In this document: positions 1 to 64,000 of the stretch, piece after piece
Layout of the letters: every line of letters starts with the position of its first letter
How positions within the stretch are numbered: position 1 is the stretch's first letter
Assembly (NCBI GenBank): GCA_015075365.1
Contig: JABTUN010000002.1
Location: forward strand, 186,001-250,000
From: Verrucomicrobiaceae bacterium
GTDB taxonomy: Bacteria; Verrucomicrobiota; Verrucomicrobiia; Verrucomicrobiales; Verrucomicrobiaceae
DNA length: 64,000 nucleotides
Reading direction: 5' to 3'
The notes under the pieces: generated by a model
Database searches by the model: none
Seen by the model: the letters and a program-made list of their open reading frames with translations, nothing else
Told to the model about the DNA's origin: nothing
Made by a program: the position numbers and the translations under genes

Positions 1-308
1 CAGGTGGGGAAGCAGAGGATCTCCGTGCCGTCGGCATCCTCCATGAAGGACGCGCGCTCGAGATCGTGCCAGTGGGAAACGCTGAAGCCCATGATCAGGT
101 TCACGCAGAGCCGCCAGTATTCCCACGCGCCGTAGGCATCGCCCGCCCAGTCCTCACCGGGATCGTCCTCCGCCGGCACAAAATGAGCCTCGACGCGCCA
201 CTGCTGCCGCTCACGGGGAGCACCCTGTGGATCGAGAGTGACGTGAAACCCGCTCTGGGTGCGGACGAGATCAAAGACACGGGGGCCAATGCGGAGCATG
301 AGTAGCAT
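1..308 (-). CDS. hypothetical protein, 3' end outside window
   Basis: An open reading frame on the minus strand starts at an ATG at 308 (a second in-frame ATG lies at 299) and stays open to the left edge, so the C-terminus is missing. The visible ~100 residues begin MLLMLRIGPRVFDLV and are rich in Trp, Asp and Glu, with an EYWRLCVNLIMGF stretch. I do not recognise the family. The frame has the G/C third-position bias of the neighbouring real genes, which is the main support. No signal peptide is visible. Confidence 0.5.
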   Translation of the reverse strand, partial: MLLMLRIGPRVFDLVRTQSGFHVTLDPQGAPRERQQWRVEAHFVPAEDDPGEDWAGDAYGAWEYWRLCVNLIMGFSVSHWHDLERASFMEDADGTEILCFPT

Positions 309-505
309 TCAAGACAACATGGCTGCCGACGTCAATGGCCGCGACGCCGAGTAGGCATGCGCGCAAAACCATCAAAACGACCCTGCGAGCGATTTTGAAT
401 CTAAAATCTCAATAAGGGCTGGATCCGTCTCAAAAACCGGCCCAAACCTGCCTGCATTCTCAAATCCGAGATTGTAGTGCCCAAATCCGAGCTCGGATTT
501 GGACA
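309..505. other. intergenic, nothing recognised
   Basis: Short spacer between the partial gene and the minisatellite. I see no gene, tRNA or clear terminator. Around 478-505 there is an inverted motif (AAATCCGAG / CTCGGATTT) that could form a small hairpin at the entrance to the repeat array. Confidence 0.4.
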
Positions 506-925
506 TTTCGGCGGAGAATGCGCGCAGTTCGGGCCGAAGTGTCCACGTTTCGGCGGAGAATGCGCACAGCTCGGGCCGAAATGTCCACGTTTCGGCGGAG
601 AATGCGCGCAGTTCGGGCCGAAATGCCCACGTTTCGGCGGAGAATGCGCGTAGTTCGGGCCGAAATGCCCACGTTTCGGGGGAGAATGCTCACAGTTCGG
701 GCCGAAATGTCCACGTTTCGGGGGAGAATGCGCGCAGTTCGGGCCGAAATGCCCACGTTTCGGAGGAGAATGCGCGCAGTTCGGGCCGAAATGTCCACGC
801 CTCGGCGGAGAATGCGCACAGCTCGGGCCGAAATGCTCACGACTCGGGAGGGAATGCGGGCAGCTCGGGCCCAACTGCCTGCGACTCGCGCGGGAATGCG
901 TCTGACCGCCGTGGTAATACGCACA
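506..925. repeat. 42-bp tandem minisatellite, about 10 units
   Basis: Units start at 506, 548, 590, 632, 674, 716, 758, 800, 842 and 884, a strict 42-bp period. The first eight are nearly identical; the last two are degenerate. Each unit carries an inverted motif TTCGGGCCGAA followed by the next unit's TTTCGG. Because 42 is a multiple of 3, several frames stay open on both strands and would encode 14-residue repeats, but none has a convincing start or unique flanking domain, so I call it non-coding repeat DNA. A second array with the same period lies at 11417-11836. Confidence 0.85.
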
Positions 926-986
926 ACCCAACCCAGAATGCGCGTGACCGGGGAGAGGATGCCGCCATCCGGGCGTTCCTGACGGG

Positions 987-1436
987 CTACTTTTCCAAAT
1001 ACTCGCCCGCGACGATTTCTTCGTCGCCATCGTCGGCGTGGATGGCCTGGGCGATGACACGGCGGGTCACGTCTTCGAGGTATTTTTGCAGCACGTCGCT
1101 CAATTCGAGAAATTCAGGCCACAGCGTCTCGTCCACGAAGGTCTTGGGCACGCGGACCATGACGGTGTTGCGGCGCTGGCGGGCGTAGCGGTAGGGTTTC
1201 AACTCGTAGCGGCGCAGCAGGGCGACGAAGAGCTTCTTCGACCAGCCGTCGGCAAGGGTGAACTTGTACTCGATGGGCCGCTCGGCGCGTTCGGTCTTGT
1301 GCAGACGCGCCCGGATGCGCGCGATGGCATCGGCCGCGGCGGCCTTTTCGCCGGGCGTGGCGGTGCCGGCGTAGAGACGCTCGATCTTTTGCAGCTTCTC
1401 CAGCAGTTCGCGCTCGTGCATGGCCGTGGAGGTCAC
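987..1436 (-). CDS. conserved hypothetical protein, DUF2786-like N-terminus
   Basis: 149 aa. The N-terminus (LLEKLQKIERLYAGT, then an Ala/Arg-rich helix) resembles the short helical region of DUF2786 proteins. The middle part (ADGWSKKLFVALLRRYELKPYR) and the RNTVMVRVPKTFVDETLWPEF segment look like a compact soluble domain of unknown function. The GTG start at 1436 overlaps the TGA stop of the glutathione peroxidase gene (GTGA), suggesting translational coupling; an ATG at 1421 is the alternative. No membrane segment or catalytic motif is evident. Confidence 0.7.
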   Translation of the reverse strand: MTSTAMHERELLEKLQKIERLYAGTATPGEKAAAADAIARIRARLHKTERAERPIEYKFTLADGWSKKLFVALLRRYELKPYRYARQRRNTVMVRVPKTFVDETLWPEFLELSDVLQKYLEDVTRRVIAQAIHADDGDEEIVAGEYLEK

Positions 1437-1966
1437 TTCAAGGCGGCCTCGATGGCATCGAGCAGCTCGCCGGAGGTCGGTTCGACATCGGAGCCGAAGC
1501 GCTTCAAGATCCTGCCGTCCTTGCCGACGAGGAATTTCTCGAAGTTCCAGCCGACATCGCCAGGGACGGGCGAATTCGGCCCGGTGAGGGCGGCGTAGAG
1601 CGCGTGTTTGCCATCGCCCTTGATGCTGACCTTGGCGGTCATGGGGAAAGTGACCTTGTAGTTCTCCGTGCAGAAGGTCTTGATGGCTTTTTCATCGCCG
1701 GGCTCCTGGCCGCCAAAGTCATTGCAGGGCACGCCGAGGACGACGAGGCCTTTGTCAGCGACCTTGTCATGCAGCGCCTGCATGCCGGCATACTGCGGCG
1801 TGTAACCGCACTCGGAGGCGACATTGACGATGAGCAGCACCTTTCCGGCGTAGGTCTTCAGCGGCAGATCCTTGCCGTCGATGTCCTTCATGGTGATGTC
1901 GTGGATGGAATCGGCCGCGAAGAGGCTGGTGGTCATGGCGAGGAGGGAAAGCAGGAGTGTTTTCAT
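1433..1966 (-). CDS. glutathione peroxidase family protein, exported
   Basis: 177 aa from the ATG at 1966, chosen because it begins a clear signal peptide (MKTLLLSLLAMTTSLFAA). The enzyme reduces hydrogen or lipid peroxides with a thiol donor, here probably in the periplasm. The active-site region ASECGYTPQY carries a Cys rather than selenocysteine. The Gln (GQEPG) and Trp/Asn (WNFEKF) of the catalytic tetrad are present. Length matches single-domain bacterial members. Its stop overlaps the start of the next gene, and the upstream membrane-anchored gene is close, so these three likely form a small operon. In bacteria many such proteins use thioredoxin; the donor cannot be told from sequence. 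Confidence 0.93.
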   Translation of the reverse strand: MKTLLLSLLAMTTSLFAADSIHDITMKDIDGKDLPLKTYAGKVLLIVNVASECGYTPQYAGMQALHDKVADKGLVVLGVPCNDFGGQEPGDEKAIKTFCTENYKVTFPMTAKVSIKGDGKHALYAALTGPNSPVPGDVGWNFEKFLVGKDGRILKRFGSDVEPTSGELLDAIEAALK

Positions 1967-2010
1967 GGGGTGAGGGCGTGAAGGGTGCATGAGGCCAGCT
2001 GGCCAGGCTG

Positions 2011-2430
2011 TCAATACGAGCGCGGGCGGCCTTTGGGTGCAAAACTGGCCCAGCCCTTGGCCCGCTCGACCTGACGCCGGACGTCGTCCTCAAATTCCGC
2101 CTGCTCCACCCCGGTGGCGAAAACGGCCGCGTCATAAACGACCTGCACATGGGGCACGAGGCTGCTGCTGGAGCGCAGATGCAGCGCCAGCATGTCGAGG
2201 GTGATGCCATCCGCCCGCGTGCCATCCGCGGGCGTCCGGATCTCAAACCGCCGCGCGCGGCCGTCGTAGCGCAGCTCAAAATCCACTTTGGCAGGCGTGG
2301 ACACGACCTCGCTCAGGCGCTCCTTGGCGGCGCCGGCGGCTCCTTCGAGCGAATTCGCCCATTCGCGGCCAAACATGTCCCAGAACCCATAAGCGACGAG
2401 GGCGATGATGGCGTACTTGAGCAATTTCAT
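2011..2430 (-). CDS. membrane-anchored hypothetical protein
   Basis: 139 aa. One N-terminal hydrophobic segment (MKLLKYAIIALVAYGFWDMF) is followed by a soluble domain with alternating charged and beta-type stretches (VDFELRYDGRARRFEIRTP). It probably sits in the cytoplasmic membrane with the domain outside. I do not recognise the family. It lies just upstream of the exported glutathione peroxidase on the same strand with about 44 bp between them, so co-transcription is likely. Confidence 0.7.
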   Translation of the reverse strand: MKLLKYAIIALVAYGFWDMFGREWANSLEGAAGAAKERLSEVVSTPAKVDFELRYDGRARRFEIRTPADGTRADGITLDMLALHLRSSSSLVPHVQVVYDAAVFATGVEQAEFEDDVRRQVERAKGWASFAPKGRPRSY

Positions 2431-2551
2431 GGCGGCAGGGCGTTGATGCGGGGAAATGTAGTGGAGGCGTCATGCCGTGCGACACAAAAAAACATTCATC
2501 TGGCGGGCAAAGGCCGTGTCAGGGGAGCGCGGCTGCCGCCGAAGGGCGGGC

Positions 2552-4744
2552 TCATTGAAACCAGCGCTTCACACGGCCCCAGAAGCCTCCCCCCTGCGGC
2601 GCGGGGCGGGGTTGGGGCTGCGCGACACGCGGCATGGCACCGCGATGCTCCAGGCAGAAATCCTGCGGCAGCACCTCATAGGGCAGCGTGTCCTCATAGG
2701 CCATGCCGGCGTGGTGGCAGCCATCCGTGGCGAGCTGGCTGCTCAGGCGGCAGAGCGAGACACGGCTGAGCGGCAGTCCTGCCATGGGCACCTCGCTCTT
2801 GTAGCCGAGTTTTACCGCCTCCTTCATCACATCCGCCCAGATGGGCAGCGAGAGCCGTCCTCCGTATCCTTCGTCGATGATCGTCTGCGGCCGGTCGAGG
2901 CCGACCCATACGCCGCAGGTGAGGCGCTCCGTGTATCCGGCGAACCACGCGTCCTTGTAATCATTCGTCGTGCCCGTCTTGCCGCCGCCGGGCTCCTTGA
3001 AACCATGCTCCCCGCGCACGGCGGCGGCTGTGCCGCGCTCCATGACCTGCGCCAGGATGCCGCGCATCACATGGGCCACGCCGGGATTGACCACCTCGCC
3101 GTCGAGCACCGGGGTCTGGTAGATCGTGGCACCGGTCTTGTCGATGATGCGGTCGATCAGGAAGGGGCGGCGGCGCACACCCCCGTTCGGAAACACGCTC
3201 ATGGCGCTGGCGAGCTGCCGCACATTGCCGCCGATGTTGCCGATGAAGATCTGCGGCGTGCGCTCCTTCGGCATGTTGAATCCCGCGTCTGCCAGCAGGT
3301 TCAGCACACGGTCGAGCCCGGTGAAATTGCCAAGGCGCACGGTCATGGTGTTGCGACTGAGCACCAGGCCGTCCGTGAGCGTCTTGAGGCCGAGAAACTT
3401 CCCGTCGCTGTTCTGCGGGCTCCAGCCGAGCGCCGCCCCTTGGATTTCATGGGGCTGGATCGGCGCGTCGTCGATCAAGGTGCCGGGGAGGAAACCGGCG
3501 GCCACCCCCGCGGCATAGACAAAGGGCTTCACCGTCGATCCGATCTGCCGCTCCCCCTGGATGGCGCGGTTGTACTTGCTGTGGCGGTAGTCACGCCCGC
3601 CGACGATGGCCAGGATGCCGCCGGTCTGGTTGTCCAGCAGCGTCAGCGCGGCCTGGAGATACGGCGTGGTGCTGATCTCCACCGAGCCGTCCCAGGTCTT
3701 GTCAAAATCAGCCTTCCTGGGATGCTGGTAGGCCTTCAGCTTTTCCACCGCGGCCAGACGCTTTTCCACCGAGGCCTCCGCGGCGAGCTGGATGTCCTTG
3801 TTGATCGTGGTGAACACCTGCAGACCGCCGTCCTCGATGTCCTGCTGCTCCAGAATGAGATCCAGGTCGTGGCGCACCATGTCCAGCGCGTAGCCGCCCT
3901 GGCTCTGAAACGCCGGCTGCGCGTGCAGCGCGATGTCCGCGTAGCGCGCCTCCAGCTCCTCCTCCGCCGTGATCACCTTCGTCGTCAGCATGCGCTGGAG
4001 CACGTCATTGCGCTCCTTGATCGCGCCGTCGTAATTCCGGAAGGGGGAGAAGCGCACCGGGCTGCGCACGATGCCCGCGATCAGCGCGGCCTCGCTGAGA
4101 TTCAGCTGGCTGGCGTGTTTGCCAAAGTACACCTGGCTCGCGCGCTGGATGCCATACAGGCCGGTGCCAAAGAAGATGCGGTTCACATAGTGCTCGATGA
4201 TCTGCTCTTTCGTGCACGCCTTTTCGATGCGGCGCGCCAGCATCATCTCCAGCACCTTGCGGTGCAGATTGCGGTCATCCCCCAGCTCCGGGAAACTGTT
4301 GCGTGCGAGCTGCATTGTCAGCGTGCTGGCCCCCTGCACGATGCGGCCGTCCTTCAGGTTGCGCACCGCGGCGCGTGCCACCCCATGGTAATCAATGCCG
4401 CCGTGGGAGTAAAAGCGCGCGTCCTCGCGCGCCAGCAGCGCCTTGATGAACCAGGGGGAGACCTCGCTCAGCGGCACCACGATGCGGTTTTCCCCGTGCA
4501 TGCGCCCCAGCACCTCGCCCTTGAAGTCATACACCACCGTGCGCTCCGGCATCTGGCCTAGTTGCGTCAGGTCAAAGGCCTTCGCCCACTGGCTGTACAC
4601 GGCGATCACCACCACCATCGCCAGCGTCGTCAGCAGCGTCCCCCCCAGGATGAAAAACAGAGCCAGCCGCCTCCATCGCTGCCAGCGCGACATGACCCGC
4701 GGCTTTTTCACGGGCTTCTTGTCAGGTGCGGTTCTTTTCTTCAT
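2552..4744 (-). CDS. class A penicillin-binding protein (PBP1A family)
   Basis: 730 aa from the ATG at 4744; upstream codons in frame are Pro/Gly-rich and not protein-like. A basic cytoplasmic tail and one membrane segment (LALFFILGGTLLTTLAMVVV) are followed by a GT51 glycosyltransferase domain with EDARFYSHGGIDYHG and QGASTLTMQLARN, then a transpeptidase domain with the SxxK motif (GSTVKPFVYAAG), SRN (LSRNTM) and KTGT (GGKTGTTND). It polymerises and cross-links peptidoglycan in the periplasm. All catalytic motifs look intact and the length is normal. The C-terminal ~60 residues are Pro-rich. It stands alone, not in an obvious operon. Confidence 0.96.
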   Translation of the reverse strand: MKKRTAPDKKPVKKPRVMSRWQRWRRLALFFILGGTLLTTLAMVVVIAVYSQWAKAFDLTQLGQMPERTVVYDFKGEVLGRMHGENRIVVPLSEVSPWFIKALLAREDARFYSHGGIDYHGVARAAVRNLKDGRIVQGASTLTMQLARNSFPELGDDRNLHRKVLEMMLARRIEKACTKEQIIEHYVNRIFFGTGLYGIQRASQVYFGKHASQLNLSEAALIAGIVRSPVRFSPFRNYDGAIKERNDVLQRMLTTKVITAEEELEARYADIALHAQPAFQSQGGYALDMVRHDLDLILEQQDIEDGGLQVFTTINKDIQLAAEASVEKRLAAVEKLKAYQHPRKADFDKTWDGSVEISTTPYLQAALTLLDNQTGGILAIVGGRDYRHSKYNRAIQGERQIGSTVKPFVYAAGVAAGFLPGTLIDDAPIQPHEIQGAALGWSPQNSDGKFLGLKTLTDGLVLSRNTMTVRLGNFTGLDRVLNLLADAGFNMPKERTPQIFIGNIGGNVRQLASAMSVFPNGGVRRRPFLIDRIIDKTGATIYQTPVLDGEVVNPGVAHVMRGILAQVMERGTAAAVRGEHGFKEPGGGKTGTTNDYKDAWFAGYTERLTCGVWVGLDRPQTIIDEGYGGRLSLPIWADVMKEAVKLGYKSEVPMAGLPLSRVSLCRLSSQLATDGCHHAGMAYEDTLPYEVLPQDFCLEHRGAMPRVAQPQPRPAPQGGGFWGRVKRWFQ

Positions 4745-4865
4745 GCGGAGGTTTGGTTCATGATAACGCGCATCCCCGCCGGGGGGCAACCCTCAGACGA
4801 TGAACTCCATGTGAACTTCACCCGGTCCTGGCCATGCCCATATCCCGTGGGGGGCGCGTTGAGCC

Positions 4866-5837
4866 TCAAAAACACCGCCGGCACACCTCCCGCAGGCCCG
4901 CCCGCGTCGTGCAGCGGCGCATGTCATGGAGAAACGTCTCCGCGTCCGCCAGCCCGGGGCCGAAAAAGCCCAGATGCTTCTTGATCCGGTTCACCTGGTC
5001 GAGCTCGCGGGTGCCGGGCAGCGTCACGCAATCATAAAGCTCCTCGACATAGGCCAGCAAATCATCGCGTGACGGCTGGAGGACCGGCCCGCCACGCAAG
5101 TGCTGCCGGATCTGGTCAAACAGCCACGGATTGCGGATCGCGCCCCGCCCGATCATCAGGCCCGCGACGCCCGTCTCCCGCACCACCGCCTCCGCGTCAA
5201 AAGGGGAGCCGATGTTGCCGTTCGCCAGCACCGGGCACTCCAGAGCCGCCCTGGCCGCGCCGATCAAATCGTAGCGCACCCCCGCGCGATACATCTGCGT
5301 CACCGTGCGGCCGTGAATCGTCACCAGATCCACCCCATGCTTCACAAACAACGGCACCAGCGCGTCGATCGTCTCCGTGTCATCAAAGCCCAGCCGCGTC
5401 TTCACCGTGAACTTCACCCGCACCGCCTCGCGTAGCGCGCCCAGGATGCCCTCGATGCGCGGCACATCCCGCAGCAGGCCGCCGCCGGCGCACTTGCGAT
5501 ACACCACCGGCGCCGGGCATCCCAGGTTCAGGTCGATCGCCGCCACCGCATGCTCCTGCAGTTCCCTGGCCCCGCGCACCAGGGACGGGATGTCATTGCC
5601 GATCATCTGCGCCACCACCGGCCTGCCCGTGGGGTTGTCGATGACGGAATCGAGGATCCACTTCTCCAGATGGGAGTCCGGGTGGACGCGAAAATACTCC
5701 GTGTAATACACATCCGCCCCGCCATGGCGCGCCATCAGCCTCCAAAACTCCCGGTCCGTCACATCCTGCATCGGTGCCAGCGCCAGGAGAGGCTCCTGGC
5801 GTCCCAAAAGCTGCTCAAACTGCTCCACCGGACTCAT
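4866..5837 (-). CDS. dus: tRNA-dihydrouridine synthase
   Basis: 323 aa. This FMN enzyme reduces uridine to dihydrouridine in the D-loop of tRNA. The TIM-barrel N-terminus LALAPMQDVTDREFW, the DLNLGCPAP motif, the catalytic Cys in RKCAGGGLL, the phosphate-binding VKTRLGFDD strand, TIHGRTVTQMY, ANGNIGS and GLMIGRGAIRNPWLF are all in order. Length matches the family. It is transcribed convergently with nothing close by. Which Dus subfamily it belongs to (DusA, B or C) cannot be decided here. Confidence 0.94.
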   Translation of the reverse strand: MSPVEQFEQLLGRQEPLLALAPMQDVTDREFWRLMARHGGADVYYTEYFRVHPDSHLEKWILDSVIDNPTGRPVVAQMIGNDIPSLVRGARELQEHAVAAIDLNLGCPAPVVYRKCAGGGLLRDVPRIEGILGALREAVRVKFTVKTRLGFDDTETIDALVPLFVKHGVDLVTIHGRTVTQMYRAGVRYDLIGAARAALECPVLANGNIGSPFDAEAVVRETGVAGLMIGRGAIRNPWLFDQIRQHLRGGPVLQPSRDDLLAYVEELYDCVTLPGTRELDQVNRIKKHLGFFGPGLADAETFLHDMRRCTTRAGLREVCRRCF

Positions 5838-6792
5838 GCAGCCCTTTTAACCATAGAATCATCCCTCGTTCACGGACAAATCATGGGCGTGCGAGGCTTG
5901 GTTCCTGCGCATGGACCAATGACGCGGTGTCTTTGCAAATCAAGCGAGGTGAGTTCTGTCCAGGAGAGCGGCGAAGGTGATGAACCCGGCGAAAGATGAG
6001 GCGGCTTTGTCGGCGCGCATGCTCCGCGTCAGCGTCACCTGGCGCTTTTGAGCCCGCGCCCACCGCCACCACCCGGTCCGCCTTCCTGTCGATCGGCGCA
6101 GCCCAAGAGAGAAGATAGAGGGGAGAGGAGAGACGTGAGAGGTCGGTAGGGACGCGCTGCGCCGCGTCCGACGAACCGAAAGAGAGCGTAGGGCGAAGAG
6201 CAGAGGGCGGAGGGCCAGCGTTCAGAGGTCAGAAGTTAGAAGTCAAAAGTTAGAGGTCAGACGGTAGGGACGCGCTGCGCCGCGTCCGACGAACCGAAAG
6301 AGAGCAGAGGGGGGAGGTACGCGTTCGTAGTTCGGGCTTGAGCCCGCTCTGGGGTTGGACGTTCGACGTTGAGCGTTGCCTGGGTTGGCCGAAAGAGAGG
6401 AAAAAGAACAAAAAGGTCAGAGGTCAGACGTGAGAGGTGTGTAGGGACGCGCTGAGCCGCGTCCGACGAACCGAGAGAGCGCGGAGGGTGGAGGTACGCG
6501 TTCGTAGTTCGGGCTTGAGCCCGCTCTGGGATTGAACGTTCCGCGTTGGACGTTCGACGTTGAACGTTGCCTGGGTCCGCCATGCTGTCGATCGGGGCAC
6601 TGACCCGGTCGTCGTAGAGGCAAACGTCAGTTTGCCCCGGCACCGGGAAGTCTCACGACTTCCTCTACGAAACCGGGGCACTGACCCGGTCCGCAGGTCG
6701 TGCGGTGTTTTTCAGCAGCCTGCCAGTCACCCGACCGTTTTTATGGGCTGGCGCGCGGCGGGTCGTCTGAATGGCGCACCACTCCTTCCCGA
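5838..6792. other. 955-bp intergenic cluster of hairpin repeats
   Basis: No credible gene. From 6015 to about 6303 the sequence copies 8841-9130, i.e. the last codons of the TonB receptor gene (MLRVSVTWRF then TGA) plus its 3' flank. Hairpin elements with GGACGCG/CGCGTCC arms lie at 6146-6171, 6263-6288 and 6441-6466. CGGGCTTGAGCCCG hairpins recur near 6328 and 6510, and a GGCAAAC/GTTTGCC hairpin sits at about 6619. Short direct repeats (GAGGTCAGACG, CCGAAAGAGAG) link them. The block ends just upstream of the receptor start. Confidence 0.8.
6015..6303 (+). pseudogene. duplicated 3' end and flank of the TonB receptor gene
   Basis: This ~290-bp block aligns with 8841-9130 at an offset of about 2826 bp with only scattered mismatches. 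It starts inside the coding sequence: an ATG at 6019 is followed by the codons for LRVSVTWRF and TGA, the exact C-terminal end of the receptor encoded at 6793-8877. Only about a dozen codons remain, so it is a remnant, not a gene. The receptor is therefore bracketed by direct repeats in the same orientation. Confidence 0.85.
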
Positions 6793-8877
6793 ATGCGCTT
6801 TTCCCGCCTCTTCCCCGCCGCCTGCCTCGTTTTCCAGGCCCTGATGCCCACTTCGCAGGCCCAGGAGACCGCCGCGCCGCCCTCCGGCACGGAATTGCAG
6901 GAGGTCATCATCGAGGGCAAGGCGGAGAGCCTGCTGGGCAGCGCGCCCTCCGCCTCCAAAGGCCAGACCAATGCCAAGGAGCTCATGGAGCGCCCCTTCT
7001 CCCGCCGTGGCGAGCTGCTGGAGAGCGTCCCCGGCCTCATCGTCACCCAGCACAGCGGTGATGGAAAGGCGAACCAGTACTTCCTCCGCGGCACCAACCT
7101 CGACCACGGCACGGACTTCATGATCTATGTCGATGGCATGCCGGTGAACTTTCGCACGCACGCGCACGGCCAGGGCTACGCCGATCTGAACTTCATCATC
7201 CCGGAACTCGTCGGCGAGCTGGAGTACTGGAAGGGCAACTACTACGCCCAGCACGGCGACCTCAGCAGCACCGGCGCCGCGCGCTTCAAGCTGGTCGATT
7301 CCCTGCCCCACGGCATCCTCAGCACCACCTGGGGGGAGTATGAATACACGCGCACCTTAATCGCCGACAGCATCCAGGCCGGCTCCGGCGTGCTCACCGC
7401 CGCCCTGGAGCACCAGTTCTACAACGGCCCCTGGGATCTCAACGCGGACGCGCGCCGCTGGAACGGCCTGCTGCGCTGGCACTGGCACGACAGCACCGAC
7501 CGCGTGAACGTCACCTTCATGGGCTACCACGGCGAATGGACAAGCACCGACCAGGTGCCGCAGCGCGCGCTCGATGACGGCACCATCGGCCGCTTCGGCT
7601 TCATCGACCCGACCAACGGCGGGAATTCCCAGCGCTACAGCCTCAGCCTGGACTGGGAGCGCACGGACGGCCGCACCACCACCCGCGCCAGCGTCTATGG
7701 CGGCTTCTACGACCTCGATCTCTACTCCAACTTCACCTACTTCCTCGACAGCATCGCCCGCGGCGACACGCTGGGGGACCAGTTCGAGCAGCGGGACAAC
7801 CGCTGGTTCGTCGGCGCCCAGGTCGCGCGTGACTGGCGCTTTGACGCGCTCGGCCAGGAGCAGCGCCTCACCCTCGGCTTTGCCATGCACCATGATTTCA
7901 TCACGGGAATCGGCCTCTACAACACCACCGGCCGCCAGCGCTGGAATGTCGTGCGCCAGGACGACATCTACCAGGCCACCTACGGCCTCTACTCCGAGCT
8001 GGAGTTCCGCCCTGTGAGCTGGTTCCGCGTCATCCCCGGCCTGCGCGGCGATGTCTTCCACTTCAATGTACGCAACGGCAGCATGCAGGAAAACAACGGC
8101 AATCTCACCAAGGGCATCGTCAGCCCAAAGCTCGCCATGATCTTCGGCCCCTGGGCGGACACGGAGTTCTATGTCAATGCCGGCCTCGGCTTCCACAGCA
8201 ACGATACCCGCGGCACCACCATCACCATCGATCCTGACACCGGCGGCCCGGCGGACCGCGTGGACCCGCTGGCGCGCACCTACGGCGCGGAGTTCGGCAT
8301 CCGCAATGAATCCATCTCCCGCATGGTCAACACCCTCTCCTTCTGGTGGCTGCGCAGTGATTCCGAGCTGCTCTACATCGGCGATGCCGGCAACACCGAG
8401 CCCGGCCCCGGCAGCGAGCGCTTCGGCATCGAGCTGGCCAGCTACTGGCGGCCCACCGACTGGGCCATGGCCGATCTCGAGGCCACCTGGAGCTGGGCAA
8501 ACCTGCGCACCGTGAACCCGCCCAGCGCCGCCATCCCCGGCAACGTGCCCTACACCCTGAACGCCGGCTTCACCCTCGGGCGTGAGGAGGGGCCCTTCGG
8601 CTCCCTGCGCGCCCGCTACTTCGGCCCGCGCCCCCTCAGTGAGGACCACGCCGACATCCGCGCGCGTGAATCCCTGCAAGTGAACGCCCGCATCGGCTAC
8701 CGCAAAAAGAACTGGGAGGTCGCCCTCGAATGCCTCAACCTCCTCAACCGCGCCGACAACGACATCGAGTACTTCTATGAGAGCCAGCTCCCCGGCGAGG
8801 CCGCCCCGGTCGAGGACCGCCACGTCCACCCCATTGAGCCGCGCATGCTCCGCGTCAGCGTCACCTGGCGCTTTTGA
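6793..8877 (+). CDS. TonB-dependent outer-membrane receptor
   Basis: 694 aa from the ATG at 6793, which starts a signal peptide (MRFSRLFPAACLVFQALMP, cleavage near SQAQ). The frame is open further upstream but those codons encode repeat sequence. The plug domain includes FSRRGELLESVPGLIV, NQYFLRGTNLDHGTDFMIYVDGMPVN and ELEYWKGNYYAQHGDLSSTGAARF. The rest is a beta-barrel with alternating aromatic strands and ends in the typical terminal strand LRVSVTWRF. It would import a scarce ligand across the outer membrane using TonB energy. No substrate gene, TonB or ABC importer is adjacent, so the ligand is unknown. A TonB box is not obvious; EVIIEGK near the mature N-terminus is a candidate. Confidence 0.93.
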   Translation: MRFSRLFPAACLVFQALMPTSQAQETAAPPSGTELQEVIIEGKAESLLGSAPSASKGQTNAKELMERPFSRRGELLESVPGLIVTQHSGDGKANQYFLRGTNLDHGTDFMIYVDGMPVNFRTHAHGQGYADLNFIIPELVGELEYWKGNYYAQHGDLSSTGAARFKLVDSLPHGILSTTWGEYEYTRTLIADSIQAGSGVLTAALEHQFYNGPWDLNADARRWNGLLRWHWHDSTDRVNVTFMGYHGEWTSTDQVPQRALDDGTIGRFGFIDPTNGGNSQRYSLSLDWERTDGRTTTRASVYGGFYDLDLYSNFTYFLDSIARGDTLGDQFEQRDNRWFVGAQVARDWRFDALGQEQRLTLGFAMHHDFITGIGLYNTTGRQRWNVVRQDDIYQATYGLYSELEFRPVSWFRVIPGLRGDVFHFNVRNGSMQENNGNLTKGIVSPKLAMIFGPWADTEFYVNAGLGFHSNDTRGTTITIDPDTGGPADRVDPLARTYGAEFGIRNESISRMVNTLSFWWLRSDSELLYIGDAGNTEPGPGSERFGIELASYWRPTDWAMADLEATWSWANLRTVNPPSAAIPGNVPYTLNAGFTLGREEGPFGSLRARYFGPRPLSEDHADIRARESLQVNARIGYRKKNWEVALECLNLLNRADNDIEYFYESQLPGEAAPVEDRHVHPIEPRMLRVSVTWRF

Positions 8878-9643
8878 GCCCGCGCCCACCGCCGCCACCC
8901 GGTCCGCCTTCCTGTCGATCCAGGCAGCCCAAGAGAGAAGATAGAGGGGAGAGGAGAGACGTGAAAGGTCGGTAGGGACGCGCTGCGCCGTGTCCGACAA
9001 ACCAAAAGAGAGCGGAGGGCGAAGAGCAGAGGGCGGAGGGCCAGCGTTCAGAAGTCAGAGGTGAGAAGTCAAAAGTTAGAGGTCAGACGGTAGGGACGCG
9101 CTGCGCCGCGTCCGACAAACCGAAAGAGAGGAGAGAGAATAGAAGATAGAGGAAAGAGGGTAGCCGGTGATCGGTGATCCAGGGGCCGATGCGCGGAGCG
9201 CGTTCGTAGTTCGGCCTTCAGGCCGTTCCGTCGTTGAACGTTCCGCGCTGGACGTCCGACGTTGAACGTTCCCCCTGGGTTGGCCGAAAGAGAGAAAAAA
9301 GGGCAAAAGAGGGCGGAGGTCAGACGGTAGGGACGCGCTGCGCCGCGTCCGACAAACCGAAAGAGGGCGGAGGGCCAGAGGTCAGAAGTTAGAAGTCAAA
9401 AGTTAGAGGTCAGACGTGCGGAAGCACCTGTGCTGTCGATCAGGGCACTGCTGTAGATCGGGGCACCGACCCGGTCGTAGAGGCAAACGTGAGTTTGCCC
9501 CGGACCTGGGAAGTCTCACGACTTCCTCTACGAAACCTCTCACGTCTCACCTCTCACCGGCTCCGGGAAGTCTCACGACTTCCTCTACGAAACCTCTCAC
9601 GTCTCACCTCTCACGTCTCACCTCTATCTTCTTCCCCCCCGCT
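8878..9643. other. 766-bp intergenic cluster of hairpin repeats
   Basis: No gene seen. The first ~250 bp is the partner of the block at 6015-6303. Hairpin elements of the GGACGCG family lie at 8972-8997 (one arm changed to CGTGTCC), 9090-9115 and 9327-9352. A CGGCCTTCAGGCCG hairpin near 9211 replaces the CGGGCTTGAGCCCG form seen at 6328. REP-like hairpins GGCAAAC/GTTTGCC (~9482) and GGAAGTC/GACTTCC (~9509 and ~9566) follow. The stretch ends just after the stop codon of the collagen-like gene on the other strand. Confidence 0.8.
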
Positions 9644-10048
9644 TCACCGCCGCAGCGCGTTCACCAGCGTGTTGAAGGCCACGCGCAGGGTTTCGGCATC
9701 GGGGTCCGCAAAGGGCGCGTCCAGCGTGCCCACCGCGTTGCTGTTGCTGCTCGTGCCGTTGATCGCCGTGTTCAGATCCGCCAGCGATACCTCCCCCGGC
9801 GTGCCGGGCGGCCCCTCCGGCCCCTGGGGGCCCATCGGACCTTCCGGTCCCGGCGGTCCGCCCGGATCACCTTGTGGGCCTTGCGGTCCTGGAGGCCCCT
9901 CGGGACCCGTGGCCCCGGCGGGACCTTGCGGCCCTGCCGGACCCGCCGGAATGGCATCGATGAGCTCTTTGAGGCCGTTGAGCTGGCCGCGCATCTCCGC
10001 GCTGGAGCCGGGGCTGTTGTTCGCTGGTTTGTTAGGATCGAAAGGCAT
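9644..10048 (-). CDS. collagen-like Gly-X-Y repeat protein
   Basis: 134 aa from the ATG at 10048 ([16 protein letters not shown]). A short helical N-terminal segment is followed by about 20 Gly-X-Y triplets rich in Pro and charged residues ([19 protein letters not shown] and so on), then a C-terminal ~40-residue domain ([20 protein letters not shown]). Such a triplet run can form a trimeric collagen-like triple helix, with the end domains acting as trimerisation or attachment heads. No signal peptide is visible, so location is uncertain. It lies downstream of the fibronectin-like gene on the same strand and may be co-expressed with it. Confidence 0.88.
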
Positions 10049-10184
10049 GGCGGGCTGAAAATGGGTAGGGACCCGCTGCGTCAGGTCCCATTTGAATGGG
10101 AAGGGCGGAAGCGGCGAGTGGAGCGGAGCATGGAACGTGGTCGAACACGCCCGGAGGCTCCGCACCATCCCCGTCCCTTGGAAA

Positions 10185-10210
10185 GTCGGACACGGCGCAG
10201 CGTGTCCCTA
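10185..10210 (-). repeat. variant hairpin element (GGACACG/CGTGTCC)
   Basis: One copy of the dispersed hairpin family in reverse orientation between the collagen-like and fibronectin-like genes. Both arms differ from the common GGACGCG/CGCGTCC form in a matching way, so the stem is kept. The element could serve as a transcription or mRNA-processing signal; that is inference. Confidence 0.6.
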
Positions 10211-10221
10211 CCACCTATGCA

Positions 10222-11142
10222 TCACGTCACGGTGACGGTCACCTCCGGGCTTGGTTGGGCGTCCCCGCCGTCGTTGAAGGAAATGACGCGGATCTTCACC
10301 ACCTGGCCGGCCGTGAAGTTTTTCAGAATCACCTCCAGATCTCTTGGCGTCGCCTTGGTCTGCCACTCCGTGTCCACGCCGGTGATGAAGGCCTCCACGC
10401 GGTAGCGCGTTGCGCGCGTGGCATACTCATACTGCACCTCGATGCGGCCATTGCCCAGCGCGCTGGCCGTCACGGCGGGCACCGGCTCCGGCGCGGTCGG
10501 GTTGGCGGGGATGTTCAGGCCAAAGTCCTCCCAGCGCGGATCATCCGCGGGCAGCAGGATCGTCAGCTCGTCGATCAGGCCGCGCACGCGCTTGCGCAGC
10601 GCGTCCACGGCATCCGCCCGGGTGTTGAAGGCCGCCGTCTGCACGCTGTCCGCCTGGTCCACGTCCGCCTGCGCCGCGTTGATCGCGTTCCACTGCGCCA
10701 GGCACAGAGCCGCCGTCGCCCCCATGTCCGCGCTCTCCGCTGACGGGATCGCCGTGAAGAAGTTCTTCAGCGCGTCCAGCAGCGTCAGGCGGGTGGGCTT
10801 GTCGTCCGGGATCGCCGTGGACTGGTTGGGGAAGCCCGTCGGCTCCCAGTTCGCGTTCCAGCGCTGCCCATAGAGCTTGGCCAGCCGCAGCTTGCAGTCC
10901 GTCAGCATGTTAAAGCCCGCCGTGTGGGCGGCCTCCAGCGCGGCGGTGGCGGCGGCCAGTTCCTGCTTGCGCAGGCCCACGGCGGTTTCCGCGGCGGAGA
11001 GCGCCGCGTTCGCCGCCAGCATCACGGCTTGCGTGTTTTGTTTGATGCCGAGGGGCGCCTCATGCATCCCGCAGCCCGCCGCCATGCGGACGCATAGGGC
11101 GCGGAGCACATCAGGGTTATCAGGAGTCGGGTTCGAGGCCAT
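10222..11142 (-). CDS. fibronectin type III-like domain protein
   Basis: 306 aa from the ATG at 11142 (MASNPTPDNPDVLRALC). The frame is open far upstream through the 42-bp repeat array, but those codons are repeat-derived. Residues ~30-200 are Ala-rich helices that look like a coiled-coil or helical bundle (LSAAETAVGLRKQELAAATAAL). The C-terminal ~90 residues resemble an Fn3 beta sandwich (PVPAVTASALGNGRIEVQYEY, ATRYRVEAFITG, GQVVKIRVISFNDGGDAQPSP). No signal peptide is seen. Together with the collagen-like gene it suggests a fibrous or adhesive structure. Function unknown. Confidence 0.72.
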   Translation of the reverse strand: MASNPTPDNPDVLRALCVRMAAGCGMHEAPLGIKQNTQAVMLAANAALSAAETAVGLRKQELAAATAALEAAHTAGFNMLTDCKLRLAKLYGQRWNANWEPTGFPNQSTAIPDDKPTRLTLLDALKNFFTAIPSAESADMGATAALCLAQWNAINAAQADVDQADSVQTAAFNTRADAVDALRKRVRGLIDELTILLPADDPRWEDFGLNIPANPTAPEPVPAVTASALGNGRIEVQYEYATRATRYRVEAFITGVDTEWQTKATPRDLEVILKNFTAGQVVKIRVISFNDGGDAQPSPEVTVTVT

Positions 11143-11416
11143 GGTTCGTCGGTTGATTTTCTTGCGTTTTCTAACAGGCGGGAGCGGTTCATCCGGGCTG
11201 TCCCAGGTGAATTGGTCCCAGAAAGTCGATGGGGCGTCCCAGCGCATCAGGAGGGCGGCGCCAGCCGCGTGCAGGTGAGCGGGGACGGAATAAAAAGCGC
11301 CGCAGGCGCCCTGCGGCAGGGCGGGCACGGCAGAAAGCGGGTGGCGGCGCGGCGGCGGCTCCAGCGGCATCCACCGCCGTTTTCCCTGCGCAGGAGCCGG
11401 GTCCGGGTCCAAAAAA
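11143..11416. other. intergenic, GC-rich, no gene recognised
   Basis: Upstream region of the fibronectin-like gene. Contains several frames that stay open because of high GC, none with a start, composition or motif that looks like protein coding. It leads directly into the 42-bp array. Confidence 0.5.
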
Positions 11417-11836
11417 GGAAATTCCGCACAGCACATCCGAGAGTCCGGAGCCTCGCGCGGAAATTCCGCGCGGCAGGTCCGAGAGTGGCGCTCCTCGAAA
11501 GGAATTTCCGCGCGGCAGGCCCCAGGCGGCACACCCTCCAAAGAAGATTCCGCACGGCAGGTGCGAGGCGGCAGCCCCTCGAAAGGAAATTCCGCACGGC
11601 ATGTCCCAGAGGACCACCCCTCCGAAGGTGATTCTCCGCGCCTTCTCCCAGACCACGCCCCCTCGAAAGGAAATTCCGCGCGGCATCCCTCAGACAGCCA
11701 CTCCACGAAAGGAAATTCCGCGCGCCGTTCCCCACCTCGCCGCATGCCGTCCGGAAATTCCGCGCACCGTTCCGGACACGGCCGCCCCTCGCGCGGAAAT
11801 CCTGTGGAGCCACTCCGAGACGCCGAGACGACCACC
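11417..11836. repeat. second 42-bp tandem minisatellite, 10 units
   Basis: A GGAAATTCCG-type core recurs at 11417, 11459, 11501, 11543, 11585, 11627, 11669, 11711, 11753 and 11795, exactly every 42 bp. Units are more diverged than in the array at 506-925. The core (GGAxATTCCGCGCGG) loosely matches that array's GGAGAATGCGCGCAG, so both may come from one repeat family. Open frames through it encode 14-residue repeats such as CRAEFPFEG on the minus strand, but without a distinct gene start. Confidence 0.85.
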
Positions 11837-11939
11837 GGGATTCCTTTCCCAGTCTCCCCCTCTCCATGTCCCATGATCTGGATTTCAGCGTCGCGTTCAT
11901 GGGCGCAGCCTGCCACAGCCCGCGTGGGATTCGATGACG

Positions 11940-12314
11940 CTATGGAGACACTTCCGCGCGCAGGGTGAAAAAGCCCAGCAGGTGGAACTCGATGGCCTCC
12001 ATGCCAAAGGCGCGCGCCAGCCTGCCCACGGTGTCGTTGGTGGGCAGGGCCTCCATGACCAGCATGTCATGGATCATGGAGCGCGCCACGCCGGAGAGCT
12101 CGTGCAGGCGTTTGATCGTGTAGTGAAAGAGCAGCATCAGGTCCATCAGCGCCAGCACCTCCCCCGCGCAGAGCATGTCATGCGGCTTCTCCCGGCAGCG
12201 GCGCACCACCTCCTCCCGCGAGATGGGAAACACCGGGTCACGCACCTTCGGCGGCATGCGTTCTCCCTGCCGGTCGCCAGACCGGGACGCATCCGAGGAC
12301 GACTTCGTCTTCAT
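11940..12314 (-). CDS. HTH-domain protein, XRE/Cro-like
   Basis: 124 aa. The first ~30 residues are basic and low-complexity. Residues ~60-115 (FHYTIKRLHELSGVARSMIHDMLVMEALPTN... split into helices) look like a phage-repressor-type helix-turn-helix: TIKRLHELSGVARSMIHDML followed by TNDTVGRLARAFGM. It probably binds DNA. It is divergent from the CRISPR-Cas operon, with about 145 bp between its start and the first ORF of that operon, which makes it a candidate regulator of the cas genes. No cofactor domain is present. Confidence 0.75.
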   Translation of the reverse strand: MKTKSSSDASRSGDRQGERMPPKVRDPVFPISREEVVRRCREKPHDMLCAGEVLALMDLMLLFHYTIKRLHELSGVARSMIHDMLVMEALPTNDTVGRLARAFGMEAIEFHLLGFFTLRAEVSP

Positions 12315-12458
12315 AGGCGGGAGAAAGGTTGGGCGGGGATATTACTCAAAAAGGCCGCGCCTTGGGAAGAGGAAACTGCGGCTTTTTTTAGGCAGAACCT
12401 CAACAAGTCGCACACCACCCTTGCCAGCACTGCGTCTTCTCCCTAGCCTGCGGCTGTT

Positions 12459-12641
12459 ATGAACCGCATTTACCAAGGACGTGTCACAAAGGTGCAGGTG
12501 CCCGCGCCTGCCAGCGCCAATGATGAGGATGGCCGAAAGAAGGAAAAGAAGGGCGAAAAAAACGACTGGATCGACCTGCCTGAGGGTGAAGCCGTTCTGT
12601 GGCGGCACCATGAGCTGTTTCAGGATGCGGTGAATGGTTAA
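12459..12641 (+). CDS. short Cas12b N-terminus-like ORF, same frame as cas12b
   Basis: 60 aa starting MNRIYQGRVTKVQVPAP and ending WRHHELFQDAVNG. The pattern (a beta strand, a Lys-rich loop, then a helix with LFQDAVN) parallels the start of the downstream effector, whose residues ~45-55 read THEVFQDAVCYY; 14 bases (TTTCAGGATGCGGT) are identical. The ORF is in the same reading frame as cas12b. One TAA at 12639 ends it and no further stop lies before the cas12b ATG at 12675. It may be a duplicated or truncated N-terminus, a remnant of a replaced allele, or a short protein in its own right. A readthrough product would be 1676 aa. Translation is unproven. Confidence 0.55.
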   Translation: MNRIYQGRVTKVQVPAPASANDEDGRKKEKKGEKNDWIDLPEGEAVLWRHHELFQDAVNG

Positions 12642-12674
12642 TCAACAAGAAAACCTACAAACAGCAACACAGCT

Positions 12675-15600
12675 ATGAGCACCGTTTATCGCAGCTACGA
12701 GGTCTTGATCGAAGAGACCGCCCGGAATCATCACGCTCGCAAGGCGGGGAAGACGAAGAAGGAACTTCATCCGAACCACCTCAACACGGAGCAGGCGCTC
12801 AAGACAACGCATGAGGTGTTTCAGGATGCGGTCTGCTACTACATTCTGTGCATCCTCGGGTTGATCAAAGGCGGCACAGATCGCAATGGTAAAGTTGCAT
12901 CGCCACTATGGAACAGCGTGACTGCTGAAGGGAGGCTTGGAGAGACCCATGATTTGGTGAAGCGGTTGGCGGAGAGTTATCCTGCGGCTCCGTTTAGTGC
13001 TGCCACAACAGTAGAGGAGTTTCTGTCAGCTGTTTATGGCGAAAGGACCACTACAGCTGACCGTGCTGCGGTGATGGCCGTTTTGCTTGCTCAAATTCAA
13101 AAAAAGGATGGAACACTCGACTGTGGAGACTTTGCCGAATTCGCCCGTGACAATGGATTGAGGTTTTGTAGTTCCGACAGCACACGAGCTCTTCCCGGTT
13201 GTGCGCCTATCGACCGGCTTTTCTGGCGCATGGCTGCGGCAAAAGAGCCATCATCCTATTGGGACATCATCAAAGACTATTGGAAGGAACTAGCACGAAC
13301 GCCGACGACGACGGAGCGCGACCAATATTTGAAGGCATTCGAAGACAAGAACAACAAACAGCCTCTTGGAATTTCGACTGACCTGTTTGAACAATGTCGG
13401 GATAAGATCGCCGCCGCTCAGGATTTCGCAGACTTCATTTGGTTTCATAAATCGGGGCCAATTGGCACCCTGCATTATGCGATTGCTCGGTATTCATGGC
13501 TGTCCGCCCATCACACGGATAGTCCTGCGCGGAGTGAAGCGGAAGCAAAGCTGGGTGAATACGTTCGGAAAGTCCTAGCAAAAGACTTTCCAGAAACGGA
13601 ACACAATAAGCCAGTCTTGTCCGAGGGTTCGGAGGTTGTGGGCATACCGGGAACACGCCCCACCTTCCCCTATTTCACCAATCTGATGGGATGTGCCTTC
13701 GAGTCACAAGGCTTTCGCCAAAAATTCGATGAATCGGCACTGAAGCGGGCATTCGACGAAGTGTTCAAGTATCGCAATCGCTCCGAAGATCGAGAGCGTC
13801 TCTTCAGCCAGCGCCACGCAATGGTCAAAGCAATGGAGTCGGACGGGACGGTGCCATTGTTTTCGCAGAAGTCGCAGCCAGGAGACGGAAAGCGAAGTGC
13901 CAAGGCAAAGAAGCCCAAGAAGGATGTCAAGCCGCGCAATCTCGGCGGCCTGAAAGGTGATGACGAGCGGAAGAAGGCGATGAATGCTTTGTTGGGCAAG
14001 ATCGGAGGTCAGATTGGCTACGGATTGCGTCGCGCCACGATTGGCGGTTGGGCGGAACTGCGGAATGAGTTTTTGAAGTATGCACGCAAGGCGAAGAAAG
14101 AAGGCGATGATCTTGATGAGGAGGAACTGATCGAGATCGTGACCAAAGCGCAGGGTGATAGCGCAGGTGGATTCGGCAGCGCTGCATTTTTCCGCGAGTT
14201 GTGCAAGGAGGAGAATCACATCCTGTGGCTGCCAAAGGCGGAAGAGCTGCCTGAGCATTGTCCGAAGAATTTCGTTCGCTGGTGGGTGATCTACTCCGAG
14301 GCGAAGGGGGAACTGGAAAAGATCGCGACGCTCCCGAAAGGTGTGACGGACTGGAAAGATGCAGTGCTCAAGCCCATCTCGTTCACCTGGCCAGGAACGA
14401 AGAATCGGCACAACGAGGAGAGTTTTCGCCCACTGGATTTTGCGTGCGATCTGACATCTCGACCCGTGGTGCAGTTGTTCCACAGGGAAAAGAAGGGGGC
14501 TGCGATCAAGCTCGTGGAAACGAACAGCCAATGGGTGATGGACAAGGATGAAAAGTGGAGTTGGAAGCTCGATCTCGCAGGTGAGGTGCCGTATCCGATG
14601 ACGCTGAGCTTTCGGCGCTTGAAGCGCGACAAGCTGGTGAGGGCTGACGGGAATTCGTTCGAGTCATCGTATGGCATTCCCCTGGCAGCCATCGACAAGG
14701 CTCCGCTGCCTGACATGCAGCCGGAAGACAAACCGAAGAAGCCGAAGAACCTCTCTCCAAGTGTGTCGCTCCTGCCGCCAGACAAAATGGACGGGCCATT
14801 TCATCTGATGTTTGCCTTTGATGTCGAAGCGGAGGCATTGCAGTCGGACACGAAGAGATTGCCTGGACTCAAACCACTGAGGACAACGAAGAAGAATGGA
14901 AAATGGGTCGGACTGAACGCGCGCTGGAGTGTGGATGCCAAGACGGAAGGCAAGGTTGAAGAATCACCAACTATTGCAGCCGAGGAAGAAGAACCGGTTG
15001 AGTCGGGCGGGGCCTTCAAGGTGAAAGAGCTTTGGAGTGAACTGGATTCCTTCGAGCCATTCGACATTCTCTCGATTGATCTAGGAGTGCGGTTCACAGC
15101 GGCATGGAGCCGGAATCAAATTTCGATGGGTGCCAAGCCTTCATCTCGTGCGCGGGAGATTTCGCCGCATGGGCACAAGCATCAGATTTGGTTCGACTCT
15201 TACCAGCGCGGTGCCTTGAAGCTGCAAGGCGAAGATGCCGAAGAGTATCGCAAAGAAAAAGGCGAGGACTCATACCCAGACAAACCGTTGCCCGAGAAGT
15301 ATGGCACGAAGGGGCGACTGGCATCCGATGCGGAGCGGGAACAGTTTGCAAAACTGGCGGTCGCCATCCTGCCTGAAAGCAAGCGGAACGCTTTGCCGGA
15401 GGCGGAGGACCAGAAGTTCTTTCCTCTGCTGGGAGACCATCTGACGTGGAGATTACGGCGGAGACTCAGCCGGTTGAAGTTTTTGTTCACGTTGCGGTGG
15501 CGTGCCATCGGGAAGAAAGACCGCTTTGGAACCAATGACTATCGCCCTGCTGAGTCGGAGAAGGATTGGAAAGAGCTTTGGGAGAAGAATCTTTACAAGG

Positions 15601-17489
15601 CCATTGAGAGCCTGGCCTTTCAGCCCGATGAGCCGGAAGAAGGTGAGGAACCTGAGATTGAGGAGCCGTTCATGGAAAAACTGCGTCATGCGCTTTGCAA
15701 CGATGACGAGATTTGGAAATCGCTTCGCTATGAACATGGCGGGAAGACGTTCGCGCTGTTTCGTAAGGTGAAGGGGAAGAAGGGCAAGGCTGGCAAGGCC
15801 GATGAGAAAGTTCAGAAAGAAGCGCAAAAGAAGGCGCAAGATGCACTGAAGAAGGGATTGGTAGAGAAGACTGATAATCGCTGGAACTGGAAGGCACTTG
15901 CGGACGAGGCGAGGGATCAAATCGAGGAGGTGATGAAGGCGGTCGAAGGTCAGCACGGATGGATTGCGGAAGCCGCGCAGTTTGTGTGGCCGCTGCGGGA
16001 CAAAGACTGGGTTTGGCATCGTTGCAGATATGACGGACCGAGAGGTGAGCTTTCAGAGCAGGCATTTCTGGAACGGGATGAGCAATCCAGCGTGAAGGAG
16101 AAGCGGCACATTCGAGGAATGCGCGGTTTGAACATGCGGCGCATCGAGGTGCTGCAAGATTTTCGGCGCTGTCTGCAAAGCCTGGCGAAGATTGAACGGC
16201 GTTATCGTCAGCCGGGAACAGATCATGGGTTGGAACCTTCCAAGGTGGAACTTGGTGATACGGTGCATGAACCTGCGCAGGCGTTCCTGGACAACATCAA
16301 TGAACTCCGCGACCAGCGAGTGTTTCAAACCGCACACTTGATACTGGCAGAGGCGCTTGGGTTGCAGTTGATGAATCCCGGCAAGGTGATGATCGACGAA
16401 AAGAACAAGAAGGAACTGAAGTCGGAGCGCGACCTCCACGGACGCTATGAACCGAAAAAAGACAAGGATGGAAAGCCTTTGCCTCGAGTGTCAGCCATTG
16501 TGTTGGAAGATTTAGGCCGCTACAAAACCAGTCAGGACCGCTCTCGGTTTGAGAACCGGCAGTTGATGGAATGGAGCCACGGCAAGGTGGTGGCGAAACT
16601 GCAAGACATGGCACAAGTCTTCGGCATCGAGATTATTGTCGTCGATGCGCGGTTCTCGTCGCGATACAGTTCACGAACGGGTGCTCCTGGCGTGCGCTGT
16701 GCCGAAGTGGCGATTGGATTTGAAAAAGAACAGCCTTGGAGGCGATGGTCGGAAGAGAAAGTCGGCAAAGGGAAGGATCGCAAGGCGTCGGAACGAGCCC
16801 AGTTCATCCTCGATGTCGCTGGGAAGCTCAAGGAGGTGGATGATCCCAAGGCATCGCTCTGGCTGCCGTTGGATGGAGGACCCGCTTTTGTGCCGACGAT
16901 ATCTCATGCGCCTGATAAAGAAGGAATCGAGGGAAGCGCGGACATCAATGCTGCCGTCAGCGTGGGGCTTCGTGCGGTCGCACATCCTGACAGGCTTGAT
17001 GTCTTTCCAGTTTTACGCACCGAGGCGAAAGCCGAGGGCGAACTGGAGATTCAGAACCGTAGGGGTTCGTTGTCTGAAGCAGCCACTAAAAAGGCAGAGG
17101 AGCGCACGGTGCGAATTGTGGAGCCGAAGGCCAAGCCAACAAAAGAGGAGAAGCCTGTCGCAGATGAGAATGTGGAAGATGAAGATGGTGACGATGAGCT
17201 GGAAACCAACAGGAAGCCTTATTTGTATGCTGCGGTGAAGGTGAACGGAGATTTTTCCGTGCCGCTTGGTGCCGACGTTCGCTATCAGCTTCCCATGAAA
17301 CAAAATGGCGAGCTAGTCACGGCTCGTGAGAAGGGATGCAGTGCGGCGACTGGCAAAGACTACTGGGCTCGCGTTAAGCGGCTGGCATGGCGTCGGTTGA
17401 AGACGATCAATGCTGCCCGCTTGGCTGCCAGAAAGTGCGGTGTCCCGGAGGAATGGCTCAAGCCTGATCCCGACGACGACATTCCATAG
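12675..17489 (+). CDS. cas12b: Cas12b-like type V-B CRISPR effector nuclease, unusually large
   Basis: 1604 aa. Predicted RNA-guided DNA endonuclease using crRNA plus tracrRNA. The split RuvC domain is complete: RuvC-I LSIDLGVRF with D802, RuvC-II IVLEDLGRYK with E1278, RuvC-III GSADINAAVSVGL with D1423. Family-specific motifs match Cas12b as I know it from Alicyclobacillus: ENRQLMEWSH, SSRYSSRTGAPGVRC, and an Arg-rich helix after RuvC-I (TWRLRRRLSRLKFLF). Known Cas12b proteins are about 1100-1300 aa; the extra length lies in the N-terminal lobe (~800 residues before RuvC-I), in ~475 residues between RuvC-I and II, and in charged linkers near 404-420 (Lys-rich), 755-779 (Glu-rich), 987-1000, 1032-1062 and 1461-1516. 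Codon and base use are visibly less GC-rich than cas4-cas1. Start ATG at 12675 follows the short ORF by 33 bp; no strong Shine-Dalgarno is visible. Confidence 0.92.
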   Translation: MSTVYRSYEVLIEETARNHHARKAGKTKKELHPNHLNTEQALKTTHEVFQDAVCYYILCILGLIKGGTDRNGKVASPLWNSVTAEGRLGETHDLVKRLAESYPAAPFSAATTVEEFLSAVYGERTTTADRAAVMAVLLAQIQKKDGTLDCGDFAEFARDNGLRFCSSDSTRALPGCAPIDRLFWRMAAAKEPSSYWDIIKDYWKELARTPTTTERDQYLKAFEDKNNKQPLGISTDLFEQCRDKIAAAQDFADFIWFHKSGPIGTLHYAIARYSWLSAHHTDSPARSEAEAKLGEYVRKVLAKDFPETEHNKPVLSEGSEVVGIPGTRPTFPYFTNLMGCAFESQGFRQKFDESALKRAFDEVFKYRNRSEDRERLFSQRHAMVKAMESDGTVPLFSQKSQPGDGKRSAKAKKPKKDVKPRNLGGLKGDDERKKAMNALLGKIGGQIGYGLRRATIGGWAELRNEFLKYARKAKKEGDDLDEEELIEIVTKAQGDSAGGFGSAAFFRELCKEENHILWLPKAEELPEHCPKNFVRWWVIYSEAKGELEKIATLPKGVTDWKDAVLKPISFTWPGTKNRHNEESFRPLDFACDLTSRPVVQLFHREKKGAAIKLVETNSQWVMDKDEKWSWKLDLAGEVPYPMTLSFRRLKRDKLVRADGNSFESSYGIPLAAIDKAPLPDMQPEDKPKKPKNLSPSVSLLPPDKMDGPFHLMFAFDVEAEALQSDTKRLPGLKPLRTTKKNGKWVGLNARWSVDAKTEGKVEESPTIAAEEEEPVESGGAFKVKELWSELDSFEPFDILSIDLGVRFTAAWSRNQISMGAKPSSRAREISPHGHKHQIWFDSYQRGALKLQGEDAEEYRKEKGEDSYPDKPLPEKYGTKGRLASDAEREQFAKLAVAILPESKRNALPEAEDQKFFPLLGDHLTWRLRRRLSRLKFLFTLRWRAIGKKDRFGTNDYRPAESEKDWKELWEKNLYKAIESLAFQPDEPEEGEEPEIEEPFMEKLRHALCNDDEIWKSLRYEHGGKTFALFRKVKGKKGKAGKADEKVQKEAQKKAQDALKKGLVEKTDNRWNWKALADEARDQIEEVMKAVEGQHGWIAEAAQFVWPLRDKDWVWHRCRYDGPRGELSEQAFLERDEQSSVKEKRHIRGMRGLNMRRIEVLQDFRRCLQSLAKIERRYRQPGTDHGLEPSKVELGDTVHEPAQAFLDNINELRDQRVFQTAHLILAEALGLQLMNPGKVMIDEKNKKELKSERDLHGRYEPKKDKDGKPLPRVSAIVLEDLGRYKTSQDRSRFENRQLMEWSHGKVVAKLQDMAQVFGIEIIVVDARFSSRYSSRTGAPGVRCAEVAIGFEKEQPWRRWSEEKVGKGKDRKASERAQFILDVAGKLKEVDDPKASLWLPLDGGPAFVPTISHAPDKEGIEGSADINAAVSVGLRAVAHPDRLDVFPVLRTEAKAEGELEIQNRRGSLSEAATKKAEERTVRIVEPKAKPTKEEKPVADENVEDEDGDDELETNRKPYLYAAVKVNGDFSVPLGADVRYQLPMKQNGELVTAREKGCSAATGKDYWARVKRLAWRRLKTINAARLAARKCGVPEEWLKPDPDDDIP

Positions 17490-17539
17490 CCCAATTCACG
17501 AGACGAGATTCCCTTCACCTGATCCCGGTTTCAACGCCC

Positions 17540-17773
17540 ATGAAACGCCGCAAGTCTGACTACCACATCAATCTGTTCTACAGCGCGGAGGACGGCGGCT
17601 ACATCGCCGACGTGCCGGACTTGAAGTCCTGTGCGGCGTTTGGGGAGACTCCGGAGCAAGCCTTGAAAGAAGTCTTGAACGCGAAGTCGGCCTGGCTGGC
17701 GGCGGCGAAGAAGCACAAGAAGCCGGTGCCTGCCCCGCTTTACCGTCCAGCGATCTATGCCGTGGCGGGGTGA
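17540..17773 (+). CDS. HicB-like small protein
   Basis: 77 aa. The fold signature of HicB antitoxins is clear: YHINLFYSAEDGGYIADVPDLKSCAAFGETPEQALKEVLNAKSAWLAAAK. HicB normally neutralises the mRNA interferase HicA, encoded next to it, but no HicA-like ORF is present on either side. There is no added DNA-binding domain; the C-terminus is only a short Pro-rich tail. It sits 50 bp after cas12b and directly before cas4-cas1 on the same strand, so it is probably part of the cas transcript. Its role there is unknown: orphan antitoxin, RNA-binding accessory, or passenger. Confidence 0.82.
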   Translation: MKRRKSDYHINLFYSAEDGGYIADVPDLKSCAAFGETPEQALKEVLNAKSAWLAAAKKHKKPVPAPLYRPAIYAVAG

Positions 17774-17830
17774 TTGGATTGGCCGCGAAGCGGCGGGGAT
17801 TTGACAGGTGGGCTTATACTACCCGCCGTC

Positions 17831-19654
17831 ATGAATGCCGCTGCCCCGATTCAAACGCAGGATGACGTGATGTCCCTGCAACCGCCGCTGCCGGTGCGCC
17901 GGCTGCACAACTTCATCTACTGCCAGCGCCTCTTCTATTACCAGTGGGTGGAGAACCTGTTCGAGGAGAACGCGGACACGATCGCCGGAAGCCATGCGCA
18001 CCGGAACGTGGACAAGCCCTCGAACTATGACGAGGACCGCAAGACGGCGCTGGCGGAGGGCCTGCCGGAAGGGGCGCGGCTGCGGAGCCTGAAGCTGGAA
18101 AGCATCACCCTGGGGCTGGTGGGTGTGGTGGATCTGATCGAGGGCGGGCCGGAGGGCGCGGAAGTCGTGGACTATAAGAAGGGCAGCGCGAAGCGGAGCC
18201 AGAACGGCGAGCGCGTGGCGAAGGAGAGCGATGCGGTGCAGGTGATGGCTCATGCGCTGCTGCTGGAAGAAGAAGGCACCCGGGTGACGCGGGGCTGGAT
18301 CTACTACGCGGAGGACAAGCGCCGGGTGGGCGTGGAGCTGACGCCGGAACTGCGGGAGCTGACGCTGCGCTCGCTGGAGGCAGCGAAGGCGCTGGCGGCC
18401 AGCGGCGAGTGCCCGCCGCCGCTGGTGCATGATCCGCGCTGCCTTCACTGCTCCGCCTACCCGATCTGCCTGCCGAATGAGAGCCGCTGGTGGGCGGCGG
18501 GCTTTGAGGAGAAGGTGGATGAGCAGCAGATGGCCTTTGTGTTTGAGGGCTGGCAGGAACGTGGAACGGGTTTTCAACCTGTTCGGACTGGAGCGGGGGC
18601 GGACGGGGGCGTCCGCGCCCCCGAGATCAAGGAAGCGCCGAGGCCGGGTTGTGATGCGGGGGAGATTCTAGTGGTGCAGGAGCCGGGGGCGCAGGTGGGG
18701 CAGCGCGGGGACATGTTCACGGTGAGCGTGAAGGGCGAGGTGGTGCAGAAGATGCCGGGGCATCAACTGCGGGCGATCTATGTGTATGGCGCGGTGCAGC
18801 TCACGGCGCAGGCGGTGCAGACGGCGCTGGAGCTGGACATCGACGTGGCCTACTTCTCCCCGGCGGGCCGCTTCCTCGGCATGCTGCGCGGCCTGCCGAC
18901 GAGCGGGGTGGATGCGCGGATGGGCCAGTATGAATGCTTCCAAAAGGAACCCATCCGCCTGAAGCTGGCCCGCGAGGTAATCCGGGCGAAGATTCACAAC
19001 CAGCGCGTGCTCCTCATGCGGAATGGCGATGCGCCGGAAAGCGCGCTCAAGACCATGGCGGAGCTGCGGGACGGCGTGGCGGAGGTGGAAGACCGCACGC
19101 AGCTCCTCGGCTACGAGGGCATGGCGGCGAACCTGTACTTTGAGCACTTCCCCACGATGCTCAAAGGGCGTGGCGAAGCCTGGCGCTTTGATTTCCAAGG
19201 GCGAAACAAGCGTCCGCCGCGTGATCCAGTGAACGCGCTGCTGTCCATGGCCTACAGCATGCTGGCAAAGGAACTGACGGGCATGTGCCATGCGGTGGGG
19301 CTGGATCCGTTCCTGGGCTTCCTCCACCAGCCGCGCTATGGACGGCCGGCGCTCGCTTTGGACCTGATGGAGGAGTTTCGTCCGCTGATCGCGGACAGCG
19401 TGGTAATCTCCCTGATCAACCGGGGAGAGCTGGGCGTGGAGGATTTTGTGCGGAGCGCGAACGGTACCTTCCTGAAGGACGGAGGCCGCCGGGCCTTCTG
19501 GGAAGGCTATTTCCGCCGGATGGACATGGAGGTGAGCCACCCGGAATTCGGCTACAAGATGAGCTACCGCCGCATGCTGGAGGTGCAGGGCCGCCAGCTC
19601 TGGCGCTACCTGCGCGGGGAGGCGGCGGGCTACCATGGATTCACCACGAGATAG
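17831..19654 (+). CDS. cas4-cas1: Cas4-Cas1 fusion, spacer acquisition nuclease/integrase
   Basis: 607 aa from the ATG at 17831; the frame is open back to a TTG at 17774, which is a weaker choice. The Cas4 part (~1-220) has RRLHNFIYCQRLFYY, the RecB-type motifs GVVDLIEG and VVDYKKG, and the iron-sulfur cysteines in YCQRL and CLHCSAYPIC. The Cas1 part (~275-607) has the catalytic Glu in GYEGMAANLYF and His/Asp in GFLHQPRYGRPALALDL. Cas4 trims prespacers next to the PAM and Cas1 integrates them. Such fusions are typical of type V-B and I-U loci. The linker (~residues 240-270) is encoded by a REP-like hairpin sequence at about 18580-18625. Composition is GC-rich like the chromosome, unlike cas12b. 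Confidence 0.95.
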   Translation: MNAAAPIQTQDDVMSLQPPLPVRRLHNFIYCQRLFYYQWVENLFEENADTIAGSHAHRNVDKPSNYDEDRKTALAEGLPEGARLRSLKLESITLGLVGVVDLIEGGPEGAEVVDYKKGSAKRSQNGERVAKESDAVQVMAHALLLEEEGTRVTRGWIYYAEDKRRVGVELTPELRELTLRSLEAAKALAASGECPPPLVHDPRCLHCSAYPICLPNESRWWAAGFEEKVDEQQMAFVFEGWQERGTGFQPVRTGAGADGGVRAPEIKEAPRPGCDAGEILVVQEPGAQVGQRGDMFTVSVKGEVVQKMPGHQLRAIYVYGAVQLTAQAVQTALELDIDVAYFSPAGRFLGMLRGLPTSGVDARMGQYECFQKEPIRLKLAREVIRAKIHNQRVLLMRNGDAPESALKTMAELRDGVAEVEDRTQLLGYEGMAANLYFEHFPTMLKGRGEAWRFDFQGRNKRPPRDPVNALLSMAYSMLAKELTGMCHAVGLDPFLGFLHQPRYGRPALALDLMEEFRPLIADSVVISLINRGELGVEDFVRSANGTFLKDGGRRAFWEGYFRRMDMEVSHPEFGYKMSYRRMLEVQGRQLWRYLRGEAAGYHGFTTR

Positions 19655-19708
19655 CGGAGGGCTGAGAGCAAAGAGCTGAGAGTCCAAACCAAGAACCGCG
19701 AACCGCCC

Positions 19709-19996
19709 ATGAGAACCCGCTACCTCATCTGCTACGACATCTGCCACCCGAAGCGCCTGCGCCGGGTGGCGAAGGCCATGGAAGGCTACGGCGTGCGCCT
19801 CCAGTACAGTGTCTTTGAATGCGCCCTGGACGAGAAACGCTACCGCAAGATGGAGGCGGAACTCCAGCCCATCCTGAACCATGACGAGGACCAGGTCTTG
19901 TTTGTCAGCCTGGGGCCGGAGGACAGCAGCCACGGCCTGCGGATCGAGGCGATGGGCCTGCCCTACCTCGTCCGCAGCCGGGTGACGATTGTGTGA
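19709..19996 (+). CDS. cas2: Cas2, spacer acquisition subunit
   Basis: 95 aa, the normal length. The ferredoxin-like fold is recognisable: RYLICYDICHPKRLRRVAKAM with the conserved Asp after the first strand, GYGVRLQYSVFEC, and a late strand DQVLFVSLGPED. A Cas2 dimer bridges two Cas1 dimers during spacer integration. It follows cas4-cas1 by 54 bp on the same strand and ends about 400 bp before the array. No catalytic oddity seen. Confidence 0.95.
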   Translation: MRTRYLICYDICHPKRLRRVAKAMEGYGVRLQYSVFECALDEKRYRKMEAELQPILNHDEDQVLFVSLGPEDSSHGLRIEAMGLPYLVRSRVTIV

Positions 19997-20026
19997 AGCC
20001 GGTTCTCGGCTGGCAGTTGGCAGTGA

Positions 20027-20121
20027 TGCGGGCACTCCTGCCCGCAGAGAGCCAGTGGTTCCCGGTTCATGCCCGGCCAGCAGGGAATTTTGCGCTTGCG
20101 CTCGCGGACGTTCCCGCGAGC
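20027..20121 (+). other. two strong hairpins downstream of cas2
   Basis: A 7-bp stem TGCGGGC/GCCCGCA (20027-20033 with 20040-20046) and an 8-bp stem GCTCGCGG/CCGCGAGC (20100-20107 with 20114-20121), each with a 6-nt loop. Neither is followed by a T-run, so they are not classic terminators. They could be part of a structured RNA or processing sites between cas2 and the tracrRNA candidate. Confidence 0.5.
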
Positions 20122-20151
20122 ATGGGGCGGCCATGTGCCACCGACCACCTT

Positions 20152-20250
20152 TCCTCCGCCATTGGGAAGGCAAGCTCTAGGAAATCCTGAGTGGATATCT
20201 GATCTCTGAAATCATGACGACCGAAGCGGCGGCGCTCCTCGCGAGCGCGG
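20152..20250 (+). ncRNA. candidate tracrRNA region with split anti-repeat
   Basis: Bases 20208-20227 match the reverse complement of the first 20 bases of the CRISPR repeat at 17 of 20 positions, ending in an unbroken run of nine (GACCGAAGC). Upstream, CAAGCTC (20171-20177) and CCGCC (20156-20160) complement the next parts of the repeat in the correct antiparallel order, with loops between, as in the discontinuous pairing known for Cas12b tracrRNA. A perfect hairpin GCGCTC/GAGCGC (20232-20248) follows. Strand is inferred: plus is favoured by the array layout, but the same pairing would hold for minus-strand transcription of both RNAs. Ends are approximate. Confidence 0.6.
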
Positions 20251-20398
20251 AAGTGCCGGGCCTGTCCCGTAGCCGCGCTCGCGAAGGGCGTCAGACACTA
20301 TTTAGATAGACGCGGAAAGGCTGGCAACAGCGTTCCACAACAAGCGCTCGCGCCAAGCGGCTGAAAGGCTGTTCGCAGGCCCGTTCCACGGCCTAGCC
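20251..20398 (+). promoter_or_regulatory. possible CRISPR leader
   Basis: The stretch directly before the first repeat contains the only AT-rich patch of the region (CACTATTTAGATAGA near 20296-20310) and no ORF. Position next to cas2 and before the first repeat fits a leader. No promoter boxes can be called with confidence. Confidence 0.35.
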
Positions 20399-21282
20399 GC
20401 TTCGGTCTTGATGATTCCAGCGAGCTTGAGGCGGCAAAGGGGTTTATTCATGTTTCCTCTCTGATTTAGCTTCGGTCTTGATGATTCCAGCGAGCTTGAG
20501 GCGGGTCCTGCTGCGGCCACTCCCGTGCCAGAATCTCCCGCTTCGGTCTTGATGATTCCAGCGAGCTTGAGGCGGACCCAAGCCCGCCGCGCCCCCGCCG
20601 ACGAAAACCTTGCTTCGGTCTTGATGATTCCAGCGAGCTTGAGGCGGAGCCGCTCCGTGTCGCAACGCGCCTCCGCCGGTGTGCTTCGGTCTTGATGATT
20701 CCAGCGAGCTTGAGGCGGCGCCGGATGAATGAACTCGATTTCCGCGCCGTAGTGCTTCGGTCTTGATGATTCCAGCGAGCTTGAGGCGGGGCATCGCAGG
20801 GCAGGTGGAAGCCGCCGTCGATGGCTTCGGTCTTGATGATTCCAGCGAGCTTGAGGCGGAAACGCCTCATCGGTGTTGATGTCACCCAGCACTTTGCTTC
20901 GGTCTTGATGATTCCAGCGAGCTTGAGGCGGAACTAAAAAGTTTTTGGGATTGTCGGCCATTATTTGCTTCGGTCTTGATGATTCCAGCGAGCTTGAGGC
21001 GGATTTGTGCCAGCCAGTCTATCCAATTGGAGGAGTGCTTCGGTCTTGATGATTCCAGCGAGCTTGAGGCGGATGATCTCGTGGATGAAGTTGGATTTGA
21101 ACCACAGCTTCGGTCTTGATGATTCCAGCGAGCTTGAGGCGGCTTCATCCTTCATTCTCTATCCTTCCGCCATGCCGCTTCGGTCTTGATGATTCCAGCG
21201 AGCTTGAGGCGGCCTCCCTCCTTCCTCTTCTCCCTCTCCCCCTCTTGCTTCGGTCTTGATGATTCCAGCGAGCTTGAGGCGA
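20399..21282 (+). CRISPR. CRISPR array, 13 repeats of 36 bp, 12 spacers
   Basis: Repeats begin at 20399, 20469, 20540, 20612, 20683, 20754, 20824, 20896, 20967, 21037, 21107, 21177 and 21247. They start GCTTCGGTCTTG and end GAGCTTGAGGCGG. All copies are identical except the last, whose final G is A. Spacers are 34-36 bp. On the plus strand the repeat's AGCGAGC followed by TTGAG resembles, from memory, the Alicyclobacillus Cas12b repeat. The terminal variant at 21282 also suggests the leader is on the left. Spacer 12 (21213-21246) is a pure pyrimidine tract with low information. None of the spacers visibly matches another place in the window. Confidence 0.97.
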
Positions 21283-21797
21283 GTTGGTGGCCAATCCGAA
21301 CCTTTTTCGTCCTTTTTCTCTCTTTCGGCCAATCGGAATCCCGTTTGTCGGACGCGGCGCAGCGCGTCCCTACCTTCTCACGTCTCACTTCTAACTTCAG
21401 CCCCTCCGCCCTCCGCTCTCTTTCGGCCAAGCCAGGGGGAACGTTCAACGTCGAACGTCCAACGCGGAACGTTCAAGGACAGAGCGGGCTCAAGCCCGAA
21501 CGACGAACGACGAACGCGTACCTCCGCCCTCTCCCTGTCTCGTCGGACGCGGCGCAGCGCGTCCCTACCGACCTCTCACGTCTCACTTCTCACTTCAGCC
21601 CCTCCGCCCTCCGCTCTCCGCCCTCTGCCCTTTTTCGTCTTTTTGTCTCTCTTTCGGCCAAGCCAGGGCGAACATTCAACGACGGAACGGGCTGCTGCGA
21701 AGCCGCGAAGAGAGTCTCCGCGCTCCCGTCCGTGCCTTTTGAAAAAACGCCCTCACCGGCCACTGGCCGGTACTACAACCGCGCATGCGGCCGCGCC
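21283..21797. other. 515-bp intergenic cluster of hairpin repeats
   Basis: The array runs straight into the same repeat family seen at 5.9-6.7 and 8.9-9.6 kb, here inverted: CTCTTTCGGCC motifs and GTCGGACGCGGCG...GTCCCTAC hairpins at 21347-21373 and 21542-21568, and a CGGGCTCAAGCCCG hairpin near 21486. No gene is seen. If the CRISPR array were transcribed on the minus strand its leader would have to lie in this repeat DNA. Confidence 0.75.
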
Positions 21798-22880
21798 TCA
21801 CCAGTCCTTCTTGTTCGGCGGCGGGATGCTCTGGCGGTTGGACATGGGGATGTTCGTGATTTCGTCCATGTACTGCCGCAGCAGGCCCTCCGCCTCGCCG
21901 GGCGTGAAGCCGGTGCGCGGGTTGCGGCGGTCACCCGCTGCCTTGTCCGCCATCTGCTTCTTCTCATCCCCGCCTTCACCACCGGGTTTGGCCCCGTTGG
22001 GGCCCTTGCCATCCCGTTCCTTCTCCGAGGGCTCCTCCCCTGCGCCGGGTTGTTCGCCCTTCTCCTTGCCATCGGCGGCCTGGATGCGGCCTTGGGGCAG
22101 GTTTTTGGCGTCCTTGCCACCGATGCCGTCGTCCTCGCCTTTTTTCTCGCCCTGATTGTCTTTCTTCTCGGCCTCGTCGCCCTGCGGCTGGCCGCCCTGG
22201 CCCTCCTTGCCGCTCTGCTGGCCTTCCTGGCCCTCCTGTCCTTCGCCGGACTCGCCTTTCTGGCCCTGCTGCCCTTTGTCGCCCTTCTGGCCTTTTTGCC
22301 CTTTCTGCCCCTGCTGCTGCTTTTCCATCTCATCCAGCGCCTTGCGGAGGTTTTCGAGCATTTTGGCCACATGATCGCGGTTTTCCTGCAACTGCTTGTT
22401 GTCCGGCTCGATCTCCAGCGCGGCATCGAAATGGCTCAAGGCGTCCATCCAGCGTTGGAGGGTGATTTTCGGCTGTTTCGCCAGTCCCAGCGCCCCCTGG
22501 TCATAGAGTGTGTGTCCCAGTCCCCGGTGTGCCCGGCCGCGCAGCCCGCGATCGTGGCTGTGGAGCGCCTCACTGAAATTGCGCGTGGATCCGTCGTAGT
22601 CCGTGAGGTTGTGCTCCGCCACCGCCAGCCCGTACAGCAGCTCCTGCCGCGCCGAGGCCGTGAACCCCTCGTCTTTGAGCAGCTTGTCATAGAGCTCGCG
22701 GGCCTGGTCGTAGTTCTTGGACACGAGGGCCTCCTTGGCCTCCTGGGGCGTCGGCCCAGGCTTGCGCAGGATGGAGGCCAGCGATGCCGCGCCCGCGTCC
22801 ACACCGCCGAGAAGAACCACCACGGCGGCGCACAGGCCTGCCGCACGTCCCTGCCATGCTGATGAAAGGAAGAAGCTCAT
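21798..22880 (-). CDS. TPR protein with charged Gly/Gln/Lys-rich tail, BatC-like
   Basis: 360 aa with a signal peptide or N-terminal membrane segment (GLCAAVVVLLGGVDAGAAS). Residues ~40-170 hold TPR-type helices (NYDQARELYDKLLKDEG, YGLAVAEHNLTDYDGSTRNFSEAL, SHFDAALEIEPDNKQLQENRD). Residues ~190-310 are a low-complexity tract of Gly, Gln, Lys and Glu (GQKGQKGQKGDKGQQGQKG). The end (GEAEGLLRQYMDEI, then a KKDW terminus) matches the short C-terminal block common in BatC proteins of Bacteroides-type aerotolerance operons. No batA/B/D genes are adjacent, so the link to that system is only by domain layout. Confidence 0.75.
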   Translation of the reverse strand: MSFFLSSAWQGRAAGLCAAVVVLLGGVDAGAASLASILRKPGPTPQEAKEALVSKNYDQARELYDKLLKDEGFTASARQELLYGLAVAEHNLTDYDGSTRNFSEALHSHDRGLRGRAHRGLGHTLYDQGALGLAKQPKITLQRWMDALSHFDAALEIEPDNKQLQENRDHVAKMLENLRKALDEMEKQQQGQKGQKGQKGDKGQQGQKGESGEGQEGQEGQQSGKEGQGGQPQGDEAEKKDNQGEKKGEDDGIGGKDAKNLPQGRIQAADGKEKGEQPGAGEEPSEKERDGKGPNGAKPGGEGGDEKKQMADKAAGDRRNPRTGFTPGEAEGLLRQYMDEITNIPMSNRQSIPPPNKKDW

Positions 22881-23157
22881 GGGATACTGATGCTACAGAC
22901 ATCGCCCGCTGTCGAGCACTTGCCTTGTCCGGGAAGCGGAAGAGGGTAGAGGGGGGGAAGAGGGAGGAGAGAAGGGAGAGGATAGCGGGTGAGAGGTGAG
23001 ACGTGAGCAGTGAGAGGTCAGACGTGGAACCTGAGACTTGAAACTTGGAACCTGAAAAGACCCGCAGCCACGAGTCCGGCGCGACGCGGCCACCGCCACA
23101 ACGCCACGGGCGGAGAGAATGCTTGCCGCAGGCGCGCTCCACGGCAATTTGACCCGG
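22881..23157. other. intergenic with weak repeats
   Basis: Divergent region between the BatC-like gene and the stress-protein operon. It contains purine-rich direct repeats (GAGGTGAGACGTGAGCAGTG, GAGGTCAGACGTGG, GAAACTTGGAACCTG) related to the hairpin-repeat clusters elsewhere. It must hold both promoters; I cannot pick out boxes. Confidence 0.45.
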
Positions 23158-23601
23158 ATGAACTCCGCCCTGCCTCCCGGTTCCTGGAAAAAAGTGCTCG
23201 TCCCCACGGATTTCTCCGACTGCGCCCGCGTGGCGCTCGAAACCACCGCCGCGTGGCATCGCGACACCGGCGGCGCCGTGGTGCTGCTGCATGTGTGCGA
23301 GCCCGGCTACGAGGGCCTGCGGGTGCAGACCAGCGGCCTGCACCAGCAGATGGAGCAGGCGGCCAGGGACGAGCTGGCGCAGGCGCAGCGCGTGCATTTC
23401 CCCCAGGCGGAGAATGTCCGCGCGCTCGTCGTGCCCGGGCGTCCGGCGGAGACGATCTGCCGCGTGGCCGCGGAGGAGGACGTGGACGCCATCGTGATCC
23501 CGACCCATGGCCACTCCGGCCTGGCCCGCGCGCTGCTGGGCAGCGTGGCGGAGAAAGTCGTGCGCCACGCGCCTTGCAGCGTGCTGATCGTGCGGGAATG
23601 A
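23158..23601 (+). CDS. universal stress protein, UspA family
   Basis: 147 aa from the ATG at 23158 (MNSALPPGSWKKVLVPTDFSD). The alpha/beta fold is shown by VLVPTDFSDCARVALETTA, VVLLHVCEPGYEG and the ATP-binding motif THGHSGLARALLGSVAEKVV followed by RHAPCSVLIVRE. It likely binds ATP and is induced by stress. It lies 28 bp before a cation exchanger gene on the same strand; a Usp next to transporters is a common regulatory pairing. Confidence 0.92.
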   Translation: MNSALPPGSWKKVLVPTDFSDCARVALETTAAWHRDTGGAVVLLHVCEPGYEGLRVQTSGLHQQMEQAARDELAQAQRVHFPQAENVRALVVPGRPAETICRVAAEEDVDAIVIPTHGHSGLARALLGSVAEKVVRHAPCSVLIVRE

Positions 23602-23629
23602 ACCTCCAATCCCCTGCCCGCACCGCCGC

Positions 23630-24568
23630 ATGATTGAATCCGCGCTTTTTCTCCTCGTTGGCATCGTGCTGGCATGGTTCGGCGGGGAGATGTTTGTGAA
23701 AGGCGGTGTCGGCCTGGCCCACTGGGCGCGCTGGCCCACCGCCGTCATCGGTGTCACCGTGGCCGCCTTTGGCACCTCCTCGCCGGAGCTGATGGTCGCC
23801 ATCAACGCCGCCGTGGACGGCCTGCCGGAGATCTCCCTGGGCGATGTGCTGGGCAGCAATGTGGTGAACATCGCCCTGGTGCTGGCGGTGGTCCTCGCCG
23901 CCTCCGGCATGAAGGTGGAGAGTGACGGTGTGTGGCGGGACTGGACCGCCGCGCTGCTGGTGCCGGGCATCATGTACTTGGTGCTGCTGGACGGCTGGTT
24001 CTCACGACTGGACGCCGCCATCCTGCTGACCTGCTTCAGCGCCTGGCTGTGGCTGGTGATCACGCAGGCGCGCCAGCATGCGAAAAAGCAGCCGGCGCAC
24101 GCCCAGCGCAGCACGCCCTACAAGCCCGGGTTCTTCATCCTCGCGGGCCTCGCCCTGTTGATCGTCGCCGCGCACTGCGTCATCCGCGGGGGCAAAGGCG
24201 TGGCCGAGGCGCTGGGCTGGAGCCCCTTCATCGTGGGCGCGGTGGTGGTGGCCGCTGCCACCAGCACGCCGGAGCTGGCCACCACGCTCATCGCCCGCAT
24301 GCGCGGCCATCACGATGTCGGTTTGGGCAACATTCTCGGCAGCAATGTCTTCAACGCTCTCTTCATCGCGTCCACCGTGGCGCTCATCCAGCCCTACAAG
24401 GTCAATCTGCCGGAGATCCAGCCCAGCTTGATCTTTGGCGTCCTGACCGTGCTGCTGATCCTTCCCTCCCGCTCCGGTATGATCCGCCGCTGGCGCGGGG
24501 TGCTGCTCATCGGCCTCTACGGCGCCTATGTGCTGCTGACCCTGGACCGTAACGCGCCGCATCCATGA
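23630..24568 (+). CDS. sodium/calcium exchanger family (CaCA) antiporter
   Basis: 312 aa, about ten membrane segments. Both alpha-repeats of the CaCA family are present: GTSSPELMVAINAAV...GDVLGSNVVNIAL in the first half and ATSTPELATTLIARM...GNILGSNVFNALF in the second, carrying the ion-binding Glu, Ser and Asn residues. It would exchange Na+ or H+ for Ca2+ across the cytoplasmic membrane (YrbG-type). Its stop overlaps the next start by 4 bp (ATGA), so the two antiporters are translationally coupled. Confidence 0.93.
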   Translation: MIESALFLLVGIVLAWFGGEMFVKGGVGLAHWARWPTAVIGVTVAAFGTSSPELMVAINAAVDGLPEISLGDVLGSNVVNIALVLAVVLAASGMKVESDGVWRDWTAALLVPGIMYLVLLDGWFSRLDAAILLTCFSAWLWLVITQARQHAKKQPAHAQRSTPYKPGFFILAGLALLIVAAHCVIRGGKGVAEALGWSPFIVGAVVVAAATSTPELATTLIARMRGHHDVGLGNILGSNVFNALFIASTVALIQPYKVNLPEIQPSLIFGVLTVLLILPSRSGMIRRWRGVLLIGLYGAYVLLTLDRNAPHP

Positions 24569-25839
24569 CCGCATCCCCCGTCGAACTCCTCGCCACCTCC
24601 CTCTTCGCCCTCGCGGTGCTGCACACCTTCTCGGTGAAGCGCTTTGCCCACTGGGCGCATCACTATCCAAAAGGGTCCATCCAGGAAAACCTGCTGCATT
24701 TCCTGGCGGAGACGGAGGTCGTGTTCGGCCTGTGGGCCGCGGCCCTGTTCACCGGCATCATGGCCATCAAGGGCAGCGTGCATGAGGCCGTGCATTACAT
24801 CGAGAGCCTGAACTTCACGGAGCCGAAGTTTGTCCTCGTGGTCATGGTGGTGGCGGCCACGCGCCCTGTGGTGCGGCTGGCGGAGAGCCTCATCTCCTTC
24901 CTGGCGCGCCTGCTGCCCTTGCGGGAAAGCATGGCCTTCTATGTCTCCGCGCTGTCCTTTGGCAGCCTGCTGGGCTCCTTTATCACCGAGCCGGCGGCGA
25001 TGACGCTGCTGGCCATCCTGCTGAAGCGCCGTTACTTCGACCGCGGCATCAGCACGCGGCTGGCCTATGCCACGCTGGGCCTGCTGTTCGTCAATGTCTC
25101 CATCGGCGGCACGCTGACCCACTTTGCCGCGCCGCCGGTGCTCATGGTGGCGGCGAAATGGCAGTGGGACATGGCCTTCATGTTCACCACCTTCGGCTGG
25201 AAGGCCGCCGCCAGTTGCATGGCCTCCACCGCGCTCGTGGCGTGGGTGTTCCGCAGGGAGATCCACGCGGTGGAGGTGCATCCGCAGCCGCCGCAGCCCA
25301 TCCCCGCCTGGCTCACCGTGCTGCATGTGCTGTTCCTGGCCTCCATCGTCTTTTTCGCCCACCACCCGGATGTCTTCTTCGGCGTCTTCATGATGTTCCT
25401 CGGCCTGGTGACCGCCACGCGGGAGTTTCAGGACAACTTGAAGCTGCGGGAGGGCCTGCTCGTCGGCTTTTTCCTCGCCGGGCTCGTCACGCTCGGCTCC
25501 TTGCAGTCCTGGTGGCTCAAGCCGCTCATCAGCGGCCTGGATGGCGCCACGCTCTACTTTGGTGCCACCGGCCTGACCGCCATCACGGACAACGCCGCCC
25601 TCACCTACCTCGGCTCCCTCGTCGAGGGCATCTCCGCCGACCTGCAATACGCGCTGGTGGCCGGTGCTGTGACCGGCGGCGGCCTCACGGTCATCGCCAA
25701 CGCGCCCAATCCCGCCGGCGTCGGCATCTTGCAGACCAGCGAGGCCTTCAAGGGCGAGGGCATCAGCCCCCTGGGCCTCCTTTTAGGCGCGCTGCCTCCC
25801 ACTGCCGTGGCCGTGGTGTTCTTCTGGCTGCTGCATTGA
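24565..25839 (+). CDS. putative Na+/H+ antiporter (Na_H_antiport_3-like)
   Basis: 424 aa with about 10-11 hydrophobic segments. Sequence such as SFGSLLGSFITEPAAMTLLAILL, VNVSIGGTLTHFAAPPVLMVA and GATGLTAITDNAALTYLGSLV followed by GGGLTVIANAPNPAG is typical of the bacterial putative Na+/H+ antiporter family PF07399 (family assignment from memory). Conserved Asp and Asn residues lie in broken helices. It overlaps the CaCA gene by 4 bp and probably works with it and the stress protein in ion and pH homeostasis. Confidence 0.85.
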   Translation: MTASPVELLATSLFALAVLHTFSVKRFAHWAHHYPKGSIQENLLHFLAETEVVFGLWAAALFTGIMAIKGSVHEAVHYIESLNFTEPKFVLVVMVVAATRPVVRLAESLISFLARLLPLRESMAFYVSALSFGSLLGSFITEPAAMTLLAILLKRRYFDRGISTRLAYATLGLLFVNVSIGGTLTHFAAPPVLMVAAKWQWDMAFMFTTFGWKAAASCMASTALVAWVFRREIHAVEVHPQPPQPIPAWLTVLHVLFLASIVFFAHHPDVFFGVFMMFLGLVTATREFQDNLKLREGLLVGFFLAGLVTLGSLQSWWLKPLISGLDGATLYFGATGLTAITDNAALTYLGSLVEGISADLQYALVAGAVTGGGLTVIANAPNPAGVGILQTSEAFKGEGISPLGLLLGALPPTAVAVVFFWLLH

Positions 25840-26643
25840 TCACCGCTCTCCGCGCAGCACAGCGTGGAAGGCGGCAAACAGGCGTGCCACATCCTGCGGA
25901 TCGTGCGCATGGCAGCAGGCCGCGCTTTCGGCGTGCGGCGGCCCCACATGCACCGTGAGGCCCGTCGCGCCGAGCTCGCGAAAGGCATCCTCATCCGTCG
26001 CGTCATCCCCCGCGAAGATGGCAGCGGCGCCTGGAATGCCCAAACGCTGAAGAATCCGCCGCAGCGCGCTGCCTTTGTTCCAGTCCAGCCGCGGCCGGAA
26101 CTCCGCGATCATCTTTCCATCCAGACGCTGGAGGCCGCGCGGCACGTCCACGCGTGCCAGCGCCTCCAGCAGGTCCGCCGAGGCCTGCGGGGCCACGCGG
26201 CGGAAATGCAGGGTGAGGGACAGGCCTTTGTCCTCCACCTCCGCGCCGTCAAATCGAGCCGCCACGGCGCGCAGCCCGCTTGCGAGGCGGTCCAGCGTGT
26301 CGCGAAGTCCCTGCGCCGCCGGATGCACCCAGTCCAGGCCCGCTCCGCGCATCTCCAGCCCGTGGTTTCCCGCCAGAATCAGCCCCTCCTGCCGGATGGC
26401 CAGCCGCGCGGCCAGATCCTCCAGCCGCCGCCCGGACAGCACCGCCAGCCGCACGCGCGGATGCAGAGCCGCCAGATCCTCCAGCACCACCGGCACATCC
26501 GCATGCAGCACCGCCAGCTCCGGGTGCGCCACCAGCGGCGACAGCGTGCCGTCGAAGTCGCAGGCGATGAGCAGGCGCGGCACATCGCGCAGCCGCGCGC
26601 GCCACTCCGGCAGCTTTTCAGACCAATGCGGGCGTGGCTTCAT
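25840..26643 (-). CDS. otsB: trehalose-6-phosphate phosphatase
   Basis: 267 aa from the ATG at 26643, one base after the otsA stop. HAD-superfamily motifs are present: ACDFDGTLSPL (nucleophile Asp), LSGR, and the late acidic motif AIFAGDDATDEDAF. The basic GNHGLEMR and NKGSALRRIL segments are typical of OtsB. It dephosphorylates trehalose-6-phosphate to trehalose in the cytoplasm. It is clearly the last gene of the trehalose cluster on the minus strand. Confidence 0.94.
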   Translation of the reverse strand: MKPRPHWSEKLPEWRARLRDVPRLLIACDFDGTLSPLVAHPELAVLHADVPVVLEDLAALHPRVRLAVLSGRRLEDLAARLAIRQEGLILAGNHGLEMRGAGLDWVHPAAQGLRDTLDRLASGLRAVAARFDGAEVEDKGLSLTLHFRRVAPQASADLLEALARVDVPRGLQRLDGKMIAEFRPRLDWNKGSALRRILQRLGIPGAAAIFAGDDATDEDAFRELGATGLTVHVGPPHAESAACCHAHDPQDVARLFAAFHAVLRGER

Positions 26644-26644
26644 G

Positions 26645-28276
26645 TCAGGCGGCGTCGGCAAAGGTTTCCTCCGGCACATTCTCCTCCTCCAGGTCGTCGA
26701 GGTGCTCGATGCGCAGCATGGCCGTCAGCAGCCGGCCAGCCCAGCGGTACACGTTCTGGTGCGCCACCTGCTCCCGCATCAGGCGCATGCGGCGCTGCTG
26801 CCGCGCCGGGCTCATCGTCAGCGCCGTGCTCACCGCGGCGGAGATCTGCTCCACCGCGTAGGGGTTGACCCCCACGGCCTGGCTCAGCTCCCGTGAGGCG
26901 CCGGTGAAGTGGCTGAGGATCAGCACGCCGCGCTCGTCACCCCGGCTGGCCACGAATTCCTTCGCCACCAGGTTCATGCCGTCGTGCAGGGAGTTCACCA
27001 TGAAGAAGTCCGCCAGCCGGTGCAGCGCCATCATGTCCACCGGGCCGTGATGCTCCTTCAGCAGGCACACCGGCTGCCATTCCGGCGTGCCAAAGCGGTC
27101 GTTCACCCGGTCCACCGCTTCGTCCACCGCCTCCTGCTCCGCCTTGTAGGAGGCCAGATGATCCCGGCTGGGCACGGCGATCTGCACAAAACAGAGCTTT
27201 CCGATCCACTCCGGATGCTGCTCAAAAAAGTGCTCCAGGCCGTGGATGCGCTGCGGAATGCCCTTGGAGTAGTCCAGGCGCTCGATGCTGGCACCGATCT
27301 TCCGCCCGCGCAGCCCCGGCAGCCGTTGAAACCAGCGCTCCATCGCCGCCTGCACCTCCGCCGACTGCGCCAGCAGGCTGTCCGCCTCGAAATCAATGCT
27401 GATGGGAAACGGCCGCACCCGGGTGAGGTGCCCGCGCCGGGCGATCTCGCTGCGGTCCGTGTCCACCCGCGCCTCCAGGGAGCGGTCCACGGTGTCCAGG
27501 AAGTTCTGGCAGTGGTAATGGATGTGAAAGCCCAGCAGGTCATTGCCCAGCAGGCCGTCCAGCAGCTCCTCTCCCCATGGAAACGCGCGGAACACCTCCC
27601 GGTTCGGCCACGGGATGTGCCAGAACTGCGCGCAGATGATCCGCCCGCCCCCCATCTCCCGCAGCATGCGCGGCAGCAGGCAGAAATGGTAATCCTGGAT
27701 GAAGACCAGCGCGCGCTCCCCCTGTGTCTCCTCCAGCACCGCCTCCGCGAACAGGCGGTTTGCCTCCTTGTAGGCCTGCCAGTCCTTTGGGCGGAACTCC
27801 GGCCGCGTGAAGGTGATGTGGCACAGCGGCCACAGCCCCTCGTTCGACAACCCGTAATAGAACCCCTTCTCCAGCTCCGGGTCCACCCACACACGCCGCA
27901 GCTTGTAGCCCGGTGCCTCCGGCGGCACCATCACGCAGTCCTGCGCGTCCACCACCTCCCGGTCCGCGTCCCCCGCCCCGTGCGCCACCCAGGTGCCGCC
28001 GCTGGCCATCATGATGGGGTGCAGCGCCGTGGCCATGCCGCTGGCGGGGCGGATGCACTGGATCACGCCGGACTTGTCACGCCGGTGGATGAACGGCTCC
28101 CGGTTGGACACCACGATGAATTTCCGCCCGTCCAGGCGGGACTGGATCAACTGGTGCAGCCGTTCCCGGTCCCACCGCACGCCGGACGCCGGCCGCAGCC
28201 ACTCCAGCAGCTTGGTGCTGCGCAGCCCGTTCTTGATCAGGCCCTGGAGGCCTCCGCGTTGGGTCTTCGTTTCCAT
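26645..28276 (-). CDS. otsA: trehalose-6-phosphate synthase, GT20 family
   Basis: 543 aa. It would join a nucleotide-activated glucose to glucose-6-phosphate. Family motifs: IVVSNREPFIHRRD at the start of the GT-B fold, HDYH-equivalent IQDYHFCLLPRMLRE, FWHIPWPNREVFRAFPW, ERLDYSKGIPQRI, and the donor-site DGMNLVAKEFVA. An N-terminal extension of ~50 residues precedes the fold, and the SNREPF form differs from the SNRLP of E. coli OtsA, so this is a divergent subgroup; a related disaccharide-phosphate product is possible, but the neighbouring otsB and trehalase support trehalose. Confidence 0.92.
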   Translation of the reverse strand: METKTQRGGLQGLIKNGLRSTKLLEWLRPASGVRWDRERLHQLIQSRLDGRKFIVVSNREPFIHRRDKSGVIQCIRPASGMATALHPIMMASGGTWVAHGAGDADREVVDAQDCVMVPPEAPGYKLRRVWVDPELEKGFYYGLSNEGLWPLCHITFTRPEFRPKDWQAYKEANRLFAEAVLEETQGERALVFIQDYHFCLLPRMLREMGGGRIICAQFWHIPWPNREVFRAFPWGEELLDGLLGNDLLGFHIHYHCQNFLDTVDRSLEARVDTDRSEIARRGHLTRVRPFPISIDFEADSLLAQSAEVQAAMERWFQRLPGLRGRKIGASIERLDYSKGIPQRIHGLEHFFEQHPEWIGKLCFVQIAVPSRDHLASYKAEQEAVDEAVDRVNDRFGTPEWQPVCLLKEHHGPVDMMALHRLADFFMVNSLHDGMNLVAKEFVASRGDERGVLILSHFTGASRELSQAVGVNPYAVEQISAAVSTALTMSPARQQRRMRLMREQVAHQNVYRWAGRLLTAMLRIEHLDDLEEENVPEETFADAA

Positions 28277-28388
28277 GCCTCAGCACTACGGCGGCCTCCG
28301 CTCTTTTTCCTCCTGTACGATGGTCGTGGGCCGTGACATGCCTTGTGGCACCTCGCGCCACATGCCTGTCATCAGGTGGCAGGCATCC

Positions 28389-29921
28389 CTACAGCACGCA
28401 GTTCCCCGCCCCGCAGCGCGTCAGGATGCACACCGCCGCGTTCGTCCACCCAAACCCCGTCTCGTTCGTCGGGTAGCCAAACGCGATGTCCTCCCCCACT
28501 TCCGCGCTGCCTGTCACCGCGTTGTATTTCTCGTATAACTGCCCTGTCCGCTCAAACTCCGCCGAAAGCGTCGTCAGGAACCGGTTCGCGATCCGTGCCG
28601 ACTCCTCCCGGAAGCCGTAGCGGTCCATCCCCTGCACCGCCATCAGCACCAGCGGCGCCCACATGAATGGGGAGTCCCACTGGCAGCCGCTCCGCGTCGT
28701 GCTCGTCAGCAGCCCGTGCTCCGTCTCGAACAGTCCCAGGTTCTTCACCACCCGTGCCGCCTGCTCCTCCGTCGCCCAGCCCGCCCACAGCGGCCAGAAG
28801 GTCGTCGCATACGGATACGCACGCCGCTTCTGCGTGCTCAGTTGCCAGTCAAAGAACAACCCCGCCTTCTCGTCCCAGAAACGCGCGTGCATCCTCTCCG
28901 CCCGCTCCCGTGCCTGGCGCTCCCAGCGCTCCACCGTCGGTGGGGAGGCCCCCAGACGGCGGCGGATCTCCGCGATGTCCTTTTCCATCTGCCACACCAG
29001 CGTGTTCAGGCACACGGGCGCGAAATCCCGGATGCCCATCCCGCAGGGGCCAAACCGCCACGTCAGGTCAAAGCCGGACTCACGCACGGTCCGGTCATCC
29101 TTGTACGCCGCCTGCGTCAGGGTGTCCGTCCGGCGGTCAAAAAACACCTCCAAGCCCGGATTCTCCGGCAGATGCGCCCGCAGCCAGTCCGCCAGCCGCC
29201 GGTAGTGATCCCGCCCCGCCGCGTCCACCTCCCCGTGCAGCACCTCCGGCGCAGGGCCATCCCCCAGCGCATGATAGCGGGACAGCTCCAGCCCCGGGAT
29301 GAACTGCGGCAGGCTGCACCAGTAGGCATGGTAGCGCTCCACCATGGGCAGGGCCTCCGCCAGCCACTCGATGTCCCCTGTCTCCTCAAACACCGACAGC
29401 ACCAACCGTCCCAAAAACGGCGGATGCGACCGCATCAGGCAGTACGTGCGGTTGCTGTTCAGCACCGTCCCATAATGCCTCACTTGATACAGTTGCAGCG
29501 TCGCGATCGATTCCGCCAGCCCGGTGCGCCCTTCACACAGCAGCCCTTGGGCGATGAAGTAGCTGTCCCAGCCATACATCTCATTAAAGCGGCCGCCCGG
29601 CACCACATACCGGCCCGGCAGGTACACCAGCCCGTGCTCCGTGATCTGCTCCGGCGCCCCGCTCAGCACCCGGATGTCGATCCGGCGCAGGGCCTCAGGC
29701 TCCAGCGTCTTGCGCAGCCGGTCCCGCACCACCCGCGCATCCTCCCCGGCGGACACATACAACGGCCAGCGCTGCTCTGCCGGCAACTCCAGCTTGCTGT
29801 CCTGCACCGCCTCCAGCGCGTCCCGCGTGTTTCGAGTCAACCGCGGCCACATCTGGCTCACATGGAGTTGCAGCGCGTTGATTTTCTCCTGGGGCAGGCG
29901 TGGGGCGGCTGGCGGCGGCAT
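28389..29921 (-). CDS. trehalase, GH37 family
   Basis: 510 aa from the ATG at 29921 (MPPPAAPRLPQEK); the frame is open further upstream without protein-like sequence. Both GH37 signatures are recognisable: PGGRFNEMYGWDSYF and QWDSPFMWAPL. Other typical stretches are SNRTYCLMRSHPPFL and ESGFDLTWRFG, with catalytic Asp and Glu residues expected in the ESGFDLTWR and C-terminal NEKYNAVTG-like regions (LYEKYNAVTGSAEVG here). It hydrolyses trehalose to glucose. No signal peptide, so likely cytoplasmic. It heads the otsA-otsB cluster, giving synthesis and breakdown together. Confidence 0.9.
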   Translation of the reverse strand: MPPPAAPRLPQEKINALQLHVSQMWPRLTRNTRDALEAVQDSKLELPAEQRWPLYVSAGEDARVVRDRLRKTLEPEALRRIDIRVLSGAPEQITEHGLVYLPGRYVVPGGRFNEMYGWDSYFIAQGLLCEGRTGLAESIATLQLYQVRHYGTVLNSNRTYCLMRSHPPFLGRLVLSVFEETGDIEWLAEALPMVERYHAYWCSLPQFIPGLELSRYHALGDGPAPEVLHGEVDAAGRDHYRRLADWLRAHLPENPGLEVFFDRRTDTLTQAAYKDDRTVRESGFDLTWRFGPCGMGIRDFAPVCLNTLVWQMEKDIAEIRRRLGASPPTVERWERQARERAERMHARFWDEKAGLFFDWQLSTQKRRAYPYATTFWPLWAGWATEEQAARVVKNLGLFETEHGLLTSTTRSGCQWDSPFMWAPLVLMAVQGMDRYGFREESARIANRFLTTLSAEFERTGQLYEKYNAVTGSAEVGEDIAFGYPTNETGFGWTNAAVCILTRCGAGNCVL

Positions 29922-30186
29922 GTCCTCATTCTCCCTGCCCCGCCGCACCATGCAATGCTCCACATCCGCCTCCCTCCCGTGGCACTGGCCGCCACAAGCC
30001 TGCTGCTCCTGCCCTTCGGTTTTCTCCGGCCGAACTCCGCCTTGTCGGCATGAGAATCGGCTCAAGCTCCAGATTTCACGTCTGAGCGTCTGGTCCAACG
30101 ATTTGAGAGGCGTGATGAGCACACCCGGGCCGGCCCGCCTTGCCCGGCACCGAGGCATCGCGGACTGGAGTGTACAAAAATGCAAC

Positions 30187-30600
30187 TCAGCCCTGCCGCG
30201 ACTCCCAAAACTCCCGCAGCACCCGCAGTTGCTTCTTGTTCGGGCGCGTCACCGCTTCGTGCTCCGGCGGCGTCACCAGCCGTTTCTCCCGTCGCGCCTC
30301 CGCCGCCCGGTGGATCCACTCCTCCGGCGTCAGGTTCTCATAAAACTCAGCCACCCGCGGCGCTCCCACGCGCTGGGCTGGCGTTCCCAGCACCTTCAAC
30401 CGAAGGCGCAGATCCCCGCGCACGATCTCGATCACATCGCCCGGCCGCAACTCGCGGGAGGCCTTCACCCGCTGTCCGTCCAGTGTCACATTCCCTTTCG
30501 CGCAAGCCTGAGTCGCCAGAGAGCGCGTCTTGAACACCCGCACCTGATGCAGCCACTTGTCCGCGCGCGGAGCTTCATTCTGGTGATCCTCGTTTGCCAT
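30187..30600 (-). CDS. S4-domain RNA-binding protein, Hsp15-like
   Basis: 137 aa. The S4 fold is clear: RADKWLHQVRVFKTRSLATQAC, GNVTLDGQRVKASRELRPGDVIEIVRG. The C-terminal part is helical and basic (EARREKRLVTPPEHEAVTRPNKKQLRVLREF), as in HslR/Hsp15, which binds stalled 50S subunits carrying peptidyl-tRNA. It lies 23 bp downstream of the phosphohexomutase gene on the same strand. Confidence 0.9.
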   Translation of the reverse strand: MANEDHQNEAPRADKWLHQVRVFKTRSLATQACAKGNVTLDGQRVKASRELRPGDVIEIVRGDLRLRLKVLGTPAQRVGAPRVAEFYENLTPEEWIHRAAEARREKRLVTPPEHEAVTRPNKKQLRVLREFWESRQG

Positions 30601-30623
30601 TGTCAGGCCGCAAAGAGGCTGTT

Positions 30624-32591
30624 TCAGGAAGCCAGCCGCACGTCAATGTCCGCGCGGAGCTTCTCCCACATGCTGGCGAGGGCGTTGCTGACCTTCGTTT
30701 TGGCAGCAGCGAGCTCGCTGGCGCTGAGTTTCTGGCCTGCGGCAGGCGTTTGGCGGCCAAACATGTAGTATTTGATCTTCGGCTCGGTGCCGGAGGGACG
30801 CACGGCAAAGCTGCGACCGTCGGCGAGATCGACGAAGAGCATTTTTTCGGTCGAAACGGGCTCACCTTCCTCGTCGATGATTCCAGGCTTGCGGAAATCG
30901 CGCACGCTGACCACGGCGCTGCCATCGACTTCCTTTGGCGGGTTCGCGCCGTAGCTGTCAGCCAGCTTTTGGATCTGCGCGGCACCGGCGGCGCCTTCGA
31001 ACACGACGCTTTCGTTGCGCTCCATGAAGAAGCCGATGTCACAATACACCTCGTCGAGCAAACCGGCGACGGTGAGGCCCTTCGAGGCCGCGTAGGCGGC
31101 GAGTTCGGCGAACATGACCACCGCGCCGTTGCCGTCTTTGTCGCGGCTGAAGTCATCGCCCATGTAGCCGTAGCTTTCCTCGCCACCGAAGACCAGGAAC
31201 TTGCTGTGCTGAAGGCGTGCGGCGCGGGATTCGGCAGCGGTGAGGTCGCGATACTTCGCGCGGATGTCGGCAGGCAGCGCGTTTTCGTATTTGTTCAGCT
31301 TGGCGCTGATCCATTTGAAGCCGGTGAGCGTGTTCACGCAGTTGATGCCAAACTTGGCCGCGATGGCGTCCTGCATCGGGCTGGTGACGAAAGTCTTGAG
31401 GAAGACGGCGTTCTTCTTGTTCGACTCGTTGAGGATGCCGAGGTCAAACATCGTCTTGATGCGATACCAGCCCATGAGTGAGCCGGTTTGGTTGCCGGTG
31501 AGGAGCTGCATCTTGCCGCTGGCATCGCGCACGCCCACGCCCATGCGGTCGCAGTCCGGATCAGTGCCGATGACGATGTCCGCGCCTTCCTTGTCGGCCA
31601 AATCGACCGCCATTTTCAAAGCGGGCGCGTTTTCCGGGTTTGGCGACTTCACGGTGGGGAAACGGCCATCGCGCACGTCCTGCTCCGGCACGGTGAAGAA
31701 GTTAAAGCCGAGTTTTTTGAGGATCACCGGCACCAAAACGCCACCGGCACCATGCAGCGCGGTGTACACGATTTTGAGCTTCTTCGCGGCTTCCTGCTGA
31801 AGGAGCTGCGGCTGGAGCATCATCGTCTCCACGCGCTCCAGATATTGCGCGTCCATGTCCGCGCCGAGCATCGTCAGCTTGCCGCGCTGGGCCTCCGGCA
31901 GCGGCGTGTAGCTTTCATCTTTGATGGCGTTCACCTCGGTGATGATGCCTTTCGCATGCGGCTCCACGATGCCCGCGCCATCGCTGAAATTCACCTTGTA
32001 GCCGTTGTCATGAGCCGGGTTGTGCGAAGCGGTGAGCATCACTCCTGCGTCGGCACGAAGCTGGCGCACGGCAAAGCTCATCTCCGGCGTCGCACGGCAG
32101 CCATCAAAGAGATAAACGTCCGCGCCGTGATCCATGGCGATCTGTGCGCAGCGTTTCGCGAATTCCGGCGAGAAATGACGCGTGTCGTGCGAGAAAACGA
32201 TCGTCGGTTTGCCGCCGAGGCCGGATTTTTCGCGATAGGCCTTGATGTAGGCCACGAGGCCGCGGGTGGCGCGGCCCACGTTGTAGAAGTTCATCGCGTT
32301 CGTGCCCACGCAGGGATGATCCGGACGCTGATCCGCCGCCGCATTGCCGCGCTCGGCTTGGGTGACGACTTTGCCAACTGTGCGACCGCGCAGACCGCCG
32401 GTGCCGAATTTCAGCGCCTGGAAGAAGCGGTCATTCAGCTCGTCCCATTGCTCCGCGGCGGCGAGTTCCTCGATGCTGGCCTTGTAAACCGGCTCGCTGC
32501 TTGCGGCGAGCAAGGCGAGGATGTTTTCGTACGTGGAGGCGAGAATCTTGCCTGCGGCGACGGCAGCGGAAAGGGTAGCTTCGATGGACAT
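30624..32591 (-). CDS. phosphoglucomutase/phosphomannomutase family enzyme
   Basis: 655 aa. All four family motifs are seen: the phosphoserine loop TASHNPAHDNGYK, the metal loop GTDPDCDRMGVG, the sugar loop GGEESYGYM and the phosphate loop RPSGTEPKIKYY. The length and the N-terminal FGTGGLRG motif fit the PGM2-like branch (phosphopentomutase or phosphoglucomutase). It interconverts sugar-1- and sugar-6-phosphates, feeding among others the nucleotide sugar used by OtsA. Exact sugar cannot be decided. Confidence 0.94.
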   Translation of the reverse strand: MSIEATLSAAVAAGKILASTYENILALLAASSEPVYKASIEELAAAEQWDELNDRFFQALKFGTGGLRGRTVGKVVTQAERGNAAADQRPDHPCVGTNAMNFYNVGRATRGLVAYIKAYREKSGLGGKPTIVFSHDTRHFSPEFAKRCAQIAMDHGADVYLFDGCRATPEMSFAVRQLRADAGVMLTASHNPAHDNGYKVNFSDGAGIVEPHAKGIITEVNAIKDESYTPLPEAQRGKLTMLGADMDAQYLERVETMMLQPQLLQQEAAKKLKIVYTALHGAGGVLVPVILKKLGFNFFTVPEQDVRDGRFPTVKSPNPENAPALKMAVDLADKEGADIVIGTDPDCDRMGVGVRDASGKMQLLTGNQTGSLMGWYRIKTMFDLGILNESNKKNAVFLKTFVTSPMQDAIAAKFGINCVNTLTGFKWISAKLNKYENALPADIRAKYRDLTAAESRAARLQHSKFLVFGGEESYGYMGDDFSRDKDGNGAVVMFAELAAYAASKGLTVAGLLDEVYCDIGFFMERNESVVFEGAAGAAQIQKLADSYGANPPKEVDGSAVVSVRDFRKPGIIDEEGEPVSTEKMLFVDLADGRSFAVRPSGTEPKIKYYMFGRQTPAAGQKLSASELAAAKTKVSNALASMWEKLRADIDVRLAS

Positions 32592-32629
32592 AAGGGCTGC
32601 GATGATAGCGGCAGCCCCTCATTTGGCAA

Positions 32630-33022
32630 TTACCTCGGGAGGAAATGAAACCATTGGTTCAGCCATCCTGTGACGGCCATGAACCCGCCCAGCACGAGGC
32701 ACCACTCCACGGCCAGCATGATGCGGCGGCTGGTGACCTGGCCGCGCTGGGCCATGGAGAGTTTTTTGCGGCGTGCACGGGGGCTGCCCGTCTCCAATGG
32801 CGGAAGTTCGTCGAGCGTTTCGAGCCGGCGCTGCTTTTGCAGACGCGGCGCGTCCGCGATGAGGCACTCCAGGCGGTGGATCTCCTTGTTCAGCTCCAGA
32901 GCACGACGCTGAAGCTGGCGCGGTTTGGCGACCTCCGGGGGAGACTTGGCGCGGCCAAGTTCCCCGGCCGTCCTAGGGCGGCGGGAGCGCACTTTCGTAT
33001 TGCCGTTGGAGAACAGGGACAT
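32630..33022 (-). CDS. small membrane-anchored coiled-coil protein
   Basis: 130 aa from the ATG at 33022 (MSLFSNGNTKVRSRRPRTAG). The frame extends upstream only as a shadow of the next gene. A basic N-terminus, an amphipathic helix (LQRRALELNKEIHRLECLIADA), a short linker and one C-terminal membrane segment (RIMLAVEWCLVLGGFMAVTGWL). Its layout, helix then tail anchor, mirrors the neighbouring gene, and the two lie 34 bp apart on the same strand. Function unknown. Confidence 0.7.
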   Translation of the reverse strand: MSLFSNGNTKVRSRRPRTAGELGRAKSPPEVAKPRQLQRRALELNKEIHRLECLIADAPRLQKQRRLETLDELPPLETGSPRARRKKLSMAQRGQVTSRRIMLAVEWCLVLGGFMAVTGWLNQWFHFLPR

Positions 33023-33056
33023 GATGCGGGAGAGATGGAAGGTTGCGACGCCGGGA

Positions 33057-33749
33057 TCAGAACATGAGCTTCGCCAGCAGCAGACCGACGAGCAGCGCGC
33101 CCATGAGCGGCAGCGTGAAGGCAAAACCACGGCGCAGCCAGATGATGAGCTCCTCCGACGGGCTGACATGCGCCACAGCGGCTGCCTCCATCGAGCTGGT
33201 GGACGGGGCGACCGCATGGGAGATGCCTGATGCGATAGGATTGGGCTCGACGACGCGCAGCGACTCCAAGCGGCGCATGCCCTTGGAAAAATCTGCCTCG
33301 GCGTCCTCAATGGCGGCGAGGGCCTGATCCAGTTCCTCATCCACCTGGCTGCGATGCCACTTCTCCGGCTGCAGGCTCTTCAAAATGTCGAGATGGCGGC
33401 GGAAGTCGTCGTGCGTGAGGCTGAGTTCCTCCACGCGCTTCTGCGCGTCATAAAGATCACGCTCCACACCGCTGACAGAGCGGTTGAGCTTCTCCAGAAG
33501 ATCACGTTTGCCGGCAACAAAGCGCTCCTGCTTCACACGCAGGGTTTCGAGATGCTGCTTCTGGCGCTCGATCTCCTCCTGTTGCATGCGGAGCTGGAGC
33601 AACTGCTCCTGTGCGGCCTTCACCTTGTGATCCATGTCCTCAAGCGGGGCGGAATCCATGAACTCCGGCGCGTCATCGAACCTGAGCAGGTCTTCTTCAA
33701 GATGTCCGGGGGAGCTGGCGACGGCGAGAGAGGGAGACTTGCGGGTCAT
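33057..33749 (-). CDS. long coiled-coil protein with C-terminal membrane anchor
   Basis: 230 aa. Residues ~40-165 are a continuous heptad-rich coiled coil (KVKAAQEQLLQLRMQQEEIE, KQERFVAGKRDLLEKLNRSV and so on). The last ~25 residues are a hydrophobic anchor (GFAFTLPLMGALLVGLLLAKL). It probably tethers or organises something at the membrane. No enzymatic motif and no named family recognised. Paired with the smaller anchored coiled-coil gene downstream. Confidence 0.78.
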   Translation of the reverse strand: MTRKSPSLAVASSPGHLEEDLLRFDDAPEFMDSAPLEDMDHKVKAAQEQLLQLRMQQEEIERQKQHLETLRVKQERFVAGKRDLLEKLNRSVSGVERDLYDAQKRVEELSLTHDDFRRHLDILKSLQPEKWHRSQVDEELDQALAAIEDAEADFSKGMRRLESLRVVEPNPIASGISHAVAPSTSSMEAAAVAHVSPSEELIIWLRRGFAFTLPLMGALLVGLLLAKLMF

Positions 33750-33781
33750 AACGGGAATTTTTTATTTTGCCCGTCTAAATA

Positions 33782-35500
33782 TTACAAATCTCTTAAATAA
33801 TCCAGATTTTTCGTGCGCTTCTTTGCAAAATAATAAGGCAGCCCCCCCGCCAGAACTGTCAGCAGGAACAAAAATCCCAGACTGAGGGACTCCAGCCGCC
33901 AATCTGTCGGCGGCGTGGTTGTCGCCAGCGGTTTCAGATGCGCCCATGAGGGAATCAGTACGATGCACATTCCTGCCAAGATGTACATGAAACTGCTGAT
34001 CAGGCAGACCGTGCCACCAAAGCCGGAGACAATGCGCGCGGGATTCGCCTCGCGGAAATTCGGGAGCAGGGCGCCCAGGGACAGTGACAGCGCGGTCAGG
34101 CCATAGCTCATCAGCATCATCGCCAGGGAGAAGAACAGCATGCGCTGCACCGGCATGCCGAGGGAGAGGCCGGAGAGGCAGACCAGCAGGGTCATCAGAA
34201 GAGCCAGCACGCTGGCGCTGAGGCGGAGCTTCAGGGACAGCACGCGCTGCAGCGGCACAGGTGACAGCCCCAGGATCCACATGCGCTGCCCCTCCAGGCT
34301 GAGCTGCGGATAAATGAAACGCGTCGTCAGCGTCGAGAGCGCCAGGCAGCACACGAGCAGATTCAAGTGCGCGATGATGGTGGTCCAGAACGGGTTTTGC
34401 AAATCGTAGCCCATGCGGCGGAGATTGGCGGAATAAATCAGCAGCAGGCCGAAAATGACCGCGCACTGGCCCCACTGAACCGGCTCCCGTAAAAAGACAC
34501 GCACCTCCTTTCCAATGATGGCGAACGAAGCGCGGTCCAGCGCAAGCATCCGCCGCAACAACTCCATGAAGGCCCCCGGGCGCTCCGGGAACCGCACCAC
34601 GGCGTCCTGCCGGCCTGGGGCGGCATGCATGACACGGTTCCACGCGGAAAAAAACGTTGCGCCCGCCAGCCGTGCCGTCACCACCAGGGACACCAGCGCA
34701 TACGACAGCAGCACCAGATGAAAAAAGACAGCACGCTGGCCGATCCCCTGCCCCGTCGAGTAAATCGCCTCCGCCACCCATGAACTGGGCAGCAGCGGAT
34801 GCATGCAGAGTTCCGTGTGCCGCAGGATCTCACCCACGCCAGCCGCCATGTCGCCAGTGCGCACGGCATCAAAGTCGAAGGCGAGGAAGGCGCGTAGCGC
34901 GCCGGCAAGCATCAGCAGGGCCAGCAGCGCCGCCGGCTTCCACCACCAGCGCCGCGCAAACCGCACCAGGAAGAGCAACAGCCAGGTGGAGAGATTCGCG
35001 GAGATCGTGACCAGCGAGAGCAACGCGGGAGCGGTAACCAAAAAGAAGGCGGGACCCGCGTCATAAATGCGGCCCAGCGCCAGCAGGATCGGCGCGCTGA
35101 GCACCACCAGGCCCCACGAGGCCAGCAGCATGCCCTCGATCGTTTTCCACATCACAAGACTGCGCGGCGCCAGCGGCAGCGCCACCTGCCACTCCATGTC
35201 CTTCCGGCGAAACAGACCCATGCCCGTGATCGTGGCGTTCGACAGCACCAGCATGATGAAAAAGAAGAAGAACAGCAGATACACGAGCCGCTCGGCAAGC
35301 AGCGGCCCCAGCAGCGGCACCTTCAGCACATAGTCCAGCCCGCGCCCGACGAGCTGGTAGGCGGCCACAGCGTAGAATACCAAAAACGAGCCCACCGTGG
35401 CCACCAGCAGGCGGTTTTCACTCAATCCGTGCGAGGCCCTGTTCACGAGCATTTGCCCGTGCGTGCGGGCCAGCAAGGCGGTGGCGGCGGCGACTGTCAT
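33782..35500 (-). CDS. ABC-2-type multi-pass membrane protein
   Basis: 572 aa from the ATG at 35500 (MTVAAATALLARTHGQML). About 12 hydrophobic segments in two sets of six, separated by a soluble stretch (RVMHAAPGRQDAVVRFPERPG). The second half has typical ABC-2 exporter features: PVQWGQCAVIFGLLLIY, LSPVPLQRVLSLKLRL, and GMPVQRMLFFSLAMMLMSYG. The first half (KDMEWQVALPLAPRSLVMWKT) repeats the PLxPR motif, so it may be an internal duplication. No ATP-binding partner is adjacent in this window. Transported substrate unknown. Confidence 0.75.
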   Translation of the reverse strand: MTVAAATALLARTHGQMLVNRASHGLSENRLLVATVGSFLVFYAVAAYQLVGRGLDYVLKVPLLGPLLAERLVYLLFFFFFIMLVLSNATITGMGLFRRKDMEWQVALPLAPRSLVMWKTIEGMLLASWGLVVLSAPILLALGRIYDAGPAFFLVTAPALLSLVTISANLSTWLLLFLVRFARRWWWKPAALLALLMLAGALRAFLAFDFDAVRTGDMAAGVGEILRHTELCMHPLLPSSWVAEAIYSTGQGIGQRAVFFHLVLLSYALVSLVVTARLAGATFFSAWNRVMHAAPGRQDAVVRFPERPGAFMELLRRMLALDRASFAIIGKEVRVFLREPVQWGQCAVIFGLLLIYSANLRRMGYDLQNPFWTTIIAHLNLLVCCLALSTLTTRFIYPQLSLEGQRMWILGLSPVPLQRVLSLKLRLSASVLALLMTLLVCLSGLSLGMPVQRMLFFSLAMMLMSYGLTALSLSLGALLPNFREANPARIVSGFGGTVCLISSFMYILAGMCIVLIPSWAHLKPLATTTPPTDWRLESLSLGFLFLLTVLAGGLPYYFAKKRTKNLDYLRDL

Positions 35501-35698
35501 GGCACGACAATTTCCAATTTGCCGCAAACCGCGGATGGAAAAGAGGATGGAGAGGTAACGTGACGAAGATGTCGGCCCGGACTCATGGCAGAAACCCGGC
35601 CTTTCTACCGTCTGTGCGGCGAAGTCACCAGCTTTTTCACGCACGCCAGATGCTTCCGCAGCATGGATCTGCGCGCCCGGCAACAGCATACCACACGA

Positions 35699-37543
35699 TC
35701 ATTTCTGCCACAGAATCCGCACCGCATGCACGCGGTTGTTCGCGCCGAGTGGATGACCGGGCTTGATGACCACGTTGGGGGACCACGTCTGCATCCATTC
35801 GGCCACGGTGACCCAGGTTTCGTTCTCGCTGACCTCGCACACGCCGAAATTGCCCAACCGTGCGCCACGATCCGGCACGAGCACGATTTCCGTGTCGCGT
35901 TTCACTCGCAGAGTGTCCTGGTTCACCTCCGCCATGAAGAGCGGTGCGCGATGTCGGAAGACGTGGTCGTTGTGCGCGCCCTTGCGTGTGTAAACGAGGA
36001 ACAAGCGCCCGCCGTGCGTCACCCAGTGCTGCTGCGTGTTGTAGTTGCCCAGCTCGCTGCCGTCTTCCCAGCACCACATCGCTGGCTTGGTGAAATGCAG
36101 GCCGTCATCGCTCACGGAGACATAACCCGCCGTGTCGTTGCGCAGCGTGAGGTAAAAGCGGCCGCCGCAGCGGATGATCGAGGGCTCGTACACGCCGCGT
36201 CCCGATTCCAGGGCAAGCACATCGCCGTGTTCACGATACGTCAGCTTGGTGCCATCAAAAGAGCAGCGCAGCACGGTCACGGAGTAGTACTTGTCGGCCT
36301 TTCCTTTGAAATAGACCGGCAGGAGGATGTCGCCGTTGTCGAGATCGACACGCTGCACACTCCCGGCGCCCGCGCTGTGAAACTGTGGCTCGTCCGGCAT
36401 CTCCAGCGTCGTCCACGCGCTCCACTGGCGTGTTTTGTCATCATAGACCGACCACGAGGTTTCCCGTTTGCGGTCATGGATGACCTTGTCGCCGCTGTAG
36501 CGCACGGTGTGGCCGATGCCGAGCAGCTTGCCGCTCTTCGCGTGCCATTTCGGCGTGAAGTCACATGTGGCCACCACCACGCCCTCCGGCTCGTTTCGCC
36601 GGCCCAATGTGTCTCCATGTTCCATGACCGGGCTCCAGGTCTTGCCGAGATCATCGCTGCGCGTGTCATTCAGCGCGAAAAATACATCGCTGCCGGTCAG
36701 AAGCAGTTTTTGCATCGTGAGCACCACGCTTGCGGGGTTTCCTGGAATCGCACCGGCACGCGGATGTACCCAGCAAGTTTTGCCATCGTAACCCTCGGAG
36801 ACGATGCGGCGGTCCAGCTCAAAAGGCACGCCTTTTGGCATCGGCGGCAGCAATTGCAGGTGCGGGCGTAGCTCCGGCACCTCGCGTTCCAGGCCCTCGG
36901 CGACGAGTCGGGCGATCATGCGAGCGCCTACGATGGAAAAATGCGACTTGTCCTCGACCGACGGACCGTAGAGCTGGCAGAACTTCTCTCCCATCTGGTC
37001 AAACAATGCGAAACTGGCGCTGTGGAGGTCGATCACCGGCACCTGCATTTCTTTGCCCACCGCCTTCGCCGCCTCGACATAGGGCGTGAGCGAGGTGGTC
37101 ATCTTTCCATCCACATACACGCGGCGCGCCACGGAGGTGACGAGCACAGGCTTCTCGCCGCTCTCGCGCACTTCGCGGATGAAGGTCTTCAAGTTCTCGC
37201 GGTAAGTCGTGGCCGGATCGGTGTGGCGCTTCGGATCGTCCTTCTGGTCATTGTGGCCGAACTGGATCAGCACCCACTGCGGCTGCTCCTTGAGCACGCG
37301 TTCCCACAAACCGAGATCGCGAAAGCTCTTCGTGCTCGTGCCGGAGCGCGCGTGGTTGATCACTTTTGCCTGCGGCAAAAACTGACCCAGCATCTGCCCC
37401 CAGCCCGCGAGTGTGGGGCGGTCCTTGGGAGGCTGGGGAACACTCGCCACGGTGGAATCACCCGCCAGCACGACTTTGATCGGTGTTTGGGCCTGCACGG
37501 GCACGGACAAGCAAAAGACGAGAAGAAAAAGAGCGCGAAGCAT
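35699..37543 (-). CDS. exported SGNH acetylesterase fused to sialidase-like domain
   Basis: 614 aa from the ATG at 37543, which starts a signal peptide (MLRALFLLVFCLSVPVQAQ). Domain 1 (~20-250) is a rhamnogalacturonan-acetylesterase-type SGNH hydrolase: GDSTVAS with the nucleophile Ser, the Gly block ARSGTSTKSF, GHNDQKDD, and SVEDKSHFS with the Asp-x-x-His pair. Domain 2 (~260-614) resembles a six-bladed sialidase/neuraminidase beta-propeller (RSDDLGKTWSPV, VSVSDDGLHF, YEPSIIRCGGRFYLTLRND). It probably removes acetyl groups and binds or cleaves plant or algal polysaccharides. The catalytic residues of a true sialidase are not confirmed; domain 2 may only bind sugars. Confidence 0.85.
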   Translation of the reverse strand: MLRALFLLVFCLSVPVQAQTPIKVVLAGDSTVASVPQPPKDRPTLAGWGQMLGQFLPQAKVINHARSGTSTKSFRDLGLWERVLKEQPQWVLIQFGHNDQKDDPKRHTDPATTYRENLKTFIREVRESGEKPVLVTSVARRVYVDGKMTTSLTPYVEAAKAVGKEMQVPVIDLHSASFALFDQMGEKFCQLYGPSVEDKSHFSIVGARMIARLVAEGLEREVPELRPHLQLLPPMPKGVPFELDRRIVSEGYDGKTCWVHPRAGAIPGNPASVVLTMQKLLLTGSDVFFALNDTRSDDLGKTWSPVMEHGDTLGRRNEPEGVVVATCDFTPKWHAKSGKLLGIGHTVRYSGDKVIHDRKRETSWSVYDDKTRQWSAWTTLEMPDEPQFHSAGAGSVQRVDLDNGDILLPVYFKGKADKYYSVTVLRCSFDGTKLTYREHGDVLALESGRGVYEPSIIRCGGRFYLTLRNDTAGYVSVSDDGLHFTKPAMWCWEDGSELGNYNTQQHWVTHGGRLFLVYTRKGAHNDHVFRHRAPLFMAEVNQDTLRVKRDTEIVLVPDRGARLGNFGVCEVSENETWVTVAEWMQTWSPNVVIKPGHPLGANNRVHAVRILWQK

Positions 37544-37577
37544 GACCAGCAAACGACACGACGTTGGTTTCCCCATC

Positions 37578-39086
37578 ATGGACCGCCGCGATTTCCTCAA
37601 GACCACCACTGCCGCCGCAGCTTTTGCCACCGGAGCTCGGACGCCCGCGACCGCGGCCAGTCCTGCCCAGCCTGACCTCATCAAGGCCGAAAACGCCAAG
37701 CCCGGTGCCAGCTTCCAGCTCACGCGCATGCGTCCGGATGATGCGAAGTCCTACCGCACGTCTTTGATCGAAGGCTACTGCTCGCGCCAGTCGGTGAAGG
37801 CAGGCGAAAAGCTCGACATCTTCGTCAGCACGAAGCCTGCGGCGAAATTCACCATCGAGATCTTCCGCATGGGCTACTACGACGGCGCGGGCTCGCGTTT
37901 GATGACCACACTCGGTCCCTTCGAAGGGAAAACACAGCCCGTGCCCGAGATGGGAGAGCAGCGCCTGCGCGAATGCCAATGGGAAGCCTCCACCTCGCTC
38001 ACGATTCCCTCCGACTGGCCCAGCGGCGTATATCTCGGACGTCTTACCACGTTGCCGGAAGCCGCCGACAAGCCGTATTGGCAGAGCTACATCATCTTCA
38101 TCGTCAAAGATGACCGTCCCGCCGACATTCTGTTCCAATGCAGCGACAACACCTGGCAGGCCTACAACCGCTGGCCCGTGAACGAGTCGCTCTACACCGA
38201 TCCACGTGCCGCGCACGCGCCGGGTGTGAGTTGCAGCTTTGACCGGCCTTACGGCAAATACGTGCAGATCTTCGACAACCCGCAGAGCATGGGCAGCGGC
38301 GAGTTTTTGCTGTGGGAATACCCGCTATGCTACTGGCTTGAAAAGGAAGGCTACGACGTGACCTACTGCTCGAACGTGGACAATCTCGATCCTGCCAATC
38401 TTGCCCGCGCCAAAACGATGATCAGCATCGGCCACGACGAGTACTGGGACGTGCGCCAGTTCCACAACGTCAAGCAGGCCATCGCCGACGGCCTCAGCGT
38501 CCTCTGGCTTTCCGCGAACGACGTTTACATGGTCACGCCCTTCACGCCGAACGCGAAAGGCGACGCGAATCGCCGTCTCACGCGCGAGACGTGCTTCGGC
38601 GAGTTCCGCGAAGAAGAAAAAGAGGCCTATTCGAAGGTGCTCGGCCCTTTTGAGAATCCCGGCCCCGACGAGCGCGAAATCATTGGCGCGCGCACCATCG
38701 TCCCATTTAACGGCGGCGGCGACTGGACCTGCACGAAGCCGGATCACTGGCTCTTTGAAGGCACCGGCATGAAAAAAGGCGACAGTATCCCCGGTCTCGT
38801 CGGCTGGGAGTTCCACGGCGATCCGGACACCGCCCGCGCAGGTCTCGAAGTCATCGCCGAAGGCAATGTCTGGGCTGGCGGCACGCGTCTTGGCAAATAC
38901 GCGGCCACCGTTTTTGAAGGCCCGAAGAAAAACATCGTCTTCAACGCCACCACCATCTTTTGGAGCCAGGGCCTCAGCGATCCGCCCGGCCACATGATCC
39001 CGTGGAGCCACTATTCACGGCCACATGGTCCCGATGAACGGGTGCAGCGCATCACAAAGAATGCGCTGAAGCGGGCGATCGGATAA
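37578..39086 (+). CDS. Tat-exported N,N-dimethylformamidase beta-subunit-like protein
   Basis: 502 aa from the ATG at 37578, which places the twin-arginine signal MDRRDFLKTTTAAAAFATGA at the N-terminus; an earlier ATG at 37542 would add 12 residues. The mature part resembles the large C-terminal domain of dimethylformamidase beta subunits: EIFRMGYYDGAGSRL, DNTWQAYNRWPVNESLY, SFDRPYGKY, EFLLWEYPLCYWLEKEGYDV, GHDEYW and the late NVWAGGTRLGKYAATVFEG. In the amidase the active site holds an iron; whether this homologue is an enzyme is unknown. It is divergent from the esterase-sialidase gene with only ~34 bp between starts, so the two share a promoter region. Confidence 0.82.
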   Translation: MDRRDFLKTTTAAAAFATGARTPATAASPAQPDLIKAENAKPGASFQLTRMRPDDAKSYRTSLIEGYCSRQSVKAGEKLDIFVSTKPAAKFTIEIFRMGYYDGAGSRLMTTLGPFEGKTQPVPEMGEQRLRECQWEASTSLTIPSDWPSGVYLGRLTTLPEAADKPYWQSYIIFIVKDDRPADILFQCSDNTWQAYNRWPVNESLYTDPRAAHAPGVSCSFDRPYGKYVQIFDNPQSMGSGEFLLWEYPLCYWLEKEGYDVTYCSNVDNLDPANLARAKTMISIGHDEYWDVRQFHNVKQAIADGLSVLWLSANDVYMVTPFTPNAKGDANRRLTRETCFGEFREEEKEAYSKVLGPFENPGPDEREIIGARTIVPFNGGGDWTCTKPDHWLFEGTGMKKGDSIPGLVGWEFHGDPDTARAGLEVIAEGNVWAGGTRLGKYAATVFEGPKKNIVFNATTIFWSQGLSDPPGHMIPWSHYSRPHGPDERVQRITKNALKRAIG

Positions 39087-39107
39087 TCCCGCGGGGGTCA
39101 CAACTGA

Positions 39108-40229
39108 TCACAACGCCGCGCGATACAGCTCGACGAAGTCGTCCACGCTCGGCTCACGCGGATTGAACTGCGCAGTCCATTGCTTGGCAGCCATCTCGGC
39201 GAGTTCATGGAGGTTTTCTTCCTTGGCACCATGCTCGGTGATGGTGCGGGGCATGCGGGCCTCCCAGAGGAGCTCGCTCACGCGGTCGGCGAGATCGCCG
39301 TCAAAGTAGCTTTCGTAGATGGCGGCGATTTCGGGGAGCTGGGCGTTGAAACGGATGACGTGCGGCAGCATCACACCGACGGCCTCGCCATGAACGACGT
39401 GGAATTTGGCGGTGAGCGGGTTCGCGCAAGAGTGCGCGGCACCGAGCATGCTGTTTTCGATGGCGGTGCCGGCGTAGGCCGCTCCGAGGAGCATCATGCC
39501 GCGGGCTTCGACGTCTTTCGGATCGCGCAGCACGCGGCTGAAGCCGGAGTGGCACAGGCAAAAGCCTTCACGCGAGTAGAGCATGCTCAAGGCATTGCGC
39601 TTCTTCGTGACGGCGGTTTCGAGCGCGTGCGAAAGCGCATCAATGCCGGTGCAGACGGTGACGCGCTGCGGCTGCGAGACGGTGAGCTCGGGATCGAGGA
39701 TGGCGGCCTTCGCAGCGGCCTTGGGATCGCCACAGGCCATTTTGACATGCGTCTCGGCATCGGAGATGAGCGCGTAGCTTTGACACTCGCTGCCAGTGCC
39801 CGCGGTCGTCGGGATGGCGAGGAGCGGCAGCATGGGCTTCGTGGCCTTGCCGGTGCCCCAGTAGTCGTGCATGCGACCGCCATTGGTGAGGATGAAGTTA
39901 CAACCCTTCGCCGTGTCCATGCTGCTGCCGCCGCCGAGGCCGATGATGAGGTCGGCTTGGAACTCACGCGCCACTTTCACGCAGGCATCGACATCCTCCG
40001 TGCTCGGATTTTCGCGCACCTCGCCGTAAATCTCGACTGCGAGGCCTGCCTCCTTCAAAAAGCCCGCCGCACGCTCCGCGTAGCCCGCTTTGATGATGCC
40101 CGGGTCACTCACCACCAGCACCCGCGTGCCGCCAAACTGACGCGCGAGCTCGCCGACGCGGGAAAGCGTGCCGTTGCCAAAAACAAGGCGTGTGCGCGGC
40201 TGGTGATCGAAGGGAATGATGGCGGACAT
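39108..40229 (-). CDS. iron-containing alcohol dehydrogenase
   Basis: 373 aa from the ATG at 40229 (MSAIIPFDHQPRTRLVFGNG). Group III Fe-ADH features: the NAD-binding GLGGGSSMDTAKG, PTTAGTGSECQSYALI, and metal ligands in GIDALSHALE, AAHSCANPL and VVHGEAVGVMLPHV. It interconverts an alcohol and an aldehyde with NAD(P). It follows the ALDH-like gene by ~50 bp on the same strand and probably handles the aldehyde that enzyme makes or uses. Confidence 0.94.
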   Translation of the reverse strand: MSAIIPFDHQPRTRLVFGNGTLSRVGELARQFGGTRVLVVSDPGIIKAGYAERAAGFLKEAGLAVEIYGEVRENPSTEDVDACVKVAREFQADLIIGLGGGSSMDTAKGCNFILTNGGRMHDYWGTGKATKPMLPLLAIPTTAGTGSECQSYALISDAETHVKMACGDPKAAAKAAILDPELTVSQPQRVTVCTGIDALSHALETAVTKKRNALSMLYSREGFCLCHSGFSRVLRDPKDVEARGMMLLGAAYAGTAIENSMLGAAHSCANPLTAKFHVVHGEAVGVMLPHVIRFNAQLPEIAAIYESYFDGDLADRVSELLWEARMPRTITEHGAKEENLHELAEMAAKQWTAQFNPREPSVDDFVELYRAAL

Positions 40230-40280
40230 GACGGAGCTGTTGGAGGTGAACAAGGGCTGGAAAGCCCGTGCTACGATGGC

Positions 40281-41711
40281 TCACGCGCAGTCGATGGAGC
40301 GGCGCTTGTAGAGGAACTCGAACATGTTCCCTTCGTGTGGCTGGTCCCAGCTGATCTTCATGGTGCTGATCGGCCCGATGTTGAGGCGGTCGATGGTCTG
40401 GCACTCAAGCAGATCGTTGATGAAGGACTCGTCCTGCGTGATGGCGGTGCAGACGAGCGTGTAGCCGATTTTTTCGAGCACCTGGCCCTGCGGCACCTCG
40501 AGGACGCTGGCGTAGGGACAGAGGAATTCGCGATTGGCGAGCGGGTGGTTCGGATCGGAGCACCAAACGATGGTGGGACGCAGGAAGGTGCCGCCCTGGA
40601 ACTCGACTTTGCGCGGTCCATCGCGGAACTGCGCGGTGACGTCCTCGGCGCCGGGTGTTTGCAGGTCGTTGTCGATCGCACTGTCGATGTAGTCGGCCAT
40701 TTTGACGTTCGCAAAGCCGGAGAGCTTGGCGTTTTCGTCATCGGAGGGCAGCGGCTTCACGGGGCCAAGGCGCTCAGCGATAGCGGTGGCGATTTCCTTG
40801 CCGTATTTCGGCACGATGAGGGCGCTGGCGTTGATGCAGGAACGTCCGCCATTGTCGCTGATGGAGCCGACGATGACATCGAGGTATTCCTTCCAGTTTT
40901 CGATCTTGTCCTCGCCGATGATGATCTTGCTCCAGCCGGGGCCGTGCACCTGCACGCGTGGATTGCCTTCATACATCTTCGCGATGTTCACGTCGCCGAA
41001 GACGAGGTTGCGACCGCTGAGTTTGACGACTTCGCCGCTGCCTTCGTGATCGGTCGGGTAGAAGCCGAAGGCCTCCGCCGGTGCGCCGGCTGCGATGAAG
41101 GCCTGAATGAGGCGGAAGGGCGTCCAGGGCTCCTCGCGGCCCGGTTTGATGACGACGGGGATTTTCAACGCGATGGCCGGAAGCCAAAGCGAGTTCACCG
41201 CGGGCGAATTCGATGGCATGACGAGGCCGAGCGAGTCCGTGGTCGGGAAATAAGCCACCGGGCAGCCGGCCTGCGTGCCGAAACCGCGGTCGATCACGCT
41301 CAGATCGAGGCCGCGGGACAATCCGTTGAGGATCGTGCGCATGTTCGTCATGGCGTAGTGGATCTTCGTCATGTTGCGCTTCACCATGACATGCGGCAGG
41401 CCGCTCGTGCGAGACAGCGTGGCGATGTATTCCTGCGGCGACTGCGTGTGCCCTTTGTCACCCAGGGGCAGCGTGCCATTGAGGAAGAGGTCGCCCGCCT
41501 TCGCGGTGATGTCGAGGAGTTGCTCGACGGTGAATTTTTTCAGCGACTTCCGCGCCTCGGCGATCTTGGCGAGGTCCTTGCGCACGATGCCGGCATTCAC
41601 CTGGCTGACCTCGGCGCAGATCTCGCCTGTTTTGTGGTCTTTGACCTGAACCTTGTCGAGCGACTCATACGGACGGCCTTTGCGGAGAGCGGGGAGATGG
41701 GGATGGGACAT
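40281..41711 (-). CDS. aldehyde dehydrogenase superfamily protein, acyl-reductase-like
   Basis: 476 aa. The ALDH fold is visible: a cofactor segment with VVIKPGREEPWTPFRLIQAF and the catalytic Cys in NGGRSCINASAL. The general-base Glu of hydrolytic ALDHs (normally in an ELGGK context) is absent: the equivalent stretch reads VHGPGWSKIIIGED. That is the condition found in enzymes that make or use acyl thioesters (CoA-acylating ALDHs, LuxC). With the ligase-like gene upstream and the Fe-ADH downstream this suggests acid to aldehyde to alcohol conversion, or the reverse. Substrate unknown. Confidence 0.85.
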   Translation of the reverse strand: MSHPHLPALRKGRPYESLDKVQVKDHKTGEICAEVSQVNAGIVRKDLAKIAEARKSLKKFTVEQLLDITAKAGDLFLNGTLPLGDKGHTQSPQEYIATLSRTSGLPHVMVKRNMTKIHYAMTNMRTILNGLSRGLDLSVIDRGFGTQAGCPVAYFPTTDSLGLVMPSNSPAVNSLWLPAIALKIPVVIKPGREEPWTPFRLIQAFIAAGAPAEAFGFYPTDHEGSGEVVKLSGRNLVFGDVNIAKMYEGNPRVQVHGPGWSKIIIGEDKIENWKEYLDVIVGSISDNGGRSCINASALIVPKYGKEIATAIAERLGPVKPLPSDDENAKLSGFANVKMADYIDSAIDNDLQTPGAEDVTAQFRDGPRKVEFQGGTFLRPTIVWCSDPNHPLANREFLCPYASVLEVPQGQVLEKIGYTLVCTAITQDESFINDLLECQTIDRLNIGPISTMKISWDQPHEGNMFEFLYKRRSIDCA

Positions 41712-41769
41712 CTAATTCGGGTTTTTGAGTTGGGTTCGATGATTTGGAGCGGGGTAAACGCGGGCGCAA

Positions 41770-42345
41770 TCAGGAATCATACGCCATCGTCAGAACGACG
41801 GTTTTTGCCTGTTGGAAGAGCTCCTGCCAGACCGGGTCGTCATCGGGGATCACGGCCGCAGCAAGGCATGCCGTCATGTCCTGTTTTGAAATATGGTCTT
41901 TGTGGATCATCCACTGAATCTCCTCCATGTGCTGCGGATCATCCCCACGCATCATTTTCGTCAGAATCAGGTCCAGGGTGGCCGGGCGAAAGAGAACCAG
42001 GTGATTCGTGACAGGACGCGTCACCCGCACCCGATGCGCAGCCCAATCCGCTCGCAAGAAAACTGAGTGCTGCTCAAAAATGTGCGACAAATAGAGGCCG
42101 AAGGGCTCCAGCGCCGCGTTTGCCTCCTTGAGCGACTGCCAGAATGCCAGATCGTGATCCATGATTTCGGAATGCTCTGCTGGAACCACAGCATCCACAT
42201 CTGCCGTCACGCCATAGCCCGTCGGCGGATCCGCATAGCCAAGCCAGATCGCCGACTTGCCGATCAGGGTCAGCTCGACGGCGTGATCGAGCCGGGAATC
42301 CAACTCCAGCAGGATGCGGGAGGGATTGTCGATTTCAGGCCGCAT
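41770..42345 (-). CDS. nucleotidyltransferase-like protein (DUF6036/AbiEii-like)
   Basis: 191 aa from the ATG at 42345; a TTG at 42351 is possible. The N-terminal part VELTLIGKSAIWLGY followed by TADVDAVV looks like the Gly-Ser/Asp-x-Asp core of the nucleotidyltransferase fold (GKSA and DVDAVV). The remainder (LVLFRPATLDLILTKMMRGDD) fits the family pattern in which a helix supports the site. It overlaps the upstream gene by ~11 bp, so the two form a unit. Such pairs are often toxin-antitoxin or defence modules, but this is inference. Confidence 0.65.
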   Translation of the reverse strand: MRPEIDNPSRILLELDSRLDHAVELTLIGKSAIWLGYADPPTGYGVTADVDAVVPAEHSEIMDHDLAFWQSLKEANAALEPFGLYLSHIFEQHSVFLRADWAAHRVRVTRPVTNHLVLFRPATLDLILTKMMRGDDPQHMEEIQWMIHKDHISKQDMTACLAAAVIPDDDPVWQELFQQAKTVVLTMAYDS

Positions 42346-42892
42346 AACCAAGGCCTGCGGGTTTCTGCGGGCGCAGCCATTTCACCAGACCGTAGGTCTT
42401 TGGACCGATGAGGCCCGGAATGGAGACAAAACGAGTGTGATGGGGCATCACACCGCTTTTGAGCGGCTCCGCTTCGGGCAGCAGCGAAAGCAACTCACTC
42501 CAAAATCGCGTCTGCGGCTCATACCGAGCTCCCGCCGAGGCGATCTCACGCACCACGGCCTCGCTTTGCTCAGAAACGGCGAGGTGGGCCAGCTTTTCCG
42601 CTTCATTGCCCGGATGCCCCAGCAGCATCGCACCAACGCGAATGAGCCAAGGCTCGTAACGATTGGCGATAGAGAGCAAAGCGATGGCCAGCTCTTCATT
42701 CGAGAAGTCGGACTCAGCAACCCGCTGGGCGGGTGGATGCCCGAGGCGCTGCATGAAATGAAAACAGCCACGAGCAACCGCCTCTTCGACGAGATCATCC
42801 TCCGTCACCAGACCGAAACGCTTCGCCACTTCCCTCAGACGCGACACAGGGGTCGTGAAGCCGAGTTTGTGCGCCAGCGTTTCAGTCTGCAT
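42335..42892 (-). CDS. hypothetical protein paired with the NTase-like gene
   Basis: 185 aa, predicted all-helical. Starts MQTETLAHKLGFTTPVSRLREVAKRFGLV; the first helices could be a winged-helix or DNA-binding-like region. The middle holds a repeated-helix pattern (SNEELAIALLSIANRYEPWLIRVGA). No family recognised. Its 3' end overlaps the NTase-like start. The pair is wedged between the ligase-like gene (15 bp away) and the ALDH-like gene. Confidence 0.65.
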   Translation of the reverse strand: MQTETLAHKLGFTTPVSRLREVAKRFGLVTEDDLVEEAVARGCFHFMQRLGHPPAQRVAESDFSNEELAIALLSIANRYEPWLIRVGAMLLGHPGNEAEKLAHLAVSEQSEAVVREIASAGARYEPQTRFWSELLSLLPEAEPLKSGVMPHHTRFVSIPGLIGPKTYGLVKWLRPQKPAGLGYAA

Positions 42893-42907
42893 GGCCGGAA
42901 TTTAGCG

Positions 42908-43969
42908 TTAATACACGCCTTCAACAATGGTCTTCTCCATCGCGCCGAAGGGGCGGACGTCGGCGACACCGTCCCAGGCGTAGGGAGCGCGGGGTTTGCG
43001 GCGCATGGCTTCGTCGCGCTCAAGGAAGCGCGGCATGAAGAACTCCTTCGTGAGCGTGGTGAGCTCCACACGGCCCCACGCGTCGTAATCGACGGTGTTG
43101 TTCGTCGCTTTCGGATCGACGATGCGCAGCACGGCACGCGGCTGCGGGGCGTAGTAGGTGATGGAGAAATTGTCGGACGGCTCCAGCGGCACGCTGGCGG
43201 CGAGTCCCATCAAGGTGTTGCCGTAGGTTGGGTAGAAGCCGATTTTGCCTTCGAGCACCTCTTCCACAATGAAGCGCACATATTGCGGTGTCATCGTCGT
43301 GCCGCCGACGAAGCAGCCGCGGATGCCGGCACCGTAGAGATCGACTTTTTCAGCGAGCGCCTCGAGCAGCTTCGGCGTGGTGAAGATGGCGGAGATCTTG
43401 CGATGCTTCAGCAGCAGCACGGCCTGATCGACGACGTGGTCCATGTACTGACGGGCGACATCGAACTGCTTGTTCGAGATCACCTTCTTCACGAAACGCG
43501 GATCGAGGTCGACGAAGTAGCAGGAACTGCCGCGGTAGTTCGCGAGGTGCTCCACGGCGAGGCGCAGGCGGCGCGGGCCGGTCGGCCCCACCATGATCCA
43601 GGATTTGCCAGGCGGGAAATGCTCGTCCTTGAGCTTGTGGCTGAACTCCTCGTAATCGACGCGGAAGTCATTCCAGCCGACGCGCTGCTTCGGCATGCCG
43701 GTGGTGCCGCCGGTTTCGAAGATGTTGAAAGGCTTGCCCTCGAAGGCCTTCGGCACCCAGACCTCGGGTTGCAGGTCGCGCAACCACTCGTCCTGGAAGT
43801 GGTCAAACTTCGCGATGATGTCCTCGTAGCTGTTGACCACGCCACGGGGGTCGAAGTTCTTTTTCGCCCACTCCAGCCAGAACTGGCAGCCAGTTTCCGG
43901 CGAGAAGTGCCAGTTGATGATTTCGCGGACCTGGTTGTCGAGCTGGGCTTTGGCTTCTTCGGGCGTCAT
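42908..43969 (-). CDS. AMP-dependent ligase-like protein (PaaK/LuxE-like)
   Basis: 353 aa from the ATG at 43969 (MTPEEAKAQLDNQVREI). The adenylate-forming signature is present as FETGGTTGMPKQRV. Other stretches (SWIMVGPTGPRRLRLAVEHL, FTTPKLLEAL, CFVGGTTMTPQYVRF, GFYPTYGNTLMGLA) resemble phenylacetate-CoA ligase and the acyl-protein synthetase LuxE. The protein is short and lacks the usual C-terminal mobile subdomain, which also fits LuxE. It would activate a carboxylic acid as acyl-AMP for transfer to a thiol. Confidence 0.82.
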   Translation of the reverse strand: MTPEEAKAQLDNQVREIINWHFSPETGCQFWLEWAKKNFDPRGVVNSYEDIIAKFDHFQDEWLRDLQPEVWVPKAFEGKPFNIFETGGTTGMPKQRVGWNDFRVDYEEFSHKLKDEHFPPGKSWIMVGPTGPRRLRLAVEHLANYRGSSCYFVDLDPRFVKKVISNKQFDVARQYMDHVVDQAVLLLKHRKISAIFTTPKLLEALAEKVDLYGAGIRGCFVGGTTMTPQYVRFIVEEVLEGKIGFYPTYGNTLMGLAASVPLEPSDNFSITYYAPQPRAVLRIVDPKATNNTVDYDAWGRVELTTLTKEFFMPRFLERDEAMRRKPRAPYAWDGVADVRPFGAMEKTIVEGVY

Positions 43970-44158
43970 GGTGTGTTTTTTGAGTGGGAAACGGATTGTA
44001 GAGGGGGCGGACAAAACGAAAGCGGAAATCCGGGACTTTCCGGCTTTCATTTCCCGTCATTGATGCGCCGCATGCCACTTTTTGGATGTCCCCCGCTCCG
44101 CATGCATGTCGAGCGGTCCTAACTCATGCGCCGGGACTCCATGCCTTCCACCTGACAA

Positions 44159-44992
44159 TCACGGCGTCGGAGGCATGCCTGGAATCCCCGGCTCGTGATG
44201 GCCAGCCGGCACCGGCACCACCGGTGGCGTGACCACATTGGAAGTCGTGTTGTTGCTCAGGCCAATGGTGACTCCCGGGTTTTGCAGGACGACATTGCCG
44301 CCCAGCAAATCGCCACTGGTGATGAGCTGCTGCTGCATCTGCATGGCGTTTTGGATTTGCTGCTGGTTGGGCTGGGCTGGGTCATTGGCGCTGATGAGTC
44401 GCGAGCTCTGGAGCAGCCTGCCGAGGTCGATGTTCTGGGGGGCTGGGATTGAGCCGGCACCATCCTGCATGGTGATCATCTGGCCTGCACGCAGGGTTTG
44501 GAACTCGCCACGGTCGCGGTTCAGGGTCAGCACGCACTCGCCCTCGATGACGATGAGCTTCACCACGCCGCCGGGATGGTATTCAATGAGCACGGTGGTG
44601 CCGGTCACGGCGGCGGTGACGCCTGCGGTGCGGATCTGCGCCCCGCCCTGCCGTTTCGGCACCTGGACCATCATGACACCACGGTCGAGGTCCAGCGTAC
44701 GGGAGCCTCCGCGCAACGTGAAGCGCGAATTGGCCCCCAGACGCGTCAGCGTGCGGTCCGGGAAACGCAGCTCGGCCCGTGATCCGGCCCCGGTGGCCAC
44801 GGAGGTCACCGGCTTGATCTGCTGGCCTTCGGACGCCTTGCGCGGCGCGGCATCGGCCTTCAGAACCTTCACCTCTTGATGCACCTTGGTGATTTCCGCC
44901 TGGTCAAAGTCCGCGGCGATCGTTGAAGCAGGAGAGCCGGCCAGACAGGCGGAAACCAGGAGCGGAATTAAGAAACAAGGATGCTTTTTCAT
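44159..44992 (-). CDS. FecR-domain exported protein
   Basis: 277 aa with a signal peptide (MKKHPCFLIPLLVSACLAGS, cleavage near TIAA). The FecR core is recognisable: TGAGSRAELRFPDRTLTRLGANSRFTL, DRGVMMVQVPKR and AAVTGTTVLIEYHPGG then LIVIEGECVLTLN. The last ~90 residues are a Gln-rich and Pro-rich tail. Stand-alone periplasmic FecR proteins of this kind are often next to CHASE2 cyclases and outer-membrane barrels, as here. No cognate ECF sigma factor is nearby. Confidence 0.88.
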   Translation of the reverse strand: MKKHPCFLIPLLVSACLAGSPASTIAADFDQAEITKVHQEVKVLKADAAPRKASEGQQIKPVTSVATGAGSRAELRFPDRTLTRLGANSRFTLRGGSRTLDLDRGVMMVQVPKRQGGAQIRTAGVTAAVTGTTVLIEYHPGGVVKLIVIEGECVLTLNRDRGEFQTLRAGQMITMQDGAGSIPAPQNIDLGRLLQSSRLISANDPAQPNQQQIQNAMQMQQQLITSGDLLGGNVVLQNPGVTIGLSNNTTSNVVTPPVVPVPAGHHEPGIPGMPPTP

Positions 44993-45024
44993 GACCTGTG
45001 GTGATGACGGAAGGTTGTTGGAGC

Positions 45025-45996
45025 TTAAAACCGGATCTTGGCGGCCAGACTGATTCCGCCGAGCTGTGTCTGGTAATCAAAGAAGCTGTTGTTGCTGCTG
45101 TTCACCGCGAAGTAGTAGCCAAGGCTGATCTCGAAGTTGTCCGACGGCAGGTAATTGAGCGAGACGCCCATGTTCTGATACCAGTCCTCGCGTCCTTGGA
45201 AGTTGAAGTAGTCAAAATAGGACAGGCGGTACACGGTCGAGAGGTGCAGCTGGGAGGTCAGCTTGAGGTTGTAGGCGAGTTGCAGCGCGTATTCGTGCCG
45301 TTGCAGGATGTCCGGCGAGGTGCCGGTGGCGAAAGAGGTCAAAACCCCGGCCGCGATGCTGTTCCGATGGTCGATGAGGAAGGTCTTCTGCAATCCAAGC
45401 CGGATCAGATGCGCCTCGTAGAGTTCCTCATGGTCGATACCGTCTGTGATCCGCTGGTAGCCGTAATGGAGGGAGAGAATCGCGTTCCGCAGTTCCGGGA
45501 GCACCGCCAGCACTCCCAAACGAATCTCACCAAGGTCATAATTGAGCCGCGTGTCCTCGTCGTAGCGATACCAGTGCTGGCCCGCGTAGGCGTCGGCATA
45601 AAAGCGACCTCCAAGCGGCTGCTGCCAGGCCAGGTTCAGCCCGCCCACATAGAACCAGTCCTCCGTCTTCACACCACCGATGTTATAGGCGTTGTCTGTC
45701 CAGAAAAGGCTGCTGTCCAGCCAGGCGGTGAATGCCTTCCGGCGCTCCGTGCTGGAGAGAATGACCTGGTCACCCAGATCGGCGTCTCCGGGAGATTCCG
45801 GTGCCGTGGTCTCCTCTTTTTCGAGTCCGGGAAAGTTCGTGCTCTTTTTGGTGAACAACGACGAACCGATGCCTGCCTGCGTCGTGGCATCCGCCGCGCG
45901 AGAGGGGTCGTTCAGGGTCTGGCCGGAAGCGGACGCGGCGCAGATGGCGGCAAGCGTGATCAAGACAAGACGGGGTAAGTGAAGGCATCGACTCAT
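45025..45996 (-). CDS. outer-membrane beta-barrel protein
   Basis: 323 aa from the ATG at 45996, which begins a signal peptide (LPRLVLITLAAICAASASGQ). The mature part has alternating polar/aromatic strands (FYADAYAGQHWYRYDEDTRLN, AILSLHYGYQRI, LHLSTVYRLSYFDYFNF) and ends in a typical barrel strand with terminal Phe (GGISLAAKIRF). Probably a 12-16-stranded porin-like or scaffold protein. It lies directly upstream of the FecR gene on the same strand and is divergent from the MCE operon. Confidence 0.85.
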   Translation of the reverse strand: MSRCLHLPRLVLITLAAICAASASGQTLNDPSRAADATTQAGIGSSLFTKKSTNFPGLEKEETTAPESPGDADLGDQVILSSTERRKAFTAWLDSSLFWTDNAYNIGGVKTEDWFYVGGLNLAWQQPLGGRFYADAYAGQHWYRYDEDTRLNYDLGEIRLGVLAVLPELRNAILSLHYGYQRITDGIDHEELYEAHLIRLGLQKTFLIDHRNSIAAGVLTSFATGTSPDILQRHEYALQLAYNLKLTSQLHLSTVYRLSYFDYFNFQGREDWYQNMGVSLNYLPSDNFEISLGYYFAVNSSNNSFFDYQTQLGGISLAAKIRF

Positions 45997-46168
45997 GTGT
46001 GAGAGAGGAACTTGGATGCGGACAAAAGGGAGAACACGAGTGACATGGCAATGGGTTTGACCGGTCCGATTTTGCGCTTCCGGCCCCACCCGGACAAGTT
46101 CAGCCCAAGGACTGCCATTATCAGCATATCCATGCTCTTGGAAGAGCGTTATTGATAGGCCAGTCCCG

Positions 46169-46930
46169 ATGCGCGCCTCCCACACCCATGTCCTGGGATC
46201 CATATCCTCCTTTTTCCGGCTGACGGCCGGGATCGTGGTGCATGCAATCACCCATCTGGACGCCCTGCGCCGCCGGCCGGTCATGGCGGTGACCTACAAG
46301 CAGGTGTACTTCACCGGCATCCAGGCGCTGCTTCCAGCGGCTTTCGCAGCCGTCGCGATCGGCTTCATCATGGAGACGCAGATGCGCGGCCTCCTGGGCA
46401 GCGGCATCGAGCTGAATGTCAAAATGCTCAAACTAGTGGTGCTGCGGGAGTTTGCGCCGCTGTTCACCGCCTTCATCGTGCTCGGGCGCAGCGGCGCGGC
46501 CATCGCCAGCGAGCTTGCGGCGATGAAGGTGCAGGGCGAAATTCGAAGCCTCTACCTCATGGGCATTGATCCTGGCGAGTATCTGCTCGTGCCGCGTGTT
46601 GTGGGGTGCGCGGTGGCCGTTCCGGTGCTCACGTTCTATTTTCAGGCCATCGTGGCAGGCATGGGGCCGGCCTTGGCCTCCGTGTTTGTCGAGATCGACC
46701 TCGGCCCCTACTACCAGGCCTTGTTCGCGTCCATCACGCTTCAGGAATTGCTCGTATCCGCGGCCAAAAGCATCTGCTTCGGCCTCGTGATCGCCGCCGC
46801 AGCGTGTTCCAGCGGCATTTATGTGCCGCCAAGTCGCATCTGGATCCCGCAGGCCGCGGAACTGGCCGTCATACGCGGATTCCTGCTGCTGCTGGCGACG
46901 GACGCCGTTTTCGCCCTTCTCACCCTCTGA
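46169..46930 (+). CDS. mlaE: MlaE-type ABC permease
   Basis: 253 aa. Typical MlaE sequence: YKQVYFTGIQALLPAAFAAVAIG, LVVLREFAPLFTAFIVLGRSGAAIASELAAMKVQGEI and ALYLMGIDP-type loop (SLYLMGIDPGEYLLVPRVVG), then three more hydrophobic helices. It is the membrane part of a lipid transporter that moves phospholipid between the membranes with the MCE protein. Three bases separate its stop from the next gene. Confidence 0.93.
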   Translation: MRASHTHVLGSISSFFRLTAGIVVHAITHLDALRRRPVMAVTYKQVYFTGIQALLPAAFAAVAIGFIMETQMRGLLGSGIELNVKMLKLVVLREFAPLFTAFIVLGRSGAAIASELAAMKVQGEIRSLYLMGIDPGEYLLVPRVVGCAVAVPVLTFYFQAIVAGMGPALASVFVEIDLGPYYQALFASITLQELLVSAAKSICFGLVIAAAACSSGIYVPPSRIWIPQAAELAVIRGFLLLLATDAVFALLTL

Positions 46931-46933
46931 CCC

Positions 46934-47611
46934 ATGCCCGAAGTCATCGCCAGCATCGATCAGATAAGCACGGAGTCATTCCGCAGCGCCACCATGCGCC
47001 TCGAGGCAGGCACTTTAGGCATCGTGGTCACCTCCAGCATCGACCAGGGCCGCGACTTTGTGGACACGCTGCTGGGGCTGGCCGCGCCGGAGCAGGGTGT
47101 GGTGCGGCTGCTGGGACAGCCGCTTTATGAGCTGCCTGAGAGCCGCCGCCTCGCGCTGCTGGCGCAGGTGGGGCATGCTGGTGGCGGCCTCATCAGCAAT
47201 CTCAAGATTTGGGAGAATGTGTCCCTGCCCGCGCTGTTCCACCCGACAAGCACGCCGGACGAGGTGGAGGCACGCCTCATCGAAGCCATCGGGCAGCTTC
47301 CTAACAAGGAGGAATGGATGCAGAAGCGGCTCCCCGCCCTGCCTGACACCCTGAGCAGATACGCCCAGCGCATGGCAGGCCTGATCCGCTGCGCCGCCCT
47401 GCGCCCACGCCTGCTCGTGGCCGAATTTCTGCTCGATGACCTCGAAGGAGAGGCCATCGGACGGCTTGTGGACATGCTGGCGTGGCTGCGAAGAAAAGAA
47501 CCGCCGCCTGCCGTGCTGCTGCTGCACCTCGGCGCAGCCACCGCGGGGCATTCGACATTGCAAAGCCTGCAGCCGGACTGGATGATTCAACTGGAGAAAC
47601 CCACGCCATGA
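46934..47611 (+). CDS. MlaF-like ABC ATPase homologue without Walker A
   Basis: 225 aa. Position and general layout match the ATPase of an Mla transporter: a strand-loop start, a Q-loop region (LLAQVGHAGGGLISNLKIWENV, as LVGFVFQxGALFDSLTVxENV in MlaF), a signature-like LSRYAQRMAGLIRCAAL and a Walker-B-like LLVAEFLLDDLE. The Walker A lysine loop is absent; the place reads VVTSSIDQGRDFVD. The signature lacks SGG and Walker B lacks the D-E pair. It is therefore probably unable to hydrolyse ATP, or acts with another ATPase. Confidence 0.8.
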   Translation: MPEVIASIDQISTESFRSATMRLEAGTLGIVVTSSIDQGRDFVDTLLGLAAPEQGVVRLLGQPLYELPESRRLALLAQVGHAGGGLISNLKIWENVSLPALFHPTSTPDEVEARLIEAIGQLPNKEEWMQKRLPALPDTLSRYAQRMAGLIRCAALRPRLLVAEFLLDDLEGEAIGRLVDMLAWLRRKEPPPAVLLLHLGAATAGHSTLQSLQPDWMIQLEKPTP

Positions 47612-48564
47612 AGTTTCTGCGCAACACCGATCCCCGCTTTCATCTCGTCGAAACACGGGCTCGTTTCTTCATTTTCGTAGCGGTAGCCGGCTTCATCGGC
47701 CTGGTGGTGTTCGTGGTATGGAAGCAGGAGGTGTTCCGCTCCTCGCGCGTCATTCATCTGATTGCGGGCAGCAGCCAGGGCATCCAGAAGGGCATGGCGG
47801 CGCGCCTCAGTGGTTTCCGCATCGGAAAGGTCGGTGATGTCGAGCTGGAGGGGGAAAACCGCGTCCGCGTCACCCTTGAGGTGTTCAGCGAGTATGCCCA
47901 TTTCCTGCGCGCCGATTCCAAGGCCACGATCGCCAGTGAAAGCCTCATCGGCGACCGGTTCATCGACATCACCGCGGGTAGCGCGGGCTCGGCGGAGCTC
48001 AAGGAAGGTGTCACGCTGCCGCTGGCACCCGAAAAGTCGATCAGCACGCTCATGGAGAGCCTCAAGGACGAAATCCGGCCGGCCGTGATCGACACGCGCG
48101 AAATCATCGCCTTCCTCAACGATCCGAAAGGTGACTTCAAAACAACGCTGACCAATCTGCGTGTCACCTCCGACGCCATGAAGACGGAGATGCCGCGAAT
48201 CATGAAGGACGCGCAGGTGACCGTGCATCAAGGGACCGAGCTGTTCACCCAGCTCAACAAACGTGATGCCGAGTTATGGAACTCGCTTGCCAACTTCGAG
48301 CAGTTCTCCAAGCGCTTGAGCGATGACCTCGCGCCGGTCATCACCAAGCTCACGGACGCCATCAGCACCATCCAGGCCGCCGCGTCCAAACTCGACCGCT
48401 CCTTCGCGGAGGCAGGACCGGAGCTGCCGCGCCTCCTGCGCAAGGGCACGGACACGCTGCGCAGCGCCGATGAAGTGCTCACCTCGATCAAAGGACTGTG
48501 GCCGGTGAGCCAGGGCGTGCCCAAGAAGAAAGAAAATCTCCTCCGCCTGCCGAATGAGCCGTGA
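47608..48564 (+). CDS. mlaD: MlaD/MCE-domain lipid transport protein
   Basis: 318 aa from the ATG at 47608, overlapping the upstream stop by 4 bp (ATGA). One N-terminal membrane segment (FFIFVAVAGFIGLVVFVVW) is followed by the MCE domain (GSSQGIQKGMAARLSGFRIGKV, VTLEVFSEYAHFLRADSKATI, GDRFIDITAG). The C-terminal ~180 residues are long helices, as in MCE proteins that build a periplasmic tube or needle. It binds lipids in the periplasm and docks on MlaE. Confidence 0.92.
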   Translation: MKFLRNTDPRFHLVETRARFFIFVAVAGFIGLVVFVVWKQEVFRSSRVIHLIAGSSQGIQKGMAARLSGFRIGKVGDVELEGENRVRVTLEVFSEYAHFLRADSKATIASESLIGDRFIDITAGSAGSAELKEGVTLPLAPEKSISTLMESLKDEIRPAVIDTREIIAFLNDPKGDFKTTLTNLRVTSDAMKTEMPRIMKDAQVTVHQGTELFTQLNKRDAELWNSLANFEQFSKRLSDDLAPVITKLTDAISTIQAAASKLDRSFAEAGPELPRLLRKGTDTLRSADEVLTSIKGLWPVSQGVPKKKENLLRLPNEP

Positions 48565-49414
48565 TTTCCCCGCCATTTCCACCCTGTTGCTGGGTGCCCT
48601 CGCCCTCGGCGGCATCACGGGCTGCTACTCGCCCGCCAAACCGCTGCCACCGGCGCTCAACGAGGCGGTGTCCTGGTCTGCGGAGGCAGAAGAGGCCTTC
48701 CGGGCAGGCCGCCATGCCGCCGCGCAGCAAGGCTACAAAAACGCGCTCGATCTGCACATCGCCGCGGGCAACACTCCCGGCATCGTCCGCAATCTCGTCA
48801 ACCTTGCCGTCGTGCAGCACACCGCCGGGCAAAACGCGGCCGCGCGGCAGAGCCTCGCCGCGCTCGAACGGCATCGGGCGGCGAATCCCTCCTCCGCACG
48901 GCTGGATGCCGAAACATACGCCCTGCTGGCCGAGGCCGGATGGCTGCAAGCCCACATGTGCATCGACGAAGGCCGCCTCGCCGATGCACAGGGGGAAATC
49001 GACCGCTTGGGCAGCCCCTCAGGCAGCGCACGCCTGCTGAACTTGCGCGCGCGCCTCCTTTTGGCGCAAAAACAGCCCGGCGAGGCGCTTTCCACCGCGC
49101 GCAAGGCCTGGGGCACGGCCAGAGGGGACGTACTGGAACAAGCGGATGCTGCGCGGTATCAAGCACGCGCCCTGGAACAGCTCGGCCAGGCATCCGAAGC
49201 CGCGCGTTGGTATCAAACCGCCGTCCCCCTCGATCAAAACGCCTCCCGCAGCCACCTCGTGGCCGATGACTGGCTGGGACTGGCACGCACGGCACAAAAC
49301 ACCGGCTCCAAGGAACAATCGCGTCATTTCGCCCGACTTGCCCTGGACGCGGCCAGACGCGCCAACGACGCCTCCCGCCAGCAACAGGCTCAGAGGCTTC
49401 TCCGCGCCCCTTGA
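48554..49414 (+). CDS. TPR lipoprotein
   Basis: 286 aa. The N-terminus MSRDFPAISTLLLGALALGG then ITGC is a lipoprotein signal with a lipobox Cys. Residues ~45-280 are TPR-like helical repeats (AEEAFRAGRHAAAQQGYKNAL, NLVNLAVVQHTAGQNAAARQSL, GLARTAQNTGSKEQSRHFARLAL). It overlaps mlaD by 11 bp and precedes the cyclase gene by 16 bp. It corresponds in place to the lipoprotein partner of MCE systems, although most of those are not TPR proteins. Confidence 0.85.
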   Translation: MSRDFPAISTLLLGALALGGITGCYSPAKPLPPALNEAVSWSAEAEEAFRAGRHAAAQQGYKNALDLHIAAGNTPGIVRNLVNLAVVQHTAGQNAAARQSLAALERHRAANPSSARLDAETYALLAEAGWLQAHMCIDEGRLADAQGEIDRLGSPSGSARLLNLRARLLLAQKQPGEALSTARKAWGTARGDVLEQADAARYQARALEQLGQASEAARWYQTAVPLDQNASRSHLVADDWLGLARTAQNTGSKEQSRHFARLALDAARRANDASRQQQAQRLLRAP

Positions 49415-49430
49415 AGCCATTCCCCCCCTG

Positions 49431-51599
49431 ATGGCCACCGCCGACCATTCCGCGTCTTCCGCGAAAAAATCGCGCTCCGAGGCCTTCGAGGCCCGGTTGG
49501 TGCCCATGCTCGTGCTTTTGGCCGCCGGCTTGCTGGCTTTGCTGCACGCGTGGCCTGCCAGCCGCGGCCTGATTCGGGAGCAGGAGCGCCTTTTGCTCGA
49601 TGGATTTCATCGACAGGGCATCAAAACGCCGGAGCGCTGGGATGTGATGGTTTTAGGCATCGACGACGCCAGCCTCACCTTGGAAGCGGCGTGGCCGGAG
49701 GACATCGCCGCCTCCCCTGCCCTCCAGGCGATGCAGAAACAGTGGCCCTGGCCGCGCCGTGTCTGGGCGCATGTGCTGGACCGTCTTTTTGAAGCGGGTG
49801 CCCGCCAGGTCTTTCTCGACATCACCTTCAAAAGTCCTTCCGAGGATCCCGAGAACGACCGGCTGCTGCGCGAGGCGCTGGAGCGTCATCGTGGGAAAGT
49901 GATCCTTGGTGCCAAGTTTGAGGATTCGCTCATCGGCAATGCCACGGTGACCCAGCTCGTGTCTCCCACCCCTGCCATCACCGGCCCGGAACCTGACCCA
50001 CTGAACACCGGCATCCTCACACTCTGGCCGGACGCGGACGAGCGCATCCGCTCGGTTCAATGGCATGTCACCCCTTCCGAGGCGGAGGCGCTGCAAAGCC
50101 ACCGAGCGGTCGTGACAGACCCGGATGACGCCTCGTATCCTGCCGCGGCGCTCGTGCTGGGACGCAACATGCAGCCGGACATCGTGCACCGCCTGCCGCG
50201 CAGCTCCCGCATTCGATTCTGCGAAGGGTCCGCGTATGCGCCGTTTTCGCTGTTCCAGTTGTTCGTGCCGGAGCTCTGGGAGGCGAATCTCGCCGGCGGA
50301 AAAGTCTTCCGCGACAAAACCATCCTCATCGGCGCCATCGCCAGCGATCTGCAGGATCTGCAGGATACGCCGCTGGGGCACGTGCCGGGTGTGCAGGTGC
50401 ATGCGCACGCTCTCACGGCGCTGCTCGCACGATCCTTCATCCACGAGGCGCCGGAGTGGACGCGCTGGGTGTCCATGCTGGCCGCCGCGCTAAGCGCATG
50501 GGCGATCGTGCGCTGGGTGCGCGTGCCTGCCCTCTGCGTGGGGGCGCTCGTGCTGGCAGGACTCGCCGCGCACGGTCTTTCATGGCTGGCTTTCGAGCAT
50601 GCGGACATCGAGGCTGCCGCGCTGCCCTTCATCCTCGGCATCGCTTTCTGCGGCGGCAGCAGCCTCACCGGCCAGTGGGTGCTGCAACGCCGCGAACGGA
50701 GCAAGCTGCGGCACTTCCTGGCCCGCTACACCTCCCCGGAGCTGGCGCGTGAGATGATGGCGGACCGCGAGGGCCTCTACACCACGCTGGGCGGCGTGGA
50801 GCGGCGTGTGACGATGTTTTTCTCCGACATCCGCGGCTTCACCAGCATCTCGGAGAAGCTGTCTCCCTCCGAGGTCGTCAAGCTGCTCAACGAATACCTC
50901 ACCGGCATGGTCGCCTGCGTGTTCCAGCATCGCGGCCTGGTGGACAAGTTCATCGGTGACGCGGTGATGGCCCTGTGGGGCAGCACGCGGGCGCAACCGG
51001 ACGAGGACGGCTACCGCCAGGACGCCATCGCCGCTGTGGAAACAGCCCTCCACATGCGACGCGTGCTCGCCGAGCAGAACATCGGCTGGCAGGCGCGCGG
51101 CATGTCCCCGCTGCGTATCGGCATGGGCATCCACCAGGGAAATGTCGTCGTCGGCAACATTGGCTCCGCCGATCCCTATGAAAAAATGGACCTCACCGTC
51201 ATCGGCGACTCCGTGAACCTCGCCTCCCGCCTCGAAGGCGTGACCAAGCAGTATGAGATCGACCTCATCATCAGCGAGAGCATCCATCCGCATGTCCACG
51301 AGCGCTTCCTTTGCCGAAGCGTCGATTTGATCGCTGTGAAGGGCAAAGCAAAGCCCGTCGAGATCTTCACCGTGCTCGGTCCGGGGGAGATAGCGGCTCC
51401 GGCCGGACTCGCCGCGTTCGAGACCGGCATGGTGCATTACCGCGACGGACGCTTCACGGAGGCCGCTGGCGCCTTCCAGCAGGCCTGCGACCTCGGCCTG
51501 AACGACAAGCTGACGCAGGTGTTCGTGACGCGCTGCGCGCAGCTCGTGCAAACGCCACCGGAAAGCTGGAACGGGGTGTTTGTCATGACGACGAAGTGA
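49431..51599 (+). CDS. CHASE2-domain adenylate/guanylate cyclase
   Basis: 722 aa from the ATG at 49431. One N-terminal membrane segment, a periplasmic CHASE2 sensor (~50-340; VMVLGIDDASLTLEAAWPED, RRVWAHVLDRLFEAGARQVFLDITF, HVPGVQVHAHALTALL), three C-terminal membrane helices (~350-420) and a class III cyclase domain (~460-650). Metal-binding Asp residues lie in FFSDIRGFTS and the GDAVMALWG loop; the DPYEKMDLTVIGDSVNLASRLEG segment supplies base- and transition-state contacts. It ends in a short TPR-like unit. It likely makes cAMP in response to an envelope signal, and its place after the MCE operon ties it to outer-membrane state. Confidence 0.93.
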   Translation: MATADHSASSAKKSRSEAFEARLVPMLVLLAAGLLALLHAWPASRGLIREQERLLLDGFHRQGIKTPERWDVMVLGIDDASLTLEAAWPEDIAASPALQAMQKQWPWPRRVWAHVLDRLFEAGARQVFLDITFKSPSEDPENDRLLREALERHRGKVILGAKFEDSLIGNATVTQLVSPTPAITGPEPDPLNTGILTLWPDADERIRSVQWHVTPSEAEALQSHRAVVTDPDDASYPAAALVLGRNMQPDIVHRLPRSSRIRFCEGSAYAPFSLFQLFVPELWEANLAGGKVFRDKTILIGAIASDLQDLQDTPLGHVPGVQVHAHALTALLARSFIHEAPEWTRWVSMLAAALSAWAIVRWVRVPALCVGALVLAGLAAHGLSWLAFEHADIEAAALPFILGIAFCGGSSLTGQWVLQRRERSKLRHFLARYTSPELAREMMADREGLYTTLGGVERRVTMFFSDIRGFTSISEKLSPSEVVKLLNEYLTGMVACVFQHRGLVDKFIGDAVMALWGSTRAQPDEDGYRQDAIAAVETALHMRRVLAEQNIGWQARGMSPLRIGMGIHQGNVVVGNIGSADPYEKMDLTVIGDSVNLASRLEGVTKQYEIDLIISESIHPHVHERFLCRSVDLIAVKGKAKPVEIFTVLGPGEIAAPAGLAAFETGMVHYRDGRFTEAAGAFQQACDLGLNDKLTQVFVTRCAQLVQTPPESWNGVFVMTTK

Positions 51600-51623
51600 C
51601 CGGGCGCGCCTGCTTCAGCAGGA

Positions 51624-51697
51624 TGGTTGCCTCACAAGGATTCGAACCTTGAATAACAGATTCAGAATCTGCTGTGTTACCATTACACCATGAGGCA
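51624..51697 (-). tRNA. tRNA-Gln, anticodon CTG
   Basis: Read on the minus strand the acceptor stem TGCCTCA pairs with TGAGGCA, the D-arm is GTGT/ACAC, the anticodon stem GCAGA/TCTGT holds the loop TTCTGAA with anticodon CTG, and the T-arm is CAAGG TTCGAAT CCTTG. The discriminator is A and CCA is encoded (51624-51626 on the plus strand reads TGG). Confidence 0.97.
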
Positions 51698-51760
51698 GTG
51701 GTCGAAGGGCGGCCAAAATAGAGGCCGCTGACGATGTTGCAAGCCTGAGGGCGGACTTTT

Positions 51761-53113
51761 TCAGTCCTTGCCGGTCAGATCCGCCGCGCTGGCCTTCGTT
51801 TCGGCCACGATGACGCCGCTCAGACAGATGAGGGCGATCAGATTCGGCACGGCCATGAGGCCGTTGGCAGCGTCGGAGAAATCCATCACCGCCGCCGCAG
51901 GCTGGACCGATCCCACCAGCACCATGATCACCCACAGGATGCGGTAGGGCTTCACCGCGCGCGGCCCGACGAGGTATTCCGCCGCCTTTTCACCGTAGTA
52001 GCACCAGCCGAGGATGGAGGAGAAGACAAAGGTCATCAGCCCGAAGAGCAGAAAGATGGGACCGATCGTATGCAGTTCCTCAAAGGCCGCGTTGGTCAGC
52101 GCTCCTTTGCCCAGCCCCTCCTTCCAGTGGCCGCTGCTGACGATCACCAGGCCCGTCAGGGCGCATACCACCACCGTGTCCCAAAATGTGGCGGTGCTGC
52201 TCACCAGCGCCTGGCGCACGGGATTCCGTGTCTGCGCCGCCGCCGCGACGATCGGGGCGCTGCCGAGACCGGACTCGTTTGAAAACAGACCCCGCGCAAT
52301 CCCTGCCTGAACGGCCTGACGGATAGTCGCGCCTACAAAACCGCCCACCGCCGCCTGTCCGGCAAAAGCACCGTCCCAGATCTCCCCCAGCGCCCCGGGC
52401 AGCAGTGCCGCGTTCTTGATTAAGATGAGCACGCAGCCCAGGATGTAGCCCAGCGCCATGACGGGAACGAGCACTCCGCACACCTTCGCGATGCTCTTCA
52501 CGCCGCCAAGGATCACCGCGCCGGTGATCGCAGCCATCACCAGGCCCGCGACCCAGCGCAGCACCTGATCCGCCTCCTCGCCGGGCTTGATCCACTCCTT
52601 GAGCGTCTCCACCACCGCGTTTGCCTGGAACATGTTGCCGATGCCAAACGCGGCCACGCAGGTGAAGGCGGCGAACACCACACCGAGCCACTTTTGCCCC
52701 AGACCGCGCTCCAAGGCATACATCGGGCCGCCCGCGTAGCTGCCGTCCGGCATCTGCACGCGGTACTTCACCGCGAGCACCGCCTCCGAGTACTTCGTGG
52801 CAATGCCAAACACGCCGGTCAGCCACATCCAGAACACCGCGCCCGGCCCGCCGGTGGCCACCGCGCCCGCCACGCCGATGATATTTCCCGCGCCGATTGT
52901 CGCCGCCAGCGCCGTCATCAGCGCGCCGAACTGGGACACATCCCCCTCACCTTCCTTCTCACGCGAGAGCGATATCTTGATGGCCCGCGGAATGAAGCGT
53001 TGGATGAACCCGGTGCGGATGGTCAGAAACACATGCGTGCCAAAAAGCAGCACGATTAGAGGCAGCCCCCAGACAAGACCGGAGAGCTCGGCGGCGAATT
53101 TGGCAAAGTCCAT
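51761..53113 (-). CDS. alanine/glycine:cation symporter (AGCS family)
   Basis: 450 aa from the ATG at 53113 (MDFAKFAAELSGLVWGLPLI). About eleven hydrophobic helices. Family-typical stretches: SQFGALMTALAATIGAGNIIGVAGAV, GGPGAVFWMWLTGVFGIATKYSEAVLAV, the GSYAGGPMYALERGLG loop and GLFSNESGLGSAPIVAAAAQT. It imports alanine or glycine with Na+. It is convergent with the tRNA region and divergent from the Gfo/Idh/MocA gene. Confidence 0.94.
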   Translation of the reverse strand: MDFAKFAAELSGLVWGLPLIVLLFGTHVFLTIRTGFIQRFIPRAIKISLSREKEGEGDVSQFGALMTALAATIGAGNIIGVAGAVATGGPGAVFWMWLTGVFGIATKYSEAVLAVKYRVQMPDGSYAGGPMYALERGLGQKWLGVVFAAFTCVAAFGIGNMFQANAVVETLKEWIKPGEEADQVLRWVAGLVMAAITGAVILGGVKSIAKVCGVLVPVMALGYILGCVLILIKNAALLPGALGEIWDGAFAGQAAVGGFVGATIRQAVQAGIARGLFSNESGLGSAPIVAAAAQTRNPVRQALVSSTATFWDTVVVCALTGLVIVSSGHWKEGLGKGALTNAAFEELHTIGPIFLLFGLMTFVFSSILGWCYYGEKAAEYLVGPRAVKPYRILWVIMVLVGSVQPAAAVMDFSDAANGLMAVPNLIALICLSGVIVAETKASAADLTGKD

Positions 53114-53241
53114 CCGGCCTTTTAGCCGCCCGGACCATGAATCGCCAAGCACAAAAAGCACATTCACGAAGGACGCGCCTTTTCCGTTGCGTTCATCCAC
53201 GCACCGCCGCTATCCTCGCGGCCCTCTCTCTCCATCCTACC

Positions 53242-54672
53242 ATGAAGCCCTCACTCTTCCCCAACCGCCGCGCCTTCCTCCGCACCACCGCGCTTTCCGC
53301 CGGGGGCATTTTTGTCCCGAACCTCCTGCTCGGCCAGGACGCCGCGAAAAAGCTCAATGTCGCCGGCATCGGCGGCGCCGGTGGCAAGGGCGCGTCTGAC
53401 ATCGCCATCGCCGGTGAAGGCGCCAACGTCGTCGCCATCTGTGACATTGACACGAAACGCCTCGCCGATGCGCAGAAGAAGTATCCGAACGCCAAGATGT
53501 TCACCTCCTTCAAGGAGATGTTCGAGACCATGGGCGACAAGATCGACCTCGTCACCGTCTCCACACCCGACCACGCGCACTACCCCGCCGCCATGGAGGC
53601 CATCAAGCGCGGCAAGCACGTCTGCGTGCAGAAACCCCTCGTCAACCGCATCTGGGAGGCCAACCAGCTCCATGAGGCCGCCAAGAAGAAGGGCGTCAAA
53701 ACCAACATGGGCAACCAGGGCCACACCGGCGAGCAGATCCGCCAGCTCAAGGAATGGATGAACGCCGGCGTCGTCGGCAACGTGAAGGAAATCCACGTCT
53801 GGACCAACCGCCCCATCTGGCCGCAGGGCAATCAGGCCAAGGACATTTATACCGGCAAGGCCGCCCCGAAGCCCCGCCGCAAGGAGGAAGCCAACGCCGC
53901 CGAGGCCATCGGCACCGCTCCGGAGCATGTGAAATGGCAGGACTGGCTGGCCCAGGTGCCCGACATGCCCTACGTCCCCGGCCTGCACCCGTTTGCCTGG
54001 CGCGGCCACCGCGAATTCGGCGCCGGTGCCATGGGTGACATGGGCTGCCACATCATGGACGGTCCCTTCTGGGCCTGCGAGCTCGGCGAACCCTACCAAA
54101 TCGAGGCCGAGGTCGGTGAATTGACCGATCTGAGCTGGCCCGCCTGGTCCCACGTCGTCTGCTCCTTCAAGCACGCCAAATACGGCGAAGTGAAGCTCCA
54201 CTGGTATGAAGGCAAAAACGCCGACGTGCCCATGAAGCCCGCCCGCCCCGCCAAGCTCGAAGAAGGCCGTGATTTCGGCAAGATCGCCGGCGGCTTCATG
54301 ATCGTGGGCGACGAGGACACCATCCTCAACAATGGTGATTACTGCGAGAACCTCGAGATCCTCGGCAACCGCGCCAAGCTGGCCAAGTTCTTCAAGGAGA
54401 CGCCCAAGACCTTGGAGCGCTCCCTGGCCCCCGGCAAGCCGCAGCTCGAGCTCGTCAAGGCCATCGAGCAGGACAAGACCGCCGGCAGCAACTTCGACTA
54501 CAGTGTGCCGCTGACCAAGCTCTGCCTCTTCGGCAACTTCGGCATCACCAACCCCGGCAAGGTCATCCGCTGGGACAGCGCCACGCAGACCACGGACAAC
54601 GCCGACGCCAACAAGCTCATCCAGCGCGCCGCCGTGCGTGCCGGCTGGGAATACAATGCCGCCAGCATCTAA
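53242..54672 (+). CDS. Tat-exported Gfo/Idh/MocA family oxidoreductase
   Basis: 476 aa from the ATG at 53242, giving a Tat-like signal (MKPSLFPNRRAFLRTTALSA). The Rossmann half has LNVAGIGGAGGKGASDIAIA, VAICDID and the family motif VSTPDHAHYPAAMEAIKRGKHVCVQKPL. The C-terminal part (TNMGNQGHTGEQIRQLKEWMNAG, RPIWPQG, FGAGAMGDMGCHIMD) is the substrate-binding half typical of the large exported subfamily in Verrucomicrobia and Planctomycetes. It would act on a sugar or inositol with NAD(P). A strong terminator follows. Confidence 0.93.
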   Translation: MKPSLFPNRRAFLRTTALSAGGIFVPNLLLGQDAAKKLNVAGIGGAGGKGASDIAIAGEGANVVAICDIDTKRLADAQKKYPNAKMFTSFKEMFETMGDKIDLVTVSTPDHAHYPAAMEAIKRGKHVCVQKPLVNRIWEANQLHEAAKKKGVKTNMGNQGHTGEQIRQLKEWMNAGVVGNVKEIHVWTNRPIWPQGNQAKDIYTGKAAPKPRRKEEANAAEAIGTAPEHVKWQDWLAQVPDMPYVPGLHPFAWRGHREFGAGAMGDMGCHIMDGPFWACELGEPYQIEAEVGELTDLSWPAWSHVVCSFKHAKYGEVKLHWYEGKNADVPMKPARPAKLEEGRDFGKIAGGFMIVGDEDTILNNGDYCENLEILGNRAKLAKFFKETPKTLERSLAPGKPQLELVKAIEQDKTAGSNFDYSVPLTKLCLFGNFGITNPGKVIRWDSATQTTDNADANKLIQRAAVRAGWEYNAASI

Positions 54673-54694
54673 CGAGCACCCGCCATCCTCCTCC

Positions 54695-54729
54695 AAAAGC
54701 CCGGCAGGTCCGCCTGCCGGGCTTTTTTT
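54695..54729 (+). terminator. rho-independent terminator
   Basis: A stem AAAAGCCCGGCAGG pairs with CCTGCCGGGCTTTT around a 3-4 nt loop and runs into seven Ts. It lies ~25 bp after the Gfo/Idh/MocA stop codon and is the clearest intrinsic terminator in the window. Confidence 0.93.
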
Positions 54730-54792
54730 CATCAACGCGGAACGCTGAGCACAGTTGCGGCGGCGGGCGGTTCCCGCTAGGGGTCACGCCGC

Positions 54793-55416
54793 ATGTCCAC
54801 CATTGTCGTCACCCAGAAAAACGGCGTCGCCTGCATCGGCGCGGATACCCTCAGCTGCCTCGGCTCCCTGCGCCAGCGCGCGCAGCATGTCATCAACAAG
54901 ACCAAAATCACCCGGGTCGGTGACACCTTGATCGGCCTGACAGGCACCTCCGCCAGCCTGGTGGTGCTCAACAGCTACTTTGCCAATCCGGAGCGACCGC
55001 GGGACTTTTCCTCCTGCGAGGCCATCTTTGAGACCTTCCGCCACGCGCACGCCTGGCTGAAGGCGGAGTACTTCATGTCCGCCATGCCGGACAAGGGGGA
55101 GGAATACGAGACGACCCAGTTCTACGGCGTGGCGGCCAATCCGCACGGCATCTTCGCCCTTTACTCCTACCGCAGCGCGCAACAGTTCCACAAGTTCTGG
55201 GCGGCGGGATCGGGCCGTGATTTCGCTCTGGGGGCCATGCAGGCAGCTTATGACCAGGATCTGTCGGCGGAGGAGATCGCAAGGATCGGACTGGGCGCGG
55301 CGGCCGAATTCGACAGCGCCACCGCGGCCCCGTTTGAGATTCACAGCATCCCGCTGCTTCAGGCCGCCCCGGCGGCTCCGCCCAAGCCCAAAAAGACCTC
55401 CCGCAGCCGGAAATGA
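54793..55416 (+). CDS. HslV/proteasome-like Ntn hydrolase
   Basis: 207 aa. Starts MSTIVVTQKNGVACIGADT, matching the N-terminus of HslV (MTTIV...NGxVxxAGD). If Met is removed, Ser2 would be the nucleophile, as in the CodW variant of HslV; Thr3 is the other candidate. LIGLTGTSASLVVLNSYF and FWAAGSGRDFALGAMQAAY correspond to the GxxGxxxD/ GSGxxxAxGA segments of proteasome beta-type proteins. No HslU-type ATPase is adjacent. The C-terminal ~20 residues are a basic Pro-rich tail. It overlaps bioD by 4 bp. Confidence 0.82.
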   Translation: MSTIVVTQKNGVACIGADTLSCLGSLRQRAQHVINKTKITRVGDTLIGLTGTSASLVVLNSYFANPERPRDFSSCEAIFETFRHAHAWLKAEYFMSAMPDKGEEYETTQFYGVAANPHGIFALYSYRSAQQFHKFWAAGSGRDFALGAMQAAYDQDLSAEEIARIGLGAAAEFDSATAAPFEIHSIPLLQAAPAAPPKPKKTSRSRK

Positions 55417-56060
55417 CTGCCACGCATTATTTCATCACCGGGACGGACACGGACGCGGGCAAGACCTACGTCACCTGCCTGCTGCTGGAGGCCCTGCGCC
55501 GGTCCGGGCGGACGGCGGCGGGTTTCAAGCCCTTTGTCTGCGGCGGCCGGGAGGACGCGCTGCACCTGCTGGATGCCAGCAGCCCTGGATTGAGCCTGGA
55601 CGAGGTCAATCCGGTCTGGTTCAAGGTGCCAGCCGCCCCCTTCGCCGCCGCTTTGATGGAAAACCGCCCCGTGGAACTGAATCCGGCGCTCGCCGCCTTC
55701 GAGGAACTGGCGGGGCGATTTGACCACGTTCTGGTGGAGGGTGCGGGCGGCTGGGAGGTGCCGTTGAACGGCTTTGCGACGATGGCGGATCTGGCCCAGC
55801 GCCTGGCCCTGCCAGTCCTGGTGGTCGTGAACAACAAGCTCGGTTGCCTGAACCACACCCTGCTCACCGTCCGCAACATCCAGGCACGCGGCATGACCTG
55901 CGCGGGTCTGATCCTCAACCACGTCCACGACGAGCGCGATCCGGCCAGCATCAGCAACCGTATGGTGCTGGAGAAATTCCTGCCGGACGTGCCCGTGCTG
56001 GCGGAAGTCATGCATGGGGAGACGGAGATGGAGTGGCCGTCTGTGCTCAACTATTTGTAA
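55413..56060 (+). CDS. bioD: dethiobiotin synthetase
   Basis: 215 aa. The P-loop near the N-terminus reads ITGTDTDAGKTYVTCLL, the signature of BioD. HVLVEGAGGWEVPLN is the second conserved block and VLVVVNNKLGCLNHTLLTV the third. It carboxylates diaminopelargonic acid to dethiobiotin using ATP. No other biotin gene is present in the window. The ATGA overlap couples it to the HslV-like gene. Confidence 0.93.
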   Translation: MTATHYFITGTDTDAGKTYVTCLLLEALRRSGRTAAGFKPFVCGGREDALHLLDASSPGLSLDEVNPVWFKVPAAPFAAALMENRPVELNPALAAFEELAGRFDHVLVEGAGGWEVPLNGFATMADLAQRLALPVLVVVNNKLGCLNHTLLTVRNIQARGMTCAGLILNHVHDERDPASISNRMVLEKFLPDVPVLAEVMHGETEMEWPSVLNYL

Positions 56061-56113
56061 CGCCTGGAATGTCACATTGACGACACCGACGACCCAGGCC
56101 AATTTCGGCTGCC

Positions 56114-56761
56114 ATGCGCCGTCCCTGGATCAAAATCGAAGTCTCCACGCCCGACAAACCGGAAATCTGCACCATCGCCAGCAGGCTGCGGCTGGATGAA
56201 GATGCCGTGGTTGGAAAACTTGTTCGTCTATGGTCCTGGGCGGAGTTGAACGCCGTCAATCCGAACGATCTAGGCGTTACAAAAGAGTTTCTCGACAAGC
56301 TATGTGGCAAGAAGGGCTTTACTGACGCTCTCATGCATGCGGGCTGGCTCGAAGAGTTGGGTGGAAAGCTTATGTTCCCGAACTTTGCCCGCCACAACGG
56401 TAACGCTTCCAAAGTTCGGGGCCTGACCGCCCGGCGAGTCGAATTGCACCGCCACCGGAACGCAAAAAAGAACGTCAGACGCGTTACAAAACCAGAGCCA
56501 GACAGCGTGGACTCTCATCACGATCAGAGCGTGCCAACTCATTCTAAATTACTTGTTACAAAGGATTTAGATGAGCGTAACACAAACGCTGACCAAGTGC
56601 CTGAGCCCATTCCCGCCCCTGTCGCCATCGAACCCCAGCCGCAAACGCCTCCGCAGCCTCTCGCAGCCCCTGAAGCCCCGGCAGAGGAAGATGAACCGAA
56701 GGCACGGAAGCGACGCCCCAAGGTGGAGGAGGAAGGTGACCTCCAACCCATGCTGTTTTGA
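56114..56761 (+). CDS. phage replication-initiator-like protein, orphan
   Basis: 215 aa. The N-terminal ~110 residues (WIKIEVSTPDKPEICTIASR, DEDAVVGKLVRLWSWAELNAV, KGFTDALMHAGWLEE, FPNFARHNGNASKVRGLTARR) match a domain I know from phage and prophage replication-region proteins. The C-terminal half is a Pro-rich, charged, low-complexity tail ending QPMLF, which resembles a sliding-clamp-binding peptide. Base composition is lower in GC than neighbours. No other phage genes are nearby, so it looks like a relic or a domesticated gene. Confidence 0.72.
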   Translation: MRRPWIKIEVSTPDKPEICTIASRLRLDEDAVVGKLVRLWSWAELNAVNPNDLGVTKEFLDKLCGKKGFTDALMHAGWLEELGGKLMFPNFARHNGNASKVRGLTARRVELHRHRNAKKNVRRVTKPEPDSVDSHHDQSVPTHSKLLVTKDLDERNTNADQVPEPIPAPVAIEPQPQTPPQPLAAPEAPAEEDEPKARKRRPKVEEEGDLQPMLF

Positions 56762-56799
56762 CCCCGGGCCTACTCAAATGTAACGGTTCAAGCAGTTCA

Positions 56800-58212
56800 T
56801 CAACCCAGCTTTTCAGCGATTTCCTCCGCCGGATAGGTCCAGATTTCGCTCAGCGTCGGGTGGTAGTGCGGAATGGTCAGGAACTGCCGCGCGGTGGACC
56901 GGAAATGCATCGCCACCGCGACCTCGTGGATGAGTTCGGTGGCCTCCGGACCGACGACACAGGCCCCCAGGAGCTCCCCTGTCTCCGCATGGGCCAGCAT
57001 CTTCACAAAGCCATCCATTTCCCCCATGACCATGGATTTCCCATGGTCGTTGAAGGGGTAGCTGGCCTCCACAAAGGGAATACCCGCCTCCCGCAGCTTT
57101 TCCGCGGTCTGCCCCACCACCGCCACCTGTGGCTGGGAAAAGACGCCGAAGAGCAGCAGGCGGTAGTCCATCGCCTCGGACACCTCCCCGCCCCGCAGCA
57201 GACGGGCGGCGTTCCGCGCGGCAATCTCCCCCTGCTGGATGGCCACATGCACCACATCCAGCGGGCTGCACACATCCCCGGCGGCGAAAATGTGCGGCCG
57301 GGAAGTCTGCATGCGGTCGTTCACGATGATCTTGCCCTTGTTCAGCCTGACATGAGCCGCATGCAGTTCCAGCCCTGCCGTGGCGGGCTGCCGCCCCATC
57401 GCCAGCAGCACCTCATTGACCCGGATGGCGTGCGTGTGGCCGTCCTGGGTGAACTCCACCCGTTTTTGCCCCTCCACGGTCGTCACGGAAGTCAGATGCG
57501 TGCCGCAGTGAACCCGGATGCCACGCCGCTCATAGGCCGCGCGCACGGAATCGCTGCATTCCCGGTCCAGCCCGGTCAAAAGCTGCCCGCTGCGCTGGAT
57601 GAGCGTCACGCCGCAGCCCATGGCCTCCAGGTAATGCGCCATCTCCAGGGCGATCGCCCCGCCGCCGAGCACGGCGACGGTTCTGGGCAGATCGGCGGCG
57701 TCCAGCACGTCGTCACTGGTCCAAAACCCGGTTTCCGCCAGCCCCGGCACGGGCGGCACATGCACCTGCGAGCCGGTGGCGATGACGAAACTGCGCGCGG
57801 TCACGCGGAAACCCGCGCCGCCGTCCCGCAATCTCACCTCCAAGGCATGATCGTCCACAAACGCCGCCGTGCCGCGGTGCAGGACGAAGCGCCCGTCCTC
57901 CAACTGCCCCTGCCGGTAACCGGCGAAATCCGCGATCAGCGCCCGCTTTCGATCCCGGATACGCCGCAGGTCCACACCCTGCGACTCCGCCCGCAGTCCA
58001 AACTCCGCCGCATGGCGCACGACGATCTGGCGGTTGGCGGACTCGATCAGCGTCTTGCTGGGCATGCACCCCCGCAGGATGCACAGGCCGCCGAGTTCCG
58101 CCGCGCCATCGATGACCGCCACCTTCAGCCCTTCACCGTGAGCGGTGCGCGCCGCCGCATAGCCCGCGCTGCCGCCGCCGATCACCACCAGGTCAAAGTC
58201 AAAATGCTCCAT
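56800..58212 (-). CDS. FAD-dependent pyridine nucleotide-disulfide oxidoreductase
   Basis: 470 aa from the ATG at 58212 (MEHFDFDLVVIGGGSAGYAAA). FAD site GGGSAGYAAARTA; redox-active disulfide in GGLCILRGCMPSKTL; NAD site VAVLGGGAIALEMAHYL; second FAD contact IFAAGDVCSPLDVVHVA; and the dimer-interface His-Glu pair in IPHYHPTLSEIW. It belongs to the mercuric reductase/lipoamide dehydrogenase-like class; no mer or dehydrogenase-complex genes are adjacent, so the substrate is unknown. Divergent from the NadD-NAD kinase gene with ~70 bp between starts. Confidence 0.93.
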   Translation of the reverse strand: MEHFDFDLVVIGGGSAGYAAARTAHGEGLKVAVIDGAAELGGLCILRGCMPSKTLIESANRQIVVRHAAEFGLRAESQGVDLRRIRDRKRALIADFAGYRQGQLEDGRFVLHRGTAAFVDDHALEVRLRDGGAGFRVTARSFVIATGSQVHVPPVPGLAETGFWTSDDVLDAADLPRTVAVLGGGAIALEMAHYLEAMGCGVTLIQRSGQLLTGLDRECSDSVRAAYERRGIRVHCGTHLTSVTTVEGQKRVEFTQDGHTHAIRVNEVLLAMGRQPATAGLELHAAHVRLNKGKIIVNDRMQTSRPHIFAAGDVCSPLDVVHVAIQQGEIAARNAARLLRGGEVSEAMDYRLLLFGVFSQPQVAVVGQTAEKLREAGIPFVEASYPFNDHGKSMVMGEMDGFVKMLAHAETGELLGACVVGPEATELIHEVAVAMHFRSTARQFLTIPHYHPTLSEIWTYPAEEIAEKLG

Positions 58213-58283
58213 ACGGCGCAGGCTCGACGGGCATGGTGAAATTTCAAATTTCCCTTTTCGCAAACCGCCGCCAACATGGGTGC

Positions 58284-59663
58284 ATGCACCGCCTCGCCAT
58301 CTTCGGTGGCAGTTTCAATCCGCCCGGCAGCCATCACGCGCAAATCGCGCGCGCGCTGACGACGCATTTTGACGAGGTGCGCGTCATCCCCTGCGGCCCG
58401 CGGCCGGACAAGCCGGTGACTGACAGCGTGCCGCCCGTGTACCGCGCCACGTTGGCGGACATCGTCTTCAGCGGCATCCCGGGCGTGCATGTCGATCTGA
58501 GCGACTTCGAGCGCGAAACTTTCTCCCGAAATCACGAGCTGCAGACACGCTTCGAGGTGGAGCATGAAGTGTGGCATGTCGTGGGCGCGGATCTCATCGC
58601 GGGAGGCGCGCAGGGCGCGTCCGCCATCCAGCGCACCTGGGCACGCGGCACGGAGCTGTGGCAGAGCGCCCGCTTCGCCGTGCTGCACCGGCCCGGCTTC
58701 CCGCTGGACCCGCACGACCTGCCGCCGCAAGCCCGCGTCATAGATCTGCTCGTCGAAGGTGCCAGCACCACGATCCGCGAGCGTTTGAGCCGGGGAGAAT
58801 CCGTCAGCGGCCTGCTGCATCCACGCGCGCTGGCCTACATCGAGCGCTACGGCCTTTACCGCGCCCCGGTTCCCGGCACCTGGGCGCGCGGCACGCTGGA
58901 AAACGCACGCTACCACCTCCAGACAGCCCCCAAAAACCCCAAGGCCCAAACGCTGGCCGCGCCGCTCATTGGAAACGGTGTGGAGGCCGGCAATGCCGAC
59001 TTCATCACTGTCATCGGTGGCGACGGCGCGATGCTGCGCAGCATCCGCGAGCATTGGCGGCTGCGCCTTCCCTTCTTTGGCATCAACGCGGGCCATCTCG
59101 GCTTTCTGCTAAACGCGCCGGAACAGGTCAGCGCCCACCCCTTCCCTCCGACGGATGTGATCTTCCGGCAGTTACCCATGCTCTTCCTGGAGTTCGACAG
59201 CCCGGACGGCACCACACGCACGGCACACGGGTTCAACGACGCCTGGCTGGAGCGCTCCACCAGCCAGTCCGCCTGGCTGGAGGTGATCGTCAACGGCGTG
59301 CCGCGCATCCCGAAGCTGGTCAGTGACGGCGCGCTGGTGGCCACCGCCGCCGGCAGCACTGCGTACGCGCGCAGCATGGGTGCCTCGCCGCTGCTCGCGG
59401 ACACACCCGCGTGGTTGATCGTCGGCTCGAATGTGCTGGAGCCCGCGCACTGGCGCAGCGCGCTGCTTTCCCCGGACACCTGTGTGGAAATCCGCAGCCT
59501 TGACCCGCAAAACCGCCCCGTGGAGGCCTTTGTGGACGGACAGAGCGTGGGCGAGGTCATCCGCATGCGCGCGCGCCTCTCACGCGCCGCGGCCGCCGAG
59601 CTCGTCTTTTGCGCCAGCCACGACATGGCGGAAAAGATCGCCGCCATCCAGTTCAGCGCTTGA
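58284..59663 (+). CDS. NadD-like adenylyltransferase fused to NAD kinase
   Basis: 459 aa from the ATG at 58284 (MHRLAIFGGSFNPPGSHHAQ). Residues ~1-200 are a nicotinate-mononucleotide adenylyltransferase: GGSFNPPGSHH is the nucleotide-binding motif (GxFxPxHxxH type) and GASTTIRERL with LHPRALAYIERYGLY is the C-terminal ISSTxIR-type motif. Residues ~235-459 are NAD kinase: IGGDGAMLRSI (GGDG), GINAGHLGFL and DGALVATAAGSTAYARSMGASPLL. One chain would thus complete NAD-precursor adenylation and phosphorylate NAD to NADP. The NAD kinase part starts close to GGDG, lacking some of its usual N-terminal subdomain. Confidence 0.9.
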   Translation: MHRLAIFGGSFNPPGSHHAQIARALTTHFDEVRVIPCGPRPDKPVTDSVPPVYRATLADIVFSGIPGVHVDLSDFERETFSRNHELQTRFEVEHEVWHVVGADLIAGGAQGASAIQRTWARGTELWQSARFAVLHRPGFPLDPHDLPPQARVIDLLVEGASTTIRERLSRGESVSGLLHPRALAYIERYGLYRAPVPGTWARGTLENARYHLQTAPKNPKAQTLAAPLIGNGVEAGNADFITVIGGDGAMLRSIREHWRLRLPFFGINAGHLGFLLNAPEQVSAHPFPPTDVIFRQLPMLFLEFDSPDGTTRTAHGFNDAWLERSTSQSAWLEVIVNGVPRIPKLVSDGALVATAAGSTAYARSMGASPLLADTPAWLIVGSNVLEPAHWRSALLSPDTCVEIRSLDPQNRPVEAFVDGQSVGEVIRMRARLSRAAAAELVFCASHDMAEKIAAIQFSA

Positions 59664-59678
59664 GGCAGTGATGGAACC

Positions 59679-60968
59679 TCACGCCTCCGTGCGAATGGCC
59701 ACCGAGCGTCCGTGCGCGTCGAGACCCTCCACCGCCGCGAAGGCACGCACCACCGGCTCCGACTTCGCGCAACTGGCCGCGTCGAGCCGGATGATGCTGG
59801 TTCGGCGCTGAAACATGTCCGCGGTGATGCCGGGGAACGATTTGCCGGATCCACCTGTAGGCAGCGTGTGACTAGGGCCGGCGAGGAAGTCACCCACGGC
59901 CACCGGGGAGTGATTGCCGAGGAAAATCGCGCCCGCCGTGCGGATGAGCGGCAGAATCACCTCCTCGCGGGTGGTGATGAGGCTCAGGTGCTCCGGCGCG
60001 AAGTCATTCACCAGCCGCGCGCCCTCCTCCAAAGTGCCCACCTGCATGAGAAACACGCCCTTTTCCAGCACGGGGCCGAGCTGCGCCTGCCGGCTGAGCG
60101 TGCGCGACTGCTGGTCCACCTCCGCGATCACCGCGTCGAGCAGCGCCGCGTCATCGGTGATGAATCCGGCCATGCTGTCCTTCCCGTGCTCCGCCTGCGC
60201 CAGGATGTCCGCCGCGATGAAGGCAGGATTGCCGGACGCATCCGCCAGGATGAGCACCTCGCTGGGGCCGGGGAGCAAGTCGATGGCGCACACGCCAAAT
60301 GCCTGCCGTTTTGCCTCCACGACATAGCTGTTGCCCGGACCGAAGATTTTGGCCACTGGTTGAATTGTCTGCGTGCCGAAGGCCATGGCGGCGATGGCCT
60401 GCGAACCGCCGATTTGATAGACCTCCGTGGCACCGGCCAGCTTTAGCGCAGCCAGCAAGCCGGCGTTCACCGTGCCGTCACGTCCGCAGGGAGTGCAGAC
60501 GACGATTTCCGGCACCCCGGCCGCCGCGGCGATGGCCACGGTCATCATCACGGTGGAAACGAGCGGCGCGCTGCCGCCGGGGACATAGCAGCCCACACGC
60601 TCAAAGGGATGAAACACCTCTCCCACCGTGGCCCCCTGTTCATTCACAGCGCTCCAGTCCTGGCGCAGGCTGCGCTTCGCAAAAGCCGCCACATTCCGGT
60701 GTGATGCCTCCAGCGCTGCCTTGAGAGCGGCGTCCGCGCTGTCCCATGCCTCGTCGAGCCTGGCCTGCGGGATGCGCATCTGCGCAGGGGTGAGTTGCGC
60801 GCCGTCAAACTTCGCCGTGAAGTCCAGCACCGCCTCGTCGCCACGCTCACGCACGGCCCGGATCACGGTGGAGACCACCTCACGTACGGCTTCGCTGGCC
60901 TCGGCACGGCGGTTCAGGCTGGCGGCAAAGGCGGCGTGGTCGGGATCAGCGGTGCGGATGACTTTCAT
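59679..60968 (-). CDS. hisD: histidinol dehydrogenase
   Basis: 429 aa. Family motifs in order: GCYVPGGSAPLVSTVMMTVAIAAAAGV (split by position), KIFGPGNSYVVEAKRQAFG, DLLPGPSEVLILAD, DILAQAEHGKDSMA with the zinc-ligand His, FAPEHLSLIT, and HTLPTGGSGKSFPGIT with the second His. It oxidises histidinol to histidine in two steps with NAD. No other his genes are adjacent. Confidence 0.96.
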   Translation of the reverse strand: MKVIRTADPDHAAFAASLNRRAEASEAVREVVSTVIRAVRERGDEAVLDFTAKFDGAQLTPAQMRIPQARLDEAWDSADAALKAALEASHRNVAAFAKRSLRQDWSAVNEQGATVGEVFHPFERVGCYVPGGSAPLVSTVMMTVAIAAAAGVPEIVVCTPCGRDGTVNAGLLAALKLAGATEVYQIGGSQAIAAMAFGTQTIQPVAKIFGPGNSYVVEAKRQAFGVCAIDLLPGPSEVLILADASGNPAFIAADILAQAEHGKDSMAGFITDDAALLDAVIAEVDQQSRTLSRQAQLGPVLEKGVFLMQVGTLEEGARLVNDFAPEHLSLITTREEVILPLIRTAGAIFLGNHSPVAVGDFLAGPSHTLPTGGSGKSFPGITADMFQRRTSIIRLDAASCAKSEPVVRAFAAVEGLDAHGRSVAIRTEA

Positions 60969-61020
60969 GAGCGTGTTTTACCTGCCACGCGCCGCGCGGG
61001 CGTCAAGGATGGCCCTCATG

Positions 61021-62532
61021 TCACTCCACCATCGCCGCGTGCATCAGCTTCTCCTGTGTGGCCTCCGCGCGCGTGAAACAGCCGCCCACGCGCCCCTCCC
61101 GCAGCATCAGGATGCGGTCGCTCATGCCGATGAGCTCCGGCAGCTCGCTGGACACGAGAAGCACCGCCTTCCCCTGCTCCGTGAGCTTGTTGATGATCTC
61201 GTAAATCTCCAGCTTCGCGCCCACGTCGATGCCGCGCGTCGGCTCGTCCAGCAGGATGACCTGCGGGGTGGCCAGCAGCGCCTTGCCCAGGACCACTTTT
61301 TGCTGGTTGCCGCCGGAGAGACGGCCCACCACGGCCTCCAGGCCCGTGGCCTTCACGCGCAGCTCGCTGAAAACCGCCTGGTTCCGCGTGATCTCCGCGT
61401 GCCGGCGGAGGAACCCGCCGCGCGTGATCGCCCGTAGCGAGGAAAGCGACAGATTGAAGCCGATGTCATGCTCCAGCACCAACCCGTAGCGGCGGCGGTC
61501 CTCGCTTGCGAGCACGATGCCGCTTTCAATACTGCGGCGCGGATCTCCGCCGGGCAGTTCCCGCCCGCACAGGGTCACGCTGCCTGTCACACGGCGTCCC
61601 CACGCGCCAAACAAATGCATCATCAGCTCCGTACGGCCCGCGCCCATCAGTCCGCCGATACCGAGCACCTCCCCCGCGCGGAGTTCCAGGTCGATGTCCT
61701 TCAGGCGGGCCTGCCCGCCGTCCTCGCCGGCCACGGTCAGGTTTTCCACGCGCAGCAAGGTTTCTCCAGGCGTGCTGCCACGGCGCGGAAAGAGGTCGGT
61801 GATCTCCCGCCCGACCATGTGACGGATGATCTCCGCCTTGTTCGTGCGCGCGGCCTCCAGCGTCGTGACCGAGCTGCCGTCCCGCAGCACCGTGATGCGG
61901 TCCGCCACGGAAAAGACCTCATCGAGCTTGTGGGAGATGTAGATGCAGGCGATGCCGCGACAGCGGAGGTCCCGCAGGATGTCCAGCAGGATGAGCACCT
62001 CATGCTGCGCCAGCGCGGCAGTCGGCTCATCGAGGATGAGGATGCGGCTGTCCTTGGCCAGCGCCTTCACGATCTCCACCAGCTGCTTTTGCCCCACACC
62101 CAGGCTGGACACCCGCGCGGCGGGGTCCAGTTCCACCCGGAAGCGCTCCAGCAACGCGCGCGCCTCTTTCTGCACACGAGGCCAGTCAATGAAGCAGCCC
62201 AGGCGGCGCGGCTCGCAGCCCAGGAAGATGTTTTCCGCCACCGTCATCTCCTCCACCAGCGCCAGCTCCTGATAAATCACCGCGATACCCGCCGCCGCCG
62301 CGTCACTGATGCCCGCGAAACGCGCCTCCATGCCGGCGACCTCAAAACGTCCCTCGTAGCTGCCGTGCGGATGGATTCCGGAGAGCAGCTTGATGAGCGT
62401 GCTCTTTCCCGCGCCGTTTTCACCGCACAGGGCATGAATCTCCCCCGCGTGGAGGTCAAAGGACACATCCTTCAGCGCCGTGACGCCGGGAAACTTCTTG
62501 GTGATTTGATGCGCGGCGAGGACCGGTGACAT
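61021..62532 (-). CDS. sugar ABC importer ATPase with two ABC domains (MglA/RbsA family)
   Basis: 503 aa. The first ABC domain is complete: Walker A CGENGAGKSTLIKLL, signature VSSLGVGQKQLVEIVKAL and Walker B ILILDEPTAAL. The second has a degenerate Walker A (GLMGAGRTELMMHLF) but intact signature (LSGGNQQKVVLGKAL) and Walker B (VILLDEPTRGID), the usual state in this family. It powers import of a monosaccharide. The permease and binding-protein genes are not next to it in this window. Confidence 0.94.
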   Translation of the reverse strand: MSPVLAAHQITKKFPGVTALKDVSFDLHAGEIHALCGENGAGKSTLIKLLSGIHPHGSYEGRFEVAGMEARFAGISDAAAAGIAVIYQELALVEEMTVAENIFLGCEPRRLGCFIDWPRVQKEARALLERFRVELDPAARVSSLGVGQKQLVEIVKALAKDSRILILDEPTAALAQHEVLILLDILRDLRCRGIACIYISHKLDEVFSVADRITVLRDGSSVTTLEAARTNKAEIIRHMVGREITDLFPRRGSTPGETLLRVENLTVAGEDGGQARLKDIDLELRAGEVLGIGGLMGAGRTELMMHLFGAWGRRVTGSVTLCGRELPGGDPRRSIESGIVLASEDRRRYGLVLEHDIGFNLSLSSLRAITRGGFLRRHAEITRNQAVFSELRVKATGLEAVVGRLSGGNQQKVVLGKALLATPQVILLDEPTRGIDVGAKLEIYEIINKLTEQGKAVLLVSSELPELIGMSDRILMLREGRVGGCFTRAEATQEKLMHAAMVE

Positions 62533-62607
62533 GCCGGGCGTTTTAGACGCTCGCCCGCCGCATGGGAAGCAGAACTTCGCACGCGGGCCGGCTGCTCCTC
62601 CCGTCGA

Positions 62608-64000
62608 TCAGGTATACTTGAGGACTTCCTCCACCGTCGTCTCGCCGTCGTAGATGCTGCGCAGGCCGTCTTCACGCAGGGTTACCATGCCCAGCTCGAT
62701 GGCCTTCTGGCGGAGAACAAGAGTGGGCGCGCGGCCGGTGATCAGGTCCCGCAGCGGGTCCGTGATGTCGAGCAGCTCGTAAATGCCACGGCGGCCCTTG
62801 TAACCACTGTTGGCGCAGGTGGAGCAGCCGGAACCGGTGTAGAAGGGACGTCCGCCGATGTCCTCACGGCTGAGATTGAGCTGGTTGAGGATATGGATGT
62901 TCGGATCGTAGGGTGCTTTGCAGGATTTGCAGATGGTGCGCAGGAGGCGCTGGGCCAGCACGCCCTCCAGCGTGGCGGAGACGAGGAAGGGCTCCACCCC
63001 CATGTCCACAAGACGCGTCACCGCACCGGCGGAGTCATTCGTGTGGAGCGTGCTGAGCACCAAGTGGCCCGTGAGGGATGCCTGGATGGCAATCTGCGCG
63101 GTTTCAAGGTCGCGCATCTCGCCGACCATGATGCGGTCCGGGTCCTGGCGCAGGAAAGAGCGCAACGCCTTGGCAAAGGTGAGCCCGACACCCTCGTTGA
63201 TGGGAACCTGCATGATGCCGTCGAGTTCGTACTCGACGGGGTCCTCGGCGGTGAGCAGCTTGCAGTCCACCGTGTTGATCTTGCGCAGGCAGGCGTAGAG
63301 CGTGGTGGTCTTTCCCGCGCCGGTGGGACCGGTGACGATGAAGATGCCGTTCGGCTTGTGGATCGTTTCCTCGATGTAGTTGCGCAGCGGCTCCGACATC
63401 CCCAGGTCCGAGAGCTCAAGCTGGATGGAGGAGCGGTCGAGCACGCGGAGCACCACGGACTCGCCGTGCTGGGTGGGGAGGGAGTTGACGCGCATGTCCA
63501 CGGCCTTGCCGTTGACGGTGGTCATGATACGACCGTCCTGCGGGATGCGCCGCTCGGCGATGTTCATGTTCGCCATGACCTTGACGCGGGAGATGACGGA
63601 ATTGGCGAGATGCACGGGCGGCGGGGCCATTTCATACAAGGCACCGTCCACACGATAGCGGATTTTGAACTCGCGCTCGAAGGGCTCGAAATGGATGTCA
63701 CTGGCGCGCTCCTTGATGGCCTGCTGCATGACGAGATCGACAAATTTGACGATCGGGGCCGAATTGGCCTCCTGCTCGGCGCTCTGGGCCTGCCCGGCCT
63801 TGCCCAACTGACCAAAGATCTCCTCGATGCTGGGCGCTCCACTGCCGTAGTGCTTGTCAATCAGCGCCTGCACCTGGCTGCGCCGCGCCACCACCGGCAC
63901 GATGCTCTTGCCGAGACCGAAACGCAGGTCCTCGGCGAGCTGCGGATTAAGCGGGTCGGTGAAGGCGACATGCAGGCCCTGTCCGTCGAGCGTGATGGGG
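62608..64000 (-). CDS. type II secretion/type IV pilus assembly ATPase, 5' end outside window
   Basis: At least 463 aa visible; the frame continues to the right edge (the last codons read LHVAFTDPLNPQLAEDLRFG upstream of VPVVARR), so the N-terminal domain is cut. Walker A VTGPTGAGKTTTLYACL, Asp box EDPVEYEL, Walker B DPDRIMVGEMRD and His box LVLSTLHTNDSAGAVTRL are intact, and four zinc-site cysteines lie in CKSCKAPYD and CSTCANSG. It belongs to the GspE/PilB family that drives pilus or pseudopilus assembly. Partner genes are outside the window. Confidence 0.94.
   Translation of the reverse strand, partial: PITLDGQGLHVAFTDPLNPQLAEDLRFGLGKSIVPVVARRSQVQALIDKHYGSGAPSIEEIFGQLGKAGQAQSAEQEANSAPIVKFVDLVMQQAIKERASDIHFEPFEREFKIRYRVDGALYEMAPPPVHLANSVISRVKVMANMNIAERRIPQDGRIMTTVNGKAVDMRVNSLPTQHGESVVLRVLDRSSIQLELSDLGMSEPLRNYIEETIHKPNGIFIVTGPTGAGKTTTLYACLRKINTVDCKLLTAEDPVEYELDGIMQVPINEGVGLTFAKALRSFLRQDPDRIMVGEMRDLETAQIAIQASLTGHLVLSTLHTNDSAGAVTRLVDMGVEPFLVSATLEGVLAQRLLRTICKSCKAPYDPNIHILNQLNLSREDIGGRPFYTGSGCSTCANSGYKGRRGIYELLDITDPLRDLITGRAPTLVLRQKAIELGMVTLREDGLRSIYDGETTVEEVLKYT

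Follow-up and report, generated by a model that had tools for sequence, protein, structure and literature searches.

Does the interval between cas2 and the CRISPR array of this locus encode the tracrRNA of its Cas12b effector, and what guide would result from an anti-repeat that falls into separate blocks? An earlier sequence-only reading had placed a cognate tracrRNA at 20152-20250 of the window, by which we mean the whole 64,000-nt stretch of DNA analyzed here. Its central claim held up: a complete type V-B (Cas12b) locus is present, and 20129-20227 on the + strand very probably encodes its tracrRNA, given a Cas12b equivalog, intact cas4-cas1, cas2 and array, and homologous elements that pair with their own repeats.

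The genes follow in the order cas12b (12675-17489, +), a cas4-cas1 fusion (17774-19654, +, intact, 608.5 bits), cas2 (19709-19996, +, intact), the tracrRNA, and an array of 13 repeats of 36 nt (20399-21282, +). The effector, of 1604 aa, matches the NCBIfam Cas12b equivalog model NF033949 at 399.5 bits (cut-off 150 bits), its top PDB matches are C2c1/Cas12b chains, and motif reading without structural alignment locates the RuvC motifs at IDLG (801), LEDL (1276) and ADIN (1422). The model covers the protein in two stretches and leaves the middle part unmatched, indicating that this Cas12b clade has extra sequence of unassigned fold; the Cas12b of the public MAG L009 measures 1911 aa. The repeat is GCTTCGGTCTTGATGATTCCAGCGAGCTTGAGGCGG, and degeneration is confined to the last copy, from which the array is assigned to the + strand and its leader to the end facing cas2. 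No targets were found in viral contigs using 21-mers of three spacers, and comparison of the array with phages gave a chance-level match only.

NiCas12b and its orthologues share this gene order, with Cas12b, Cas1, Cas2, tracrRNA and array in that order in 11 of 15 orthologues; 13 repeats of that set end in CAC, whereas the window repeat ends in GGCGG, and its effectors span 1064-1529 aa, compared with 1604 aa here (PMC11423069). The NiCas12b sgRNA has three stem-loops (PMC11423069). The tracrRNAs of AkCas12b and others were mapped between Cas12b and the array by small RNA-seq, and the window element resembles that of AkCas12b in lying in the interval between cas genes and array (PMC6342934).

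Some type V-B loci carry additional genes. Between cas12b and cas4-cas1, the window encodes a HicB/UPF0150-like protein (17540-17773, +) that scores below the Pfam cut-offs, and the same interval of genome G026 (L022, about 4550-5080, minus strand) holds a PemK/MazF-like toxin gene; both are toxin-antitoxin-like. Two distant genomes have a gene for a four-helix-bundle protein (23S_rRNA_IVP, PF05635) within the locus (L009 14941-15483; L093 about 1010-1463), in one case separating cas4-cas1 from cas2 and in the other right before the tracrRNA.

Repeat pairing and the covarying stem

Complementarity to the repeat is distributed over three blocks of the + strand. As the earlier reading had noted, 17 of the 20 bases at 20208-20227 complement repeat bases 1-20; co-folding adds CTG/CAG pairs and extends this upper part of the long anti-repeat to 20206-20227, opposite repeat bases 1-22, with 19 of 22 paired. 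The two shorter blocks that it had listed are also present: the lower part of the long anti-repeat, CAAGCTC (20171-20177), pairs in the co-fold with GAGCTTG at repeat 24-30, and the short anti-repeat CCGCC (20156-20160) is complementary to the last five repeat bases, 32-36. Co-folding of the tracr region with the repeat, which that reading had suggested as a check, yielded stem, lower duplex, hairpin and upper duplex in one structure.

A search of both strands of the entire 64 kb for a better rival anti-repeat found none outside the array: the top ungapped non-array match to the repeat complement was 20203-20227 (score 15.0), and the runner-up (14.5) was a minus-strand match at 46506-46522, well away from the locus. 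When the gap between cas2 and the array (402 nt) was put through 1000 dinucleotide shuffles, the maximum was 12 against the observed 15, none being as good. Duplex energy calculated across the whole window did not pick out the site, with GC-rich coding stretches at about -43 kcal/mol. Rfam gave no family match at gathering score.

Upstream of the lower block lies a stem, CCTTTCC/GGGAAGG, with a 9-nt loop (TCCGCCATT; 20148-20170, +), in which 20148-20154 pair with 20164-20170 over 7 bp, including one G-U. The earlier reading had described a hairpin next to the two short blocks; the hairpin is real, but its stem encloses CCGCC and ends where CAAGCTC begins. Across 14 sequences, 93.9% of stem cells are paired (79.0% after shuffling), 19 cells carry changes on both sides (6.2 shuffled) with double changes in six of the seven pairs, and the covariation score is 0.678, compared with 0.377 for shuffled alignments and at most 0.349 when the stem is slid.

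Presented in this loop, CCGCC is predicted from sequence to form a pseudoknot with the end of the repeat. It is unchanged in all 14 loci whose repeats end in GGCGG, and because both partners are invariant, no covariation is possible for this pairing inside that group. In G343 and G301 the pairing differs on both sides (GTGTC with GACAC), and, as we read the sequence, the loop there holds an inner hairpin as well. The loops of known Cas12b tracrRNAs also contain an inner hairpin, as in G343 and G301, whereas the window loop holds the short anti-repeat alone. Co-fold programs exclude pseudoknots; the co-fold instead pairs the repeat GGCGG with CCGACC at 20141-20146, an alternative that is less conserved.

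The comparison drew on Cas12b loci at four levels of relatedness (genus, family, order and phylum) and on L009. A homologous element lies between cas2 and a Cas12b-associated array in at least 10 other genomes (cas2-array homologues in G026, G007, G009, G490, L009, G179, G344, G278, G126, G132, G267 and G123), each pairing with its own repeat. The shared anatomy comprises a promoter-like site, a stem of ~7 bp with CCGCC in a 9-nt loop, and the long anti-repeat; the L009 locus has one repeat remaining. A covariance model of the stem independently recovered the elements of G490 and G525, the latter near the end of a contig, downstream of cas2. Covariance-model matches with E > 0.001, and that in G592 (1.4e-4), were not used; where such discarded matches were read, the sequence inspected contained no repeat array.

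Several loci depart from the single-copy arrangement. Three tandem tracrRNA modules precede a single array in G344 (L064, 1300-1540, minus strand), and two are present in G278 (L069), of which the second retains the lower anti-repeat only. In G032, a tracrRNA and five-repeat array occupy a contig without nearby cas genes (L036, G032:C47, 6440-7070), while cas12b lies on a different contig that breaks off within this same tracr sequence, reflecting either duplication or assembly error. G011:C162 (L037, 286-366) keeps a remnant in which a promoter and tracr stem are fused directly to GCTTGAGGCGG, as after deletion of the anti-repeat, leader and array.

When 12 anti-repeats were scored against 12 repeats, each tracrRNA from outside the genus fitted its own repeat best (43-51; best foreign partner at most 38.5), and in G009 the partner of the lower part is altered along with the repeat. 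Within the genus, the anti-repeats resemble one another and pair across loci; the window and G026 anti-repeats score slightly higher with the G007 repeat than with their own, because repeat bases have changed and left an internal loop. Inverted copies of CRISPR repeats occur near arrays, and the anti-repeat might in principle be a decayed, functionless copy of this kind or a chance match. We reject this reading as very improbable: the shuffles exclude chance, anti-repeats track the repeats of their own loci across large distances, and the adjoining covarying stem does not belong to a repeat.

The hairpin inside the long anti-repeat

Cas12b tracrRNAs pair with the crRNA through one short and one long segment (PMC11246509). 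The earlier reading had invoked this two-segment design, which is indeed the known one, but in the window a 28-nt hairpin (20178-20205, +) divides the long segment again, into lower and upper parts. The tracrRNAs of BhCas12b and BthCas12b (type V-B, PDB 5WTI, PMC11246509), among the closest known systems, likewise combine a long duplex with a short one of 5 bp (pseudoknot) beside the guide, and they have the same order of 5' hairpin, stem and anti-repeat; their long duplex of about 30 bp is broken only by a bulge, whereas that of the window is broken by a hairpin.

The insertion is conserved in position and fold. Seven family loci from two genera (the window, G026, G007, G490, G009, G032 and G525) carry 25-29 extra nt opposite about repeat 20-24, with conserved flanks and a sequence that varies between species. 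The stems read AUCC/GGAU in the window, G026 and G007, with a similar one in G490; CGUGC/GCACG in G009 (loop UGCG) and G032 (loop GCAA); and CGCGCC/GGCGCG in G525. The insert is absent from the more distant relatives examined, where the co-folds of G179, L009, G344, G278 and G267 each showed one long duplex with mismatches, the long anti-repeat being unbroken over ~30 bp. Single-sequence fold z-scores range from -0.4 to -3.3 (window -0.7, no more stable than shuffles), so that the support for the hairpin is comparative. A long duplex continuous apart from a bulge is a usual but not a necessary feature of a Cas12b tracrRNA, and the hairpin makes this one a variant. The Cas12b tracrRNA is already known as a kind of RNA; what is new is the hairpin-split anti-repeat, which is predicted to yield a three-way junction in the guide.

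One alternative accepts the tracrRNA and regards the insert as a passive, bulge-like expansion that is lost in processing and has no function. Bulges do occur in known Cas12b long duplexes (PMC11246509) and the window's own insert folds weakly, but recurrence of a hairpin at the same place in seven loci and two genera, with unrelated stem sequences and conserved flanks, argues against it, and we consider it a real though lesser possibility. Mature Cas12b crRNAs retain about 14 nt of the repeat, and the insert splits the duplex near the start expected on that basis. Another alternative takes the several pairing blocks as the sign of a scoutRNA-like RNA of type V-C/V-D. Cas12c RNA (type V-C) does share three disjoint pairing blocks with the window element, but it serves another effector and its blocks are 4-7 bp, whereas the upper block here alone has about 19 bp (PMC11246509). 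With Cas12b as the effector, a dominant long pairing of about 26 bp, and a single continuous long duplex in the relatives, the scoutRNA reading is contradicted by the effector family and was rejected as hardly credible. A literature search returned no paper on Cas12b in Verrucomicrobia/Opitutaceae or on a three-way junction in the guide, an absence that is not proof.

Extent of the RNA and its proposed assembly

The strand and ends of the tracrRNA given here are inferred. It probably starts near 20129 rather than at 20152 and need not extend to 20250. The earlier reading missed the likely 5' part (20129-20147) and a second, smaller hairpin at 20178-20205. The probable 5' end is a mini-hairpin in the co-fold (GGCCATGTGCC; 20129-20139, +), with a similar one, GGNCATGTNCC, in G026, G007, G032, G490, G525, G126 and G123. 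Further upstream lies a candidate promoter, CTTGCG (20095-20100), 17 nt and GAGCAT (20118-20123) on the + strand. A strict promoter scan of the window returned nothing, and the candidate matches the consensus poorly. Family loci have a CTTGCG-like site followed after 17 nt by a second hexamer ending 26-27 nt upstream of the stem (40 nt in G009), and five more distant relatives have far better sigma-70-like sites 23-33 nt upstream of it. We infer that the conserved CTTGCG-like site is the tracrRNA promoter.

On the 3' side, a strong G+C-rich hairpin (20231-20292, +), supported by co-folding and conserved in the family alignment, separates the tracrRNA from the leader; it is a possible 3' end signal, though without a U-run. 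A single read-through transcript, in which the anti-repeat folds onto the first repeat and thereby gives spacer 1 a natural single guide, would suit two elements about 170 nt apart on the same strand with no U-run terminator found between them on that strand. The intervening conserved hairpin and leader, together with the tandem and stand-alone tracr copies (G344, G278), favor a separate RNA, and we regard read-through as improbable.

We are highly confident in the overall reading of a type V-B tracrRNA from ~20129 on the + strand, with an upper and a lower duplex, a loop pseudoknot and a three-way junction made by the hairpin. In the proposed assembly, transcription of the + strand from about 20129 would give the tracrRNA, which would pair with the pre-crRNA repeat through the upper duplex (1-22), the lower duplex (24-30) and the 5-bp loop pseudoknot (32-36). 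The hairpin, projecting from the tracrRNA side between both parts of the long duplex, would form the three-way junction. Cas12b would hold the stem, pseudoknot and lower duplex, RNase III would trim the upper duplex, and the extra hairpin would cap the junction of the retained and trimmed parts.

One guide module beside two Cas12b clades

More surprising than the split anti-repeat is the near-identical guide beside strongly different Cas12b proteins. The effectors of the window, G007, G032, G490 and L009 form a clade (A) with support 100/100, distant from the rest of the tree, while that of G026 falls outside it. The window and G026 nevertheless have identical repeats, 88% identical tracr-region DNA, and Cas2 and Cas4-Cas1 proteins of 98% and 91% identity, compared with 24.9% for Cas12b over 1359 aligned positions. 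The Cas4-Cas1 tree intermixes both clades, with zero bootstrap trees giving clade A a single origin. DNA identity of the window to G026 or G009 is 82-83% at 12420-12635, immediately before cas12b, vanishes across the gene and resumes at 17798. Both insert types are found with both effector clades, which indicates that the insert goes with the guide module and not with the protein.

Candidate remnants flank the gene on either side. Upstream, a short ORF (12459-12641, +) encodes a truncated ordinary Cas12b N-terminus, MNRIYQGRV...LWRHHELFQDAV, reaching FQDAV and ending at a stop only a few codons later. Such an ORF, cut at nearly the same codon, precedes cas12b in G009 (L024) as well as in each of the five clade-A loci (the window, G007 (L025), G032 (L026), G490 (L102) and L009); with a dN/dS of about 0.36-0.5, it may be a functional, conserved small protein. 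Straight after the cas12b stop, PNSRDEIPFT* (17490-17522, +) is similar to the C-terminal end of Cas12b from G050 and probably represents what is left of the 3' end of an effector that was replaced. These stumps suggest scars of effector replacement.

We lean, by a narrow measure of confidence, toward a family-wide picture in which the guide of Cas12b forms a three-way junction and stays a fixed module beside which effectors from clades of ~25% identity have been exchanged, with practically one crRNA:tracrRNA pair serving very different Cas12b proteins. The constancy of the covarying stem, CCGCC pseudoknot and lower duplex makes them the likely recognition core. For this large, divergent Cas12b (1604 aa), which has no close relative of solved structure, the locus provides a guide that is ready to be tested, and the hairpin inside the long duplex is a possible site for guide engineering. 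The natural swaps in this family, with the same repeat and a near-identical tracrRNA beside a 25% identical effector, probe which features of the guide Cas12b reads.

Follow-up and report, generated by a model that had tools for sequence, protein, structure and literature searches.

The protein encoded in the mlaF position of an MCE operon of a Verrucomicrobiaceae bacterium is a homologue of ABC ATPases in which the nucleotide-binding motifs are degraded, and the same loss is conserved among its relatives. We consider the best explanation, with a probability of roughly 0.6, to be that this protein (pseudo-MlaF) is a conserved pseudo-ATPase, a MlaF paralogue that would neither bind nor hydrolyse nucleotide and that has been retained in a distinct MCE lipid transport system as a docking subunit. 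We give about even odds to the wider interpretation that MlaE, pseudo-MlaF, and a long MlaD constitute a separate, old MCE lineage of Verrucomicrobiota, the Geotalea class, and Gallionellaceae, which may act between the membranes as a lipid conduit that runs without fuel or on some other drive.

Organisation of the pseudo-mlaF operon

The operon lies on the forward strand of the window, by which we mean the whole 64,000-nucleotide stretch of DNA that was analysed. Its first gene (46169..46930) encodes a MlaE-type permease of 253 amino acids, which belongs to the permease group paired with pseudo-MlaF and matches PF02405 at 157 bits against a cut-off of 22.5. The gene for pseudo-MlaF (46934..47611; 225 amino acids) starts 3 nt past the mlaE stop codon, and its end overlaps the start of mlaD (47608..48564; 318 amino acids) in ATGA. 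The MlaD-type product has one MCE domain (PF02470, 53 bits; cut-off 25.1) followed by a long helical tail. An 11-nt overlap joins mlaD to the next gene (48554..49414), which encodes a TPR protein (TPR_12) with the lipobox ITGC; this protein is probably an envelope lipoprotein, and the same gene stands in the same place in relatives. The tight spacing described in the original prediction from this DNA is therefore borne out. The accompanying statement that the flanking mlaE and mlaD look intact holds for their family membership but not for the MlaE coupling helix, which is altered (see below).

No match to the STAS (MlaB) or MlaC families was found among the five genes scanned, from mlaE to the cyclase gene described below. 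MlaEFD systems that lack MlaB and MlaC are known, as a passage of the Veillonella parvula study describes (PMC10665443). The operon also encodes no PqiA/LetA partner and no multiple MCE domains; the permease is of the MlaE type and there is one MCE stretch.

A CHASE2-adenylate cyclase gene (49431..51599, forward strand; PF05226, PF00211) starts 16 nt beyond the TPR gene and, in the window genome, is probably transcribed together with the operon. It is outside the conserved gene set, and a scan for promoters and terminators gave results at chance level. Just downstream of the cyclase gene is a tRNA gene on the reverse strand (51627-51697; Rfam 68.7 bits). Upstream of mlaE is a divergent gene (45025-46284, reverse strand) for an outer-membrane-barrel-like protein with a signal peptide, and past it a gene (44159-44992, reverse strand) for a secreted FecR-like protein, both named by eye.

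Pseudo-MlaF is an ABC ATPase homologue that has lost its catalytic residues

Pseudo-MlaF matches the Pfam ABC_tran profile weakly (19.5 bits, under the cut-off of 25). Among solved structures in the PDB, phmmer ranked YbbA first (E 1.1e-8) and Pseudomonas aeruginosa MlaF second (E 7e-5). A profile comparison by hhalign of six relatives with six intact MlaF-type ATPases gave 99.6% probability and an E value of 4e-24 over 185 columns. Judged by these alignments, pseudo-MlaF is an ABC ATPase by descent. An AlphaFold model built from six alignment rows was poor (pLDDT 49); Foldseek matches to it were mostly ABC ATPases at the top, led by YbbA and LolD, with MlaF appearing from rank 5. The model was set aside as an argument, and docking of the protein is argued below from conservation because of its poor quality.

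The hhalign comparison sets residues 33-41 (TSSIDQGRD; 47030..47056) opposite Walker A, in agreement with the original reading of SSIDQGRDF at this site. The ABC signature position (47351..47371) reads LSRYAQR compared to LSGGMxKR, and the Walker B position (47408..47446) reads RLLVAEFLLDDLE compared to hhhhDEPTxGLD, so that both motifs are degraded as predicted. We scored eight catalytic positions: the Walker A Lys and Ser/Thr, the Q-loop Gln, the signature Ser and second Gly, the Walker B Asp and Glu, and the H-loop His. At these positions the window protein has Gly and Arg (Walker A), Ala (Q-loop), Ser and Tyr (signature), Glu and Phe (Walker B), and Ala (H-loop). It therefore retains one of the eight residues that define a MlaF ATPase, the signature Ser, and is predicted not to bind ATP.

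This loss is shared by the relatives. We aligned 55 group A and 51 group B pseudo-MlaF proteins (groups described below), which were picked by profile score and not by absence of motifs, with 30 intact MlaF-type ATPases. Since the intact set was picked for having Walker A, only the remaining motifs provide an independent comparison. All 106 pseudo-MlaF proteins retain 0-3 of the eight residues, compared to eight of eight in 29/30 intact proteins; the exception is a truncated frame, kept in the set, that retains three. Zero, one, two, and three residues are kept in 15, 19, 19, and 2 members of group A and in 27, 17, 6, and 1 members of group B, respectively. The hhalign result and this alignment of 106 plus 30 rows together rule out a misplaced Walker A motif.

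Pseudo-MlaF proteins form two groups in at least three lineages

A first search with the pattern NLKIWENV returned five loci in named genomes, those of Geotalea sp. SG265, G. toluenoxydans, a Nitrosomonadales bin, a Gallionellaceae bin, and a Gallionella bin. All five contain genes for MlaE, pseudo-MlaF, MlaD, and the TPR protein in the order found in the window. In G. toluenoxydans (locus L071, 5992-6656) the pseudo-MlaF frame is broken and the neighbouring genes for MlaE and the TPR protein look whole; this locus was left out of the residue table. The motif in these five loci is biased because it was the search pattern. The possibility that its conservation is an artefact of that search was rejected, because later samples, drawn from whole genomes by whole-profile score, show the motif anyway.

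Close homologues of the window protein (group A; E <= 1e-25 in whole-genome profile searches, query genomes included) are present in 45/277 genomes of the Geotalea class and in 6/399 genomes of the order to which the Gallionellaceae bin belongs. Among 387 Verrucomicrobiota genomes, only that of the window carries a group A member; its gene scores 276 bits with the group A profile, and the next protein, which has a Walker A motif, scores 88 bits. Likewise, no other close homologue was found in the 48 genomes of the window's genus that were searched. The close relatives of the window protein thus belong to the Geotalea and Gallionellaceae groups. The more distant group B is common elsewhere in Verrucomicrobiota. 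Group B was found in 50 of the 387 Verrucomicrobiota genomes at 101 bits or more, the window's own genome included. Scores then drop from 101 to 85 bits, and the two proteins just under this gap have Walker A motifs. The group B member of the window genome is at a second locus (L219; C3:937500-947000, pseudo-MlaF at 4738-5436), reads WLENLDVDENMLLA, and sits between MlaE and a 374-amino-acid MCE-like protein.

From these alignments, loss of the ATP site is ancient and conserved across at least three lineages. The original prediction, which is partly supported, therefore framed the locus correctly, and the check that it proposed in related Verrucomicrobia revealed no other close homologue in the genus itself and the more distant group B elsewhere in the phylum.

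Pseudo-MlaF is accompanied by one group of MlaE permeases

The usual gene order is MlaE, pseudo-MlaF, long MlaD, and TPR lipoprotein. Among the 56 group A loci, mlaE adjoins the pseudo-MlaF gene in 31 by script and in 32 when L182 is counted, where an over-extended pseudo-MlaF frame hid mlaE; scripted counts of adjacency miss mlaE wherever this frame is over-extended. MlaD is encoded in 55/56 and the TPR protein in 53/56 of these loci. Of the 51 group B loci, 48 have an mlaE gene on the same fragment and 49 a gene for an MCE protein, and the TPR match is weak (17/51 by script). A lipobox was detected in 44/53 TPR proteins, a crude count taken on frames untrimmed to start codons, which includes spurious matches and misses some clear lipoboxes.

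The 24 group A genomes that lack an adjacent mlaE all carry a MlaE of the pseudo-MlaF group elsewhere, about 3.5 kb downstream in L212 and away from the fetched fragment in the others. These permeases score 286-340 bits, compared to at most 167 bits for other MlaE proteins. The operon is split in these 24 genomes (part of L174-L208), which are mostly of the Geotalea class; the genes for pseudo-MlaF, MlaD, and the TPR protein start alone and the matching mlaE is elsewhere. Several split loci have beside them a divergent gene that by eye resembles indolepyruvate oxidoreductase. Over the whole Geotalea class (277 genomes), 51 genomes carry a MlaE of this group, including all 45 that carry pseudo-MlaF. 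Two of the six additional genomes (L281, L282) have an adjacent pseudo-MlaF that scores under the threshold, and the other four were outside this check.

We constructed a MlaE tree from 76 chosen rows, comprising 58 partners of pseudo-MlaF, 16 permeases with an intact MlaF nearby, and 2 permeases (L249, L250) with no MlaF homologue within 1.5 kb. All 58 partners lie on the same side of a branch supported at 100/100. Within the tree, group B is a single group (100/99) and group A is weakly supported (83/46); the tree carries a long-branch warning, and the window permease is among the long branches. The simplest account is that the ATP site was lost once, at the base of the pseudo-MlaF lineage. 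The permeases of L249 and L250 are of a second MlaE kind (scoring about 165 bits against the group profile) and also have no MCE gene within 1.5 kb.

The segment predicted to face the permease is the best-conserved part of pseudo-MlaF

In ABC ATPases, the stretch after the Q-loop faces the permease. The segment of the window protein that aligns with this stretch, GGLISNLKIWENVSLP (47183..47230), is specific to the family and is a probable docking site for MlaE. The group A consensus after the Q-loop position is mostly GGL[IV]SNLKxWENxxLP, and that of group B is GW[IVL]SNLDxDENxxL; an intact MlaF copy of the window genome reads FQSSALFDSLTVEQNVAFPL at this stretch. All 106 pseudo-MlaF proteins have the Asn-Leu pair and the second Asn, and 105/106 have the Glu; of the intact proteins, 1/30 has the Asn of the pair. 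Conserved positions of this segment correspond to N89, L90, W93, E94, and N95 of the window protein. By alignment, the segment that would face the permease is thus the best-conserved part of pseudo-MlaF.

The permease is altered on its side as well. In MlaFEDB, a coupling helix of MlaE between TM2 and TM3 mediates contact with MlaF, as a passage of PMC7790496 states. This helix reads VQGEI in the window MlaE compared to the canonical [TNS]E[EQ][IV]. The coupling-helix Glu is present in 16/18 canonical MlaE proteins and in none of the 58 partners of pseudo-MlaF, which mostly have Gly there. Some further positions are invariant in the partners alone, for example listing position 234, which is Pro in 58/58 partners compared to 0/18 canonical proteins, 17 of which have Gly. 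A charge-swap covariation between a Lys of pseudo-MlaF and a Glu of MlaE, noticed by eye, was discarded because the pseudo-MlaF position in question is Asp in group B.

A possible mechanism and its relation to known MCE systems

Because the composite ATP site is gone and the conserved side would meet the permease, we read pseudo-MlaF as a docking, shape-keeping subunit at which no ATP would be used. A pseudo-MlaF dimer would dock under the MlaE dimer through the SNLKxWENxxLP segment and would fix the permease in a single functional state. Lipid would be conveyed across the periplasm by the MlaD ring and its long helical tail in the direction of the TPR lipoprotein, a candidate outer-membrane partner, and would move passively down its gradient or by a drive other than ATP hydrolysis at pseudo-MlaF. 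Against this explanation stand the poor model of pseudo-MlaF, its faster evolution than that of MlaD and MlaE, the weak support of group A in the MlaE tree, and the long branch of the window permease.

The closest parallels are Mla (MlaFEDB) of E. coli and MlaEFD of Veillonella parvula, in which MlaE, a MlaF homologue, and MlaD are likewise encoded together (PMC10665443, in part). The window system differs from both in having a MlaF homologue without an ATP site, a changed MlaE coupling helix, and a TPR lipoprotein as a fourth gene. V. parvula MlaEFD also shares the long MlaD, a form that accounts for 85% of MlaD homologues and is proposed, in the same part of that study, to act as a transenvelope bridge (PMC10665443). 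The low-confidence model of the window MlaD (pLDDT 57), which shows a single MCE domain and, from residue 145 to 297, long helices, agrees with this form. Brucella Mpc resembles the window system in its homologues of MlaE, MlaF, and long MlaD and in an outer-membrane lipoprotein, and has been proposed to span the periplasm; as described in a passage of PMC12436622, however, it has a conserved ABC ATPase and a PqiC-like lipoprotein, whereas the window system has the pseudo-ATPase and a TPR lipoprotein. Pqi and Let, described in the same passage, are MCE conduits in which the membrane protein has no ATPase domain, a precedent for ATPase-free MCE systems (PMC12436622). They differ from the window system in that PqiA/LetA stands in place of MlaE, each chain has several MCE domains, and there is no MlaF relic. 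As may also hold for Pqi and Let, the drive of the window system may be independent of ATP.

The direction of lipid movement by Mla-type systems, inward or outward, and the purpose of ATP in them are still debated. Among ABC transporters, TAP and CFTR combine one degenerate ATP site with a second working site. They share with pseudo-MlaF the loss of catalytic residues from a nucleotide-binding domain, but the only MlaF homologue of the window operon has lost both halves of the site. We found no description of a MlaF without an ATP site in the open-licence full-text literature, a scope that excludes bioRxiv preprints and in which articles were mostly judged by title and the start of the abstract. 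A natural lineage with a permease, a ring, and an ABC subunit but no ATP site would permit a direct test of ATP-free lipid carriage by a MlaE-MCE machine. Surveys that call MlaF by synteny could also count pseudo-MlaF proteins as ATPases; the Veillonella survey identified MlaF by profile and synteny and, according to the same portion of that paper, omitted it from the tree for annotation uncertainty (PMC10665443).

Selection on pseudo-MlaF and alternative explanations

In 14 pairs of relatives, dN/dS of pseudo-MlaF is 0.11-0.30 in 12 pairs and saturated in the other two. The corresponding values are 0.04-0.17 for MlaD, 0.18-0.33 for the TPR protein (one pair saturated), and 0.06-0.10 for MlaE in the two pairs that have it. 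Pseudo-MlaF is therefore under purifying selection, less tightly than MlaD and MlaE.

The original prediction offered three options for this operon: independence of ATP, use of another ATPase, or conversion of the protein into a regulator. Independence of ATP, or at least of ATP at pseudo-MlaF, fits best, and a borrowed MlaF fits poorly, because conservation in the protein peaks at the docking segment and the MlaE coupling helix is changed. If a MlaF were borrowed, an intact copy encoded elsewhere would replace or pair with pseudo-MlaF and energise the transporter, as mycobacterial MceG serves as the one ATPase of several MCE systems. A search of the window genome for another MlaF, suggested with the original prediction, did reveal intact MlaF at two additional MCE loci, and one such locus (L220) is present in Geotalea sp. 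SG265. Yet the composite ATP site of ABC transporters needs halves from both subunits, and both halves are gone from pseudo-MlaF, so that neither its homodimer nor a mixed dimer with an intact MlaF would contain a complete site. Moreover, the partner permeases lack the coupling-helix Glu of canonical MlaE, and pseudo-MlaF accompanies this permease group wherever it was checked, which leaves aside the four genomes mentioned above. We therefore consider a borrowed MlaF unlikely.

We also regard as unlikely that pseudo-MlaF is mainly a regulator or signal relay, which would detect the state of MlaE or a partner in the cytoplasm and gate the flow of lipid, and not a structural part of a conduit. 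The cyclase gene that follows the window operon would suit such a role, as would the faster evolution of pseudo-MlaF than of MlaD and MlaE, which might be expected of a sensor surface. However, no such cyclase follows the TPR gene in the frames listed downstream in two relatives (L068 and L070), and the best-conserved segment corresponds to the permease-facing stretch of MlaF and not to a free surface. This interpretation overlaps with that of a docking subunit.

Binding of nucleotide or of another ligand through a changed site is very unlikely. Although a few members keep single catalytic residues (in group A, the Walker A Lys in 7/55 and the Walker B Asp in 12/55), the Walker A Lys is absent from all 51 group B members, and no replacement motif common to both groups is conserved at the lost columns among the 106 members. 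Finally, decay of a remnant mlaF, for which the broken frame in G. toluenoxydans might speak, is refuted for the family by the dN/dS values of pseudo-MlaF, the open frames of all 106 aligned members, and docking residues that are invariant across lineages.
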